Assembly (NCBI RefSeq): GCF_900095385.1
Contig: NZ_FMID01000042.1
Span: 1 to 51,775 of the forward strand
Direction of reading: 5' to 3'
Source: Methanoculleus chikugoensis
Lineage (GTDB): Archaea; Halobacteriota; Methanomicrobia; Methanomicrobiales; Methanoculleaceae
Length of the DNA: 51,775 bases
The notes beneath the pieces are model-generated. The model did not search any database. It saw only the letters and a list, made by a program, of their open reading frames with translations, and had not been told where the DNA came from. The stretch's first letter is position 1. Every line of letters starts with the position of its first letter. The position numbers and the translations under genes are program-made. Positions 1-51,775 of this stretch are shown here, one piece after another.

Positions 1-541
1 CGCGATTCGCGAAAAGATCTAAGGCGGTGCTTAAATGTGAATCTACTTCTGGTAGAATGTTGAATGCATTTTCAATCTCGTTTACTTCGTTAGTGTCGAT
101 GATAGAAACAATAATATCGTTAATAAATCGATATGCCGAGTTTTCCCTCTCAAAAATTTTGTTACAAGAGTCGATAAAACATTGACGAATCTCTAAGTCA
201 TGTGTGTTTTCTGCTGTAAATTCAATGAAATCGTATACCTCATTCCACGGGCAGTTAAGAAAATAACGTTTAATTTGTGTTGTGACGTTTCCTGAGAAAC
301 CTAAACTGCGGAATTCATCTATCGGATATTTAAAATGGTCGAGCCATAATGACTTACACAGTGTATATCCTGGATTCTTATTCAGATCTTCTTGTGAGCT
401 TGTTAGCAAGAACCAAAAGTGCTGAAAGTATATGTCATATAAGATATTCCAAAGGGAATTCCTCAAATCATCTGTCACTATCTCTACTTGGAGAGATTCG
501 GTAACTGGTTTTAGACCCATTCTTTTTGAGAAGGAACTCAT
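1..541 (-). CDS. AbiJ N-terminal domain 4 (AbiJ_NTD4) protein, cut by window edge
   Basis: The frame starts at ATG 541 and stays open for 180 codons to the left edge, so the C-terminus is missing. The N-terminus (MSSFSKRMGLKPVTE, then DDLRNSLWNILYDIYF) and a later segment (ENSAYRFINDIIVSIIDTNEV, about residues 140-160) match my memory of the AbiJ_NTD4 family, found in abortive-infection proteins. Here the domain should precede an unseen C-terminal effector. The DNA is clearly AT-rich against the GC-rich core that begins just beyond the tRNA at 755-837, which suggests acquired DNA. The family call rests on motif resemblance; the phage-defence role is inferred. Confidence 0.72.
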   Translation of the reverse strand, partial: MSSFSKRMGLKPVTESLQVEIVTDDLRNSLWNILYDIYFQHFWFLLTSSQEDLNKNPGYTLCKSLWLDHFKYPIDEFRSLGFSGNVTTQIKRYFLNCPWNEVYDFIEFTAENTHDLEIRQCFIDSCNKIFERENSAYRFINDIIVSIIDTNEVNEIENAFNILPEVDSHLSTALDLFANR

Positions 542-754
542 TTATCTGATCTAGTCTTTTGGGGATAAAAACTTTGCAAGGTGCCTTATCGTGAACAAAT
601 GTCTAAAACCAATATTAGTCTCGGTACAGCAACGAAACCAATAATGCTCACATGGGTGTCCACGGGGCTTGCGTGGAAGTTATTGCCCATGATGCTTAAC
701 TAGCATCAAGGGTTTAAAGAAGCGATTATCTCCTAATATATGTAATCCCAAAAA

Positions 755-837
755 TGCGAGTGGCAGGATTCGAACCTGCGAACTCCTTCGAGAATCGATC
801 TTGAGTCGATCACCTTTGGCCGCTCGGTAACACTCGC
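755..837 (-). tRNA. tRNA-Leu (anticodon CAA)
   Basis: On the minus strand a 7-bp acceptor stem (GCGAGTG with CACTCGC, discriminator A) encloses a D-loop of the Leu class (CCGAGCGGCC), an anticodon stem ATCGA/TCGAT with loop CTCAAGA giving CAA, a long class II variable arm, and a T-arm containing GGTTCGAATCC. The CCA end is not encoded. Length 83 nt. It separates the GC-rich core from the AT-rich left edge; tRNA genes are common integration sites, but no att repeat can be seen because the left side is cut. Confidence 0.95.
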
Positions 838-937
838 GCCTGTACCTCTTGAACCTCAAAAGTAATGAGCTTGATGGCGGCCCGCCCCGCCGGACGAAGA
901 CCCGATCCCGGACGGCCTCCGGCGCCGGGCGGCTCCT

Positions 938-3900
938 CTACATAAAATCCGCAAGCCCCAGTTGCCGCTCCGGAGGCTCGCCGAACGTCGACTCGATCTG
1001 CATGAAGAGCACCTCCACCCGCTGCTTCGTGTACTCCGTTATCGCGTAGGTCGCACAGATGTTGCGCGACATCTCCAGGTACTTCTTCACCGAGCCCTCG
1101 TGGACGGTCGGGATGACGTTGCCGCCGCAGCGAGTGCACTTCCCCGCAAGCGGCATCCGCCGGTACTTCGCGTTGCACTTCGTGCACCGGACTTTTTGTT
1201 TGGAGAACGCGTTCAGGTTCCCCTGGAGGTCGCGGATGAAGTGGGTGTTTAAGACCCGCTCAGCGACGTCGTCCTCGTCCACCGCCCGGATCTTCTTCGC
1301 GAGGTCGAGCTCCGCATCGAGTTTGTCGAGCATTGAGCCGAGTTTCGTGTAGGTCGACTCGAGCGGCCCCGCCGAGATGTCGGAGGTCGGGTGGGTGTAG
1401 GAGAACCCCTCGACCTGGGCCGGGGTGCCGAGCCGCCGCTCCACCCGGTCGACATACTTATCGAGGTCCTTCGGGTGGGCGTAGGCAAGACAGCCGTTGT
1501 AGACCTCGATCGGGTAGTGGTCGCAGACATCGACGTTGTGGCTCTCCTTGTCGACCTCCGCCGGGTCGATCCGGGTCGTCAGGACGAGCGGAGCATCCAT
1601 CGTCCCGCCCCGGGTCTCGGGGAGGTAGGCGCGGGAGAAGTTGATCAACCCGTCGAGGAGGAGCATCACGCAGTCCTCGTCGCCGTCGCACTGCCCGCAG
1701 AAGATCCCGTTCGCGACCAGCGTGTGGTTTTCGGCGACCGTCAGGCAGTAGACCCGGTCGTCGAGCGCCTGCACCGTCTCGCGGCTCGCGATCTCGTCGC
1801 TGACGACGAAACCCCCCTCCTCAACCGGGACGCGATCGCCGATCGCGACCTCGAGCGCCCGGATCTTCCGGAGGTAGTCCGTGTCCCAGACCAGCATCGC
1901 GTGATCGGGCGTCACCGTGAGGACCTTCCCCCGCCCTGTAACGAACCGGACGAGGTGCGCCGGGGCGCGGTGGACGGAGACGGACGTCACTTTCTTCAGG
2001 CTGATCTTCCCCTGCGGGTCGATGCTCCGGACGTAGAACGGCTGCCGGGGATCTGAGTAGAACGTTCCCACGTGGTCGATCCCCGGCTTCGAGAGATCGA
2101 AGTTCTCCGTCACGAACTGCCGGATCGGCATCGTCGTCCACCGCCGCCCGTCGGAGACGGCGATCTCCGTGTCGCCTGCAAAACAGTTCCGCCGTTTCGC
2201 CGCGTGGAAGAACGGGTGGCCGTAGCCGACCGGCGCCTTCGAGAACCCGAGCAGCCGGACGAGAACCCCGGCGCTCGTGTGCGGGGCAAGCCCCATCAGG
2301 AGCTGACCGACGAGGTCGAGGGGTTTCTCCGCGTTATAGAAGGGTTCGAGCCCGTAGACCCGCACCAGAAGATCGTCGACGAACTTCGCCACCCGGACGA
2401 GCCACTCGCCGCAGTCCTCCGAGACCAGGATGTCCTGGTGGCGGAGTTCCAGCACCTGGTCGTCCGAGACGAGTTCCCGGCCGTAGGTGTCATGGGTGTA
2501 GCCGAGTTCCCGGAGCCGCTCGATCGGAACACCGACCTCGTCCGGCCGGAAATGGGTCAGGGGAAGGTCGATCATATCGTAGCGGACGGTGCCGTCCTTG
2601 AAGACATAAAGGTTCTGCAGCGCCCGGAGGATCCCCTTCTCGATCGGCTCCACCGGCCGCTCGCGCGAGATCAGGCCCTTCACGCCCTTTAAGAGCGCGA
2701 CCGAGGACTCGCGCACCCCGAGCCGCTCCATCGCCGCCAGGTACTCGCTCTTGACGTTGATCGTGACCTTCTGGAGGCAGACCGTCGGCACGTTGCACCG
2801 GGGGCAGACCTCCTGCCCGACATCCTTGCCGCACTTCGGGCACCGGAAGACCGGGTTCGTGTGCGCCCCGCACTCGCAGAGGTTCTTGTAGGTGAAGGCG
2901 CCGCAGGCGGGGCACTGCCGCTCCCCGACCTCCGCCTCGATGATTCCACCGTCGGTGTTCGACCGCGGCTTTGAGGCGCAGGCCGCCTGGAACGACCGGC
3001 GGGCGCCGCCCTCGTCGCCGATCGGAAAGAGCGAGTGGGGCGGCGGGCGCATCTCCCGCGGCTTCGACTTCCCCGGCCGGCCCATCCGGCCGCCGATCCG
3101 GGTTCCCGCCCGCGAACGCACCCGAAAGCCCGAGAGGTGCATCACGAGGTCGAGCGAGTTCTCCATCGGCGCGTCCTCCCACGCAGGCCGCTTTTCAAGC
3201 TGCAGCGTCAGGCCGAGGCAGGCGAGGAACACCAGGTGCTCGGGAATCGCCAGCCGGTCCCCCGAGAGGTGGTGGGGCACCAGGAGTTCCTCGAGGATCG
3301 CCTTCGCCTCCGGGGTGTTCGGGATCATCAGCATCCCGTCCTCGATCGTCCCGGCGGTGCCGACCGCATCCGCAAGGCGGGCGATATCGCCCGGGGCGAC
3401 GTCGTCCCACATGTAGGTGTAGTCGGGGTGAAGCGGTGCGCCGTCGAGCGCGAACTCGATCGCCTCGAGCTCGTTCTCCGGGTGGCGGGGGCCGCCCTCG
3501 AGCATCCACCACTCCTCGCAGTAGGCCGGGGGCATCAGCGGGTGGTTGTTCTCCATGAACTCCCCGAAACTGACCAGCATCTCGCCGACGTCCAGGATCT
3601 CGTCCACCTGCCCGGCAAGCCGCCGGGCCTCCGCCGCGTCGTCCACCCGGCGCACCTCCCCGCTCCGGAGCTTGACCGTCGGTCCCTGGATCGAGTCCAC
3701 CGGCACGATCCCCGCCGCCTTCCCCGGCCGCTCGACCTTCATCTGCGTCCCGACCGCGAGGAAATCCCCGAGAATGTGCAGCGTCGCGGGATTCAGGCCC
3801 GCGGCCGCAAACCCGGTGTTCCTTGACCGGCCGAGGCGCAGCCGGAACCCGCCCTTCCGCATCGGGTAGGAAAAGACCGGCCGGCCGCCGATCAGGTCGC

Positions 3901-4792
3901 GGATGTACTTGTCTTTCGGCTTGATCGCGGCGCTTGCGTCGTCGTCGCTCTTCGGGCCGCCGCTGATCAGCTCCTCGATCCAGTCCCAGCCCTGCATCTT
4001 CATCTTGCGGACGTTTTTGAGGACCTTCGGGGCCTTCAGCGCCATCCCCTCCGCGACCACGAGCGCCATCCCGCCCCGGACGGTGTTCGTCTCCACCCGC
4101 TCCAGGTTCCGGTAGCCGCTCACCTCCTGCTGCTCGGTCGGTTCGCCGTCGATGCAGACCGGGCAGTTCTCGATGATCATCCGGAGTTCCTTCTCGCTCG
4201 GGAGATACTGCAGGCTCATGATGTTGTTGTACTGCCGGATCTCCTCGATGTAGCGTTCCACCTCCTCCGGTCGGGGGATGTAGCGGTTGATCCCGAGCGC
4301 CTGACGGACGTAGTCGCCCACCAGCACCGAGAGCGCCTGTGCCGTCCCGCCCGCGCTCCGGATCGGCCCTGCGTAGAAGATCTTCAGGTAGTCCGTCCCG
4401 TCGTCGTTCTTCCCGAGACTGACCTTCCCGATCCCTTCCGTCGGGGCGGCCACCACCCCCTCCGTCAGGATCGCCATCGCGGCACGGATGGCGTGGTCGA
4501 GGATCTCTTCCGGCGCCGTCTCGCCGAACTTCCGCGCCACGAAATCGTCGCCTATCTTGAGCGCCGCCTCCTCACGGGACATATTCTGCTCGAGTTCCCG
4601 TAGCCGGGCCGCGATCCCTTTGTAGCCGAGGAGCGCCTCGACACGGTCGGCGAGGTCGCTTGCCACCGGGATCTCGATCTCTGTTCTCGGATCGAGCCCC
4701 CGAGCGCGTGCGGCGGCGGCGATCTGCATCGCGGCCAGAAGCCCGGCCTCGATCTCCTCAAAGTACCGGGCGACAGCAGGCGAGACCTCCAT
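938..4792 (-). CDS. polC: DNA polymerase D (Pol II) large subunit DP2, with intein
   Basis: Catalytic large subunit of archaeal family D DNA polymerase, which works with the DP1 exonuclease subunit in genome replication. The precursor is 1284 residues; removing the 165-residue intein (residues 870-1034) leaves about 1119, normal for DP2. Visible features: the N-terminal DP2 domain ([12 protein letters not shown] near 150), a cluster of CxxC zinc motifs at about 624-680, the catalytic segment N-[intein]-CDGDEDC at the splice junction, followed by [19 protein letters not shown], and a C-terminal zinc finger (CTKC...CTRC, about 1199-1230). Start ATG 4792 lies 61 bases from the cheB-like stop, same strand. 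DP1 is not in this window. Confidence 0.97.
1691..2185 (-). other. Mini-intein in DP2, 165 residues
   Basis: In-frame protein splicing element. It begins with Cys ([10 protein letters not shown], block A), has block B with the TPDH histidine ([12 protein letters not shown]), and ends with block F/G ([17 protein letters not shown], then IFCGQ) before Cys+1. No LAGLIDADG endonuclease motif is present and the length is that of the splicing domain alone, so it is a mini-intein. The last residue is Gln, not the usual Asn, and the residue before it is Gly, not His. From memory, a terminal Gln is known for archaeal PolII inteins. It sits directly against the catalytic DGD motif, so splicing is needed for an active polymerase. 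Confidence 0.93.
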
Positions 4793-4853
4793 ACATGAAG
4801 TATGGACTCTTCACGCATTTAGAGGAGTCGTTCGCATTTGCCGACCCCGACCA

Positions 4854-5447
4854 TCAGAGGATCCCGGCGAACCGGATGAGATTCTCGCGGATCCCTTCCG
4901 GCGGGAGCATCTCGTCCACCCGCCCGGTCGCGAACGCGGCGCGGGGCATGTAGTGGATGGCGCACGTCCGGAGGGCCTGCGCATAGGTGGTTCCCCCGAT
5001 GGACTTGATGTGGCAGATCCCTTCGGCACCGTCGCTCCCCATCCCCGAGAGGATCACCCCGGCGACCCGGTCATTCTCGCGCCGCTCAAGCGATGTCATG
5101 GCGACGTCGATCGAGGGCCTGACATACTGGACCTTTCTGTCGTCAAAGAGGCTGATCGTCCGGTTTTTGATCAGTTTCAGGTGAAGGTCGCTCGGTGCCA
5201 CGTAGACCTTGCCGTGCTCGATCGCTTCGCCGTCCTCTGCGATCCCGGTCTCCATGAACGAGATCTCTTCGATATGCCGGCAAAGCGCGTTGTTCATCGA
5301 GTGCGGCATGTGCTGGACGAGGATGACGGCGGCATCGACGAGCGGGAACTGGGAAAAGATGACCTCCAGGGTTCGCGCCCCTCCGGTCGACGAACCGATG
5401 ACGACGATCGTCCGCCCATCGCGGGGAAGAGATGAGGAATACTCCAT
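4854..5447 (-). CDS. cheB: Stand-alone CheB-type methylesterase domain protein
   Basis: 197 residues made only of the CheB catalytic domain, which removes methyl esters (or deamidates Gln) on chemoreceptors. The triad is recognisable: Ser20 in GSSTGG, His46 in VQHMP, and Asp in GMGSDG near 140; the Ser-His spacing of 26 equals that of enterobacterial CheB. The receiver domain normally fused in front is a separate gene ending 11 bases upstream, as if CheB had been split. Start ATG 5447 was chosen because GGGG-rich Shine-Dalgarno bases (GAGGGGAG) precede it and the Ser motif follows at once; a longer frame would run through the receiver gene. No CheA, CheR or receptor is in the window. Confidence 0.88.
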   Translation of the reverse strand: MEYSSSLPRDGRTIVVIGSSTGGARTLEVIFSQFPLVDAAVILVQHMPHSMNNALCRHIEEISFMETGIAEDGEAIEHGKVYVAPSDLHLKLIKNRTISLFDDRKVQYVRPSIDVAMTSLERRENDRVAGVILSGMGSDGAEGICHIKSIGGTTYAQALRTCAIHYMPRAAFATGRVDEMLPPEGIRENLIRFAGIL

Positions 5448-5458
5448 GTACTCTCCCC

Positions 5459-5845
5459 TCACGGCAGGTAATTGAGGTACCCCTTCACAAGGGCCACGAT
5501 CTCGTCCGCCTCGAACGGTTTCGTGATGTAGTCGATGACGTGCTCCTTGAGGCAGTCCAGTTCCACGTCCGGGATGTCCTTTGCGGTGAGCATCGCGACG
5601 ACGTTCCCCTCCAGGAGATCGCGGTCGATCATCTCCTGGATCGTCTCCCATCCGTCCTTTCCGGGCATCATGATGTCCATCAGGATGACGCCCCGAAACC
5701 CGTTCGCGAGTTCTGCGATACACTCATCGCCGCTCTCCGCGCCGACGACCCCGATCCCCTCCGGTTCGAGGAGTTCCTCCATCACCTCGAGGATGAAGAC
5801 GTCGTCGTCGACGACCATTATCCGCCTGCTCGATTCGTCCGCCAT
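5459..5845 (-). CDS. Single-domain response regulator (receiver)
   Basis: 128-residue CheY-like receiver. The acidic pocket is Asp13-Asp14-Asp15, the phospho-acceptor is Asp57 (ILMDIMMPG), the switch residue is Thr87 (MLTAK) and the conserved lysine is Lys109 (YITKPF). There is no output domain. It lies between a hybrid-free histidine kinase (upstream, same strand) and the CheB domain (11 bases downstream), so it probably takes phosphate from that kinase and may act on CheB in trans. A Shine-Dalgarno GGGGAGGG precedes ATG 5845, and its own TATA box is seen at 5901-5909. Confidence 0.93.
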   Translation of the reverse strand: MADESSRRIMVVDDDVFILEVMEELLEPEGIGVVGAESGDECIAELANGFRGVILMDIMMPGKDGWETIQEMIDRDLLEGNVVAMLTAKDIPDVELDCLKEHVIDYITKPFEADEIVALVKGYLNYLP

Positions 5846-5900
5846 CTGCTCCCTCCCCGGGACCCGCCGGGTTGTTAAATAAAACCTCTCACCCGGAACA

Positions 5901-5909
5901 GTATATAAC
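5901..5909 (-). promoter_or_regulatory. TATA box for the receiver-CheB genes
   Basis: GTTATATAC on the minus strand between the kinase stop (5922) and the receiver start (5845). Its position predicts a transcript start near 5875 and a leader of about 30 nt with a Shine-Dalgarno, so receiver and CheB could be expressed apart from the kinase. Confidence 0.5.
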
Positions 5910-5921
5910 CCTGTGGATTTC

Positions 5922-7787
5922 TCACGGCGCGTCTACCGCCTCGAGGGTGAATATGATCATCGACCCCTCCCCCTCCCCGGCGCTCTCGGCCCATATCCGC
6001 CCTCCATGCCGCTCCACGATCCGACGGCAGATCGTGAGACCGAGGCCCGGCGAGTCGAGGTCGTGCCGGGAGGCGTCGGCCTTGTAGAACTCGGCAAACG
6101 CCTTCTCGAGCTGCTCGCGGGTCATGCCGATCCCGGTATCCCTGACCGAGACGACCACGACCTCCTGCTCGCGGGCGGCGTCGATGGTGATCGTCCCCAT
6201 CTCGCCCTCGATGTACTTGACGGCGTTGGCGATCAGGTTGTTGAAGATCTCCCCGAGGAGAACCCGGTCGGCCCTGACGGTGGTTCCGGGGGGGATGTTG
6301 TTCTTGAGCGAGATGGACTTCGTCTTGAAGAGGACGGCGTAGTTCCGGAGCGTGTTGTCGAGTTCCGTCTTCAGGTCGAGGGGCTCGAGATCGAGCTCGA
6401 CGTAGAGGGAGTTCATCCGGGCGAGCTGCAGGGTCTTCTGGACGAGATCCTTCATGTAGGTGACGTTGTGGCCGGCGATCTCGAGGAGGCGCCGGAGATC
6501 CGGGTCCTGCTCGCGCTCTATGACCCTCGGCATGAGCGCGACCAGCGGCGTCAAGGGCGTCTTGAGGTCGTGACCGAGCTGCGATATGAACTCGTCCTTC
6601 TGGGCAAGGAGTTTCTCCACGTCGGCGGTCCGTTCCCGGACCGTCGCGTCGAGTTCCTGGTTGATGACGGAGAGCCGGTTCCGGAGCGTCTCCAGCTCCC
6701 GGTTCTTTGCCTGGAGGTTCCCGGCAAACCCTTTGAGCGCCTCTTCCGCCTGCACCCGCTGGGTGATGTCGATCCCGAGCTGCAGCATCAGGGGCGACCC
6801 GTCCGTATCGGTGAACGGGTAGGCGTGAACTTCGTAGGTCTTCCCGTTCGTGTGGTCCCACTCCCACTGCTGCGGGCTCCGGAGGGTGAAGACCATCGCC
6901 CCCTTGCAGGGTTTGCAGGGTCTCCGGGAGCCCCGCTGCACCTCGTAGCAGAGCCCGCCCTCCGGGTCGCCGAAGGTCTCCCGGAACGCCCTGTTGGCGA
7001 ACCGGATGGTGTGATCCTCCCCCTGCAGGGTGACGTACGCGGGGAGGGTATCCAGGATCGCGAAGAGACGACGGCGTTCGGCGTTCAGGGCCGATTCCGC
7101 CTCTTTGTACCGGGTGATCTCCGAGACGCGGCAGGTGACGACGACGTCTTCGAGGCAGCGGCCCCAGAGGACGAGCCAGCGTGTTCTCCCGTCCCGGCCG
7201 AGGAACTGCGTCTCGATGACCGCGTTGCCTGCGCCCGGCTGCGCCTGCGCGAAGAAACGCTCGCGGTCGTCGCCGTAGGGCCAGATCTTCGATACCGGCA
7301 GGTTCTCGAGACCTCTCCTCGTGTAGCCGAGGAGTTCCGCGAAGTCGCGGTTCGCGTCCATTATCGCTCCGTCCTCCCGCCTGAGAAGAAACGCGCCGCC
7401 GGGAGCTCGTTCCATGGCCTCCCGGTAGTGGATCTGCTCCCGGGTCGAGTAGCCGACCGTCGAGGCGAGCGACGCAAGGGCGACCATGGCGACGAAGGGA
7501 AGGAATATTGCAGGGTTGGGGGGGTAGGCGCGCCCTGCCGTGACGCCGAGATAGGCGAGCCCGAGCACGGTGGCGGCAACGATTCCCTTCTCGCGGTAGA
7601 GGTAGCCGACCGCCGCGGCGGGGACGAAGAGCAGCGCCCAGAGGATGAGGTTGGTGCCGGGCGGCTCCACAAGAAGGGCGGCAAGGATTGCCGTACCGAA
7701 AGCACCAGCTACCAGAACGTTCCCGGGTTCACGGAGATCGCCCTCCTGCAGGAACCGGAGGAGACCCCCCGCCGTACGAGATGCCAT
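5922..7787 (-). CDS. Membrane PAS-domain sensor histidine kinase
   Basis: 621 residues. N-terminal hydrophobic segments at about 23-40, 46-63, 67-84 and 92-110 form a membrane domain. A first PAS domain follows (about 120-230) and a second PAS (about 240-350) holding Cys280, Cys291 and Cys294 (CYE...PCKPC), a pattern that could bind metal or sense redox. The HisKA phospho-site is His406 (QLGHDLKTP). The ATPase domain has the N box NNLIANAVKY and G boxes DTGIGM and GLGLTI. Start ATG 7787 has AAGGT upstream. It follows two HEAT-repeat genes (29-base gap) and precedes the receiver and CheB genes, its likely partners. Ligand unknown. Confidence 0.92.
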   Translation of the reverse strand: MASRTAGGLLRFLQEGDLREPGNVLVAGAFGTAILAALLVEPPGTNLILWALLFVPAAAVGYLYREKGIVAATVLGLAYLGVTAGRAYPPNPAIFLPFVAMVALASLASTVGYSTREQIHYREAMERAPGGAFLLRREDGAIMDANRDFAELLGYTRRGLENLPVSKIWPYGDDRERFFAQAQPGAGNAVIETQFLGRDGRTRWLVLWGRCLEDVVVTCRVSEITRYKEAESALNAERRRLFAILDTLPAYVTLQGEDHTIRFANRAFRETFGDPEGGLCYEVQRGSRRPCKPCKGAMVFTLRSPQQWEWDHTNGKTYEVHAYPFTDTDGSPLMLQLGIDITQRVQAEEALKGFAGNLQAKNRELETLRNRLSVINQELDATVRERTADVEKLLAQKDEFISQLGHDLKTPLTPLVALMPRVIEREQDPDLRRLLEIAGHNVTYMKDLVQKTLQLARMNSLYVELDLEPLDLKTELDNTLRNYAVLFKTKSISLKNNIPPGTTVRADRVLLGEIFNNLIANAVKYIEGEMGTITIDAAREQEVVVVSVRDTGIGMTREQLEKAFAEFYKADASRHDLDSPGLGLTICRRIVERHGGRIWAESAGEGEGSMIIFTLEAVDAP

Positions 7788-7816
7788 CAGACCTTAACGA
7801 TCTGAAGGCGTCGCGA

Positions 7817-8344
7817 TCATTTATTGTTCGCGGATTGGCCTCTCCCTTCCAGCGCCTCGGTGAGCGGGACGGCGCCCGTCTCCCCCATCTTCCAGAGGAG
7901 GAGAGCGGCGCGCTCCTGCGTCTTCGCATCAGGGCTCTCCATCAGGCGGAGGAGCGGTGCGACCGCCGGTTCCCCGATCCGGCAGAGGGCCATCGCGGCG
8001 AACGGCTGAAGGTCGGCATCGGCGTTCTCGATGACGGCAACAAGAGGTTCGACGGCGGCGGCGCCGATCCCCGCGAGAGCCGCCGTGGCGTATCGCCGGA
8101 AGTCGCAGTCGCACGCGGCACGCATCGCCGCGAGGAGGGGGGCGATCGCCGGCTCCCCGATCTGCACCAGCGCACGGGCGGCATACCACCGGACGTCGTT
8201 GTTTTCGGCCTGCATCGCGTCTATGAGGGGTTCTACGGCCGCTTCTCCGCTCGCACCGAGCCCGGCGGTCGCCGCCCGGCGCGTCGCGAGAGGGCCGTCC
8301 CGGAGATCGGCGATCAGTTCCTCGATCCGGGTTCTGTCAGTCAT
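7817..8344 (-). CDS. HEAT-repeat protein, soluble
   Basis: About 175 residues built from roughly five 31-residue HEAT/PBS-lyase-type helical repeats, each with the signature A-x-x-AL-x-x-IGEPAV-x-PL. No signal peptide, membrane helix or catalytic motif is seen. Such proteins act as binding scaffolds; a partner cannot be read from sequence. It lies 26 bases after the membrane HEAT gene and 29 bases before the histidine kinase, same strand, so it may belong to that signalling unit. The start chosen is ATG 8344; a GTG five codons upstream (8359) is also possible but has poor spacing to any Shine-Dalgarno. Confidence 0.85.
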   Translation of the reverse strand: MTDRTRIEELIADLRDGPLATRRAATAGLGASGEAAVEPLIDAMQAENNDVRWYAARALVQIGEPAIAPLLAAMRAACDCDFRRYATAALAGIGAAAVEPLVAVIENADADLQPFAAMALCRIGEPAVAPLLRLMESPDAKTQERAALLLWKMGETGAVPLTEALEGRGQSANNK

Positions 8345-8370
8345 AACGTTCAGGTGCACCCTTGCTGTTG

Positions 8371-9573
8371 TTATGTCTTCCTGATGCTGGCGAGCGCCTC
8401 CCGGGCAGCCTCGCGCACCTCCTCCCGCTCGTCTTCGAGCGCCCGGATCAGGATATCGGCCGACCTGCGATCGCCGATCTCCCCGAGGGCACGCACGGCT
8501 CCCGCGGGGACGCGCCGGTCGTCGCCGTGCCGGAGCGCCATGGCGAGCGCGGGGACGGCGGGCTTTCCGACGAGGCCGAGGGCGGCGATCGCCCCGCGCC
8601 GGAGGAGTTCGTTCTCCGTCCCGAGCGCCTCGATGAGAGGCTGGACGGCGGGCTCGCCGATATCGCCGAGCGCAGCGCAGGCACGCTGCCGCACCCCCCC
8701 ATCCGGGTCGCGGAGCGTTTCGACGAGCGCTTCGACGACTTTCTCACCGCCGATGCTCCCGAGCGCAATCGCCGCTCCCCGCCTGACGCGTGCGTTCCCG
8801 TCAGAGAGGGCGGCGGCGACCTCCTCCCGGGCGGGCTCGCCGATCGCGCCGAGTGCGAGAGCCGCCCTGCTCCGGACGTAAGCGTCCTCGTCGTCGAGCG
8901 CAGCCATCAGCGCCGGGATTGCCGCGGGATCACCGATCTCCCCGAGAGCAACCGCGGCCATCCAGCGGACGTCGACGTTCTCGCTCCTGAGGCTCGCCGT
9001 GAGCGGCCCGACGGCAGGAGTTCCCAGTCTTCCGAGCGACTCCGTCGCCTTCCAGCGGACGCCGACCTCGGGGTCCTCGAGGAGGGCGGCGAGCGGTTCG
9101 ACCGCCGCAGGGTTGCCCGCGTCGCCGAGACACCCGGCCGCCCGGTAGCGGGTATCGGGGTCGCGGCTCGAGAGCCGGGCAATCAGCCGTCTCGTGTCCC
9201 GGTCGCACGCGGCCCCGCCGGCCTCATCGATATGGAAGTGGAGACCGCCGGCACGCCTGCCCGCTATCTCGAAGAGGTAGCCGAGGAGGTACGCGGCGAC
9301 GACGAAGGCTGCCGCATTCACGAGGATGCCGGCGTCCGGGGTGCCGTAGAGGATGCTCCCGACGGTGACGTGAGCCATGGCGAGCAGAATCCCGACGACG
9401 ATCGCACGCCTCCGGTACCAGAACGCGGCGATGATGAGCACCAGGTAGAAGAGGTGGGTGTACGCGACCGTGCCGAAGGCGAGATCCAGGAGAACGGCGA
9501 GGGCCGTGACGAGGACAATGACTGCAGGCCTGCCCCATGCCTCTGCGCTCTTCGACGGACCTGCAGGACTCAT
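8371..9573 (-). CDS. Membrane-anchored HEAT-repeat protein
   Basis: 400 residues. Hydrophobic helices at about 16-33, 38-53, 57-76 and 84-103 form a membrane domain, followed by a short linker (GLHFHIDEAGG) and about nine HEAT repeats to the C-terminus (repeat core R-x-x-A-x-x-ALG-x-IG-x-P-A). It therefore places a long helical scaffold at the inner face of the membrane. It is the first gene of a co-oriented run with the soluble HEAT protein, kinase, receiver and CheB. Function unknown; a link to the kinase is inferred only from order and spacing. The repeats are alike enough for recombination to change copy number. Confidence 0.87.
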   Translation of the reverse strand: MSPAGPSKSAEAWGRPAVIVLVTALAVLLDLAFGTVAYTHLFYLVLIIAAFWYRRRAIVVGILLAMAHVTVGSILYGTPDAGILVNAAAFVVAAYLLGYLFEIAGRRAGGLHFHIDEAGGAACDRDTRRLIARLSSRDPDTRYRAAGCLGDAGNPAAVEPLAALLEDPEVGVRWKATESLGRLGTPAVGPLTASLRSENVDVRWMAAVALGEIGDPAAIPALMAALDDEDAYVRSRAALALGAIGEPAREEVAAALSDGNARVRRGAAIALGSIGGEKVVEALVETLRDPDGGVRQRACAALGDIGEPAVQPLIEALGTENELLRRGAIAALGLVGKPAVPALAMALRHGDDRRVPAGAVRALGEIGDRRSADILIRALEDEREEVREAAREALASIRKT

Positions 9574-9630
9574 CCTTAAGAGGGGGTGCGGGCCGCATCC
9601 ATAAAGAGTTTATGCGGTGCGGCTTCCGCC

Positions 9631-10185
9631 TCACCGCTGCCCTGCGGCCGCAGCCCGGGCCTCCTGCCCGGAAGCCTCCTCGAGTTTCGCGAGCGATGCT
9701 TCGACGAACGCCGGAATGTCGTCCGGCTGCCTGCTCGAGACGATGTTGCCGTCGACGACCACCTCCCGGTCGACGTACTCCGCGCCGGCGTTCCTGATGT
9801 CCTGTGCGACGGACTTCCAGCCGGCAATCTTCCGCCCGCGGAGCACCTGCGCGGTGATCATGAGCTGGGGCGCGTGGCATATGGAGAGAACCGGTTTGGC
9901 GCTCTCGACGAAGCGGCGCACGAACTCGACGGGCGCTTCGTGGGCCCGGAGTTTGTCGGGCGAGTAGCCGCCCGGAATGAAGAGCGCGTCGAAGTCGTCC
10001 GGCGAGACGTCCGATACGCTCCGGTCGATGGTGACCGGTGTTTGATCCGCCTTCCCGTGGACGGTCTCTCCCGCGGAGAGGCTGACGTGGACGAGATCGT
10101 GGCCGGCCCCCCGGAACGCCCCGGCAGGCTCCGTATACTCGACATCCTCGAACATATCCGTGATCAGGACTGCTATTCTGCTCAT
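9631..10185 (-). CDS. DJ-1/PfpI family protein (glutamine amidotransferase-like)
   Basis: 184 residues with the DJ-1/PfpI fold: Rossmann-like start (IAVLITDMFED, with the conserved acidic Glu13), FIPGG near 70, and the nucleophile elbow with Cys103-His104 (SICHAPQLM). Members are intracellular proteases, chaperones or deglycases; the Cys-His pair and length resemble the PfpI/YhbO branch, linked to stress survival. The exact substrate cannot be told. The C-terminus carries an Ala/Gln-rich tail. A TATA-like GATTATATC lies near 10242-10250 on the minus strand, pointing to its own promoter. Confidence 0.88.
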   Translation of the reverse strand: MSRIAVLITDMFEDVEYTEPAGAFRGAGHDLVHVSLSAGETVHGKADQTPVTIDRSVSDVSPDDFDALFIPGGYSPDKLRAHEAPVEFVRRFVESAKPVLSICHAPQLMITAQVLRGRKIAGWKSVAQDIRNAGAEYVDREVVVDGNIVSSRQPDDIPAFVEASLAKLEEASGQEARAAAAGQR

Positions 10186-10330
10186 CGTCGTTCCTCCCCG
10201 GACCGGTCGCCCGGCCCGGCACCGGATCGATTCGCCCGGAAGATATAATCCTGCCGGAGGGACGACAGATCAAGGACGAACCGGCCACAAATGCAGCGGT
10301 TTCGCGGCTGGAGGAGCGATTTCTATACCT

Positions 10331-10338
10331 TTTTATAC
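10331..10338 (+). promoter_or_regulatory. TATA box of the cation ATPase gene
   Basis: TTTTATAC 22-29 bases before ATG 10360. The distance predicts transcription starting at or next to the start codon, a leaderless mRNA. It helps decide the start, since the longer frame opening at 10291 would begin upstream of the promoter. Confidence 0.55.
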
Positions 10339-10359
10339 CCCGGAGCGAAACCCGGACAT

Positions 10360-13071
<2,712 letters not shown>

Positions 13072-13286
13072 ACCCGGCGCGGCAGATCGTCGCCGCCCCG
13101 ATTTTCGAGTGCAGGAGACTGCACCGGCATTATCCCCGCAGCGGTGCCGACCGGCACGATTATGGGAGGATCGCGCATATCTGAATCCTGCAGTTTATTC
13201 TTCTCGGAGAGTTCTATGGCATATCGTCAATCTCTCGCGGCATACCCCGCCGCCCGTGGCCCCAACCCTCGCCGGGGTGGGAACGC

Positions 13287-14567
13287 GTGATCGGCCCGGA
13301 AGTGATCGCCGTCGCGGTCTTCCTCTTCACCTACGCGCTCATCATCGACGAGCGGATTCACCGTGCAGTGGTGGCGATGCTCGGCGCCTCGATCGTCGTT
13401 CTCCTCCACATCGTCCCGTGGGAGATGATCCCGGAGTACATCGACCTCGGCACCATCTTCCTCCTGATCGGGATGATGATCATCGTCAACACTGCCCGCG
13501 GCAGCGGCCTTTTTGAGTATATCGCCATCAAGACGGCGAAGCTTGCAAGAGGGAGCCCGATGCGGGTGCTGCTCCTCTTCTCGCTCGTGACCGCGGTCAC
13601 GAGCGCCTTCCTCGACAACGTCACCACGGTCCTCCTGATCACCCCGATGCTGCTCTACGTCGCGAGCGTCATGAAGACCAGCCCCATGCCCTTCCTCATC
13701 GCCGAGATCTTTGCCTCGAACATCGGCGGGGCGGCGACCCTCATCGGCGACCCCCCGAACATCATGATCGGTTCGGCCGCCGGCCTGACGTTCAACGAGT
13801 TCATCGTCAATATGGCGCCGATGATGGTCGTCAACCTCGTCGTCGTCCTGGGGATGCTCGCCCTGATCTATAGAAAGCAGCTCCACGTCTCGCCCGACGA
13901 ACGGGAGGGGATCGAGAAGACGTTCGCGGAGTTAAAGGAGCGGGAGGCGATCCGCGACGCCTCGCTCTTCAAGAAGTCGGTCATCGTCATCGCGCTCGTC
14001 ATTGGAATGTTCTTCATCCACGATCAGCTCGGGCTGGAACCCGCTCTCGTCGCCCTGATCGGCGCGTCGGCCCTCCTCTTCTGGAGCAGGCAGTCGCCCG
14101 AGGAGATATTCGAGAAGATCGAGTGGCCGGCGCTCTTCTTCTTCGGCGGGCTCTTCGTCGTCGTCGGCGCTCTCGTCGAGACCGGCGTGATCGCGAGCGT
14201 CGCGGAGTTCGTGGTCGAGAACGTCCACTCGGAGGGGGAGGCCATCCTGATCATCGCCTGGTTCTCGGCGATCGCATCGGCCATCGTGGACAACATCCCC
14301 CTCACCGCCACCCTGATCCCCCTGATCCAGGGGATGAGCGGGTCGATGGATATCTACCCGCTCTGGTGGGCGCTCTCGCTCGGGGCCTGTCTCGGCGGGA
14401 ACGGCACGGTCATCGGAGCATCGGCGAACGTCGTCGTCCTCGGGATCGCTGCAAGAAACGGTTTCTCCATCTCGTTCGTGGAGTTCTTAAAGATTGGAAT
14501 GCTCGTGCTCTTCGTCACGGTCGGGATCGGCACCGCTATCCTCTATCTCAACTTCGCCGTCCTGTAG
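13287..14567 (+). CDS. ArsB/NhaD-family ion transporter
   Basis: 426 residues, about 11-12 hydrophobic helices, two-fold repeat typical of the ArsB/NhaD/SLC13-like ion transporter superfamily. Conserved motifs: SAFLDNVTTVLLITP in the first half with NIGGAATLIGDPPNIMIG, and SAIVDNIPLTATLIP with GACLGGNGTVIGASANV in the second. Family members exchange Na+/H+ or export arsenite; no arsenic genes are nearby, so an Na+/H+ or anion role is as likely. Start is GTG 13287, preceded by GGGGTGG. A 24-codon frame (13216-13290) with its own GGAGAG overlaps this start and might be a leader, but it is weakly supported. Confidence 0.9.
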   Translation: MIGPEVIAVAVFLFTYALIIDERIHRAVVAMLGASIVVLLHIVPWEMIPEYIDLGTIFLLIGMMIIVNTARGSGLFEYIAIKTAKLARGSPMRVLLLFSLVTAVTSAFLDNVTTVLLITPMLLYVASVMKTSPMPFLIAEIFASNIGGAATLIGDPPNIMIGSAAGLTFNEFIVNMAPMMVVNLVVVLGMLALIYRKQLHVSPDEREGIEKTFAELKEREAIRDASLFKKSVIVIALVIGMFFIHDQLGLEPALVALIGASALLFWSRQSPEEIFEKIEWPALFFFGGLFVVVGALVETGVIASVAEFVVENVHSEGEAILIIAWFSAIASAIVDNIPLTATLIPLIQGMSGSMDIYPLWWALSLGACLGGNGTVIGASANVVVLGIAARNGFSISFVEFLKIGMLVLFVTVGIGTAILYLNFAVL

Positions 14568-14574
14568 GCCGGCG

Positions 14575-14829
14575 CTACCGGGTCGCCTCGACCTCCTGGA
14601 GCCGGCCGACGACCCACTTATACGCGGTCGCGGCCGCCTCCCGGGCCGAGGCGCTCGGGTCCTCGTCCCTCATCCTCGCGAGTGGTTCCTGCGCTTTCGG
14701 GTCGGCGAGCGTCCCGAGCGAGAGGGCCGCCTGCGACCGGACGAACTCGTCCGGGTCGGCAAGCGCCCGGATCAGCCCGTCGACGTCCCGGGCGTCCCGC
14801 ATGGTATCGACCTCATCGATTGTCGCCAT
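14575..14829 (-). CDS. Mini HEAT-repeat protein A
   Basis: 84 residues from ATG 14829, with AGGA upstream. It contains DTMRDARDVDGLIRAL followed by two HEAT-like units (FVRSQAALSLGTLAD; SAREAAATAYKWV). Its N-terminal DTMR-x-x-RD-x-DGL segment is almost the same as in the neighbouring mini-HEAT gene, so the two are tandem duplicates. Longer readings upstream lack coding character. Role unknown; small HEAT modules of this size may bind a partner or form multimers. The stop lies 7 bases from the convergent transporter stop. Confidence 0.75.
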   Translation of the reverse strand: MATIDEVDTMRDARDVDGLIRALADPDEFVRSQAALSLGTLADPKAQEPLARMRDEDPSASAREAAATAYKWVVGRLQEVEATR

Positions 14830-14893
14830 GGTAATCTTCCTGACCGTCTTCGCGTAGACGTCCCAGGGATATATATGTCTTACCGGGTGCGGA

Positions 14894-15166
14894 CTACGAT
14901 TCGCGGGGGATTCCCTCTGCCGCCTTCCGGGCTGCAAGCCTCGCCGCCACCTGGGCGTGCGCGACCGACGCGGCCCGCCGGACGCCCGCATCAGAGTCCG
15001 AGAACTTCAGGTGCTCGAGCGGCTCGAGCGCCCGTTCATCGCCGACGAGGCCGAGGGCTTCGGCAGCGGTCTGCCGCACGATCTCTTCAGGCTCAAAAAG
15101 TGCTGCAACCAGGCCGTCGATATCCCGGCGCCTTCGCATGGTGTCGATATCCTTTCTCTGCGTCAT
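14894..15166 (-). CDS. Mini HEAT-repeat protein B
   Basis: 90 residues from ATG 15166. It opens with TQRKDIDTMRRRRDIDGLVAAL, then HEAT-like units IVRQTAAEALGLVGD and VRRAASVAHAQVAARL. It is paralogous to the 84-residue protein that follows 64 bases downstream on the same strand. Gene order puts both behind glnA (167 bases away), but the gap makes a shared transcript uncertain. No catalytic motif. Confidence 0.75.
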   Translation of the reverse strand: MTQRKDIDTMRRRRDIDGLVAALFEPEEIVRQTAAEALGLVGDERALEPLEHLKFSDSDAGVRRAASVAHAQVAARLAARKAAEGIPRES

Positions 15167-15332
15167 GTGTCTACCCTGTTCGGCCGATACGCGCATCTAT
15201 GCTTTTCGGGGGATATGAACGTTCCTGCAGCGGCCGGATTTGAACTCCGCAGATGTGAGAACGCAAAGGGAAGGATTCCCGGTCTGTGAGGGGTGGAACC
15301 GCCCCGTGCTCTGACCTGTAAAAAATAAAAGT

Positions 15333-16661
15333 TCAGGAGGTCGCCAGGTACCGGTCGAGTTCCCAGGGGTGAACCGTCGTCCGGTATCCTTCCCACTCGG
15401 CCCCGGCAACGCTCGTGAGCGCCTCGACGACGTGGAGGCCGAGCGCCTTGCAGATGAGGTCGTCGGCGAGCAGCGCCCGGTGGGCTTCGTGGAGGTCGCC
15501 GGGCAGCGTCTCGATTCCGTTCCGGCCCCGCTCGTCGGCCGTCATGTGGAAGATGTTCTTGTGAGCATCGTCCGGGGGCTCGATCTCCTGCCGGACGCCC
15601 TCCATTCCGGCGGCGAGCATCGCCGTGAAGGCGAGGTAGGGGTTGCAGGTGGGATCAGGGCTGCGGAACTCGACCCGGGTGCTGTTGCCGCGGGGCGCCG
15701 GAACCCGGACGAGGGCCGAGCGGTTGCTCGCGCTCCAGCTGACGTAGCAGGGCGCTTCATAACCCGGAACGAGCCGTTTGTAGGAGTTGATCGTCGGGTT
15801 CGCGACCCGGGTGACGGCCTTTGCGTGGCGAAGCAGCCCGCCGATGAAGTGCATGCAGGTCGTCGAGAGCTGCCGCGGCGCATCCGGGTCATAGAAGGCA
15901 TTCTTCCCGTCCTTTGCGAGCGAGCAGTTGGTGTGCATCCCGCTCCCGTTGATGCCCTGAATCGGCTTTGCCATGAAGGACGCGTGCAGGCCGCGCATCA
16001 GCGCCATCGTCTTGACCGCGAACTTGAACGTGATGACGTTGTCGGCGGTATGGAGGGCGTCGCTGTACTTGAAATCGATCTCGTGCTGGCTCTCGGCGAC
16101 CTCGTGGTGCGACGCCTCGATATCGAAGCCCATCTCGGTGAGCGCGAGGATCGCCTCGCGCCGGAGGTCCTCCGCGAGATCGGTCGGCGCGAGGTCGAAG
16201 TAGCCGCCGACGTCCTGGAACCCGGTGGTCGGCCGACCGTCGAGCATCTTGAAGAGGAAGAACTCCAGTTCCGGGCCGGTGTTGAAGATGTAGCCGTCCT
16301 TCGCGGCATCCTCCATCGCCCGCCGGAGCACGTAGCGCGGGTCGCCCTCGAACGGCGTGCCGTCCGGCTTGCAGACGTCGCAGATGAACCGGGCGACGCT
16401 CTTCTCCCGGGGCCGCCATGGGAGGAGGGTGTAGGTCGAGAGGTCGGGTTTGAGGACCATGTCGGACTCCTCGATCCGGACGAACCCCTCGATCGACGAC
16501 CCGTCGAACCCGATGCCGTCGGTCAGCGCCTTCCCGACCTGCTTCGCCGGGATGGAGACATTCTTGGGCATGCCCAGGAGATCGGTGAACTGCAGCCGGA
16601 GGAACCGGACGTTGTCCTGCTCGATGCGCTCAAGCATCGCTGAGATGTTGTCGCCAGACAT
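15333..16661 (-). CDS. glnA: Glutamine synthetase, type I
   Basis: 442 residues; makes glutamine from glutamate, ammonia and ATP. Recognisable GSI motifs: DGSSIEGFVRIEESDM, GPELEFFLF, the metal-binding helices, INGSGMHTNCS, NPTINSYKRLVPGYEAP, and RVEFRSPDPTCNPYLAF. The adenylylation-site region of the beta subtype is absent, and the length fits the alpha form of archaea and Firmicutes. ATG 16661 sits just downstream of a TATA box and a GGAA-N6-TTCC operator, so it should be induced under nitrogen limitation. The divergent glutamate synthase genes complete the GS-GOGAT cycle. Confidence 0.96.
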   Translation of the reverse strand: MSGDNISAMLERIEQDNVRFLRLQFTDLLGMPKNVSIPAKQVGKALTDGIGFDGSSIEGFVRIEESDMVLKPDLSTYTLLPWRPREKSVARFICDVCKPDGTPFEGDPRYVLRRAMEDAAKDGYIFNTGPELEFFLFKMLDGRPTTGFQDVGGYFDLAPTDLAEDLRREAILALTEMGFDIEASHHEVAESQHEIDFKYSDALHTADNVITFKFAVKTMALMRGLHASFMAKPIQGINGSGMHTNCSLAKDGKNAFYDPDAPRQLSTTCMHFIGGLLRHAKAVTRVANPTINSYKRLVPGYEAPCYVSWSASNRSALVRVPAPRGNSTRVEFRSPDPTCNPYLAFTAMLAAGMEGVRQEIEPPDDAHKNIFHMTADERGRNGIETLPGDLHEAHRALLADDLICKALGLHVVEALTSVAGAEWEGYRTTVHPWELDRYLATS

Positions 16662-16667
16662 GTAGAA

Positions 16668-16681
16668 GGAAACTTCCTTCC
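16668..16681. promoter_or_regulatory. NrpR-type nitrogen operator upstream of glnA
   Basis: GGAA-ACTTCC-TTCC matches the GGAA-N6-TTCC consensus described for the methanogen nitrogen repressor NrpR. It lies between the glnA TATA box and the predicted glnA transcript start, the position where a bound repressor blocks polymerase. It is also upstream of the divergent glutamate synthase genes and could influence them. No nrpR gene is in the window. Confidence 0.72.
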
Positions 16682-16684
16682 AAT

Positions 16685-16694
16685 ATTATTTATA
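16685..16694 (-). promoter_or_regulatory. TATA box of glnA
   Basis: TATAAATAAT on the minus strand, 24-33 bases from ATG 16661, predicting a leaderless or near-leaderless glnA mRNA. The same AT-rich stretch reads TTTATACTT on the plus strand (16689-16697) and may serve the divergent glutamate synthase genes. Confidence 0.65.
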
Positions 16695-16768
16695 CTTGAC
16701 GCATTAACATCTGTCAGAGCGTTCCCCAACCACCCCGGGTGGAGGGGAGCGGATCGACCGTGATGGTT

Positions 16769-17809
16769 ATGTGCGGCATAATAGGCGTAATGGACAGATC
16801 CCGCCGGACGATGGACGGTTCCGGCATCCGACAGGCCCTCTCTATGATGAACGAGCGCGGCAGCGGCGAGGGGGCGGGGTACGCAGCCTACGGCATCTAT
16901 CCCGATTACCGGGATTGCTACGCCCTCCACGTCTTCTTCGACAACGTCCGCGAGAACAAGCCGCTCCTCGACTCGACGCTCGCGCAGTGGGGGACGGTCG
17001 AGCACGACGAGGCGATCCCGACCTACGATCGGCCGAACCTCCGGGCGGTTCACACCCCCTGGCGCTACTTCTTCAGGCCCGACCCGTCCCTCGGAACACC
17101 GGAGGATGAGATCGTCAGCGCCCTCGTGATGCAGGTCAACGCCGCCCGCCGCGGCGCGCTCATCGTCTCCTCCGGCAAGGACCTTGGGGTCTTCAAGGCC
17201 GGCGGGTGGCCCGAGGACGTTGCGGACTTCTACCGGATCGAGGACTACGAGGGCTACATCTGGCTCGCGCACAACCGCTACCCGACGAACACCCCCGGGT
17301 GGTGGGGCGGCGCGCACCCGTTCAACCTCCTCGACTGGAGCGTCGTACACAACGGCGAGATCACCTCCTACGGGACGAACCGGCGCTACATCGAGAGTCT
17401 TGGCTACACCTGCACGATGCACACCGACACCGAGGTCGTCGCATACCTGATCGACCTCCTGGTGCGGCGGCACGGCCTTGACGTCGAGCTCGCGGTCCGG
17501 GCGCTCGCCCCGCCCTTCTGGGAGGAGATCGACCGGATGCCCGAGGCCGAGCGGGAGTGGAACAGAGCCCTCCGGCTCGCCTACGCATCCGCCATGATGA
17601 ACGGGCCGTTCGCCATCGTGGCCGCGAACCGCGATATGATAGTCGGGTTCACCGACCGGGGCAAGCTCCGCCCGATGGTCGTCGGCGAGTGCGGCGACCG
17701 GCTCTACATCGCAAGCGAAGAGGCCGCGATCCGGGCGATGGAACCGCAGGTCGAATCGATCAGGATGCCGGCCGCGGGCGAGCCGGTGATCGGGAGGGTT
17801 GCCCCGTGA
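16769..17809 (+). CDS. Glutamate synthase, glutamine amidotransferase (class II) subunit
   Basis: 346 residues from ATG 16769. The start was chosen so that Cys2 (MCGIIGVMD) becomes the N-terminal nucleophile after Met removal, as in class II amidotransferases; ATG 16763 is the alternative. Further motifs: WLAHNRYPTNTPGWWGGAHPF and VVHNGEITSYGTNRRYI, typical of the archaeal GOGAT amidotransferase. It releases ammonia from glutamine for the FMN subunit encoded next (GTGA overlap, 4 bases). Co-expression with glnA on the other strand is suggested by the shared intergenic operator. Confidence 0.92.
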   Translation: MCGIIGVMDRSRRTMDGSGIRQALSMMNERGSGEGAGYAAYGIYPDYRDCYALHVFFDNVRENKPLLDSTLAQWGTVEHDEAIPTYDRPNLRAVHTPWRYFFRPDPSLGTPEDEIVSALVMQVNAARRGALIVSSGKDLGVFKAGGWPEDVADFYRIEDYEGYIWLAHNRYPTNTPGWWGGAHPFNLLDWSVVHNGEITSYGTNRRYIESLGYTCTMHTDTEVVAYLIDLLVRRHGLDVELAVRALAPPFWEEIDRMPEAEREWNRALRLAYASAMMNGPFAIVAANRDMIVGFTDRGKLRPMVVGECGDRLYIASEEAAIRAMEPQVESIRMPAAGEPVIGRVAP

Positions 17810-19317
17810 CGATCGGGAGCCTCCCTTCCCGTTACCGGATCGGGATCGACACCGTCCGGTGCATGGAGTGCGGGCGGTGCATCGAGAACTGCTCCTACGG
17901 CGTTTTCCGGTTGGACGGCGACCGGATCTTCGTCAACTCCCGGAACTGCACCGCATGCCACCGCTGCATCGCCTGCTGCCCACGGGACGCCATCAGCCTC
18001 GAGGAGCACCCCTGCGACTACCGGAGCCACCCCCTCTGGACGCGGGAGGCGCGGGAGGCGATCTACAACCAGGCCCGGACGGGCAAGATCATCCTCGCGG
18101 GGATGGGCAACGCCCTCGACTACCCGGTCATCTTCGACCGCCTGGTGCTGGACGCCTGCCAGGTCACGAACCCGAGCCTCGACCCGCTCCGCGAGCCGAT
18201 CGAACTGGTGACCCATCTCGGGAAGAGGCCGGCGCGGCTCGATCTCCGGCGGCGGGAGGGCGGCGACGTCGAACTTTCGACCCGCCTCACCCCGAACCTC
18301 CGGATCGAGACTCCCGTGATGATCGGGCACATGAGTTACGGAGCGATCAGCCTCAACGCCCAGGTTGCCATGGCCCGGGCGGCCAAAAAGACCGGGACGT
18401 TCATGGGCACCGGGGAAGGCGGGCTGCACGCCGCACTCCACCCCTACCAGGACCGGATGATCGTCCAGGTCGCGTCCGGGCGGTTCGGCGTGAACATCGA
18501 TTACCTGGAGCGCGGCGCCGCGATCGAGATCAAGATCGGCCAGGGGGCGAAGCCCGGCATCGGCGGCCACCTCCCGGGGGAGAAGGTCTGCGCCGAGATC
18601 TCCCGGACACGGATGATCCCGGAGGGAAGCGACGCGATCAGCCCCGCACCGCACCACGACATCTACAGCATCGAGGATCTCGCCCAGCTCGTCCGGGGCC
18701 TCAAGGAGGCGACGGAGTGGAAGAAACCGGTCTTCGTGAAGATCGCCGCCGTCCACAACGCCGCCGCCATCGCCGCCGGGATCGCCCGCTCGCCGGCCGA
18801 TGCGGTCGTCGTCGACGGGTTCCGCGGCGGCACCGGCGCGGCGCCTATGGTCCTTCGCGACCACGTCGGCATCCCGATCGAGGCGGCGGTCGCGAGCGTG
18901 GACCAAAAACTCCGCGACCAGGGGATCAGAAACGAGATATCCGTCATCGCGAGCGGTGGCATCCGGGGAAGCGCCGACATCGCGAAGGCGATCGCCCTCG
19001 GGGCGGACGCGGTCTACATCGGCACCGCCGCGCTCGCCGCGATGGGCTGCCGGGTCTGCGGGAACTGCTACCGCGGCCTCTGCCCCTGGGGGATCGCCAC
19101 CCAGCGGCCCGGCCTCGTGGCGCGCCTCGACCCCGACGAGGCGTCGGAACTGGTGGCGAACCTGATCCGGGCGTGGACGCTCGAACTCGCCGAACTCCTG
19201 GGTGCCGCCGGGATCAACAGCATCGAGAGCCTGCGGGGCAACCGCGACCGGCTCCGGGGCTACATGCTCGACGAGGGGCTGATGCAGGTGCTCGACGTCA
19301 GAGCGGTGGGGGCGTGA
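17806..19317 (+). CDS. Glutamate synthase, FMN/Fe-S catalytic subunit (ferredoxin-fused)
   Basis: 503 residues from GTG 17806, which overlaps the previous stop and has GGGAGG upstream. Two [4Fe-4S] ferredoxin motifs come first (CMECGRCIENC and CTACHRCIACC, about residues 18-60), then the FMN-binding glutamate synthase barrel (MIGHMSYGAISLNAQ, GTGEGGLH, GQGAKPGIGGHLPG, VVVDGFRGGTGAAP) and the C-terminal cluster-binding CRVCGNCYRGLCPWG. It reduces 2-oxoglutarate plus ammonia to glutamate. Archaeal GOGAT usually has a third GXGXG-domain subunit; none is found in the window. The stop lies 6 bases from the convergent dehydratase gene. Confidence 0.93.
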   Translation: MTIGSLPSRYRIGIDTVRCMECGRCIENCSYGVFRLDGDRIFVNSRNCTACHRCIACCPRDAISLEEHPCDYRSHPLWTREAREAIYNQARTGKIILAGMGNALDYPVIFDRLVLDACQVTNPSLDPLREPIELVTHLGKRPARLDLRRREGGDVELSTRLTPNLRIETPVMIGHMSYGAISLNAQVAMARAAKKTGTFMGTGEGGLHAALHPYQDRMIVQVASGRFGVNIDYLERGAAIEIKIGQGAKPGIGGHLPGEKVCAEISRTRMIPEGSDAISPAPHHDIYSIEDLAQLVRGLKEATEWKKPVFVKIAAVHNAAAIAAGIARSPADAVVVDGFRGGTGAAPMVLRDHVGIPIEAAVASVDQKLRDQGIRNEISVIASGGIRGSADIAKAIALGADAVYIGTAALAAMGCRVCGNCYRGLCPWGIATQRPGLVARLDPDEASELVANLIRAWTLELAELLGAAGINSIESLRGNRDRLRGYMLDEGLMQVLDVRAVGA

Positions 19318-19323
19318 ACGCCC

Positions 19324-20484
19324 TCACGACGTCGCGACCTCGACGCACTCCCTCCGCGTCCCGATCCGGGCTAGCGCGCCGCACATCCCGGGGACATAGG
19401 CGAGGGCTTTCCCCGAGTCGACCATGATCGAAGCGAACTCGTCCATCCGGGGCGAGACGACCATGCAGGTGTCCGGGATCACCCGGGCGCCGCTCCGCTC
19501 GATGACGCTCACGAGGTCGGGGTTCGCCGCTGCAACCCCCTTTGCAGCAAAGACGTAGAAGGGTTTCGTCGTCTTCTTCCCCCGGAGGAGTTCCGCGAGT
19601 TCACGGAGTTCGTCGGCGGAGCAGTGCGGGCACCCGACCGCGACCGCCTCGACCTCGGTCTCCGTAAAGAGTGCCTCGACCTCGGCCTCGGTCACCGTCA
19701 CCCGGTCGAGATCGCCGGTGTCGAACGAGAAGACCCGGGTCTCCGGGGTGATCTTCTCGACGTGGAAGAGGGCGACCGCCCCGGTCGCCGCCATCGCGGC
19801 GCCGAGAGCTTTGAGCTGGTCGCGGTTCGGCCGGATCCCCTGGAATATCGGGATCCGGTTCCCCACCTTCTTCCCGGCAACGTGGCCGATGGCGCCCCAA
19901 TGGCCGGCGTGCGGGCCCGTGCCGCACTCGACCTCGACGACGACCTGCGGCCGCCGGTTCTCGACGAGATGGAGGCCGTAGTAGGGGGTCTTTCCGATGA
20001 TCGCCGCAGCAAGGGCGCTCGGCCCGCCTTCCCGGTTCGTCCGGGCGCCGAGAGCCGAGTTTGCGTAGGCGACCGCCGAGGACTCCGACCAGGCCAGGTG
20101 CTCCCCGTACTCCGTGATCCGCAGGTAGTAGGGCGTGCAGGTGCACTCCACCCGGATCCCGAGCTTCCGGTAGGCCTCGACGACCTCCGCCTGACGGCGG
20201 GCGAACTCCTCGCCGATTCCGAACTCCTGCCACCCCTCCCGCGGCATCCCGATGGGGTTCAAGACCGCCGGGACCGCCGCCCGGGCGTTGAGGCTCTGCA
20301 GCCAGGAGAGCCCCCACTTTCCGATGGTCTTGTAGGACGCACCGCTCACCTGGGCGCTCGTGATCGCCACGAGTTTCTCCGCCCCGTAAACCCTCCCGAG
20401 CGTGACCAGGATCTCCATCATCTTCTGCCGGGTCTCGCCGAACTCGCCGGCGAGCACCCTCTCATCATCCTTCTCCAGATACAT
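19324..20484 (-). CDS. Phosphomevalonate dehydratase large subunit (aconitase X catalytic domain)
   Basis: 386 residues of the AcnX catalytic family (former DUF521). In archaea this large subunit, with a small DUF126 swivel subunit, dehydrates 5-phosphomevalonate to anhydromevalonate phosphate, a step of the modified mevalonate pathway, using a [4Fe-4S] cluster. Cys-containing motifs CTCTPYYLR, VGCPHCSADEL and PDTCMV are likely cluster or active-site elements. The start ATG 20484 overlaps the previous stop (TAATG) with GGAG eight bases upstream; GTG 20493 is an alternative. Being next to the UbiD and UbiX genes argues for this function over hydroxyproline dehydratase. No DUF126 gene is seen here. 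Confidence 0.9.
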   Translation of the reverse strand: MYLEKDDERVLAGEFGETRQKMMEILVTLGRVYGAEKLVAITSAQVSGASYKTIGKWGLSWLQSLNARAAVPAVLNPIGMPREGWQEFGIGEEFARRQAEVVEAYRKLGIRVECTCTPYYLRITEYGEHLAWSESSAVAYANSALGARTNREGGPSALAAAIIGKTPYYGLHLVENRRPQVVVEVECGTGPHAGHWGAIGHVAGKKVGNRIPIFQGIRPNRDQLKALGAAMAATGAVALFHVEKITPETRVFSFDTGDLDRVTVTEAEVEALFTETEVEAVAVGCPHCSADELRELAELLRGKKTTKPFYVFAAKGVAAANPDLVSVIERSGARVIPDTCMVVSPRMDEFASIMVDSGKALAYVPGMCGALARIGTRRECVEVATS

Positions 20485-21725
20485 TACACCCACTCCGCTC
20501 TCCTGAATTCGTCTTCCTTCCCCATAACTATGGTAGCATCGACACCGACCTTCACGTTCGTCCCGTCGGATAACCGCGTCGGGTCGAGCGACGAGCCCCG
20601 GACGCCGGCGACGACCATGATGTCGGTATCGCCCCGGACCCTCGTCGCGATCGCGTATTCGACGTCGTAAGGGTCGTGGATGTCGATATCCTCGTCCACC
20701 ACCACGACGTGCTTGAGGGAGGTATGGGCGGCAAATGCTGCCATGATGGCGTTCTTCGCGTCCCCCTGCGTGTTCTTGCGGATCTGCACCACCCCATGGA
20801 GGTAGCCGGCGCCGCCCTTCGTGAGGAGGACGTCACGCACCGTCGTCACCTCGCCCACAGCGCGGTAGATCTTCGGCTCATACGGTGCCCCCATCAGGAG
20901 TTTGTGCTCGTCGCCGGCGGGAAGGATGCCGTGGTAGATGGGGTCTTCCTTGCAGTACATCTTCGTGAACTCGATCACGTGCTGCTGGCGCACGGGGTCG
21001 TAGGTCCCGGTGATGTCGACGAACGGGCCTTCCGCCGCTTTTTCGGCACCGATGTAGCCTTCGAGGACGATCTCGGCGTCGGGAACCCGGACGCCGTTCT
21101 CGCACTCCCGGACGGGGAGTTCCCCGCCCATCAGTTCCGCCGCGTAGGCGAGCTCCTTCCCCTGCGGGACGCGGGTGCAGGCGGCGAACGTCACCAGCGG
21201 ATGGGTGCCGACGGTGACGGCGACCGGGAGTTTCTCCCCCCGGGCGAGCGCCGCTTTGAGGAGGGTATGGGTGTGCCGTCCTTCCACCAGACGGGCGACG
21301 ACTCTATGATCGTCGAGGACCATCATCCGGTGGATGGAGGCGTTCTCCACGCCGTCGTAGCGCGAGAAGACGATCCCGGAGGTGAAGTAGCGCCCGGCGT
21401 CGCCGGGGAAGTGCTTCATGACCGGGAGGCGGGAGAGATCGGGCTTGACGCCCCCCTCACACCGCCCGGCATCCACGACGCGGCCGCCGTAGGTCATGCC
21501 CGCGAGGTGCGCGACGAGATCACGCTCCTCCACACCGAGCGCCGCTGCAAGCGATCGGCGGTCGGAGAGGAGGTTCATCACCCCCCGGCGGCCGTCGAGG
21601 TCGTGGAAGAAGAGGATCTTGTCGGTCCGGCTCGCCATACGGGGAGCCTCGTAGACGGTCGAGCAGGGGCTCTCGATCTCCTCGACCCTGCCCTGCTCCC
21701 GCATCAGTTCAATAAAGTTACGCAT
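20484..21725 (-). CDS. UbiD-family decarboxylase, probable anhydromevalonate phosphate decarboxylase
   Basis: 413 residues, UbiD family, which uses prenylated FMN to decarboxylate unsaturated acids. Family segments include PVMKHFPGDAGRYFTSGIV, IHRMMVLDD, LVEGRHTHTLL, EIVLEGYIGA with EGPFVDITGTYD, and DIDIHDPYDVEYAIATR. Next to a phosphomevalonate dehydratase subunit, the best role is decarboxylation of anhydromevalonate phosphate to isopentenyl phosphate. It overlaps ubiX by 8 bases upstream and shares TAATG with the dehydratase downstream, a tight operon. Role inferred from family and context. Confidence 0.9.
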   Translation of the reverse strand: MRNFIELMREQGRVEEIESPCSTVYEAPRMASRTDKILFFHDLDGRRGVMNLLSDRRSLAAALGVEERDLVAHLAGMTYGGRVVDAGRCEGGVKPDLSRLPVMKHFPGDAGRYFTSGIVFSRYDGVENASIHRMMVLDDHRVVARLVEGRHTHTLLKAALARGEKLPVAVTVGTHPLVTFAACTRVPQGKELAYAAELMGGELPVRECENGVRVPDAEIVLEGYIGAEKAAEGPFVDITGTYDPVRQQHVIEFTKMYCKEDPIYHGILPAGDEHKLLMGAPYEPKIYRAVGEVTTVRDVLLTKGGAGYLHGVVQIRKNTQGDAKNAIMAAFAAHTSLKHVVVVDEDIDIHDPYDVEYAIATRVRGDTDIMVVAGVRGSSLDPTRLSDGTNVKVGVDATIVMGKEDEFRRAEWV

Positions 21726-22272
21726 CGTATCCGCTCCATCGGGTTCCGAGGTTGTGTTCGACCCCCATGTGGTCGAGCACCCGGGCCACCACCATATCGA
21801 CGAGGTCGTCGATGGTCTCCGGGTGCTGGTAGAAGGGGGGGCTTGCGACCATCACGGTCGCGCCGGCCTCGTCGGCCGCAAGCATATTTTTCAGGTGAAT
21901 CCGGGAGAGCGGCATCTCCCGCAGCAGGAGGAGGAGGGGGCGCTTCTCCTTGAGGCAGACGTCCGCCGCCCGGGCGATCAGGTTGTCGGCGAACCCGTTG
22001 CCGACGGCGGCAAGCGTCTTCATGCTGCAGGGCACGATCGCCATCCCGTCGTAGCGGAACGAGCCGCTCGCTATATCGGCCGCGAGGTCGCTGTTCTCGG
22101 CGTATATGGCATCGAACCCCTCGAGGTTCACGCCTTCGATCCCGGCGATCTGCCGGGCGGTATCGGAGATGACGATATGCACCGTTGCCCGTTCGCAGAG
22201 CACTTCGAGGAGGCGGCGGGCGTAGACGACGCCGCTCGCCCCGGTGACCCCGACGACGAATTCCTTCTTCAT
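21718..22272 (-). CDS. ubiX: UbiX-type flavin prenyltransferase
   Basis: 184 residues, usual family length. The N-terminal FMN-binding motif VGVTGASGVVYARRLLEVL and the later segment IVPCSMKTLAAVGNGFADN are diagnostic; RPLLLLLREMPLSRIHLKN follows. The enzyme joins dimethylallyl phosphate to FMN, making the cofactor that the adjacent UbiD protein requires. It uses a product of the same isoprenoid pathway, so the operon is self-consistent. It starts 12 bases after the HD gene stop. Confidence 0.94.
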   Translation of the reverse strand: MKKEFVVGVTGASGVVYARRLLEVLCERATVHIVISDTARQIAGIEGVNLEGFDAIYAENSDLAADIASGSFRYDGMAIVPCSMKTLAAVGNGFADNLIARAADVCLKEKRPLLLLLREMPLSRIHLKNMLAADEAGATVMVASPPFYQHPETIDDLVDMVVARVLDHMGVEHNLGTRWSGYDA

Positions 22273-22284
22273 GCGCTCTCCATA

Positions 22285-23493
22285 CTATGTCACTATGAGT
22301 TTATCCTGTTTGGTCGCCCGCTTCACCCGGAGGACTTCCATCGCCGCCGCTTCCACGGTGTTCCGGTGCTCCTCTACGGTGTAGACGCCGAGGCGCCACT
22401 GCTGCCGCCGGGTGTCGTTCAAGGTATTGATGAGGGGGGAGACCTCCTCGATATCGACCATCGCGTGGCTGTTCCTGACCCGGACCTCCATCGAGAGCGC
22501 CCGGGGGAGCGGGGGGATGTCGACCAGGACTTCGTCTTCGATGATCCCGGCGGCCTCGGCGATCTCGCGGGCGATATCCCGCTCCCGGGCGGGGCCGAGG
22601 TCCTGCCGGAGGGCTGCGGCGTTCACCCGGTCTTCGCCGATATACAGCGCCCGCTTGTAGAGGTCGCGGGCGTAGACCCGGCGGGCGAGGTCGCGGGTAA
22701 TTTCGCAGGAAGAGTGCTTCAGCCGCTCCATGCAGGCGGCGTCGTCCATCCGCATCAGTTCGTGTGCGTCCGTGCCCGGGACGTTCCGCACCTCCTCGCG
22801 GAGGGCGTGGACGAACATGCTCGTCGCGATCCGGCTCACGTGGTGGAAGTAGACCGCCGGGCGCATCAGCGTCCGGGCTATGAGGAGCGACTCGGCGGCG
22901 TTGATCCCGCCTTCGTGCAGGGCGATGCCCGATTCGGTGAAGATAGTGCTCCGGATCAGCCGGTGTGCGTCGACCGTCCCGTAGGGGACGCCGGTGTAGT
23001 GGGCGTCCCGCATCAGGTAGTCCATCCGGTCGACGTCCAGGCTGCCGTGGATGATGCTCGCGAGGCGGTGCTTCCCCGCAACGACGGCGCAGACCTCGGC
23101 GGGGTCGAGCCCTTCGCCTTCGAGGATCGCGGCGGTCTCACCCTCGCGGATGAGGTGGTCGATCTCGTGGTGACTCCTCCCCGTGAACTCCTCCATCACC
23201 GGCTCGGTGACGTGGGAGAAGGGGCCGTGGCCGATGTCGTGGAGGAGGGCGGCCGTGGTGACGAGCCGCGTCTCACCGTCGTCGAGCCCGAGCTGGCCCG
23301 AGATCAGGCCCGCGAGGTGCATCGTCCCGAGCGAGTGCTCGAACCGGCTGTGGTTCGCCCCGGGGTAGACGAGGTTCGCAAACCCGAGCTGGGTGACGTG
23401 GCGGAGCCGCTGGACAACCTCCGAGTCGAGCAGCCGGAGCGCGAGCGGTTCCGCCTCGACGTAGCCGTGCACCGGATCTTTGATGATCTTCAT
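22285..23493 (-). CDS. HD-domain phosphohydrolase (SAMHD1/dGTPase-like)
   Basis: 402 residues. HD metal ligands: His53 (RFEHSLG), His85-Asp86 (LLHDIGHGPFSH), and Asp153 or Asp155 (LDVDRMDYLMRD). The opening KIIKDPVHGYVEAEPLALRLLD is the archaeal/bacterial relative of SAMHD1, which includes dNTP triphosphohydrolases. Substrate cannot be told from sequence. It heads the operon ubiX-ubiD-AcnX with a 12-base spacing; a functional link to isoprenoid synthesis is not known. A TATA-like CCTTTATC lies near 23528-23535, about 35 bases from ATG 23493. Confidence 0.88.
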   Translation of the reverse strand: MKIIKDPVHGYVEAEPLALRLLDSEVVQRLRHVTQLGFANLVYPGANHSRFEHSLGTMHLAGLISGQLGLDDGETRLVTTAALLHDIGHGPFSHVTEPVMEEFTGRSHHEIDHLIREGETAAILEGEGLDPAEVCAVVAGKHRLASIIHGSLDVDRMDYLMRDAHYTGVPYGTVDAHRLIRSTIFTESGIALHEGGINAAESLLIARTLMRPAVYFHHVSRIATSMFVHALREEVRNVPGTDAHELMRMDDAACMERLKHSSCEITRDLARRVYARDLYKRALYIGEDRVNAAALRQDLGPARERDIAREIAEAAGIIEDEVLVDIPPLPRALSMEVRVRNSHAMVDIEEVSPLINTLNDTRRQQWRLGVYTVEEHRNTVEAAAMEVLRVKRATKQDKLIVT

Positions 23494-23569
23494 CGGTTCT
23501 GTTAAGAATCTTGGGAGATGGAAGATAAAGGTATTTGAAGGCGCGCGGCGTGCGGGGCGGTTTTCTTTT

Positions 23570-23660
23570 GGGGGGAGCGGGGTGTGGGTGTGGGGGTGGA
23601 GCGTTCAGGCGGCGGGGTAGGACGCTCCGGCAGGAAAAGGCCGCATAGATAAATTATGCG
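23570..23660. repeat. G-quadruplex-like tract and two hairpins at the island border
   Basis: Plus-strand G runs at 23570-23596 (six, four, three and five or more Gs split by 3-base linkers) fit the G3+N1-7 quadruplex pattern. A hairpin GGAGCGT/ACGCTCC follows (23598-23628), then CGCATA/TATGCG around a GATAAAT loop (23642-23660). The stretch 23494-23790 holds no gene; it separates the GC-rich HD operon from the AT-richer island. Confidence 0.6.
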
Positions 23661-23790
23661 TTCTGTGGATGATCTGTGATGAGTCCCCCCTCAAAACACG
23701 GTTGGTTTGCCTTTTTTCGAGATTAATGACCATAAGTTCATTTCGTTACCTTAAAGGAGGTGTACAAGGAGTCAGATTATGTGAATAACT

Positions 23791-25434
23791 ATGCCAAAGT
23801 TTTGTCCCGAGTGCGGGACGCCGTTACAAAGCATTAATGCAAAGTTTTGCCCTGAGTGCGGCACCGGACTGATACAGGGAACGCTGACACCCATTGCCAC
23901 CGCCGGAACCCAGATCCAACCCTCTACAGACGATGACTGGTCAAAGCCTATCGACTGGTCGGAAGAGGAATACCCGGAAGAAGTTACCCCGTCACCCGTG
24001 AACGCCTACGAGCTTGGGACGAAGCTGGAAGAGATTGTCGATTCAATTTACCAAGCGGAGGGCTACAAGACCGAACGGCGGGTCAGGATGCCCGGGCAAG
24101 GCGGCTATACAAACGAGATCGATGTCATCGCTAGGAGAAGGAAAGAGCAGGTCGCTATCGAGTGCAAGAATTTTACATCCGCAGTCGGCATCAAAGAGAT
24201 CCGGGACTTCTCCAAGAAACTTGATGACCTCGGTCCTGGCTGGCGTGGTGTCTTCGCCGCTTTCAACGACTTCACGCTTGATGCCCAGAACTTCGCAGAG
24301 AGCAGGAACATCGAGACCCTCGGTCACGAAGACATCATGGAAAAGTGGTTCGCTGTCTCTGCCGGCAGAGTCAGCCGGCAGGGAGAGCGACTGACGTTAA
24401 GATCCGCTCTGTCTATCAAGTCCGATTACCTCATGGTGACGACATTGCCGCTGCAAAACAAACATCTGGTCGAGGTAAGCAGCGCCCGGCTTACTTTCCA
24501 TCCCTACGTCAAAGTCCCGTATACCTTCAAAGCCCGGGTCTACGATCCGACCAAGAAGCTTCATAGGTTTTCCGACGACGGGACGGTCGTCATCGATCTG
24601 CTCGACGGCAAGGTGCTCAACAAGCAGGCCAAGAAAGGGGGTTCCATCTTAAACTCCCTGAGTTCCTCGAAGCAGAGCGCCGACAATGTTCAAACGCTCA
24701 AGACCTTCAGGGAAGTGATGGACTTCTCGCCCTCCCCTGAATACTCCATAACGATCGGTTCAGACTATCAGATCACCGAACTGAAACCCGAAGTTACCAA
24801 GCGTACGGTAGAGAGAGCGACAATCGAATACATCACGGCAAGGAATACTCAGGACATGGCGTATACCCCTGCAAAAGGGGATGTCATTCTGGACATAAGA
24901 CACCGAAAGTTCGTGCCGCGAAGGAGCGACATAAAACTCTTCAAGAGTGAAATGGTTCTGGTCCCCAAATGGGCGATTTATTTCAACGCGTTCGGCACAA
25001 TTTACACGAAAGAAGTCTTCGCTCACTCCGGGACCGTCCTTGAGAATACCATCCAGTACTGCCCGCAGCACTTCAAGCTCGGTGCCATCAACGTCAAGAA
25101 AGAGACCACTGCCGTATGTGAGGTTTGCGGCAAGGCCTATTGCAGTGAGCACATCTCTCAATGTCCTGTCTGCGGGAGATGGGTCTGTAGCGATCACGCT
25201 TCGGTCTGCAGTTCATGTGGCAAGACGTTCTGCAAAGAGCATGCGAGTAAGATCTGTCGGGGGTGCCACCAGCCGCTCTGCTCCGATTGCGAGGTCGAAT
25301 GTCCGATCTGTCACAAGCCATACGGAGCGAACCATACCCTGATCTGCGATAAGTGCGGGGCGGCCGTCTGTCCGAGTTGTATCACGACATCGGGGTTACT
25401 GCGGAAGACGAGAATATGTAAGAACTGCCAATAA
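23791..25434 (+). CDS. Zinc-ribbon Mrr-like endonuclease with C-terminal zinc-finger array
   Basis: 547 residues. It opens with two zinc ribbons (FCPECGTPL at 4-12 and FCPECGTGL at 19-27), then a Mrr-type PD-(D/E)xK nuclease domain at about 72-185: Glu80 in the first helix, Asp111 (NEIDVIA), then Glu124-x-Lys126 (VAIECKNF). A middle beta-rich region (about 200-415) is unrecognised. The last 120 residues hold a run of CxxC/CxxH pairs (about seven treble-clef or B-box-like units, CEVCGKAYCSEH and so on). Mrr-like nucleases cut modified or foreign DNA. Base composition is lower in GC than the core. It stands alone with no methylase; a nearby ATG 23791 follows GGAGG 30 bases upstream. Confidence 0.82.
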   Translation: MPKFCPECGTPLQSINAKFCPECGTGLIQGTLTPIATAGTQIQPSTDDDWSKPIDWSEEEYPEEVTPSPVNAYELGTKLEEIVDSIYQAEGYKTERRVRMPGQGGYTNEIDVIARRRKEQVAIECKNFTSAVGIKEIRDFSKKLDDLGPGWRGVFAAFNDFTLDAQNFAESRNIETLGHEDIMEKWFAVSAGRVSRQGERLTLRSALSIKSDYLMVTTLPLQNKHLVEVSSARLTFHPYVKVPYTFKARVYDPTKKLHRFSDDGTVVIDLLDGKVLNKQAKKGGSILNSLSSSKQSADNVQTLKTFREVMDFSPSPEYSITIGSDYQITELKPEVTKRTVERATIEYITARNTQDMAYTPAKGDVILDIRHRKFVPRRSDIKLFKSEMVLVPKWAIYFNAFGTIYTKEVFAHSGTVLENTIQYCPQHFKLGAINVKKETTAVCEVCGKAYCSEHISQCPVCGRWVCSDHASVCSSCGKTFCKEHASKICRGCHQPLCSDCEVECPICHKPYGANHTLICDKCGAAVCPSCITTSGLLRKTRICKNCQ

Positions 25435-25470
25435 TTTTTAGACCTGAATTTTAGGGATGATATCGAAGTA

Positions 25471-25617
25471 TTAGAATAGTTTGTCCAACTTCTTTTCAAG
25501 AAAACTCTCTATATCCGTCGTATAGGCCAGCAACAGAACTGCACACTTCTTATCGACAGGTTCCCACCACGCACAACCTTCACGGAGACATTCTGCCTTA
25601 ATCAGGGGACAAAGCAT
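25471..25617 (-). CDS. Small Cys-rich protein, possibly broken by an in-frame TAG
   Basis: A 48-codon frame from ATG 25617 reads MLCPLIKAECLREGCAWW, then DKKCAVLLL and an amphipathic C-terminal helix (IESFLEKKLDKLF). The coding frame visibly continues upstream (TWERLSARKLTPC), adding another Cys to make a CxxCP...C...C zinc-binding pattern, and reaches ATG 25677, but the third codon from there is TAG (25669-25671). So either the gene starts at the inner ATG, or it is a recent nonsense mutant. Compact Cys-Trp proteins like this occur in archaeal mobile elements; function unknown. Confidence 0.5.
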   Translation of the reverse strand: MLCPLIKAECLREGCAWWEPVDKKCAVLLLAYTTDIESFLEKKLDKLF

Positions 25618-25677
25618 ACAGGGCGTCAGCTTACGGGCCGATAAACGTTCCCAAGTTAATTTACTCTTCTAATTCAT

Positions 25678-25985
25678 TTTGGGCCAGCTCCGGCTTCCGA
25701 TGCATCCGCGCCTGCAACTTACAAATACTGCCCCCTAATTTCCCAGTACACCCAGACTCTGGATGGATGCCTCCCAGACCAGCACCGCAACGCTGACTGC
25801 TTACAACCACATCGGGTCAGTGAGGCAGTACAGCCCGATACCGATTGCGATCACCGGAGGCTAAGTTCGGGGATGAGGATGGAGAGTTCGGGCTTCTAGG
25901 TTATAGTTACCTGCTGGCCTGTCATGATGCAGGGTTGCGGCGGGAGAGAGAAAAAAGGGTTGCAGAAAGGATGTAGAATAAATTA
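25678..25985. other. Gene-free stretch in the island
   Basis: No convincing gene on either strand. A short plus-strand frame (about 25762-25863, M-D-A-S-Q-T then YNHIGSVRQYSP) is coding-like but only 33 codons and lacks a promoter; it may be the tail of a lost gene. Confidence 0.4.
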
Positions 25986-26609
25986 TTATAGATTAAAACT
26001 TGAGACAACCATCTCTTCTGTATATAATACGTCATTACTAGAATTATATTCTAACTTCACTTTTATGTTGGATAATGCATAGAGGTCACATAATTTGTAA
26101 CCTGCCACTTTCCAGTATTTCTCCCTCTCTTCCCGAATATCCCAAGCAATTACTAAGTGCCTAGCGTCGGAGTCAATTTTGGTTCCTGTGCTATAATAAA
26201 AAGAACGAAGACCATTATCCCAGTTCTTGCTGACAACTTTAGACTCCAGATATGTTACTCTCCCGAAAGCATCAACAACTTTCATGTCTGGATAGCCAGA
26301 TTTTTTTAATTGAGTTGGCTTCAACGTTGTTTTTTTCAATTCTTCCACAAAAACTTCTTCAAACTGTTTACCAACATCATTTGGTCTTTCACCGTGATAT
26401 CGAGTCCTAGTTCTGTCGATATAGCGTATAAAGTTACGAGCAGCCTTTTCTAACTCATTAAAAAGAACTAAATCATCGGGATTATTCCCAGGATCTAACT
26501 TTTCTACTTTGAAACCGGTTGTTCCTTCAACTAGGTCCGGGAAAGCAACTTTTCCAGATATCTGGGCAACCATAGAATGTAATTCCTGAAAAGAGGGGAT
26601 TTTGGTCAT
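25986..26609 (-). CDS. Type II restriction endonuclease (PD-(D/E)xK), partner of the adjacent methylase
   Basis: 207 residues. A PD-(D/E)xK core is visible: Pro107-Asp108 (SGYPDMKVV), then Glu122-Ser-Lys124 (VTYLESKVV) on the next strand. The rest is unlike families I can name. It starts 16 bases after the stop of a DNA methyltransferase on the same strand, the standard layout of a type II restriction-modification pair, so it should cut the sequence the methylase protects. Start ATG 26609; TTG 26612 is adjacent. AT-rich codon use marks it as acquired. Cleavage sequence unknown. Confidence 0.78.
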   Translation of the reverse strand: MTKIPSFQELHSMVAQISGKVAFPDLVEGTTGFKVEKLDPGNNPDDLVLFNELEKAARNFIRYIDRTRTRYHGERPNDVGKQFEEVFVEELKKTTLKPTQLKKSGYPDMKVVDAFGRVTYLESKVVSKNWDNGLRSFYYSTGTKIDSDARHLVIAWDIREEREKYWKVAGYKLCDLYALSNIKVKLEYNSSNDVLYTEEMVVSSFNL

Positions 26610-26625
26610 CAATAGACCATATTAG

Positions 26626-27489
26626 TTAACTGGCTAAAAAGCTTTCTCCTGAGTTGCTTTCAGTTTTGATGCCTCCACATGGTATACGAGCGTTTGCAAT
26701 ATCTATGTAGGTCGGATCTATTTCAAAGCCGATATAGTTGACACCTAGTCTGGCACATGCAACTGCGGTTGTCCCTATGCCCATGAACGGATCTAAAACC
26801 AAGCTTGTGCGGTCAAGCCCGTGATCCAGAATGCACATCTCAGGTAATTTTGTTGGAAACACCGCTGGATGCGGTCGTGAATCTTGTATTGTTTCATAGG
26901 GGATGAACCATGTATTACCCCGGTCTCGCTTATCTGAGCCATTAGGAGATTTCCATCGTTTAATGTTGCTCTTATCTTGGTATGGAACACCAATCGCAAT
27001 TTTATCGAGCTTTACAGTGCCCGTTTTGGTAAAGTGGAAAATAAACTCATGACAGTCATGATGAAATCTCTGGCTGTTGACTGGCTTATAGTGACCAACG
27101 GCGATGTCCTTATCGAACTTCGCATATTTTTTAACCTGCTCCCCAGGTATGGCAATAGACTTTATCCAGTGAATCATATTTTGCAGGGCAAACAAATCTT
27201 CGAATGCAAGAGCGACTTTCATCGGGATCCAGGGATTTGTGAGCGTCCCTCCAATGTTTAGGAAAAAAGACCCGTCATCCTTCATCACCCGTTTGCACTC
27301 GATTGCAACTTTATGCAGCCAATCGAGATATTCCTGCTCGGATTTTTTATCTTCATAGGTATTATATTGGATGCCGATGTTATACGGCGGTGATGTCACA
27401 ATAACGTCTACAGAGTTATCCTTCATTTTCTTTAGTCCTGCTAAACAATCCATTTGATATATCCTATTTACTTCGGTGATCTCAGTCAT
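26626..27489 (-). CDS. Type II DNA methyltransferase (beta class, likely N4-cytosine)
   Basis: 287 residues. The catalytic motif [10 protein letters not shown] (about 33-40) precedes the SAM-binding motif [18 protein letters not shown] (about 232-248), the beta-class order. SPPY is most often seen in N4-cytosine enzymes, though N6-adenine is possible. Near motif [20 protein letters not shown] is motif II. It modifies host DNA so that the adjacent nuclease spares it. Upstream 35 bases away lies a small DUF2080 gene on the same strand. Confidence 0.92.
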
Positions 27490-27524
27490 AACCTGCTCCC
27501 TGCATTTTTCTGTTAAAATACGCC

Positions 27525-27689
27525 TTACTCTGTAGTTGGGTCACTGGTAACAGGATCCAATAAGATTATTTTCACTCGCTTCCCTACCCAGTCGACTGGC
27601 ACGTACACCCTACCCGAGTTTCCAGAATTTTTTACAGTTTTCTCTAATATTTGGAATCCGTTTATTTTTATTTCCATTTGTTCGTTCAT
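27525..27689 (-). CDS. DUF2080-family small protein
   Basis: 54 residues from ATG 27689. The motif [20 protein letters not shown] followed by VKIILL is the DUF2080 signature, described in databases as transposon-encoded or transposase-associated. The pattern also recalls AbrB-like swapped-hairpin regulators (GNSGRVYVP). No transposase is near. It lies 35 bases upstream of the methylase, same strand, behind a TATA box with an inverted repeat, so it may be the first gene of the restriction-modification operon and could act as its regulator. That role is inference. Confidence 0.8.
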
Positions 27690-27708
27690 AAATTCAAATT
27701 GTAGCCAT

Positions 27709-27735
27709 ACAATAAATACATTGTGCTATTATATA
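27709..27735 (-). promoter_or_regulatory. TATA box with inverted repeat before DUF2080 and R-M genes
   Basis: Minus-strand TATA element TATATAATAG (27726-27735), then an inverted repeat ACAAT-N6-ATTGT (27709-27724) just before the expected transcript start near 27705. An outer pair AATTGT (27698-27703) and ACAATT (27739-27744) brackets both. This layout suits a repressor site controlling the DUF2080-methylase-nuclease unit. Confidence 0.55.
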
Positions 27736-27977
27736 GCCACAATTAGGTTAATAATCTTCTACTATCTTGAGAGAAAGTTGTTTTGGAATCAGGGGATAGA
27801 ATTGACCTAGCCCTAGTTTTGAGCATGTATTATTCTACCTACTGGAGTGTGCATACTGCTTCCCAATCACGGCAGCGCCATGACCATGACCCAAGTGAGT
27901 TGAGGTCCCAGTCAGTCAGATGCGAAAAGATGCAATAGTATTAGATGGTATTGGAATGATTTGGGATGAATTATAAT

Positions 27978-27994
27978 ACAGTGTGATACACTGT
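27978..27994. repeat. Palindrome ACAGTGT-gat-ACACTGT
   Basis: Perfect 7-bp arms with a 3-base spacer, followed at once by a half copy (TTACAGTG). It adjoins an AT-rich TATAAT run. Looks like a dimeric protein-binding site; the nearest plus-strand gene is the small membrane protein at 28258. Confidence 0.5.
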
Positions 27995-28129
27995 GTTACA
28001 GTGGGTTAAATTGGATTAAGAGGCACTAAATGGCTTATTTTCGACATCGTCGGCGACAAGAATATATATGCTGACAAGCTAATTAGAATTACAATCAATA
28101 GGGGGTGTCAGAAGAGTCTGAAACGAGAT

Positions 28130-28170
28130 GATCAGAGATGGACGATGTTCGCGCATCAGTCCATCTGATC
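28130..28170. repeat. 41-base hairpin in the island
   Basis: Arms GATCAG..ATGGAC..GATG and CATC..GTCCAT..CTGATC pair around a TTCGCG loop with small bulges. It is not next to a gene stop, so it is not an ordinary terminator; it could be a structured RNA, a replication or transposition signal. Confidence 0.5.
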
Positions 28171-28227
28171 AAATCTCCTAAATAGATGCAATTTCACCAA
28201 TTGCTATATCTATTCTAGGCGTTTTGG

Positions 28228-28236
28228 TATAAAAAA
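28228..28236 (+). promoter_or_regulatory. TATA box of the small membrane protein gene
   Basis: TATAAAAAA 22-30 bases before ATG 28258, predicting a leaderless or very short-leader transcript and supporting the plus strand as the coding one. Confidence 0.55.
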
Positions 28237-28257
28237 GTAGCGCAAATTGAGCAAAAA

Positions 28258-28434
28258 ATGCCGGAGGTTAAAACCTTGATTGGTACGATAATCGCCCTCA
28301 TCGTAATGGGCGCCATTATCGCATCCATCCCGGTGCTTAAAGATGCAGGAGAAGCTATCGTCGCACTTGGCGTACTTGGCTTCGCCTGCTTAATTGCTGG
28401 GATGATCATTGATGCAACAAGTGGAATTGCATGA
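28258..28434 (+). CDS. 58-residue two-helix membrane protein
   Basis: MPEVKTLIGTIIALIVMG begins the first hydrophobic helix (about 6-26); a short charged turn (LKDAGEA) leads to a second helix (about 34-53, IVALGVLGFACLIAGMIID). No known domain. The good TATA box at 28228 and balanced codon use support it over the antisense frame. Its place in a cluster of defence and toxin genes allows a role as a toxin, a membrane effector or a viral remnant, none of which can be shown from sequence. Confidence 0.6.
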   Translation: MPEVKTLIGTIIALIVMGAIIASIPVLKDAGEAIVALGVLGFACLIAGMIIDATSGIA

Positions 28435-28509
28435 GGGGAACTAAATCATAAAAACTCAACTCTTTTTTCCCCCTCAAAAATTCCCTGAATCAATCGGACT
28501 TTTGGTCTG

Positions 28510-28923
28510 TTACACGCCACCAATGCCAAGGACACCAGCAAGTTTTTTCCGAATCTCTATCAGATCATCTTTCTCAAGGGTGAATCTATAATTTCCATTG
28601 AAATATTCCCGGTTTATTGTGAAGATTTGCTCGCATTTTACAACTGTATCATGTTCCAGCTCAGGATATTTTCGTGCTTCAAGGAGGTAATGATAGAATG
28701 ACCGCATTACTCCTTTGTCGTTATCCCAGTGATCATCCAGCCGGAAAGAGGTCATTGGAACACAAATAATCGTCAGGTGCCGCGGTCGGGAAACGATCCT
28801 GGGGTTCATGACAACAGCAACAAAATGAGCCTTTTTGATCGTATTTGGTGAAACTCCTGTGTGCGCTGTGAGATCAAAAAAATGGACTGAACCAGGACCA
28901 ATGGGAGATGGTGATGAATGCAA
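28510..28923 (-). CDS. MazF/PemK-like toxin
   Basis: 137 residues. The layout resembles PemK/MazF-type mRNA interferases: GSVHFFDLT at the start, HFVAVVMNPRIVS, LTIICVPMTSF, then VVKCEQIFTINREYF and a C-terminal helix IEIRKKLAGVLG. Catalytic residues cannot be fixed by eye. The gene begins 2 bases after the stop of a Panacea-domain gene on the same strand, the usual spacing of a toxin-antitoxin pair. AT-rich. Expected to cleave RNA when released from its antitoxin. Confidence 0.72.
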   Translation of the reverse strand: MHSSPSPIGPGSVHFFDLTAHTGVSPNTIKKAHFVAVVMNPRIVSRPRHLTIICVPMTSFRLDDHWDNDKGVMRSFYHYLLEARKYPELEHDTVVKCEQIFTINREYFNGNYRFTLEKDDLIEIRKKLAGVLGIGGV

Positions 28924-28925
28924 AC

Positions 28926-29525
28926 TTATTCCTCTTTCAATGCAGCCATCTGTAATTCGTGGATATATTCAGGCACTCTATCCTCGTAACCATCATCCAT
29001 GTTCATCTCTAACTGACAGACACACTCAATTGCCTCTTGGTAATCAATGAAGGAGCAAAACTCATCCATCTCGTAGTCACTCAGCTCAAATTCTTCAATT
29101 GGAATCTGATCCATCTTTCCATGGTTCTTCCAGAGTGCCATACGGTGCGTGATCTCGCTGATCTCTTCAGTGTGATATGCTTTGAGTAGTCTTATGATTT
29201 TATCAAACAACTCCCTTTCCTCATCGGAGAACAAAGAGCGATTGCATTGCTGCTTTGGATGATATGTATACTTTGTTCGCTCTTCGTCGATCTGCTCGAC
29301 ACAAACATCATATTGCGGCTGAGTTGCTCCAGAGACCTCGAAAGCATGCGCGGGAACTGGCCCTGCTTTCATTCTGATGTATTCATCGTCCAGTAATGTG
29401 TTGCCGTAGTTGTTATAGTGGATAAGATCTGTGAAGAACACGAACTTCATTAATTTTGTTCTTCCAATGTCTGGGTACTCCTCCATTGCGTAAAGGAGTG
29501 CGTTTAACCTTTTCACCCTCTCCAT
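28926..29525 (-). CDS. Panacea-domain antitoxin
   Basis: 199 residues from ATG 29525 (AGAGGG ten bases upstream; GTG 29534 is less well placed). The Panacea (SocA-like, DUF4065) pattern is clear: RLNALLYAMEEYPDIGRTKLMKFVFFTDLIHYNNYG, split here at the motif TKLMKFVFFTDLIHY, then DDEYIRMKAGPVP. Panacea antitoxins neutralise many unrelated toxins; the adjacent toxin here is MazF-like. A TATA-rich, nearly palindromic stretch (AATACTATATAATATT, 29579-29594) lies upstream and may be the autoregulated promoter. Confidence 0.85.
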   Translation of the reverse strand: MERVKRLNALLYAMEEYPDIGRTKLMKFVFFTDLIHYNNYGNTLLDDEYIRMKAGPVPAHAFEVSGATQPQYDVCVEQIDEERTKYTYHPKQQCNRSLFSDEERELFDKIIRLLKAYHTEEISEITHRMALWKNHGKMDQIPIEEFELSDYEMDEFCSFIDYQEAIECVCQLEMNMDDGYEDRVPEYIHELQMAALKEE

Positions 29526-29750
29526 GATCAGCACGCCCTCTGTCTGAACGCCTCAATGGATATTTGAGTCTATAATGTAATACTATATAATATTTGATAT
29601 TATTGCCCGCGTTGCTCATCCCTGTTCGCTATAACGACACGGATTCTTTACACGATAGCATTGCTTTTCTGCTTCATACCGTATGCATCCCCACCACAGC
29701 AAATGAAACTCTTAACCCCCCGGACACCCCACCTACAATAACATTCAGCC

Positions 29751-30653
29751 ATGATCACCTTCCTCTCCGGCGGATCCGGGACCCTCCCGCTCATCCGGGG
29801 CGTCCGCCAGATCCTCTACGACAGCGAGATCGCCGTGGTCGCGAATACCGCCGAGGATCTCTGGATATCGGGGGGCCACTGTGCGCCGGATATCGACACC
29901 GCCGTCTTCCTCTTTGCCGGCATCCTCGACACCGGCCGGTGGTGGGGGATCAAGGGCGACACCTACGCCACCCATAACTACCTCCCGAAGGTGGCGGGCG
30001 GCGAACCCTTCCCGGTCGGCGACCGTGCCCGGGCCGTCCAGATCGCCCGGGCGGCGCTCCTCCGGGAGGGGCTGACCCTGACCGAGGCGGTCGAGCGCCA
30101 GTGCCGCTCGCTCAAGATCGGGGCGACCGCCCTCCCGATGACCGACGGCGACGCCGCCCTCTTCGTCGATACCGGTACCGAACGGATCCCGCTCCTCGAG
30201 TACCGGATGGCCGCCGACCCCGGGACCGAAGTCCGGGAACTCGTCGGGCCCGAACCGCCGGCGGTCACGGACAGGGTGCGGGCGGCGATCGAGGCGAGCG
30301 ACGCCGTCGTGATCGGCCCCGCGAACCCGGCGGCGAGCATCCTCCCCATCCTCGACTGCGCCGGGATGCGGGACCTCCTCCGCGATGCGTTCGTCGTCGC
30401 GGTCTCGCCGTTTCGGGGCGGCGCCGCGCCCGACCCAAAGGACGCCGCCCTCATGTACGCCGTCGGCGAACCCCCCACGTCGCCGGCGGTCTCCCGGCTG
30501 TATGGGGATATCGTCGACGTCTTCGTCCAGGACATCCACGACCCGGACGACGTCCCCGGATCGCTCCGCCTGGAGACGCGTCTGATGCACGAACGGCAGG
30601 CCGAATCGCTCGCCTGGGACATCACGGCGGTCATACGGCACGCGATTTCGTGA
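29751..30653 (+). CDS. Diverged CofD paralogue
   Basis: 300 residues, the same length as the CofD gene that follows. It keeps the fold markers ([59 protein letters not shown]) but changes key loops: the nucleotide-binding GTPKLL is GTLPLI, SPDIDT is APDIDT, and the conserved PVSGPA loop is APDPKD. So it probably transfers a different phospho-ester group, acts on another deazaflavin, or has lost transferase activity. No frameshift is present and GC is core-like, so it is maintained. Its start lies at the end of the AT-rich island. Confidence 0.85.
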   Translation: MITFLSGGSGTLPLIRGVRQILYDSEIAVVANTAEDLWISGGHCAPDIDTAVFLFAGILDTGRWWGIKGDTYATHNYLPKVAGGEPFPVGDRARAVQIARAALLREGLTLTEAVERQCRSLKIGATALPMTDGDAALFVDTGTERIPLLEYRMAADPGTEVRELVGPEPPAVTDRVRAAIEASDAVVIGPANPAASILPILDCAGMRDLLRDAFVVAVSPFRGGAAPDPKDAALMYAVGEPPTSPAVSRLYGDIVDVFVQDIHDPDDVPGSLRLETRLMHERQAESLAWDITAVIRHAIS

Positions 30654-30692
30654 AATTGGGGCATTGACCCCCGGACAAAGTTTGGGAAAATT

Positions 30693-30700
30693 CATATACG
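30693..30700 (+). promoter_or_regulatory. TATA box of cofD
   Basis: CATATACG 27-34 bases before ATG 30727, suggesting that the canonical cofD has its own short-leader promoter rather than depending on the upstream paralogue. Confidence 0.45.
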
Positions 30701-30726
30701 CATGGGCTTGATACGCTAATTATCCA

Positions 30727-31629
30727 ATGATAACCTTCCTCTCGGGCGGGACCGGAACCCCGAAACTCCTCCGCGGGATGCGGGAGTTGCTGGACGAGCG
30801 GGATATCGCGGTCGTCGTCAACACGGCCGAGGACACCTGGCTCTCCGGCAACCACCTCTCGCCCGACATCGACACGGTCATGTACCTCTTTGCGGGCATC
30901 CTCGACACCAACCGGTGGTGGGGGATCCGCAATGACTCCTACGTCACCCACGACCTCCTCGCACGGCTCGGCATCGACGAGTACATCGCCGTCGGCGACC
31001 AGGACAGGGCGGTTCACGCCGCACGGGGCGAGATGCTCCGGAGCGGCATGCGGCTGACGGAGATAACCCGCACACTCTGCCGCACGCTCGACGTCCGGGC
31101 GACCGTTCTCCCGATGACCGACTCCGTCGTGACGACCTGCGTCCGGACGGCCAGGGGCGAGATGCACTTCCAGGAGTACTGGGTGAAGCACCGCGGCGAC
31201 ATGGCGATCGACGGCGTCGTCCGGAAGTTCGATGCGCCGCCGGTCGCGACCTCCGAGGTGATCGATGCGATCGAGGGAAGCGACGCCGTCGTGATCGGGC
31301 CGAGCAACCCCGTCACGAGCATATCCCCGATCCTCGAGTGCACCGGGGTGCGGGAGGCGCTCCGCCGGCAGCACGTCATCGTCGTCAGCCCGTTCATCGG
31401 CGATGCGCCGGTCAGCGGCCCGGCGGCCGCCCTGATGCGAGCGTTCGGAAAAGAGCCCTCGTCCGCCGGAACCTACGCTCTCTACGAGGACTTCGTGGAC
31501 GTCTTCATCCAGGACACCCGCGACCCGGTCGAACTCGAAGGGGCGCTCCGCCAGGACACCCTCATGGTCAACCGGGGCAAGAGCCTCGACCTTGCAAAGA
31601 GTATCCTGACCCTGATCTACGGGTGCTGA
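30727..31629 (+). CDS. cofD: 2-phospho-L-lactate transferase CofD
   Basis: 300 residues. CofD joins a phospholactate (or related) moiety to the deazaflavin Fo, making F420-0, the methanogen hydride carrier. Conserved segments: [66 protein letters not shown] and [17 protein letters not shown]. It follows a diverged copy 73 bases upstream. Its stop is 9 bases from the convergent iscU stop. Confidence 0.93.
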
Positions 31630-31638
31630 AAGAGCCCT

Positions 31639-32028
31639 TCACCCCTGTTTTTGCTTGTTGCGGTAATCCTCTATCGCCGCGTGGAGCGCGTCCGCCGCCA
31701 GGTTCGAGCAGTGCATCTTTCTGGGCGGCAGCCCGTCGAGTTCGGTCGCGACGTCGTCGCGGGTGATCTTCAGCGCCTCGTCGAGCGTCTTCCCCTTTGC
31801 CATGTCGGTCACCATGCTGCTCGTCGCGATCGCCGACCCGCACCCGAACGTCCGGAACCTGATATCCTCGATGACGTCGTCCCCGACCTTGATGAAGATC
31901 TCCATGATGTCCCCGCAGACGGGATTGCCGACCTTGCCGTAACCGTCCGGGTTCTCGATCACCCCGACGTTGTGCGGGTTCATGAAGTGCTCCATCACCT
32001 TCTGGCTGTATCCGATCTGGTCCGCCAT
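31639..32028 (-). CDS. iscU: IscU/NifU-type Fe-S cluster scaffold
   Basis: 129 residues. All cluster ligands are present: Cys38 (NPVCGD, with Asp40), Cys63 (FGCGSAIA) and Cys107 (RKMHCSNLAA). It assembles [2Fe-2S] or [4Fe-4S] clusters for transfer to apoproteins. The usual partner IscS is not adjacent; instead a tusA-like gene and a decayed DsrE-family gene lie upstream on the same strand, hinting at a sulfur-relay origin for this group. Confidence 0.94.
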   Translation of the reverse strand: MADQIGYSQKVMEHFMNPHNVGVIENPDGYGKVGNPVCGDIMEIFIKVGDDVIEDIRFRTFGCGSAIATSSMVTDMAKGKTLDEALKITRDDVATELDGLPPRKMHCSNLAADALHAAIEDYRNKQKQG

Positions 32029-32169
32029 TCTTCCACCTACAGCGATGTAATAGCCCGCAGGCGTTTAACTGTTTCTTCGAATGTCCCTGCGTCCCGGAGT
32101 CGGCCGGGGAGAAGCAAAGACCGGCCGGGCAGACCTCTTCCCCGTAACCCGGCGAGACGGCCGCTCCGG

Positions 32170-32410
32170 CGTCGACCGCGAGGTCGTTCAAGGTGACCGT
32201 CCCCGCGAATGAAGCCGCCCGGTTCCATGCCGGGGAGCCGGCTGCTCGCAGATGGCAACCTTCGCCCCCGCCGAGATCGCCTGCTGCATGATCTCCGAGA
32301 GGGGCGGGAAGTCCCCGGCCGGGATCATCTCCATCCATGCTTCGCACCGTCATCGCGAGCAGGAACGGCGCATACGGCCGCTCAGGGGTCGCGGTGCCGC
32401 GGGTCCGGAG
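32170..32410 (-). pseudogene. Decayed DsrE-family gene
   Basis: Pieces of a DsrE/DsrF-like protein appear in order but in different frames: PERPYAPFLLAMTVRSMD (about 32335-32400), then from ATG 32334 PAGDFPPLSEIMQQAISAG and AKVAICEQ, then back in the first frame FAGTVTLNDLAVDAGAAV (about 32160-32225). The middle third of the domain is missing and no intact start or stop remains. DsrE-like proteins move sulfur with TusA; the intact neighbours tusA and iscU frame it on the same strand. No intact gene lies between 32037 and 32452. Confidence 0.68.
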
Positions 32411-32452
32411 TCCGGTACCCGTGCCGTACGCTTCAGCACCCCTTCCGGCCGG

Positions 32453-32701
32453 TCACGTCGCTTCTGCCGCCGGTGCCGCTCCCTTGCGCACGATGAGGGT
32501 CGTAACGCCGCTCGCGACGTGCTCCTCCTCGACCTTATGCCCGCTCTTATCGGCCCACGACCTGACCGCCTCGACAAGGTCGTGCCTGTCGGCCGTCACC
32601 TGCAGGATCTGCCCGTTCTCGAGCGCCTCCATCTCCTCCTCGATCAGGAGCATGGGCGACTGGCAGGCGCCGACACAGTTTACCGTCTTATCCGCGTACA
32701 T
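32453..32701 (-). CDS. TusA-family sulfurtransferase-like protein
   Basis: 82 residues. TusA/SirA fold: a N-terminal strand with NCVGACQSPMLLIEEEMEAL (Cys9 and Cys13; the second replaces the usual CPxP element with CQSP), GQILQVTADRHDLVEAVRSW and SGVTTLIVRKG. TusA proteins pass persulfide sulfur between enzymes. Start ATG 32701 has GAGGT seven bases upstream; GTG 32710 is an alternative. It precedes the decayed DsrE gene and iscU. Confidence 0.85.
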   Translation of the reverse strand: MYADKTVNCVGACQSPMLLIEEEMEALENGQILQVTADRHDLVEAVRSWADKSGHKVEEEHVASGVTTLIVRKGAAPAAEAT

Positions 32702-32737
32702 CCATCTCACCTCACTTCATCTTCCGGATAACGGACC

Positions 32738-32890
32738 TCATGCCCCGTCATCCTTCTCGAACTTCACGATCTCGTGCCCCGCCCGGCCTCTCCGGCGTCG
32801 GATATCCTCCTCCGCGGCAGGGCCTTCCGCCTCTTTCGTCATCGTGATCGGCCTGGGAGAGGAGAGCCCGGGTTCGTCCTCCAGTTCCAT
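32738..32890 (-). CDS. Small hypothetical protein, 50 residues
   Basis: The frame from ATG 32890 has a strong Shine-Dalgarno, GGGAGGT, five bases upstream, better than most genes here. The product is charged and probably disordered (ITMTKEAEGPAAEEDIRRRR, ending EIVKFEKDDGA). It ends 36 bases before the tusA start on the same strand. I recognise no family. The Shine-Dalgarno and position are the evidence that it is real. Confidence 0.5.
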   Translation of the reverse strand: MELEDEPGLSSPRPITMTKEAEGPAAEEDIRRRRGRAGHEIVKFEKDDGA

Positions 32891-33124
32891 CTCTTACCTC
32901 CCGTTGCGGGACGCGCGTGGGAATACGGTGCCGTGACCCGGAAACGTGCCGCTCCCGGGAGGACCGGGTGCTGCCCCATCCCATATAAGCGTTCCTCCGG
33001 GGGTGACGGCGGTAGAGCGCGGCAACGGACGGTTCCCGTGCTTCGGCGAGAAGATCAGAAAGGTTATACTCCATCTCCTGCCACCTACCATCATCGGAGA
33101 AGACCGATCGTACGGAGGATACCG

Positions 33125-34297
33125 ATGGGACTGTGGAACCGGCTCGGACGCAGGAAGGGGGAGGAAACGGACGCATCAGTCGATGCGGAGGAGGAAGCCC
33201 GGGTAGCGGGGCTCGCTCTCTCGCTTGAGAGCGAGGATATCGTAGCCCGGTGGAGAGCGGTGCGTGCGCTCGGGGAGATCGGCGACGCCGCGGTGCTCCC
33301 GCTGATGAAAGGGCTCAGCGACGAGGACTGGTGCGTCCGGCGGGAGGCGGCGGCCGCCCTCGGCCGGGTGGGGCCGGCGGCAATCCCACACCTCATCGGG
33401 ACGTTCTCGCACGCGGACGACGCCATGCGGCAGGACGCCGTCCGGGCGCTCCGGTCGATCGGGAACCCGGCGACGGATGCCCTGAAGGAAGCGGCGCACT
33501 ACGGGGACGCGGCCGTCCGCTGCGGGGCGCTGGAGGCGCTCAAGGGGTTCCCGGCCGGGGACGCCTATCTGGAGGCGCTCGCCGACGACGATCCCCGGGT
33601 GCGGCGATGTGCGATCGCCGGGGTGCGGCAAACCCGCGACGAGCGCGGCATCGAGGGGCTTGTCGCTCTCCTTCGCGACCCGGACGAGCAGGTCAGGGCT
33701 CTCGCCGGCGACGCGCTCGCCGCCTTCGGCGAGGCTGCGGTCGCGTCCTGCATCGGGGCGCTCGGCGACGATGACGAGGACTTCCGGCGGCGAAGCGCAG
33801 CGGTTCTCGCCCGTATCGGCGCCCCGGCGGTCGGCCCCCTCTCGGCCGCTCTCCGGGACGAACGGCCGTCCGTCCGCCGGTGGGCCGCCCGGGCGCTCGG
33901 TGAGATCCGGTCAGAAGAAGCGATTGCACCGCTCATCGTGGCGCTTGCCGACCCCGACCGTGAGGTGAGGTGGCACGTCGGCGGTGCGCTCGCAGGTATC
34001 GGTACTCCGGCAGTCGGCCCGCTCGTCGAGGCCCTCGGAAACGGCGACGAGGCCGCCCGGCACCGGGCAATGGAGGCGCTCTGGCGGGTCGGCGAGGCGG
34101 CGGCACCGGCCCTGATCGGTCTCACCGGTGCCGGCGATGCCGAGACCCGGCGCAGGTCCGCTATCGTTCTCGGCGAGATCGGCGCTCCGGGCGCGTCCGA
34201 AGCGCTGCAGCCCCTCCTCCAGGACGCAGACAGGGAGGTCCGGCGGGAGGCGTTCGAGGCGCTCGAAGTGATCAAAGCGCGGGGAGACCTCGCCTGA
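33125..34297 (+). CDS. HEAT-repeat protein, 390 residues
   Basis: Starts at ATG 33125 with GGAGG five bases upstream. After a basic N-terminus (LWNRLGRRKGEE) come about twelve HEAT/PBS-lyase-type repeats of about 31 residues with the core RR-x-AA-x-ALG-x-IG-x-P-AV-x-PL. No membrane helix. It is a stand-alone gene, unlike the other HEAT genes near the kinase. Likely a protein-binding scaffold; PBS-lyase activity on phycobilin is not expected in this organism. Confidence 0.86.
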   Translation: MGLWNRLGRRKGEETDASVDAEEEARVAGLALSLESEDIVARWRAVRALGEIGDAAVLPLMKGLSDEDWCVRREAAAALGRVGPAAIPHLIGTFSHADDAMRQDAVRALRSIGNPATDALKEAAHYGDAAVRCGALEALKGFPAGDAYLEALADDDPRVRRCAIAGVRQTRDERGIEGLVALLRDPDEQVRALAGDALAAFGEAAVASCIGALGDDDEDFRRRSAAVLARIGAPAVGPLSAALRDERPSVRRWAARALGEIRSEEAIAPLIVALADPDREVRWHVGGALAGIGTPAVGPLVEALGNGDEAARHRAMEALWRVGEAAAPALIGLTGAGDAETRRRSAIVLGEIGAPGASEALQPLLQDADREVRREAFEALEVIKARGDLA

Positions 34298-34582
34298 CGG
34301 GCGCGCTCCCCATTCCCCGAGAGAACGCAGGGGTTTTTCGCGGCAGCGGCGAATACGGTGGTAATCCCGGTTCGGGTCGCGCCAAAAGGGTGGAGAGACT
34401 CGATCCGGCGTGGCCGCAGTCACCGGAGGGCATAATAACCACCCGCTTTTTTCAGGCTAATTTCCCGTTTGCAGGCATTTTACCCACCTAATGCCGAAAA
34501 TGGGGGAAATTTCATTCCTTTTTCGATTTGTGACTGTTATAACCGAAAATATTAAAAAATTCAAGCGATAAGAAGATCTCTA

Positions 34583-35125
34583 ATGTTCGTTCCGACCAAG
34601 TGTTTCTTTACGAAAGGTGTGGGTATCCACAAAGACAAACTGGCCTCGTTTGAACTGGCTCTCAGGGAGGCGGGTATCGAGAAGTACAATCTGGTCTACG
34701 TCTCGAGTATCTTCCCCCCGAACTGCCAGCTGGTCTCGCCGGAGGAAGGCTTAAAGGAGCTCTCCCCGGGCAGCATCGTCTACGTCGTCATGGCCCGGAA
34801 TGAGACCAACGAGCCGAGCAGGCTCGCCTCCGCTGCCATCGGCCACGCGATGCCCAAGGAGAGCAACACCTACGGCTACCTCTCCGAGCACCACGCCTTC
34901 GGGGAGACGGCGGAAGTCTCGGGCGAATACGCCGAAGACCTTGCGGCAACCATGCTTGCGACGACGCTCGGGATCGAGTTCGACCCCGACAGGGCGTGGC
35001 AGGAGCGGGAGCAGATCTACAAGGCGAGCGGCCGGATCATCAGCACGACCCACACCTGCCAGGCGGCGGAAGGGGTCATGGACGGCCGCTGGACAACGGT
35101 CATCGCCGCAGCGGTCTTCCTCTAA
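34583..35125 (+). CDS. pdaD: Pyruvoyl-dependent arginine decarboxylase
   Basis: 180 residues. Converts arginine to agmatine, the first step to polyamines and to the agmatine part of modified tRNA-Ile. The proenzyme self-cleaves between the serines of [11 protein letters not shown] (Ser41 and Ser42 here), making the pyruvoyl group. Downstream motifs [12 protein letters not shown] and the C-terminal [20 protein letters not shown] fit the family. An AT-rich promoter (GTTATAACC at 34536-34544 and AAATATTAAAA at 34548) precedes it. The gap 34298-34582 holds only this promoter. Confidence 0.95.
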
Positions 35126-35139
35126 GACCTGCACCTCCC

Positions 35140-35172
35140 GGGGCAGCCGATCTCTTTTCCTGCGGCTGCCCC
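35140..35172 (+). terminator. Hairpin after pdaD
   Basis: Perfect 10-bp stem GGGGCAGCCG/CGGCTGCCCC with a 13-base loop rich in T, starting 15 bases past the pdaD stop. No T-run follows the stem, so it may be an RNA 3' end or processing structure, not a classic terminator. Confidence 0.4.
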
Positions 35173-35246
35173 GCCGAAGTCTTCTCCCGGGCCGGAGCGC
35201 AAAGCAAAATACCTCCCGGGGCCCACACTGTATCCAGGTTTTTCAC

Positions 35247-36536
35247 ATGCGTCTACCAATACAGGCCGTAACCCCGGAAACGGAATCTGCCGAGATCATC
35301 GGCTGGGTACACGAGGTTCGCGACCTCGGAGGACTCTCGTTCTTCCTGATCCGCGACCGGACCGGCATCATCCAGGTGACCATCCCGAAGAAGAAAGTCC
35401 CGGCAGAGATTCTTGATGTCGCCCGGAACGTCTCGCGAGAGTCGGTGGTCAGGGTCCAGGGCAGGGTAAAGGCAATCGAGAAAGCACCCGGCGGGCGCGA
35501 GATCGTCCCCGAAGAACTCGAGATCATCAGCACCGCAGAGAGCCCGCTCCCGCTCGACGTCGCCGAGAAGGTCCCCGCCGAACTCGATACCCGGCTCGAC
35601 TCCCGGTTCCTGGACGCGAGGAAACCGCGTGTCCGCGCCATATTCTTCATCCGGTCCGCCGTGACCTCTTCCGCGACCGCGTTCCTCGCCTCCCGGGGCT
35701 GCATCAACATCACCACCCCCAAGATCGTCGCGGCGGCGACCGAGGGCGGCACCGAACTCTTCCCGATCGCCTACTTCGAGAAAGAGGCGTTCATGAACCA
35801 GAGCCCGCAGCTCTATAAGCAGATGATGATGGCTGCCGGGTTCGAAGCGGTCTTCGAGCTCGGCCCCATCTTCCGCGCCGAGGAGCACAACACCGTCCGG
35901 CACCTCAACGAGGCGACGAGCCTCGACGTCGAGGTCTCGTTTGCCGACCACAACGACGTCATGGAACTCCTCGAGGACCTGATCGTCCACATATACGACC
36001 ACGTCGCGAAGAACTGCGCCGACCAGCTCGCGGAACTCGGGGTCGAACTTACGGTTCCGGCAAAGCCGTTCCCCCGGATCCCCTATACGGAGGCGATCGA
36101 GATCGCGAACAAGACCATCGAGGAGAAACTCACCTTCGGCGACGACCTCTCTCCGGCGGCCGAGCGGGCGATCGGGGATACCGTCGGGCAGCACTACTTC
36201 ATCGTCGACTGGCCGACCGATATCAGGCCCTACTACGCGATGCCCTACCCGGATCGTCCCGAGTTCTGCAAGGCATTCGATATGATGCACCCCCGGATGG
36301 AGCTCTCCTCCGGCGCCCAGCGTATCCACGATCACGACCTCCTCGTGGAGCGGATCCGTGCGAAAGGACTCTCTCCCGAGAGTTTTGAGTTCTATCTGAA
36401 GCCGTTCCGCTACGGCATGCCCCCGCATGCCGGGTGGGGGCTCGGCATCGAGCGGCTGGTGATGACGATGCTCGACCTTCCAAACATCCGCGAGGCGGTG
36501 CTCTTCCCGCGTGACCGGCACAGACTGACGCCATGA
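35247..36536 (+). CDS. aspS: Aspartyl-tRNA synthetase, probably non-discriminating
   Basis: 429 residues from ATG 35247. N-terminal OB fold (GWVHEVRDLGGLSFFLIRDR) binds the anticodon; class II motifs follow: motif 1 near FLASRGCINITTPKI, motif 2 in FRAEEHNTVRHLNEATSLD, and motif 3 in GWGLGIERLVMTML. His22 and Pro81 occupy positions where archaeal enzymes that accept both tRNA-Asp and tRNA-Asn carry His and Pro, while strict enzymes carry Trp and Lys; so Asp-tRNA-Asn is likely made for a GatCAB-type amidotransferase elsewhere. That alignment was done by eye. Longer in-frame readings run through pdaD and are rejected. Confidence 0.95.
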   Translation: MRLPIQAVTPETESAEIIGWVHEVRDLGGLSFFLIRDRTGIIQVTIPKKKVPAEILDVARNVSRESVVRVQGRVKAIEKAPGGREIVPEELEIISTAESPLPLDVAEKVPAELDTRLDSRFLDARKPRVRAIFFIRSAVTSSATAFLASRGCINITTPKIVAAATEGGTELFPIAYFEKEAFMNQSPQLYKQMMMAAGFEAVFELGPIFRAEEHNTVRHLNEATSLDVEVSFADHNDVMELLEDLIVHIYDHVAKNCADQLAELGVELTVPAKPFPRIPYTEAIEIANKTIEEKLTFGDDLSPAAERAIGDTVGQHYFIVDWPTDIRPYYAMPYPDRPEFCKAFDMMHPRMELSSGAQRIHDHDLLVERIRAKGLSPESFEFYLKPFRYGMPPHAGWGLGIERLVMTMLDLPNIREAVLFPRDRHRLTP

Positions 36537-36597
36537 ATTTAATTACACCGCCGACCTACGGATCGATGTGCTTGCATAACCGGCACAGGACCGTCCC

Positions 36598-37500
36598 ATG
36601 ACCCTGACAAGCGTGCGCCTCCCGACCACCGTGGTCGGGAGCTACCCGGTGGTGAAAGGATCGGGGGTTTTCGCCCTCATGGACCCGCTGAGACATGCGG
36701 TGGAGACAGCGGTCGCCGACCAGATCGGCGCCGGGATCGACATCATCTCCGACGGCCAGGTCCGGGGCGACATGATCCGGGCTTTCACCTCCCACCTCCC
36801 CGGGATCCGCGGGTCGTCGGTCGTCGGGAAGGTCCAGCCGGCCGCCCGACCCATCACCCTTGCGGACACGAAATACGCCCTCTCCCGGCACCCGAAAGTG
36901 AAAGGCATCCTCACCGGGCCGAGCACGCTCGCCCACGGCCTCTCGATCGAGACGCCGTTCTACCGGAACAAAGACGAACTGGTTCTCGATCTCGCGCAGG
37001 CGCTCGCGGCCGAGGCGAACTACCTTCAGGACGCCGGCGTTGCGCTCATCCAGATAGACGAGCCCATCTTCTCGACAGGGGCGGCGAACCTCGCCGTCGG
37101 CCGCGAGGCGGTGAACGCGATCGCCGGGATGCTCCGGGTGCCGGTCTGCCTCCACGTCTGCGGGAACCTCGGGAACGTCATCGACGACGTCCTCCGGATA
37201 AACGTCGACGTATTCGATTTTGAGTTCGCAAACAACCCCAAAAACCTCGAGGTGCTCTCGTCAAAAGACCTGCGCGGCCGGATGATCGGCTACGGCTGCG
37301 TGGACTCGGCCGATCCGGGCATCGAGAGCGTCGAAGCGGTTCGCAAACGGATCGAGGCCGGGATCGATGTCTTCTCTCCGGAGGCCATGCTCCTCGACCC
37401 CGACTGCGGCCTCAGGATGCAGGCGCGCGATGCGGCGTTCGGAAAACTGAAAAATATGGTTGTTGCGGCGGGCGAGGCCCGGACAGAATATACCGGCTAG
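36598..37500 (+). CDS. Archaeal core methionine synthase (MetE C-domain type)
   Basis: 300 residues, the length of the archaeal short MetE homologues that take the methyl group from a corrinoid protein, not from methyl-tetrahydrofolate polyglutamate. Zinc ligands: His186 and Cys188 (LHVCGN) and Cys near 276 (LDPDCGLRM); the start VRLPTTVVGSYP and IQIDEPIFSTG are family motifs. It makes methionine from homocysteine. It ends 4 bases inside the convergent KaiC-like stop. Confidence 0.9.
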   Translation: MTLTSVRLPTTVVGSYPVVKGSGVFALMDPLRHAVETAVADQIGAGIDIISDGQVRGDMIRAFTSHLPGIRGSSVVGKVQPAARPITLADTKYALSRHPKVKGILTGPSTLAHGLSIETPFYRNKDELVLDLAQALAAEANYLQDAGVALIQIDEPIFSTGAANLAVGREAVNAIAGMLRVPVCLHVCGNLGNVIDDVLRINVDVFDFEFANNPKNLEVLSSKDLRGRMIGYGCVDSADPGIESVEAVRKRIEAGIDVFSPEAMLLDPDCGLRMQARDAAFGKLKNMVVAAGEARTEYTG

Positions 37501-38081
37501 ACCACCCTGCTCGTCGTCGAGAGCTCGATACCGTCCGCGATGATATGGTAGGGGATGACCCGCTGCGGCACGTCCGAACCCTTGAGCTTCTCGATGGCGA
37601 GCGTCCGCTCGAACTCGTTGCCGTGGATCTCCTGCCGGAGGGTGATGAAGACGTCGGCCGCCCGCATGATCCGCGCCTCTTCGGAGGGGCTGTGGACTCC
37701 CGCGTAGAGGAGGTAGACGATGTTTGCACCCCCTTCGATGATCGGGCGGGTATCTTCGAGGAGAAACCTCGCGGCCGTATCGATCCCCCAGGCGGCGATC
37801 AGCGTGGAGAGGGAGTCCACGACGATCTTCTCGCCCTCCATCGCCGCCGCCATCGCCGCGGGGTCCATCCCCCGGGCGTCGATCATATGCTCTCCCGGCG
37901 CCGTATCGAGCATCAGGTAGGCCCCCGCTCCTTCCCCTTCCTGCCAGAACTGCTGTGCCAGGAGTTCAAGACCGCTCAGCGGAGATCCGGCGATGACGAT
38001 ACGGGTGCCCGGTGAGAATCCTCCGTCAAGCGCCAGGTCCAGGCCCGCGATTCCTGTCGAACGTTTGGTGGTGTCGGCCAC
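37497..38081 (-). CDS. KaiC/RecA-like protein with degenerate Walker A
   Basis: 194 residues. The opening STGIAGLDLALDGGFSPGT and Walker B-like KIVVDSLSTLI are typical of archaeal KaiC/RadA-related ATPases, but the P-loop reads GSPLSGLEL where GSPGSGKT is expected: the catalytic Lys is absent. It therefore may not hydrolyse ATP. The rest (YLLYAGVHSPSEEARIMRAADV) resembles regulatory DUF835/RecA-like archaeal proteins. It lies 52 bases after the acyl-CoA synthetase on the same strand. Role unknown. Confidence 0.78.
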   Translation of the reverse strand: MADTTKRSTGIAGLDLALDGGFSPGTRIVIAGSPLSGLELLAQQFWQEGEGAGAYLMLDTAPGEHMIDARGMDPAAMAAAMEGEKIVVDSLSTLIAAWGIDTAARFLLEDTRPIIEGGANIVYLLYAGVHSPSEEARIMRAADVFITLRQEIHGNEFERTLAIEKLKGSDVPQRVIPYHIIADGIELSTTSRVV

Positions 38082-38133
38082 GTCTGTACCTCGGGTATGT
38101 CTCGCAGGATCTTTGCCGCCCTTTCCTAAATAA

Positions 38134-39684
38134 CTACCCTGTCGGATGCGCTCCGTCGCTGCAATACTCCTCCCGGAGACGCTTTCTGAGGAGTTTCCAC
38201 CCGTTCACCCGGGGGATCTCGCCGGCGATGATGACCCGGCGGGGGACCTTGTATCCCGCGAGGCGTTCGCGGGCGAAAGCGACGATCTCGTCGGGCGAGA
38301 TGGCGTTACCTGCAGGAACCACCACGGCCACCGGAACCTCTCCCCGGTGCTCGTCGGCGCACCCGAAGACCGCCGCGTCGCGGACGCCCGGGTGCTGGAC
38401 AAGGACGTCCTCGACCTCGGTCGGGTAGACCTTCCAGCCCGACATCACGATCATGTCCTTCTTGCGGTCGGTGATGTAGAGCATCCCGTCTTCGTCCAGG
38501 TGGCCGACGTCCCCGGTCAGGAACCAGCCTTCGGGGAGGAAGACGGCGGCCGTCTCTTCGGGCATCTGCCAGTAGCCGAGCGCCACCCCCGGCCCCCGGA
38601 GAGCGATCTCGCCGTCAACGCCGGGCCCGAGTTCCAGGTAAGGGTCGTTCGCATCGACGATCTTCACCTCCGAGAACCCGACCGGGGTGCCGACGCTCCG
38701 GAACTCGTCGGCGCTCGCGTAGTGCTCGGGGCGGATGGCGGTCCCGGTCCCGACGACGACCGTCTCGGAGAGGCCGTAGGCGTTGACGACGGGAATGCCG
38801 AACCGTTCGTGGAAGGGTTTCCAGACGCCGGGCGTCAGGGGGCCGCCGCCGCTGATCATCGCCCGGACGGTTGCGAGCGCCGTCTCGGTCCCCGGCGGGG
38901 TCTGGATGAGGGAGTGGATCACCGGCGGCATCCCGGCGACGATCGTCGCCCGGTATTCACGGGCGAGTTCGAGGTAGCGGTCGAGATCGAACCGCTCCAT
39001 GACGACGTAGGTTCCGCCGGCCCGGAGGGTGGCGATCCCCCAGCTCACCCCGACGTGCCCCATCGGGTAGATCCCGAGGTAGATGTCGGCATCGGTGATC
39101 CGGAGAACGTCACGTTCGGCATCCATCGCGGCGATCCAGTTCCCGTGGGTGAGCATGGCGCCCTTCGGCTTGCCGGTGGTGCCACTCGTGTACTGGATCT
39201 GGCAGAGGTCGTCGAACCGGCAGTGGGCGGCACGGCGACACGGGGCTCCCCGGAGGAGGTCGGCCCACGGCGTTGCGCCCGCGGCCTCCCCCCCGACGGC
39301 GACGACGTGCCGGAGCGCCGGGGCCCGGTCACGGATGCGGTCGACGAGGCCTGCACCCTCGACGTCGGTGACGACGGCGACGGCCTCTGCGTCGCGGACG
39401 GCGTAAAGGACCTCGCTCTCCGTGTATACCCGGTTCGTCGGGACGGCGACGGCCCCGATCCGCCAGAGGGCGAGGTAGGTGATGAGGTATTCCGGCGAAC
39501 TCTCAAGGTAGATGCAGACCTGCTCCCCGCGCTCGATACCGAGGGCGAGGAGGCCGCCTGCAGCCCAGGCGACCCGGTCCCTGAGTTCGGCACGGGTGTA
39601 GACCTCGCGGCGGGAGGGGACGACGAGAGCGATCTTATCGGGGTTACAGGCGTTGGCATCGAGGAAGGTGGTACAGTTCGGCAT
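38134..39684 (-). CDS. AMP-dependent acyl-CoA synthetase/ligase
   Basis: 516 residues from ATG 39684, chosen because GGAG lies seven bases upstream and the family fold starts right there. ANL superfamily motifs: YTSGTTGKPKGAMLTH (phosphate loop, near 170), YGLSETVVVGTG, GWFLTGDVGHLDEDG with YITDRKKDMIVMSG, and a C-terminal lysine region (KVPRRVII...RVNGWKLLRKRL). It activates a carboxylic acid as acyl-AMP and then acyl-CoA; the acid cannot be told. It could be medium or long chain rather than acetate. It precedes the KaiC-like gene. Confidence 0.9.
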   Translation of the reverse strand: MPNCTTFLDANACNPDKIALVVPSRREVYTRAELRDRVAWAAGGLLALGIERGEQVCIYLESSPEYLITYLALWRIGAVAVPTNRVYTESEVLYAVRDAEAVAVVTDVEGAGLVDRIRDRAPALRHVVAVGGEAAGATPWADLLRGAPCRRAAHCRFDDLCQIQYTSGTTGKPKGAMLTHGNWIAAMDAERDVLRITDADIYLGIYPMGHVGVSWGIATLRAGGTYVVMERFDLDRYLELAREYRATIVAGMPPVIHSLIQTPPGTETALATVRAMISGGGPLTPGVWKPFHERFGIPVVNAYGLSETVVVGTGTAIRPEHYASADEFRSVGTPVGFSEVKIVDANDPYLELGPGVDGEIALRGPGVALGYWQMPEETAAVFLPEGWFLTGDVGHLDEDGMLYITDRKKDMIVMSGWKVYPTEVEDVLVQHPGVRDAAVFGCADEHRGEVPVAVVVPAGNAISPDEIVAFARERLAGYKVPRRVIIAGEIPRVNGWKLLRKRLREEYCSDGAHPTG

Positions 39685-39830
39685 CAGGGGGCTCCGCGTT
39701 ACAGGGTTGCACTTCGATGTATATACTTGTCCATAGTGCGGTAAATAAGTTGTCCCGGGATACCGGGCGTGGTCGTGAGCGTGAAACCCCGCCGGGCACC
39801 CTCGTTGAATCTCGGATCGCACGCAAGATC

Positions 39831-39889
39831 CGAAGAATCTTCGTCTCCGGCGATAAAATCCGGAACTTTTTCGGATCCGGATTATATCG
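39831..39889 (+). promoter_or_regulatory. Palindromes and TATA box of the feo operon
   Basis: CGAAGAATCTTCG (39831-39843) is a perfect 13-base palindrome; ATCCG-N9-CGGAT (39858-39876) and CGGATCCG (39872-39879) follow; the TATA box ATTATATCG (39881-39889) ends 22 bases before feoA. Such stacked symmetric sites suit a DtxR/MntR-type iron repressor; the identity of the protein is inference. Confidence 0.58.
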
Positions 39890-39911
39890 ACCGAATAAGA
39901 GAGAAAACGGT

Positions 39912-40178
39912 ATGAAATCATCTGATTCAGCAGATCATGCGGCAACAACCACGCTCGACCGCGTCGGCCACGGCTGCCGGTGCCGCGTTGCCGGCGTCCG
40001 CGCTGCCGGAGCCCTTAGAAAGCGCGTGCTTGCCATGGGCATGGTGCCGGGGACGGAAGTGGAGGTTGTCCGGGCCGCCCCCCTCGGCGATCCCACGGAG
40101 TACCGGGTGAAGGGGTACTGCCTCTCGCTACGGCGTGCCGAGGCGAGCCTCATCGAGGTCGTCCCGGAGGGGAGATAG
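39912..40178 (+). CDS. feoA: FeoA domain protein 1
   Basis: 88 residues from ATG 39912. After a variable N-terminus (KSSDSADHAATTTLDRVGHG) comes the SH3-like FeoA fold: CRVAGVRAAGALRKRVLAMGMVPGTEVEVVR, with YRVKGYCLSLRRAEASLIEV. FeoA is a cytosolic adaptor for FeoB ferrous iron uptake. First gene of the feo operon; the stop shares one base with the start of the second FeoA. Confidence 0.9.
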   Translation: MKSSDSADHAATTTLDRVGHGCRCRVAGVRAAGALRKRVLAMGMVPGTEVEVVRAAPLGDPTEYRVKGYCLSLRRAEASLIEVVPEGR

Positions 40179-40420
40179 TGGACGGCGTCTGCCCGCTTGC
40201 CCTCCTCGCCGCCGGGACCGAGGCGAAGGTCGCCGATGTCCGTGCCGGCAAAGGGATGCAGGCGCGTCTCTTCGGGATGGGTTTCTGCCCCGACGCCCGG
40301 GTGAAGGTCCAGTGCGCGGACCGGGGTTCGATCATCGTCTCGGTCGGCGATGCCCGGTACGCCCTGTCGAAGGGAATCGCGATGAAGATAATCGTCGGGT
40401 GCGCGAAGGGGGCTGCATGA
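40178..40420 (+). CDS. feoA: FeoA domain protein 2
   Basis: 80 residues from GTG 40178, overlapping the first FeoA by one base and feoB by four. It has the same SH3-like fold (LARLFGMGFCPDARVKVQC, YALSKGIAMKIIV; first letters shortened). Two FeoA proteins in one operon suggest a heteromer or division of labour on FeoB. Sequence identity to the first copy is limited. Confidence 0.9.
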   Translation: MDGVCPLALLAAGTEAKVADVRAGKGMQARLFGMGFCPDARVKVQCADRGSIIVSVGDARYALSKGIAMKIIVGCAKGAA

Positions 40421-42411
40421 AGCGAGAGATCCGGATAGCGCTCACCGGCAACCCGAACGTCGGCAAGACGACGCTCTTCAACGCGCTTACGGGTTCACGG
40501 CAGCATGTCGGGAACTGGCCCGGCGTGACCGTGGAGAAGAAGACCGGCAAGGCCAGCCGCAACGGCTTCGAGTTCGAGGTCGTCGATCTGCCCGGAACCT
40601 ACAGTCTGACCGCTTACACCGCGGACGAGGTCGTCGCGCGGGACTTCATCCTGGAGGAGAGACCGGACATCGTCGTCCAGGTCGTGGATGCGACGAACCT
40701 GGAGCGGAACCTCTACCTGACGACGCAGCTCGCCGAACTCGGGGTTCCGGTCGTCATCGCCCTGAACATGGCGGATATGGCCGAAGCGCAGGGCAACCCC
40801 ATCGACTACCGGAAGCTCTCGGCGTTCCTCGAGATCCCGGTCGTGCGCACGGTCGGAACCCGCGGAGAAGGGCTGAAGGACCTCCTCGACGCCGCGATCC
40901 GGGAGGCGGAGACCTCCCTCCACCACGAGCACACCATCGGCTACGGCAACGAGACGGAGACGATGATCGCATCGCTTGCCGATGCGCTTTCAGCCGACGG
41001 GGACCTCGCCGGGAGGTACCCTCTCCGCTGGCTCGCAGTCAAACTCCTCGAAGGGGACGAGAACGTCCTCGCGAAGGTCCGGGGAGGACCGGCATCGACC
41101 CGCGTGGAGGAGATCCTCTCCCGGATAGACCCGGACGAGTACGAGGCGCTGATGGCGGACAAGCGCTACGAGGCGATTGCGGCCGTCCTGCCGCAGGTCC
41201 GGAAAGCAAACCTCAAGGAGATGCGCCCCTCGGATATGGTCGACCGCGTCGTCACCGACCGGTATCTCGGCATCCCGATCTTTTTAGCCCTGATGTGGGG
41301 AGCGTTCGAGTTGACGTTCACGGTCGCGACTCCCTTCATGACCGCGATCGATGCCGCCTTCGCGTGGCTTGCCGGGTTCGTGGCCGGTTCGATCGAACCC
41401 GCCTGGCTAGCCTCGCTCATCGGCGACGGGATCATCGGCGGCGTCGGCTCCGTCCTCATCTTCCTCCCGAACATCTTCATACTCTTCCTGATCCTCGCGA
41501 TCCTCGAAGACTCGGGCTACCTCGCCCGTGCCGCGTTCATCATGGACCGGCCGCTCTACGCCCTGGGTCTGCCCGGGAAATCCTTCGTTCCGATGCTGAT
41601 CGGGTTCGGGTGCAATGTCCCGGCGATCATGGCCACACGGTCGATCGAGGGCGAGAAGGACCGGCTGCTCACGATCCTGGTCAATCCGTTCATGTCGTGC
41701 AGCGCGAGGCTGCCCGTATACATCCTCTTCGCCGGGGTATTCTTCCCCGATCAGGCGGGCAGCGTGGTCTTCTTCCTCTACGTCCTCGGGATCGTCGTCG
41801 CGATCGCGTCCGCGAAGCTCTTCAGGAGCACCATCCTCCCGGGAGAAGCCTCGCCGTTCGTCATGGAGATGCCGCCCTACCGGATCCCCACGGCGATGAC
41901 GGCCCTCCTCCATATGTGGAGCCGGGGGTCGATGTACATCCGAAAGGCGGGTACGATCATCCTTGCCGGCGTTCTGGTCGTCTGGCTCCTCGCGTCGTTC
42001 CCGTTCGGGGTCGAGTACGGGAGCGCGGAGAGTTTCGCAGGCATGATCGGCCACGCGCTCGAACCGCTGGTGGCCCCGCTCGGCTTTGACTGGAAGGTCG
42101 CGGTCGCGCTGATCTTCGGGTTCATCGCGAAGGAGATCGTCGTCGGGTCGCTCGGCACCCTCTACGGCACCGGGGAAGAGACGCTTCCGACGGCGCTCCT
42201 TGCCGATCCGGGCCTCTCCGCGGCGACGGCCCTTGCCCTGATGGTCTTCGTGCTGCTCTATACCCCGTGCGTCGCGGCGCTGGGGGTCATCAGGAAAGAG
42301 ACGGGGTCGTGGAAGTGGACCGGGTTCTCGGTCGCCTACGGGCTCGTCGTCGCCTGGCTGCTCGCGTTCGTCGTCGGGCGCGTTGCCGGGCTCTTCATGG
42401 GAGGTGTCTGA
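40417..42411 (+). CDS. feoB: Ferrous iron transporter FeoB
   Basis: 664 residues from ATG 40417 (ATGA overlap with feoA2). N-terminal G domain: G1 GNPNVGKTT (11-19), G2 region with GVTVE, G3 DLPGTYSL, G4 NMAD. A helical spacer leads to about eight membrane helices with gate motifs (GFGCNVPAIMATRSI and the C-terminal counterpart LLYTPCVAALGVIRKE). It moves Fe2+ into the cell. Iron feeds the many Fe-S enzymes of a methanogen and of this window. A longer reading through feoA2 is rejected. Confidence 0.96.
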   Translation: MKREIRIALTGNPNVGKTTLFNALTGSRQHVGNWPGVTVEKKTGKASRNGFEFEVVDLPGTYSLTAYTADEVVARDFILEERPDIVVQVVDATNLERNLYLTTQLAELGVPVVIALNMADMAEAQGNPIDYRKLSAFLEIPVVRTVGTRGEGLKDLLDAAIREAETSLHHEHTIGYGNETETMIASLADALSADGDLAGRYPLRWLAVKLLEGDENVLAKVRGGPASTRVEEILSRIDPDEYEALMADKRYEAIAAVLPQVRKANLKEMRPSDMVDRVVTDRYLGIPIFLALMWGAFELTFTVATPFMTAIDAAFAWLAGFVAGSIEPAWLASLIGDGIIGGVGSVLIFLPNIFILFLILAILEDSGYLARAAFIMDRPLYALGLPGKSFVPMLIGFGCNVPAIMATRSIEGEKDRLLTILVNPFMSCSARLPVYILFAGVFFPDQAGSVVFFLYVLGIVVAIASAKLFRSTILPGEASPFVMEMPPYRIPTAMTALLHMWSRGSMYIRKAGTIILAGVLVVWLLASFPFGVEYGSAESFAGMIGHALEPLVAPLGFDWKVAVALIFGFIAKEIVVGSLGTLYGTGEETLPTALLADPGLSAATALALMVFVLLYTPCVAALGVIRKETGSWKWTGFSVAYGLVVAWLLAFVVGRVAGLFMGGV

Positions 42412-42412
42412 T

Positions 42413-42847
42413 ATGAACGATACAGCAAAGTTGGTCTATGGAGCGGTGCTCGGTGTACTCTACATCGCCGCCGGCCTGCTCCAGATGGTCAGGGCCGTCG
42501 TCGGCCCCATACCCGGCCTCGAAGCCTTCTACCTCACGGGCAACCTGTTCGGCGGGTTCGTCCTCCTCGTGGTCGGGGCCGTCTTCCTCGCCGGTGTCCG
42601 GAACCTCGCCGCGGGCGCCGGGGAGGGCGCGATCTTCGTCTCCGTCGGGGTTCTCCTCTCGGTCGCGTTCGGGCTCGTGGAACTCCTCGCCCTCTGCGCA
42701 CTGGGGATCGACGCCTATCTCGTCGGGGAATGGGTCGAATGGTCGGTTGCCGACGCGATGAACCCGCTCCTGTACCTCGCGGTTCTGGGTGCCGCCGGGT
42801 ACCTCGCGTGGGGCAGGACATTCCTCCGGGGGCTCTCGGCGGCATGA
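42413..42847 (+). CDS. Four-helix membrane protein in the feo operon
   Basis: 144 residues from ATG 42413, right after feoB with GGGAGG eight bases upstream. Hydrophobic helices at about 7-26, 39-60, 70-92 and 113-134; no cytosolic domain. No family recognised. Its place between feoB and the FeoC-like gene, overlapping the latter by four bases, argues for a role in iron uptake or in stabilising FeoB. Confidence 0.78.
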   Translation: MNDTAKLVYGAVLGVLYIAAGLLQMVRAVVGPIPGLEAFYLTGNLFGGFVLLVVGAVFLAGVRNLAAGAGEGAIFVSVGVLLSVAFGLVELLALCALGIDAYLVGEWVEWSVADAMNPLLYLAVLGAAGYLAWGRTFLRGLSAA

Positions 42848-43131
42848 TGCGGGCGATAGCACGGCGGATCTCGGAAGGGGGGTTCGTACTCCCGGCGCTT
42901 GCGGCCGAACTGAACCTCCAGCAGGAGGCCCTCGCGGAGCGGCTCTTCATGATGGAACGTCTCGGTTTTGTCGAGCGGAGCGGAGGGTGCGAACCTGCCG
43001 GGGCGCCTTCCTGCCGCCATTGTGCGGGGTGTTGCGGCGGGACCGGTCTTCCCGGAGGCGTCCGGTATACCCTGACGGAGAAGGGGAGGCGGCTTGCCGG
43101 GGTTCCGCCGACAAAACCAAAAGGGGATTAG
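42844..43131 (+). CDS. FeoC-like winged-helix protein with Cys cluster
   Basis: 95 residues from ATG 42844 (ATGA overlap). A winged-helix N-terminus (AIARRISEGGFVLPALAAEL, ERLFMMERLGFVER) is followed by Cys residues (CEPAGAPSCRHCAGCCGG) and a second wing (VRYTLTEKGRRLAG). The order fits FeoC, which binds an Fe-S cluster and regulates FeoB stability or feo expression. Identification rests on fold, Cys pattern and place at the end of the operon. Confidence 0.72.
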   Translation: MMRAIARRISEGGFVLPALAAELNLQQEALAERLFMMERLGFVERSGGCEPAGAPSCRHCAGCCGGTGLPGGVRYTLTEKGRRLAGVPPTKPKGD

Positions 43132-43153
43132 TTGAAGAGGGAGATCGAGGTGT

Positions 43154-43612
43154 ATGCCGGTCGATACGCCGCTCATACGCGAGGCCGTCCATGGAGACCT
43201 CGCCGCAGTCCTCTCCCTGTATGCACAGATGCACGATCTCGACGAGGAGGCCGACGACCGTGCGCTCCGGACTGCCTGGGAGGATATCCTTGCCGACCCA
43301 CGAACCCGTATCTTCCTCCTCGAAGACGGGGGCGCGGCCGTCTCGACGTGCGTCCTCCATATCCTCCAGAACCTCACCCGGGGCGCACGGCCGTACGGGC
43401 TCATCGAGAACGTCGTGACCCGTCGCGAGTTCCGGAACCGGGGGTTCGGCACGGCCCTCCTTGACCATGCACTCGAGTGTGCGTGGGAAGAGAACTGCTA
43501 CAAAGTGATGCTTCTCACCGGCCGTCGCGAGCCGAACGTCTTCCGGCTCTACAAGAAGGCAGGGTTCGTCCGGGGCGTCAAGGAAGGGCTCGTCGCGTAT
43601 CCGCCGGAGTGA
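43154..43612 (+). CDS. GNAT-family N-acetyltransferase
   Basis: 152 residues. IREAVHGDLAAVLSLYAQM begins a GNAT fold; acetyl-CoA binding motif A is VVTRREFRNRGFGTALLDHAL (shortened: RRxFRNRGFGTALL), followed by NVFRLYKKAGFV. The substrate is unknown. It lies 22 bases past the FeoC-like gene on the same strand and could share its transcript. Confidence 0.88.
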   Translation: MPVDTPLIREAVHGDLAAVLSLYAQMHDLDEEADDRALRTAWEDILADPRTRIFLLEDGGAAVSTCVLHILQNLTRGARPYGLIENVVTRREFRNRGFGTALLDHALECAWEENCYKVMLLTGRREPNVFRLYKKAGFVRGVKEGLVAYPPE

Positions 43613-43709
43613 TCTCCGGCAGCTCACCGGCCCGCCGGTCCGTATATCCCGAAAGAAAACGCAAACTCCAAATCCCGGGCAAGAAGACAGATGTTCAGGG
43701 TAGTTGATC

Positions 43710-45368
43710 GTGCAACCAGAGAGTTTGCGCACAGCGAGAGCCGGATTGATCGTGCTGCTCCTGCTCTTCTCCGTAATGCCGCCGGTATCCGCCGGCCTCT
43801 ACACCGATTCGTGCGGGATGGTATGGACGGACGCCGCTATCCCGTTCGAGCGGAACAACGAGACGGCCTACAACGAGGAACTGATGGCGTCTTACACGCC
43901 GATCATGGCGAACCTGACCGACAGCCCACCCGACTTCAGCAGCATGACCTGGAGCGACGCCTTCCGCGAGACGTGCGCCTATATGGAAGAGCGCTACGCC
44001 TTCACGGAGTGGCGCGGCGTCGACTGGGACGCGCTGTACGCGACCTACGCACCGAAGATCGCACAAGCCGAGGAGAACCGGGACAGCGCCGCCTACTACC
44101 GGACGCTCCGCGAGTTCGTCTTCGCCATCCCCGACGGGCACGTCCTGGTCCTCGCTCCCGACGACTTCGGGGCGAAGCATGCCGATATCGGCGGGGGCTA
44201 CGGGCTCGCCGTCGCACGGCTCGATTCGGGCGAAGTGATCGTGGCCCACGTCGCAAACGGGAGCGATGCGGAGCGGGCGGGGATCCGGTTCGGCGACGAG
44301 GTGGTCTCCTGGAACGGCCGGCCGGTCGGGGAGGCGATCGACGCGACGTCGATCATCTGGACCCCGGTCAAGCCCTCGACCGCCGAAGGTATCCTCCTCC
44401 AGAAACTGCGGTTCCTGACCCGGGCGCCGGTGGGGGCCGGGGCGACCGTCGGCATCGCCGGCCCGGCGGGATCAGCCCCCCGCACAATCAACCTGACCGC
44501 AGCGGACGACGGCTACGAGACCCTCGCCCGGACGAGCATCTTCCTCGGCCGCGAGGTGAACGACGGAGCGGCCGGATCGTCGGCGGAACTCAAGGCGATG
44601 ATTACGAACGAGACCGTGACCACCCGGACCCTCCCCGGAGGGACCGTCTACATCGCGGTCTACGAAGAGTCCTATGACGTCTACCAGCCCTTCAAGGCGG
44701 CGGTGGAGGATGCGATCGCGGACGGGGCGCCCGGCATCGTCGTCGACCTCCGGTTCAACCGGGGCGGGGACGACAACCTGGCCGCCGCCTACGGTGGGTG
44801 GTTCGTGGACCGGCCGGTCTTCTACGAGTACGGCACCACCTACGACCCCGGGACAGGAAAACCCGCGGTCCTCTGGGAGTCCTGGACACAGCCCCGGCCC
44901 GACCGCTACGATGGCCCGGTCGCCCTCCTCGTCAGCCCCTACACCATCAGTTCGGGCGAGGGACTCCCGAAGGTCTTTGCGGAGTCCGGGACGGGCGCGA
45001 TCGTCTCGTGGTACGGGACAAACGGGGCGTTCGGGATGGAGTCGATGGGGCCGGTCCTCCCCCTCGGGGTCATGACGGCCTTCCCGCAGGGCGCGTCGCT
45101 CGACGAGGACGGGAAGATCCAGGTCGACAGCAACGCATCGTTGGTCGGCGGTGTCGCCCCGACGGTGCGGGTGCCGCTTGAACGGGATACCCTGGCGCGG
45201 GCGATGGCCGGGGAGGACGTCCAGTTTGCGTATGCGGTCGAGTGGATCGAGGCGCAGGCGGAGAGCACGACCGCGGAGCCTTCGGCGGTGCCGACACAGG
45301 CGGCGGCCGGGTGGGTGGTCGTGCTTGCGGCGCTTGCGGTTGTCGCTGTCTGGTATGGGCGGCGGTGA
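43710..45368 (+). CDS. Secreted, membrane-anchored S41-family peptidase with PDZ domain
   Basis: About 552 residues from GTG 43710 (AGGG nine bases upstream; TTG 43704 is closer to it). A signal peptide (AGLIVLLLLFSVMPPVSAG) exports it. An N-terminal helical region, IPDGHVLVLAP, a PDZ-like domain near 170-250 (VANGSDAERAGIRFGDEVVSW), then the S41 core with the nucleophile region SPYTISSGEGLPKVF follow. The tail (AAAGWVVVLAALAVVAVWYGRR, shown by position near 530-552) is one helix plus Arg residues, so the enzyme stays fixed to the outer face of the membrane. It degrades or processes extracytoplasmic proteins. Confidence 0.88.
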   Translation: MQPESLRTARAGLIVLLLLFSVMPPVSAGLYTDSCGMVWTDAAIPFERNNETAYNEELMASYTPIMANLTDSPPDFSSMTWSDAFRETCAYMEERYAFTEWRGVDWDALYATYAPKIAQAEENRDSAAYYRTLREFVFAIPDGHVLVLAPDDFGAKHADIGGGYGLAVARLDSGEVIVAHVANGSDAERAGIRFGDEVVSWNGRPVGEAIDATSIIWTPVKPSTAEGILLQKLRFLTRAPVGAGATVGIAGPAGSAPRTINLTAADDGYETLARTSIFLGREVNDGAAGSSAELKAMITNETVTTRTLPGGTVYIAVYEESYDVYQPFKAAVEDAIADGAPGIVVDLRFNRGGDDNLAAAYGGWFVDRPVFYEYGTTYDPGTGKPAVLWESWTQPRPDRYDGPVALLVSPYTISSGEGLPKVFAESGTGAIVSWYGTNGAFGMESMGPVLPLGVMTAFPQGASLDEDGKIQVDSNASLVGGVAPTVRVPLERDTLARAMAGEDVQFAYAVEWIEAQAESTTAEPSAVPTQAAAGWVVVLAALAVVAVWYGRR

Positions 45369-45402
45369 GGGGTTAGGAGAGATCCTCACGCGAAGTGCAA
45401 CT

Positions 45403-45483
45403 GTCCGCAGGACGCGACGGTTCGCTAGAACCGGAGCGTGAGCACCGAAGGTGCAAGACAGGAGCTTGAGAAGCCGTAGGCTT
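45403..45483. repeat. Four serial mini-hairpins
   Basis: GTCC-gca-GGAC (45403-45413), GGTTC-gcta-GAACC (45419-45432), GCACC-gaa-GGTGC (45442-45454) and AAGCC-gta-GGCTT (45471-45483) are each perfect stems with 3-4 base loops. The linkers repeat as GGAGCxTGA. The whole lies in a gene-free stretch between convergent genes (45369-45756). Confidence 0.65.
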
Positions 45484-45590
45484 TGAGCCCCGAAGTGCGC
45501 GAAGTTCGGTAGATACACGTACAACCATCCTTCGCGGCTTCGCGTCTTTCGCGTGAGGCTGTATCGTTATCTTCTCCCGTTAGCTCGCGA

Positions 45591-45649
45591 GAAGCCGCGA
45601 AAGGGCGCGAAGATCGGTTTACCCGGGAGGAACGCCCTTTCGCGGCTTC
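45591..45649. repeat. 17-bp inverted repeat with TTCGCGGCTTCGCGT direct copies
   Basis: GAAGCCGCGAAAGGGCG (45591-45607) and its exact reverse complement (45633-45649) are separated by 25 bases. TTCGCGGCTTCGCGT occurs directly twice (about 45532-45546 and 45639-45653), each followed by a GCGTGAG. An intergenic palindromic repeat element; similar TTCGCG/GCGTGAG intergenic repeats are known in other prokaryotes from memory. Confidence 0.75.
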
Positions 45650-45756
45650 GCGTGAACTTTTGCGTGAGATTACCCCAGGCCGAAGAGACGAGGATTTTTC
45701 CGGACGGGGACGGAAAGTTGTAAAAAAGAGTTCTCCGGGGGGCCCCGGATAACCGC

Positions 45757-48174
45757 TCACTGGTATTCCGGGGGCTGGATCTCTTTCGGCAGCCCGCCCT
45801 TGAAGTGCTGCTGCACCTTCCCGTAGTACTGCCGCAGCCGCTCGTTCATCGTCGCGTGCACCTTCTCCCGTGCATTCTCAAAGTGCGACGGCTTCACGAC
45901 GGCGGCACCCTCCCGCATGGCGAGCATGGCCGCCTCCCGCGCGAGCGCCTCGAGGTCCGAGCCGACGAACCCCTCGGTCTCGGCTGCAACCTTCTTGATG
46001 AGCTGATCTCTCGCCGGATCGTCCAGGGTCATCTTCTGCTGCGTGAAGAGGTCGACGAGTTTCTTCCGCCGGACGTGGCTCACGAGCCCCTCGTCTTCGT
46101 TCGACGCAATCGCGGCGCGGTGCTCCTTCACGTCTTCGACGCTCACCTGACGGTTCGCTCCCACGGCGAGAACCAGGTCTTCAAGATCGTTCTCCGTGAG
46201 CCCCTCCGTCATCGCCACGAGGTCTTCCATCGTCGAGCCCTCGAGCGGCATGTAACTGGTGTGGATCGCGAGGATCTTCTGCCGGTCTTCCCGCCCGGGC
46301 TCGCCGATGTAGACGAGCCGGTCGAACCGCCCGGGCCGGAGCAGCGCCGGGTCGACCATGTCCGGCCGATTGGTCGCGCCCATCACCACCACACCCCGGA
46401 GTTCCTCGAGGCCGTCGATCTCGGTGAGAATCTGGTTTAGCACGCTCTCGGTGACGTGCGACTCGGTGCCGCCGCCCCGGGCCGGGGCAAGGGCGTCGAG
46501 TTCGTCGAAGAAGATGATGGACGGCGCCACCTGCCGGGCCTTCTTGAAGACCTCCCGAACAGCCCGCTCGCTCTCGCCGACCCACTTCGAGAGGAGCTGG
46601 GGGCCCTTGACCGGGACGAAGTTCGCCCCGCTCTCGCTCGCGACCGCCTTTGCAATCAGGGTCTTTCCCGTCCCCGGCGGGCCGTAGAGGAGAACGCCCT
46701 TCGGCGGTTCGATGCCGAGGTTCTCGAACTGCTCCCGCCGGGTGAGCGGATACTCCACCGCCTCGCGGATATCCTGCTTCGCCTCTTCGAGGCCCCCCAC
46801 ATCCTCCCAGGCAGTGTGGGGCACCTCGAGGAGGATCTCCCGCATGGCGCTCGGGCCCACATCGCGGAGAGCGTCACGGAAGTCCCTGGCCTGCACCTCC
46901 ATCTTCTCGAGGATCTCCGGCGGGATCTCGTCGGCTTCGAGATCGATCTCGGGGAGGTAGCGCCGCAGCGCCTTGATCGCCGCCTCGCGGGCGAGTGCGG
47001 CGAGATCCGCCCCAACGAATCCGTGGGTCTGCTGGGCGACGTCGGCGATCGCCACGTCGTCCGCGAGCGGCATACCGCGGGTGTGGATCTGGAGAACCTG
47101 GATCCGGTCGTCCTCCGAGGGCACCCCGATCTCGATCTCCCGGTCGAACCGCCCGGGACGGCGGAGAGCCGGGTCGATGGCGTCGAGCCGGTTCGTGGCC
47201 CCGATCACCACGACCTGGCCCCGTTCCTCGAGCCCGTCCATCATCGTCAGGAGCTGGGCGACCACCCGCCGCTCGACCTCCCCGGTCACCTCTTCACGCC
47301 GGGGGGCGATCGAGTCGAGCTCGTCGATGAAGATGATCGCAGGAGCGTGCTGCCGTGCATCCTCAAAGACCTCCCGGAGCCGCTGTTCGCTCTCGCCGTA
47401 GTACTTCGAGATCACCTCCGGCCCCGCGATCGAGATGAAGTGTGCTCCGCTCTCGCTCGCGACCGCCTTTGCGATCAGGGTCTTCCCGGTCCCCGGCGGG
47501 CCGTAGAGGAGAACGCCCTTCGGCGGCTCGATACCGAGCTTTCTGAAGATCTCCGGGTGGCGCATGGGCAGTTCGATCGTCTCCCGGACCCGCTGCAACT
47601 CGCCCTTCAGGCCACCGATATCCTCATAGCTGATCCTTTTGACGCCCTCGAATCCGGCCGCAGGCTTCTCGGAGAACTCGATCTTCGTGTTCTTGGTGAT
47701 GATCACGGCGTTCTCCGGCTCGACCACCACGGCCTTGAACGCGACGAGCTGGGGCTGCATGAACGGGAGCCCGGCCTGGATGGGGACGGAGTCGTTCTTC
47801 ACAACCGGAAAGTCGATCAGCTTGTTGACGACGCTGCCGTAGTTGATGGGGAGCTGTTTCGGGAGGTCTTCGGGCGGCGCAAGCACGACCCGTTTCGCCT
47901 CGGCCTCCTCGTCGAGCGTTCGTATCTTGACCCGGTCGCCGATGCTCGCACCGGTATTGAGCCGGGTAAAATTATCGATCCTGACTTTGCCCTGGTGCCA
48001 GTCGTTCACCATGGCGCGCCAGACCTTCGCTACGGTGCGACGCTTCCCTTCGATAGCAACGAGGTCTCCCGGGTTGAGCCTGAGCTGCAACATGGTATCA
48101 GGGTCAAGCCGTGCCTTGCCTGCCCCCTGATCCTCCGGATAAGCGCTATCTACCTTCAAGTATATCTCGGGCAT
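45757..48174 (-). CDS. CDC48/VCP-type AAA+ ATPase (VAT)
   Basis: 805 residues. N domain (double-psi barrel, LKVDSAYPEDQGAGKARLD, to about 185) followed by two AAA rings: D1 Walker A GPPGTGKT near 223 with IIFIDELDSIAPRREE, D2 Walker A near 503 with IIFFDELDALAPARGG. It unfolds proteins for the proteasome and other pathways. The C-terminus ends PPEYQ, close to the HbYX-like tail used to dock onto proteasomes. The gene is convergent to the peptidase across the repeat-rich stretch and divergent from larC. Confidence 0.96.
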   Translation of the reverse strand: MPEIYLKVDSAYPEDQGAGKARLDPDTMLQLRLNPGDLVAIEGKRRTVAKVWRAMVNDWHQGKVRIDNFTRLNTGASIGDRVKIRTLDEEAEAKRVVLAPPEDLPKQLPINYGSVVNKLIDFPVVKNDSVPIQAGLPFMQPQLVAFKAVVVEPENAVIITKNTKIEFSEKPAAGFEGVKRISYEDIGGLKGELQRVRETIELPMRHPEIFRKLGIEPPKGVLLYGPPGTGKTLIAKAVASESGAHFISIAGPEVISKYYGESEQRLREVFEDARQHAPAIIFIDELDSIAPRREEVTGEVERRVVAQLLTMMDGLEERGQVVVIGATNRLDAIDPALRRPGRFDREIEIGVPSEDDRIQVLQIHTRGMPLADDVAIADVAQQTHGFVGADLAALAREAAIKALRRYLPEIDLEADEIPPEILEKMEVQARDFRDALRDVGPSAMREILLEVPHTAWEDVGGLEEAKQDIREAVEYPLTRREQFENLGIEPPKGVLLYGPPGTGKTLIAKAVASESGANFVPVKGPQLLSKWVGESERAVREVFKKARQVAPSIIFFDELDALAPARGGGTESHVTESVLNQILTEIDGLEELRGVVVMGATNRPDMVDPALLRPGRFDRLVYIGEPGREDRQKILAIHTSYMPLEGSTMEDLVAMTEGLTENDLEDLVLAVGANRQVSVEDVKEHRAAIASNEDEGLVSHVRRKKLVDLFTQQKMTLDDPARDQLIKKVAAETEGFVGSDLEALAREAAMLAMREGAAVVKPSHFENAREKVHATMNERLRQYYGKVQQHFKGGLPKEIQPPEYQ

Positions 48175-48220
48175 TACCTCTAGTTCTTATATTTCGGGGA
48201 TTTATAAGTACTGGAGGCGC

Positions 48221-49414
48221 ATGAACGTACTTCTCTTCGATCCGTTCAACGGAGCCGCAGGCGACATGATCATCGGAACCCTTCTCGATCTGGGGGCCGA
48301 CGAAGGGCTTGTCCGGGCAGCCATGCGCTCAGTCGTCGGCGAACCGACAATAGAGCGGGTAGACCGTTCCGGCATCCGGGCCGTCCGGGTGAGAACGCAC
48401 GCCCCGGTCGATCACCGCACCCTCGAGGAGGTGCTCGACCGGGTGGCCGAAAGCGACGCTCCCGCCCCCGCCCGGGAGATGGCGCGACGGGTCTTCCTCC
48501 GGATACACCGGGCCGAGGAGAGTATCCACGGAGAGGGGGCGCACTTCCACGAGGTGGGTGCGGACGACGCGATCGCCGACGTGGTGGGAGCCTGCACCGC
48601 CCTTCACTCCCTCGCCCCCGGCGGTGTCGCCGTCCGCCCGGTCGCCCTCGGCCGGGGGTTTGCGGTCGGCGCCCACGGCACCTTCCCCGTCCCGGCTCCC
48701 GCGACGGTCGCAATCCTCGCCGGGTCGGATCTTCGAACTGTTCCCGGGGACGAGGAGCGGGAACTCTGCACCCCGACGGGGGCCGCCCTCCTCGCTGAGT
48801 TCTCGACCGTCCGGCCCGAAGACCTCGGACCGGTGGAGATCAGGGCGGTCGGCTACGGGGCGGGGAGCAGGAACCCGCAGGGAAGGCCGAACGTCCTCCG
48901 GTCGATGCTCGTCTCTACGAAAGAGGCTCCTGAAGGCGACCGGATCGACATCCTCGAGACGAACGTCGACGACGTCACCGGGGAGGCTCTCGCCTACACG
49001 ATCAACTGCCTGATGGAAGAAGGGGCACGGGACGCAAGCGCCATTCCCGTGATGATGAAGAAGGGGCGGAGCGGCCATCTCGTCCGGGTGATCTCTTCCC
49101 CCGACACGACCGACCGCCTCGTAGGGGTGATGGCGCGGGAACTCGGGACGCTCGGGATACGGTGCATCCCGATGGTGCACCGGGCCGTCGCGGAGCGGAC
49201 GATCGAGCCGGTCACGGTGACGATCCGGGGGAAGGAGACGACGATCGACGTGAAGTGCGGCTGGTGTGAGGGGAAGATCGTATCGTTCAAGGCGGAGTAC
49301 GAACAGGCGGCGGCGTGCGCACGGGAGACCGGACTCCCGTTCCGTGAGGTCGCCGGAACGGTCGAGGCGGCAGCACGCCGTCTCTTCGTCGAGCGGGGTG
49401 TGCTCGAACCATGA
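48221..49414 (+). CDS. larC: LarC-type nickel insertion protein
   Basis: 397 residues, DUF111 family. The start LLFDPFNGAAGDMIIGTLLDLGA, HFHEVGADDAIADVVG, VPAPATVAILAG, ELCTPTGAALLAEF and ETNVDDVTGEALAY are hallmark motifs. LarC puts nickel into the pyridinium-type nickel-pincer cofactor of lactate racemase-like enzymes. No LarB or LarE is seen here, so the apoenzyme is elsewhere or the role differs. ATGA overlap with radB downstream. Confidence 0.93.
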   Translation: MNVLLFDPFNGAAGDMIIGTLLDLGADEGLVRAAMRSVVGEPTIERVDRSGIRAVRVRTHAPVDHRTLEEVLDRVAESDAPAPAREMARRVFLRIHRAEESIHGEGAHFHEVGADDAIADVVGACTALHSLAPGGVAVRPVALGRGFAVGAHGTFPVPAPATVAILAGSDLRTVPGDEERELCTPTGAALLAEFSTVRPEDLGPVEIRAVGYGAGSRNPQGRPNVLRSMLVSTKEAPEGDRIDILETNVDDVTGEALAYTINCLMEEGARDASAIPVMMKKGRSGHLVRVISSPDTTDRLVGVMARELGTLGIRCIPMVHRAVAERTIEPVTVTIRGKETTIDVKCGWCEGKIVSFKAEYEQAAACARETGLPFREVAGTVEAAARRLFVERGVLEP

Positions 49415-50085
49415 AGACCGATCGGGTCGGCACGGGAAGCCAGGGCCTCGACGACCTGCTCGGCGGCGGGCTCGAACGGCGGGCGATCACCCAGATCTAC
49501 GGCGAGCCCGCGAGCGGCAAGAGCACCCTCTGCCTGATGGCGGCGGTGGCCTGCCTCCGGGCCGGGAACTCGGTCGTCTACATCGACACCGAAGGCTTCT
49601 CGGTGGAGCGCTTTACGCAGATCACCGGGGAGAACGCCGGGGCGCTCGCCGACCGGCTCTACCTCTTCGAACCGCTCGATTTCGCCCAGCAGGGGACGAT
49701 GATCGCCGATTCCGAAGGGCTGCTCAAGAACGGCCACGCCCCCGTGGGGCTGCTGGTGATGGACTCGGCCACCGCCCTCTACCGGACGGAACTCGATCTC
49801 GGGCGGGAGGCGATACGGAAACTCTCGCACCACATGATCAAACTCCTCGGGCTCGCAAAGAAGTACGACATCCCCGTCCTGATCACGAACCAGATCTATA
49901 TGGATGTGGAGCGCGAGCGGGTGGCGGGGCTCGGGGGAACGGCGCTCGAACATCTCTCGAAGGCCATCATACGGCTCGAAAAGAAGGATAGTGTCCGCCG
50001 GGCGATGCTCCGGAAGCACCGGTCCCGGCCGGAAGGGCTCTCGTTCGACTTCGTGATCACCGAAGACGGGATCAGAACGGTATAA
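49411..50085 (+). CDS. radB: DNA repair and recombination protein RadB
   Basis: 224 residues. RecA-fold core only, without the N-terminal HhH domain of RadA, which marks RadB. Walker A is GEPASGKST (31-39), Walker B VGLLVMDSATALYRTE, and ITNQIYMDV follows. RadB assists RadA in recombination. Its end overlaps the convergent dapF stop by 14 bases, a long overlap for two intact genes. Confidence 0.94.
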   Translation: MKTDRVGTGSQGLDDLLGGGLERRAITQIYGEPASGKSTLCLMAAVACLRAGNSVVYIDTEGFSVERFTQITGENAGALADRLYLFEPLDFAQQGTMIADSEGLLKNGHAPVGLLVMDSATALYRTELDLGREAIRKLSHHMIKLLGLAKKYDIPVLITNQIYMDVERERVAGLGGTALEHLSKAIIRLEKKDSVRRAMLRKHRSRPEGLSFDFVITEDGIRTV

Positions 50086-50890
50086 CGCCGGTAAAGACCG
50101 TCTCGGCGGGGCCTTCCATCGTGACGGTCTCGCCGAACCGGATCACGAGCGGACCGCCTTTTGTCTCGACCCGCACCGTGTCGCCGACTTTGCCGAGATG
50201 GCGGGCGACCGCGGCGGACGCCGTCGCGCCGGTCCCGCAACTCTCGGTCTCGCCCTCGACGCCGCGCTCGAACGTCCGGATCCGGATCGTGTCGTCGCCG
50301 GCCTCTTCGACGAAGTTGACGTTCGCGCCCTCAGGGAAGGAAGGGTGGTTCCTGATGGCCGGGCCGACAATGCCGATCTCGATTGCGCCGATCTCTTTCA
50401 CGAAGACGACCGCGTGGGGAACGCCGGTGTTCGCGGCATACACGGTGAAACCCCGGATCTCCTCTCTGTATTCGCCGTTCCCGACGGCCGGGATGCCGTT
50501 CCGCTCGAACGCGGGCTCAGGCATCGTGATCGTCGCGGTGAACTCGTCGTCGGCGTAGCCTGCCGAGACCTGGACGATCCCCGCCCCGGTCTCGACCGAG
50601 CAGGACTCTTTCACGTAGCCGGCATCGTAGGCGTACTTCGCGAGGCACCTGATACCGTTCCCGCACATCGCGGCCTCGCTCTCGTCGGGCTGGAAAAGCC
50701 GCATCTGGATCTCGGCCGCCTCGGACGCCTGGAGGAAGAGAATGCCGTCGGCGCCGATGCCGAACCTGCGGTCGCAGAAGAGCGCCGCAAACGCCCCCTT
50801 CATATCCTCGGGAATGACCTCGCCGTTGTGCTCATCGATCAGAACGAAGTCGTTGCCGTTTCCCTGCAGTTTGGTGAACGCGATCTCCAT
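50072..50890 (-). CDS. dapF: Diaminopimelate epimerase
   Basis: 272 residues. The two catalytic cysteines are Cys76 (AAMCGNGIRC) and Cys218 (ESCGTGA); the start FTKLQGNGNDFVLIDE is typical. Interconverts LL- and meso-diaminopimelate for lysine synthesis; in archaea it does not feed peptidoglycan. The stop overlaps radB by 14 bases. Confidence 0.96.
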   Translation of the reverse strand: MEIAFTKLQGNGNDFVLIDEHNGEVIPEDMKGAFAALFCDRRFGIGADGILFLQASEAAEIQMRLFQPDESEAAMCGNGIRCLAKYAYDAGYVKESCSVETGAGIVQVSAGYADDEFTATITMPEPAFERNGIPAVGNGEYREEIRGFTVYAANTGVPHAVVFVKEIGAIEIGIVGPAIRNHPSFPEGANVNFVEEAGDDTIRIRTFERGVEGETESCGTGATASAAVARHLGKVGDTVRVETKGGPLVIRFGETVTMEGPAETVFTGVIPF

Positions 50891-50977
50891 GGTGTAGCCT
50901 CTCCTGTAAATATGGGGGCGGCGGGTGATAAACCGTGTGGGGGTTGGGCGGGGACTCCGGCCCCGATCAGGGCCTCC

Positions 50978-51775
50978 TCACGCCGCACCCCAGAGACGTC
51001 TCCACCCCGACGAATCCATCCGGGGGCCGATGACCAGATCCGGCGGGGAGATGAATACCGTGAACTTCACCGGGATACTCTCGATTCCCATCTCCCGAGC
51101 CCGCTCATCGAGCATCGCATACACCGCCTCTATCGAGGAGACGTTCTCAGCCGGAGGGGGACCGTTCCAGATGCTCACCCGGAGATACCCGTCGATGTCG
51201 TAGCCGAACCCGATGAGGGATCCATTGGGGTAGAGGTAGTGTTCCCGTATCAGATTGTTCGTGGCGGCGGTGAAGGTTGAGAGCGGTATCCCGCCCCCGC
51301 CTTTCGAGACGGGGAGCCCTCCGAGCGTGACGGTGACGGGCTCCTGCCTGTTCAGGCCGGCTTTGAGGTCTTCTATCCCCGGTCCGGTGAAGACCGGTGG
51401 GATGGCTGGAGGTTCGCGGCGGATGCTCCCGGCTCCGGATCCCGGAGGCCTCCGGAGGGGTACAGAATTGTTGTAGCAGCCCCTGGATTAGAGAGGGCGA
51501 CGACCGCATCCGCTTGAGAACCGGGTTCTGTAAGCGGAGAGTCAATGTGCCCGGGTCCCGAGGCCCAATCCTCTGTCGGGAGATCTATCCCGCCGTGCAT
51601 CGAGTAGTTCAATTCATCCCTTGCCTGTTGCAGAAGGGGCGATACCCGCTTATCATCCGCCTCCGTCCATCCGTCAAGGTATGAAACTCGCGGCAGGCTA
51701 CGGATTGCCTCAGCAATCTCTTCTTCTGAGCACCCCTTACTTCGAAGTTCGCTGACGAACGAGGGAGATCGTTCC
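50978..51775 (-). pseudogene. Unknown gene, frameshifted and cut by right window edge
   Basis: Two frames join to one product. From the right edge, coding-like residues (FVSELRSKGCSEEEIAEAI, YLDGWTEADDKRVSPLLQQA, DELNYSMHGGIDLPTEDW) run in one frame until a stop at 51373. A second frame, open from about 51480 downward to the stop at 50978, continues (GIEDLKAGLNRQEPVTVTLG, YLYPNGSLIGFGYDIDGYLR, VSIWNGPPPAENVSSIEAVY). So one base has been gained or lost between about 51480 and 51370. Family unknown. It could be a sequencing error, a true pseudogene, or programmed frameshifting. Same strand as dapF, 87 bases upstream of it. Confidence 0.6.

Follow-up and report, generated by a model that had tools for sequence, protein, structure and literature searches.

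What does a methanogen gain from a 547-residue protein in which the fold of a restriction nuclease is combined with zinc-binding modules, and what does the position of its gene in the chromosome say about that role? The question is raised by a locus in the window analyzed here (i.e., the whole stretch of 51,775 nucleotides of contig NZ_FMID01000042.1 from Methanoculleus chikugoensis), and the features discussed below are collected in Table 1.

Gene and protein architecture

Sequence comparison indicates that the open reading frame is a genuine gene: it is far beyond chance because homologues with 34-48% identity occur in other families and orders and the dN/dS is about 0.12 overall in close pairs, the mark of purifying selection. 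About 16 archaeal genomes, including those of Methanoculleus and Candidatus Syntrophoarchaeum, yielded homologues with identities of 34-100%; these were 77-100% in three other genomes in the first relatives search and 34-85% elsewhere. The distribution is patchy, with a full or partial copy in 14 of 232 genomes of the order, and one copy cut by a contig end (G058) has the array directly after the Mrr domain, with the middle absent. No homologue was found in the viral contigs and phages searched, and the plasmids searched gave partial matches only.

An unusual architecture had been claimed from the sequence-only reading of this locus, and the searches bear this out. No entry of Pfam, NCBIfam, or PADLOC spans the whole protein, and a literature search, incomplete in its coverage, found no description of a zinc ribbon, Mrr domain, middle, and zinc array in this arrangement. 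The whole protein matched no defence system in PADLOC, where weak matches of the Mrr domain to ZorD and CARF-PDDEXK were the only ones, and neither the middle nor the C-terminus gave a Pfam match above cut-off.

The nuclease assignment made in that reading is upheld by the Mrr_cat domain, whose score of 49.7 bits is more than twice the Pfam cut-off of 21, and by a conserved active site. D111, E124, and K126, named there as the PD-(D/E)xK residues, are kept together with E80, E109, and N127 in 11 of 12 homologues, and the domain has a dN/dS of 0.03-0.10 in close pairs. AlphaFold2 models were built on three sequences with a mean pLDDT of 68-69 (about 80 in the Mrr domain, about 90 in most of the array, and mixed, partly below 50, in the middle). 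Foldseek placed the Mrr part closest to 1y88 (AF1548; E 2.9e-7), followed by MspJI, Cdn1, Can2, and EndoMS, all nucleases or nuclease-fold proteins, with Bax1 also among the neighbours; a weak match to Hjc came from the Pfam search.

Table 1 Coordinates of the features in the window
Feature	Position	Strand	Evidence
Left hotspot flank, HD-domain gene	22285-23493	-	Pfam HD / HD_assoc_2; in 33 of 35 congeners
Cargo of variable hotspot between HD gene and CofD-like gene	23494-29750		Empty sites, GC
Mismatch-free stretch relative to genome G024	23581-29774		6.2 kb
CDS, 547 aa (zinc ribbon, Mrr nuclease, beta-rich middle, zinc array)	23791-25434	+	
Single N-terminal zinc ribbon, C5/C8/C20/C23	23803-23859	+	Pfam Zn_Ribbon_1 E 1.6e-6
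Mrr_cat PD-(D/E)xK domain, residues 77-182	24019-24336	+	Pfam PF04471 E 4.9e-13, Foldseek
Active-site codons D111 (24121), E124 (24160), K126 (24166)	24121-24168	+	11 of 12 homologues
Beta-rich middle, residues 196-420, homologous to archaeal pseudo-Mrr family	24376-25050	+	hhalign
C-terminal zinc array, residues 424-546, period CxxC-x4-CxxH-x3	25060-25428	+	Ligand conservation, model
Type II restriction enzyme	25986-26612	-	PADLOC REase_II E 1.5e-14
Type II DNA methyltransferase	26626-27489	-	Pfam N6_N4_Mtase E 6e-51; PADLOC MTase_II 1.4e-118
PemK-like toxin (28510-28923) and SocA/Panacea antitoxin-like gene (28926-29534)	28510-29534	-	Pfam
Right hotspot flank, CofD-like gene	29751-30653	+	Pfam CofD E 4.6e-27

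Two zinc ribbons had been proposed for the N-terminus, which has four cysteines and therefore makes one ribbon (Zn_Ribbon_1, residues 4-27); its ligands are kept in 12 of 12 homologues, except C20, which is kept in 11. The C-terminal array of about seven Cys/His units was read correctly, as it contains 13 Cys/His pairs plus H515, predicted to bind about seven zincs, and the ligands are near-invariant (25 of 27 in all 12 homologues; H484 and H515 in 11 of 12). Comparison of the array with RING and PHD domains gave weak sequence matches in Pfam (zf-RING_2, 0.029; FYVE, 0.46) and non-significant fold matches to HOIL-1 and PHD (E 0.48 or more).

One homologue, from Methanoculleus sp. FWC-SCC1 (L026; same locus as L046, 9899-11347), has all six active-site residues replaced, and it is the only member to have lost them. 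None of its array ligands has been lost, and its identity to the window protein is 72% in the array vs 52% in the Mrr domain. Because such a protein retains all array ligands, the array probably has a binding job of its own. Loss of the active site among homologues had been named as evidence against a restriction factor, and such loss did occur, throughout the site, in this one protein, while the residues were conserved in the other eleven.

The middle region and a conserved archaeal pseudonuclease family

The middle had been described as beta-rich and unknown. As described, residues 200-415 belong to no Pfam family, and Foldseek on the AlphaFold2 model gave no significant PDB fold match for the middle plus array; "unknown" goes too far, since the region has colinear homology to a widespread archaeal family (A7). 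When the two families were compared by hhalign, residues 77-420 were colinear with a probability of 99% (E 4.6e-18), and this profile comparison rules out an orphan domain. Proteins of the A7 family are 330-420 aa long and have an Mrr-like domain with a middle of the same type behind it; unlike the window family, they have lost E124 and K126, have neither zinc module, and are broadly rather than patchily distributed. Of the 295 genomes of the phylum, 117 encode an A7-type protein; every one of the 55 listed for this order does so, as does the genome of the window itself (G000:C62). A broadly conserved protein of this pseudo-Mrr plus middle build can be seen at L155 (4086-5038) and in the A7 alignment. 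No name for the family was found in Pfam or NCBIfam; PepSY gave weak Pfam matches in seven of 12 A7 members (best E 0.0014) and no match above the Pfam cut-off in the middle domain of the window protein.

By this kinship the window gene is a patchily distributed relative of a conserved archaeal pseudonuclease, one that has the catalytic residues and carries zinc modules besides. A third form (L022, in G038) has an active-looking Mrr domain (QxK), a middle, a few zinc pairs, and a hydrophobic C-terminus. It is colinear with the window family over the Mrr domain, middle, and first zinc units (hhalign 97.7%, E 1.7e-12) and resembles PDC-S02 / mREase_IV in PADLOC, whereas its C-terminus is apparently membrane-spanning and the full array is absent. 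The core and middle thus occur in A7 without an active site and in L022 with an active-looking one, so they are an old unit that is used both with and without the active site.

A variable hotspot, its cargo, and the neighbours of homologues

We measured the interval from the HD-domain gene to the CofD-like gene in the window (23494-29750) and at loci L138-L154. In ten congeners the interval is 45-47 bp, i.e., the site is empty, and in 17 genomes including this one it is filled with 1.4-7.1 kb. The island here comprises the 547-aa nuclease gene, a type II restriction-modification (R-M) system, and a PemK/Panacea pair. The nuclease gene has a GC content of 0.51-0.54 and the segment with the R-M and toxin-antitoxin genes one of 0.37-0.43, vs about 0.65 in the flanks. 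An apparent 316-aa gene at 29745-30695 on the minus strand was rejected as an antisense frame of the CofD-like gene, with stop codons in relatives; the CofD-like gene itself is followed in tandem by a second one (30727-31629, plus strand).

By sequence comparison, the whole island is recently exchanged between species, because it has zero mismatches to G024 while the flanks have diverged by about 12% (roughly 30 differences per 250 bp). Although the window genome and G024 are both drafts, the assembly continues in each case from the island into a diverged flank of its own. A further genome, assembled as one contig (G019), carries a homologue of 94% identity at this site, followed by different cargo. 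Cargo at the hotspot elsewhere includes a strong PD-Lambda-1 match (E 8.9e-145) with a TnpB-like gene (G016), a weak TnsA-like endonuclease match (G003), a TPR protein (G005), and a radical SAM gene (G030); much of the cargo lies outside known defence, and some insertions are GC-rich. The defence-type location expected of a restriction factor is supported by the placement of the gene as hotspot cargo beside R-M and toxin-antitoxin genes and by the recent inter-species exchange.

The surroundings of homologues lean to defence, yet are mixed. A convergent DNA methyltransferase, 48% identical to that in the window, lies about 20 bp from the homologue in G138, and an NB-ARC/TPR protein is near the one in G097. 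In G194 and G196 a NERD-domain gene, 90% identical between them, lies 36-37 bp downstream; the homologue and NERD-domain gene form a two-gene unit (L057, 8973-11624; L058, 9442-12094) in mostly different surroundings. Other homologues adjoin an AP_endonuc_2-type gene (G054), an N-formylglutamate amidohydrolase gene (G062), or glycosyl hydrolase and alpha/beta hydrolase genes (G096). Housekeeping surroundings had been named as what would speak against a restriction factor, and several homologues do adjoin ordinary genes, while others stand in a defence-type context. In G019 and most other homologues examined, the R-M genes of the window island are absent.

Possible functions and comparison with known systems

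We favor, at roughly even odds (probability about 0.5), an accessory, single-protein restriction or defence nuclease, for which we infer DNA cleavage, a defence role, target reading by the array, and a role for the middle domain. The Mrr-type PD-(D/E)xK domain would cut nucleic acid, most likely DNA, in a metal-dependent manner, with D111, E124, and K126 holding the metal and water. The zinc array, probably together with the N-terminal ribbon, would bind and select the target or a partner protein. In the sequence-only reading, the array could recognize nucleic acid or a protein mark, so that the protein might restrict modified DNA. The middle, which may descend along with the nuclease core from an archaeal ancestor of Mrr-plus-middle build, would probably keep the protein together as an oligomer or transmit activation, and the gene would travel as chromosomal-hotspot cargo alongside other defence genes. 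Several points weigh against this reading, namely the ordinary neighbours, the non-defence cargo, the lack of a whole-protein PADLOC match, the loss of the active site in L026, and the widespread A7 relative, which is inactive by sequence.

Some of these observations would suit a regulator or scaffold derived from the pseudo-Mrr family, with the array binding a partner (protein or nucleic acid) and cleavage secondary or dispensable. The core is colinear with the family lacking E124 and K126 that every one of the 55 genomes listed for the order encodes, and the homologue without its six active-site residues has kept its array ligands and diverged less in the array than in the Mrr domain. We consider such a role unlikely all the same, as 11 of 12 members have an intact active site that is under strong purifying selection, and the gene is scattered as hotspot cargo instead of being conserved. 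More doubtful is an accessory nuclease of DNA repair or recombination, acting on branched or damaged DNA: EndoMS and Bax1 are among the Foldseek neighbours and Hjc gives its weak match, but the spread is sparse, the exchange was with R-M and toxin-antitoxin genes, and no repair operon was seen. That the protein works with the neighbouring type II R-M system, as its partner or as a second nuclease, sensing or acting on its methylation, we regard as very improbable; the R-M genes do share the exchanged island, and the homologue in G138 does converge on a related methyltransferase, yet the association is not fixed because G019 and most examined homologues are without these R-M genes.

A defence nuclease of the favored kind would be an accessory, exchanged protein linked to a conserved, apparently unnamed archaeal pseudonuclease family, and with this link it can therefore be asked whether the pseudonuclease arose from a defence protein or gave rise to one. 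The Methanoculleus hotspot is also a place to look for further defence genes.

Pfam has no model for the kind of zinc-array module that turns up alongside Mrr-fold proteins in two groups of archaea. In haloarchaea, a block common to plasmid pHTIA (L091, 2069-8105) and G405 (L158, 5324-11354) is a candidate undescribed defence cassette. It contains an SNF2 helicase (best PADLOC match DrmD, 2.1e-78), an array protein of 1096 aa with about 70 Cys/His pairs and no Pfam match, and an Mrr_cat protein in which the usual ExK is missing. The window and haloarchaeal arrays score 153.3 against each other vs a maximum of 39.4 for shuffles with Cys/His fixed, which speaks against mere Cys/His spacing as the source of the likeness, with the caveat that such shuffles also destroy general zinc-knuckle preferences; homology of the two arrays is likely, not proven. 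The cassette resembles the window protein in its CxxC-x4-CxxH-x3 repeat and in the Mrr_cat protein nearby, and differs in that the array is on its own polypeptide, a DrmD-like helicase is present, and the Mrr fold lacks the usual E and K. We offer as a speculation of low probability that this array reads a target or partner as the module of an undescribed archaeal kind of defence, where it is paired with Mrr-fold proteins, fused in methanogens and split into helicase, array, and Mrr-fold proteins in haloarchaea.

Among known systems, Zorya ZorD (an SNF2 helicase with an Mrr-like nuclease, encoded in zorABCD) aligns with the window protein in the Mrr part alone (E 9.7e-5), and Pfam found no helicase domain in the latter; likewise, AF1548 (1y88) aligns in its nuclease-fold part alone. 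A survey of archaeal R-M systems reported an E. coli Mrr-like type IV enzyme as persistent in Methanosarcina and did not mention zinc (PMC10609329). With Mrr / Mrr_cat (PF04471) type IV nucleases the window protein shares the PD-(D/E)xK core, the D, E, and K residues, and the Glu of the N-terminal helix. It differs in lacking a match to the Mrr N-terminal domain and in having the zinc modules and middle added; PADLOC gave no mREase_IV match, and Pfam found Mrr_cat only, not full-length Mrr. Based on these sequence features, we file the protein as an Mrr-type nuclease of new architecture, apart from the methyl-dependent Mrr enzymes.

Follow-up and report, generated by a model that had tools for sequence, protein, structure and literature searches.

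A family of nested double-hairpin repeats between convergent genes of the archaeon Methanoculleus chikugoensis

The intergenic stretch studied here lies, as had been predicted, between two convergent genes, for an S41 peptidase (43704-45368, plus strand) and a CDC48-type AAA ATPase (45757-48174, minus strand), and it carries two dispersed, non-coding repeat families that we call A and B. What had been described as four serial hairpins are two A units, the younger of which sits within hairpin 1 of the older. We consider it likely that A is a non-autonomous mobile double-hairpin element and that it inserted first into B and later into a copy of itself. The window, i.e. the whole stretch of DNA analysed (51,775 nt), is contig C51 of a 2.65-Mb, 70-contig genome that is 99.7% complete.

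Layout of the intergenic stretch and nesting of A units

The four perfect hairpins of the original prediction, with their differing stems and loops of 3-4 bases, were all recovered on the plus strand by direct reading and by a repeat search: GTCC/GGAC with loop GCA (45403-45406 / 45410-45413), GGTTC/GAACC with loop GCTA (45419-45423 / 45428-45432), GCACC/GGTGC with loop GAA (45442-45446 / 45450-45454), and AAGCC/GGCTT with loop GTA (45471-45475 / 45479-45483). They do not, however, represent four serial units but two A units, one nested in the other. The older, interrupted unit (45396..45488, plus strand) starts with TGC-AA-C and the left arm of its hairpin 1, TGTCC (45402-45406), followed by the loop GCA. 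Its right arm GGAC (45410-45413) is completed by the A at 45460, after which come the strand GGAGCTTGAG (45461-45470) and hairpin 2, AAGCC-GTA-GGCTT (45471-45483). The inner unit (45412..45458, plus strand) is complete, reads CGC-GA-C[GGTTC-GCTA-GAACC]G-GA-GCG, TGA, [GCACC-GAA-GGTGC], and scored 50.8 bits with R1 and 53.2 bits with R2. The trinucleotide GAC stands on both sides of it (45411-45413 / 45457-45459), and deleting 45414-45459 yields TGTCC-GCA-GGACA followed by GGAGCTTGAG, so that the outer hairpin 1 is rebuilt. Exactly that uninterrupted hairpin 1, CTGTCCGCAGGACAGGAGCTT, is found in the orthologous locus of G004 (L164), where the inner unit is missing from the same site, and R2 also detected the remnant of the outer unit at 45462-45488.

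The A units in turn lie within a family-B palindrome. Family B is a palindromic TTCGCG inverted repeat, CTCACGCGAAG...CTTCGCGTGAG, with ends that read CTCACG...CGTGAG, and is often paired with a conserved spacer. The outer end of the first palindrome, CTCACGCGAAG, occupies 45385..45395 and is shared by the orthologues L164, L165, and L170, while its remainder (CCCGAAGTGCGCGAAG ... CCTTCGCGGCTTCGCGTCTTTCGCGTGAG), known also from dispersed copies, occupies 45489..45557. A spacer (GCTGTATCGTTATC...GTTAG; 45558..45583), the like of which recurs at other copies, leads to the second palindrome (45584..45668), supported by repeat search and by orthologues; all these segments are given on the plus strand. 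The second palindrome holds the perfect 17-bp inverted repeat that had been noted before, GAAGCCGCGAAAGGGCG / CGCCCTTTCGCGGCTTC (45591-45607 / 45633-45649), which the repeat search placed within a 26-nt pair of 88% complementarity, and the accompanying TTCGCGGCTTCGCGT copies lie at 45531-45545 and 45639-45653. In G002 and G027 (L170, L172) the corresponding site has just a simple form of this second palindrome. Further downstream, 45720-45753 contains a GC-rich inverted repeat (GTTCTCCGGGG/CCCCGGATAAC) and an A-run, which on the minus strand is a hairpin followed by CTCTTTTTT just beyond the ATPase gene. Because this feature is similar in most orthologues compared, we read it as probably the terminator of the ATPase gene, lying outside the repeat families.

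Nesting of the kind seen in the window recurs among A units. Among 112 units that lacked a local hairpin 1, a matching outer arm was present past the insert (45-84 nt upstream, at most one mismatch) in 38, against a shuffled mean of 11.8 and maximum of 21. Removing the inner unit plus 2-4 nt restored the outer hairpin 1 in 28 of 35 adjacent pairs, a figure that has no shuffle of its own, whereas the other nesting and direct-repeat tests carry controls. When the flanks of each unit were joined, a hairpin of at least 5 bp was restored in 38 of 165 units (17.4 after shuffling, maximum 25); 24 of these hairpins were hairpin 1, with the insert in the loop zone in 12, in the right arm in 12, and in the left arm in 0, and none of those restored was clearly hairpin 2. 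Direct repeats of 4 nt flanked 32 of 166 units (shuffled 8.0, maximum 16). Since such repeats occur in two registers, we describe the flanking duplication as 2-4 nt rather than as fixed; a fixed 3-nt target duplication, tempting from the nested cases, was not universal, and the unit's own 3' GA blurs the length. Some of the nested copies counted here are not independent events.

Fold and covariation of family A

A family-A unit is a double hairpin of ~45 nt. Hairpin 1 consists of a lower 3-bp stem, a conserved tandem GA.GA mismatch, a 6-bp upper stem, and a GNA/GNNA loop, and hairpin 2 has a 5-7 bp stem with the same type of loop. GNA loops and tandem GA are unusually stable single-strand motifs, and in A both features are confined to one strand. 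The 118 distinct units with two perfect hairpins use 28 different stem words in hairpin 1 and 16 in hairpin 2. As these units had been picked for perfect hairpins, the pairing test was redone on units chosen by context only (CGAY, 13 nt, linker). In the context-chosen units (n=159) the pairing was 0.83, compared with a shuffled mean of 0.53 and maximum of 0.57; perfect stems occurred in 31 of 85 distinct sequences with 13 inner nt (shuffled mean 2.5, maximum 8) and in 16 of 34 with 14 (shuffled mean 3.0, maximum 8). The loops of stems with at most one mismatch were GNA or GNNA in 67 of 87 cases and of the TNC type in 3. The idea that selection acts on structure is supported, with strong compensatory change also where the stem letters had not been selected on.

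A repeated GGAGCxTGA element had been described as the linker of the successive hairpins. The repeated element is indeed there, with plus-strand copies GGAGCGTGAG (45433-45442) and GGAGCTTGAG (45461-45470), but for the most part it is no mere linker. Folding of the inner unit as DNA suggested that hairpin 1 extends below the GA/GA internal loop into this element, the inner copy of which covaries with the 5' triplet of its unit. A pairing test of the lower stem agreed: over 182 units the outermost pair (x1-linker6) was Watson-Crick in 124 (shuffled 60.4, maximum 84) and the next pair (x2-linker5) in 165 (shuffled 113.7, maximum 129). The combinations were TGC/GCA in 51 units, AAC/GTT in 31, CGC/GCG in 26, and AGC/GCT in 9, and the commonest imperfect one was TGC/GCT (28). 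The folding prediction and the pairing test therefore show that the linker begins as the 3' strand of hairpin 1, G-GA-Gxx, and ends in a short connector; in GGAGCGTGAG of the inner unit, G-GA-GCG is this strand and GAG leads to hairpin 2. A similar extension of hairpin 2, by pairing linker 7 to the base three positions past its end, found no support at 75 of 161 units (shuffled mean 65.7, maximum 79).

For the whole structure, alignment A3 gave a covariation score of 0.610, against 0.198 when shuffled and at most 0.110 when slid. The 35 units of alignments A2 and A3 were hand-picked perfect hairpins, which biases their pairing percentages, and the fair covariation tests are those on context-chosen units and on the lower stem. 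Alignment A1 comprised 58 of 68 candidate units and was set aside, as units with tetraloops had been wrongly placed in it by MAFFT.

Distribution, placement and orthologous sites

When 45340-45780 was compared by BLASTN with its own genome, it matched 46 places, which fell on two kinds of module. A pattern search with CGGAGCNTGAGCACCGNAGGTGCGA (up to 3 mismatches) gave 35 family-A matches in this genome and 0 for the control, and covariance model R1 found at least 142 A units there and had hits in 39 of the 40 family genomes. Copies are thus abundant, and of the two explanations first offered for the hairpins, an RNA or a dispersed repeat family, the second is favoured. Most Methanoculleus genomes hold 60-184 units and one genome of another genus (G038) holds 109, whereas a minority of Methanoculleus is poor in A (0 in G019, 1 in G013, 2 in G020 and G021); in A-rich genomes these model counts are lower bounds, with 150 candidates scored. 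Across the order, 25 of 110 genomes matched A at E <= 1e-9, only three of them outside the family, with 1-2 copies each. In all 80 stretches listed out of 107 that carried the repeat, the relatives bear the names of Methanoculleus, Methanomicrobiales or Euryarchaeota MAGs. Loci in the three genomes of other families and in G036 keep the A architecture with other stems. Such isolated A-like units lie in otherwise A-poor genomes of other families (G077, G072, and G071; loci L206, L207, L208, and L211; example stem GCGAC-GAA-GTCGC), and these units are distant relatives or transfers. The repeat pattern was not found in viral_contigs, leaving carriage by viruses unsupported.

Family B is a REP/BIME-like palindrome, and it is placed like REP/BIME elements. 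In its own genome CCTTCGCGNCTTCGCGT (up to 2 mismatches) gave 65 + 46 matches, compared with 3 + 0 for the reversed pattern, and a longer B pattern was present in 25 of 35 genomes of the genus, with a control of zero in all. Contig C1 of G001 showed 111 matches to the B pattern, several of them in clusters with spacings of ~106-110 or 165-182 bp, a lineage-specific expansion of B alongside fewer A units (33). The copy numbers of A and B are correlated over all 35 genomes (rho 0.61), so that the families are not wholly independent; in the 24 best genomes rho was 0.39 (p = 0.057), no more than 2 B matches occur in 11 of the 24 that are rich in A, and A is partly independent of B.

Placement was scored with a rough gene caller of our own making. 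In the own genome, 34 clusters could be classified, 21 in convergent, 13 in tandem, and 0 in divergent contexts, none overlapping a called ORF, and 6 more lay at locus edges. For the 137 A clusters of this genome and its named relatives the numbers were 43 convergent, 35 tandem, and 9 divergent, the remainder overlapping a called ORF (10) or lying at edges (40). Against background gene pairs of 95/246/110 (convergent/tandem/divergent), this is a convergent preference of A with p = 1e-7.

The S41 peptidase gene was found in 17 of 35 genomes of the genus, and 15 loci could be compared. Five have a short, repeat-free intergenic stretch of 42-105 bp (G017, G018, G030, G001, G010), in three only B or what is left of it is present (G002, G016, G027), in G004 the left arm of B contains an A unit, in G005 the right arm of B contains an A unit of opposite orientation, and the window locus has two B palindromes with the nested A units. 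In G029 an A array adjoins a G-run repeat, and in G003, G028, and G013 other sequence is present and the ATPase gene is not reached within the retrieved sequence. Since L163 (G003) and L167 (G028) hold unrelated, apparently protein-coding sequence at the same intergenic site, this convergent junction is a general spot for insertions. Two further loci, with convergent ends by reading, carry B or B plus A in some species and neither in others. Between orthologous pairs there were several unit-sized indels of 42-48 nt among the 30 of 37 events listed; the relatives' reference loci had been fetched with the A motif and are therefore enriched in A. By reading, duplications accompany the indels L158/L105 (GAG) and L156/L144 (GGG), and no clear direct repeat accompanies L136/L127, L089/L142, L115/L116, and L137/L146. 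In L116/L113 a 30-nt change amounts to a swap of hairpin 2 between two linkers, which makes some change in A arrays recombination and not insertion.

Tandem A arrays with spacings of 45-47 nt were seen in L068 (33-144) and in contig C1 of G003 (1112827-1113280). At L173, L105/L158, and L044/L133, A arrays adjoin or lie within the G-run/C-run repeat known from PMC8044849, and there A insertion may disrupt the quadruplex-forming part.

Proposed mobility, rival explanations and known systems

We propose that the identity of A would lie in its folded strand and not in its letters. A putative trans-acting enzyme would recognise the folded single strand and would join a copy to a hairpin 1, in its loop or its 3' arm, or to other repeats at G-rich sites, with a duplication of 2-4 nt as the trace. 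Linkers would then recombine homologously, which would swap hairpins and build tandem arrays, with spacings mostly of 45-47. Probably the copies themselves are neutral and are tolerated as passengers where the 3' ends of genes converge. Counting against mobility, the flanking direct repeat is without fixed length and is absent or unclear at several insertions, and a PF01797 search of the 35 genus genomes found no mobilising enzyme for A. It is also conceivable, and we offer this only tentatively, that A stands for a new class of miniature mobile DNA, with a copying signal in the folded strand, the same fold as preferred target, and a structure-specific archaeal enzyme other than Y1. The signal would then be the tandem GA.GA and the GNA loop, with stem letters free to vary, arrays would grow through hairpin 1 like Russian dolls, and the enzyme would perhaps be a nuclease-ligase for hairpins, or else a repair complex that works on hairpins once they are extruded.

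An explanation without mobility, in which stems stay perfect through template-switch correction of palindromes and the units are spread and shuffled by unequal recombination, would account for the tandem arrays with their regular spacing, for the hairpin-2 swap in L116/L113, and for stem words that by reading form one-step networks. We nevertheless think it unlikely. Simple correction would erase the GA.GA, yet the first GA step is kept in 158 of 161 units and the second in 161 of 161 (the second by construction, as part of the search expression, the first not wholly so), and the pairs around it covary, which argues for recognition of the folded strand. Nesting in hairpin 1 with its arms intact and unit-sized insertions at dispersed orthologous sites also run counter to it. 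A mobile element fits better than recombination alone because of the dispersal of A, the empty and filled sites, its spread without B, and the arm-intact nesting.

It is improbable that the hairpins are a structured RNA (a terminator, a 3'-end stabiliser, or a small RNA) under selection at convergent gene ends, although the folds are strong (RNA folding z = -2.40 against shuffles for 45369-45530 and z = -4.42 for 45520-45756), the stems covary, convergent sites are preferred, and the GA and GNA features are strand-specific. In tandem contexts 33 units were in sense and 36 in antisense orientation, mismatches in imperfect stems were G.T (23) about as often as A.C (20), and units are present or absent at orthologous sites. 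Rfam, at the gathering score, matched only the tRNA at 755-837 in the window and nothing at the repeats. The RNA alternative of the original prediction is therefore disfavoured.

Movement as REP/BIME elements, with a RAYT or some other transposase of the Y1 (HUH) type as the mobiliser, would agree with the size, copy number, and intergenic placement of the repeats and with paired palindromes and spacers, but to us it seems distinctly improbable. PF01797 occurred in only 7 of 35 genus genomes and in 0 copies in the own genome (G000), and was lacking in G001 despite its 111 B matches. Since 22 of the 24 A-rich genomes lack Y1 transposases, a RAYT/IS200 route is unlikely for A. To our knowledge the short duplications flanking A are not expected of IS200/IS605-type insertion. 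An IS608-like lagging-strand route would predict a replication-strand bias, and none (two arcs) was seen in G003 over 150 of 158 A matches. G033, where A and B are nearly absent, has 19 matches to the Y1 transposase family, many of them broken. Chance or base composition, for which a high G+C that favours short hairpins could speak, deserves practically no credence with motif controls near zero and all shuffles exceeded.

With A as a likely mobile element, we would be dealing with mobile-like DNA of ~45 nt, conserved in shape and not in sequence, in a culturable archaeal genus that matters in biogas. Its nesting rule and tandem-GA signature offer a direct handle on a candidate transposition or repair activity, and the covariation model traces copies through genomes where plain sequence searches miss them. 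The analysis also shows how arrays of serial hairpins between convergent genes arise, and annotating such arrays as small RNAs would be unwise without transcript data.

In the open-licence literature we found neither the double hairpin nor its covariation or nesting described; the nearest known kinds are mitochondrial double-hairpin elements, REP/BIME, and the family's own G-quadruplex repeats. REP, BIME, and REPIN elements, as treated in the accessible part of PMC3733652 (see also PMC3116915), resemble our repeats, B most of all, in copy number, intergenic sites, palindromes, and spacer composites. They differ in that we found no Y1 transposase in the own genome and in that A has two hairpins of variable sequence and nests within itself, and on reading no GTAG foot was noticed in our repeats; CGTC REPs are likewise without a dedicated transposase, according to the portion of PMC3733652 available. 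Potential G-quadruplex sequences repeated in Methanomicrobiaceae, about half of them between convergent genes and orientation-neutral (PMC8044849, seen in part), occur in the same organisms, and A units often lie inside or beside them, but that repeat is a G-run/C-run element, and the part of the paper available to us does not mention the A hairpins. By reading, four G-runs with a C-run are absent from 45369-45668. The satellite Fam_48_45_4 of Methanoculleus marisnigri, which the accessible part of PMC6749651 lists as a tandem family with a 45-nt period, may be tandem runs of A, given the shared genus and period; the arrays in L068 and G003 are candidate members of the satellite families known from M. 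marisnigri. Unlike MITEs, A has ends (nGCGAY / GGTGC) that are not inverted repeats and a variable duplication of 2-4 nt, while B does have inverted ends.

Yeast mitochondrial DNA contains GC clusters, which are short, G+C-rich hairpins with an assumed DNA-level transposition and for which we know of no sequence or host relation to A. These clusters are mentioned in the accessible part of PMC2800124, which describes double-hairpin elements (DHE) and repetitive hairpin-forming elements (RHE) from the mitochondria of fungi and sponges. Those elements are short and mobile, consist of one or two hairpins, occupy intergenic sites, form tandem arrays, and vary in presence from one close species to the next. 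An A unit is likewise made of two adjacent hairpins and differs in presence at orthologous sites, but it resides in archaeal chromosomes and not in a mitochondrial genome, it has short flanking duplications, reported in that part of the paper to be lacking for Allomyces, and it combines covarying stems around a tandem GA with insertion into its own hairpin 1.
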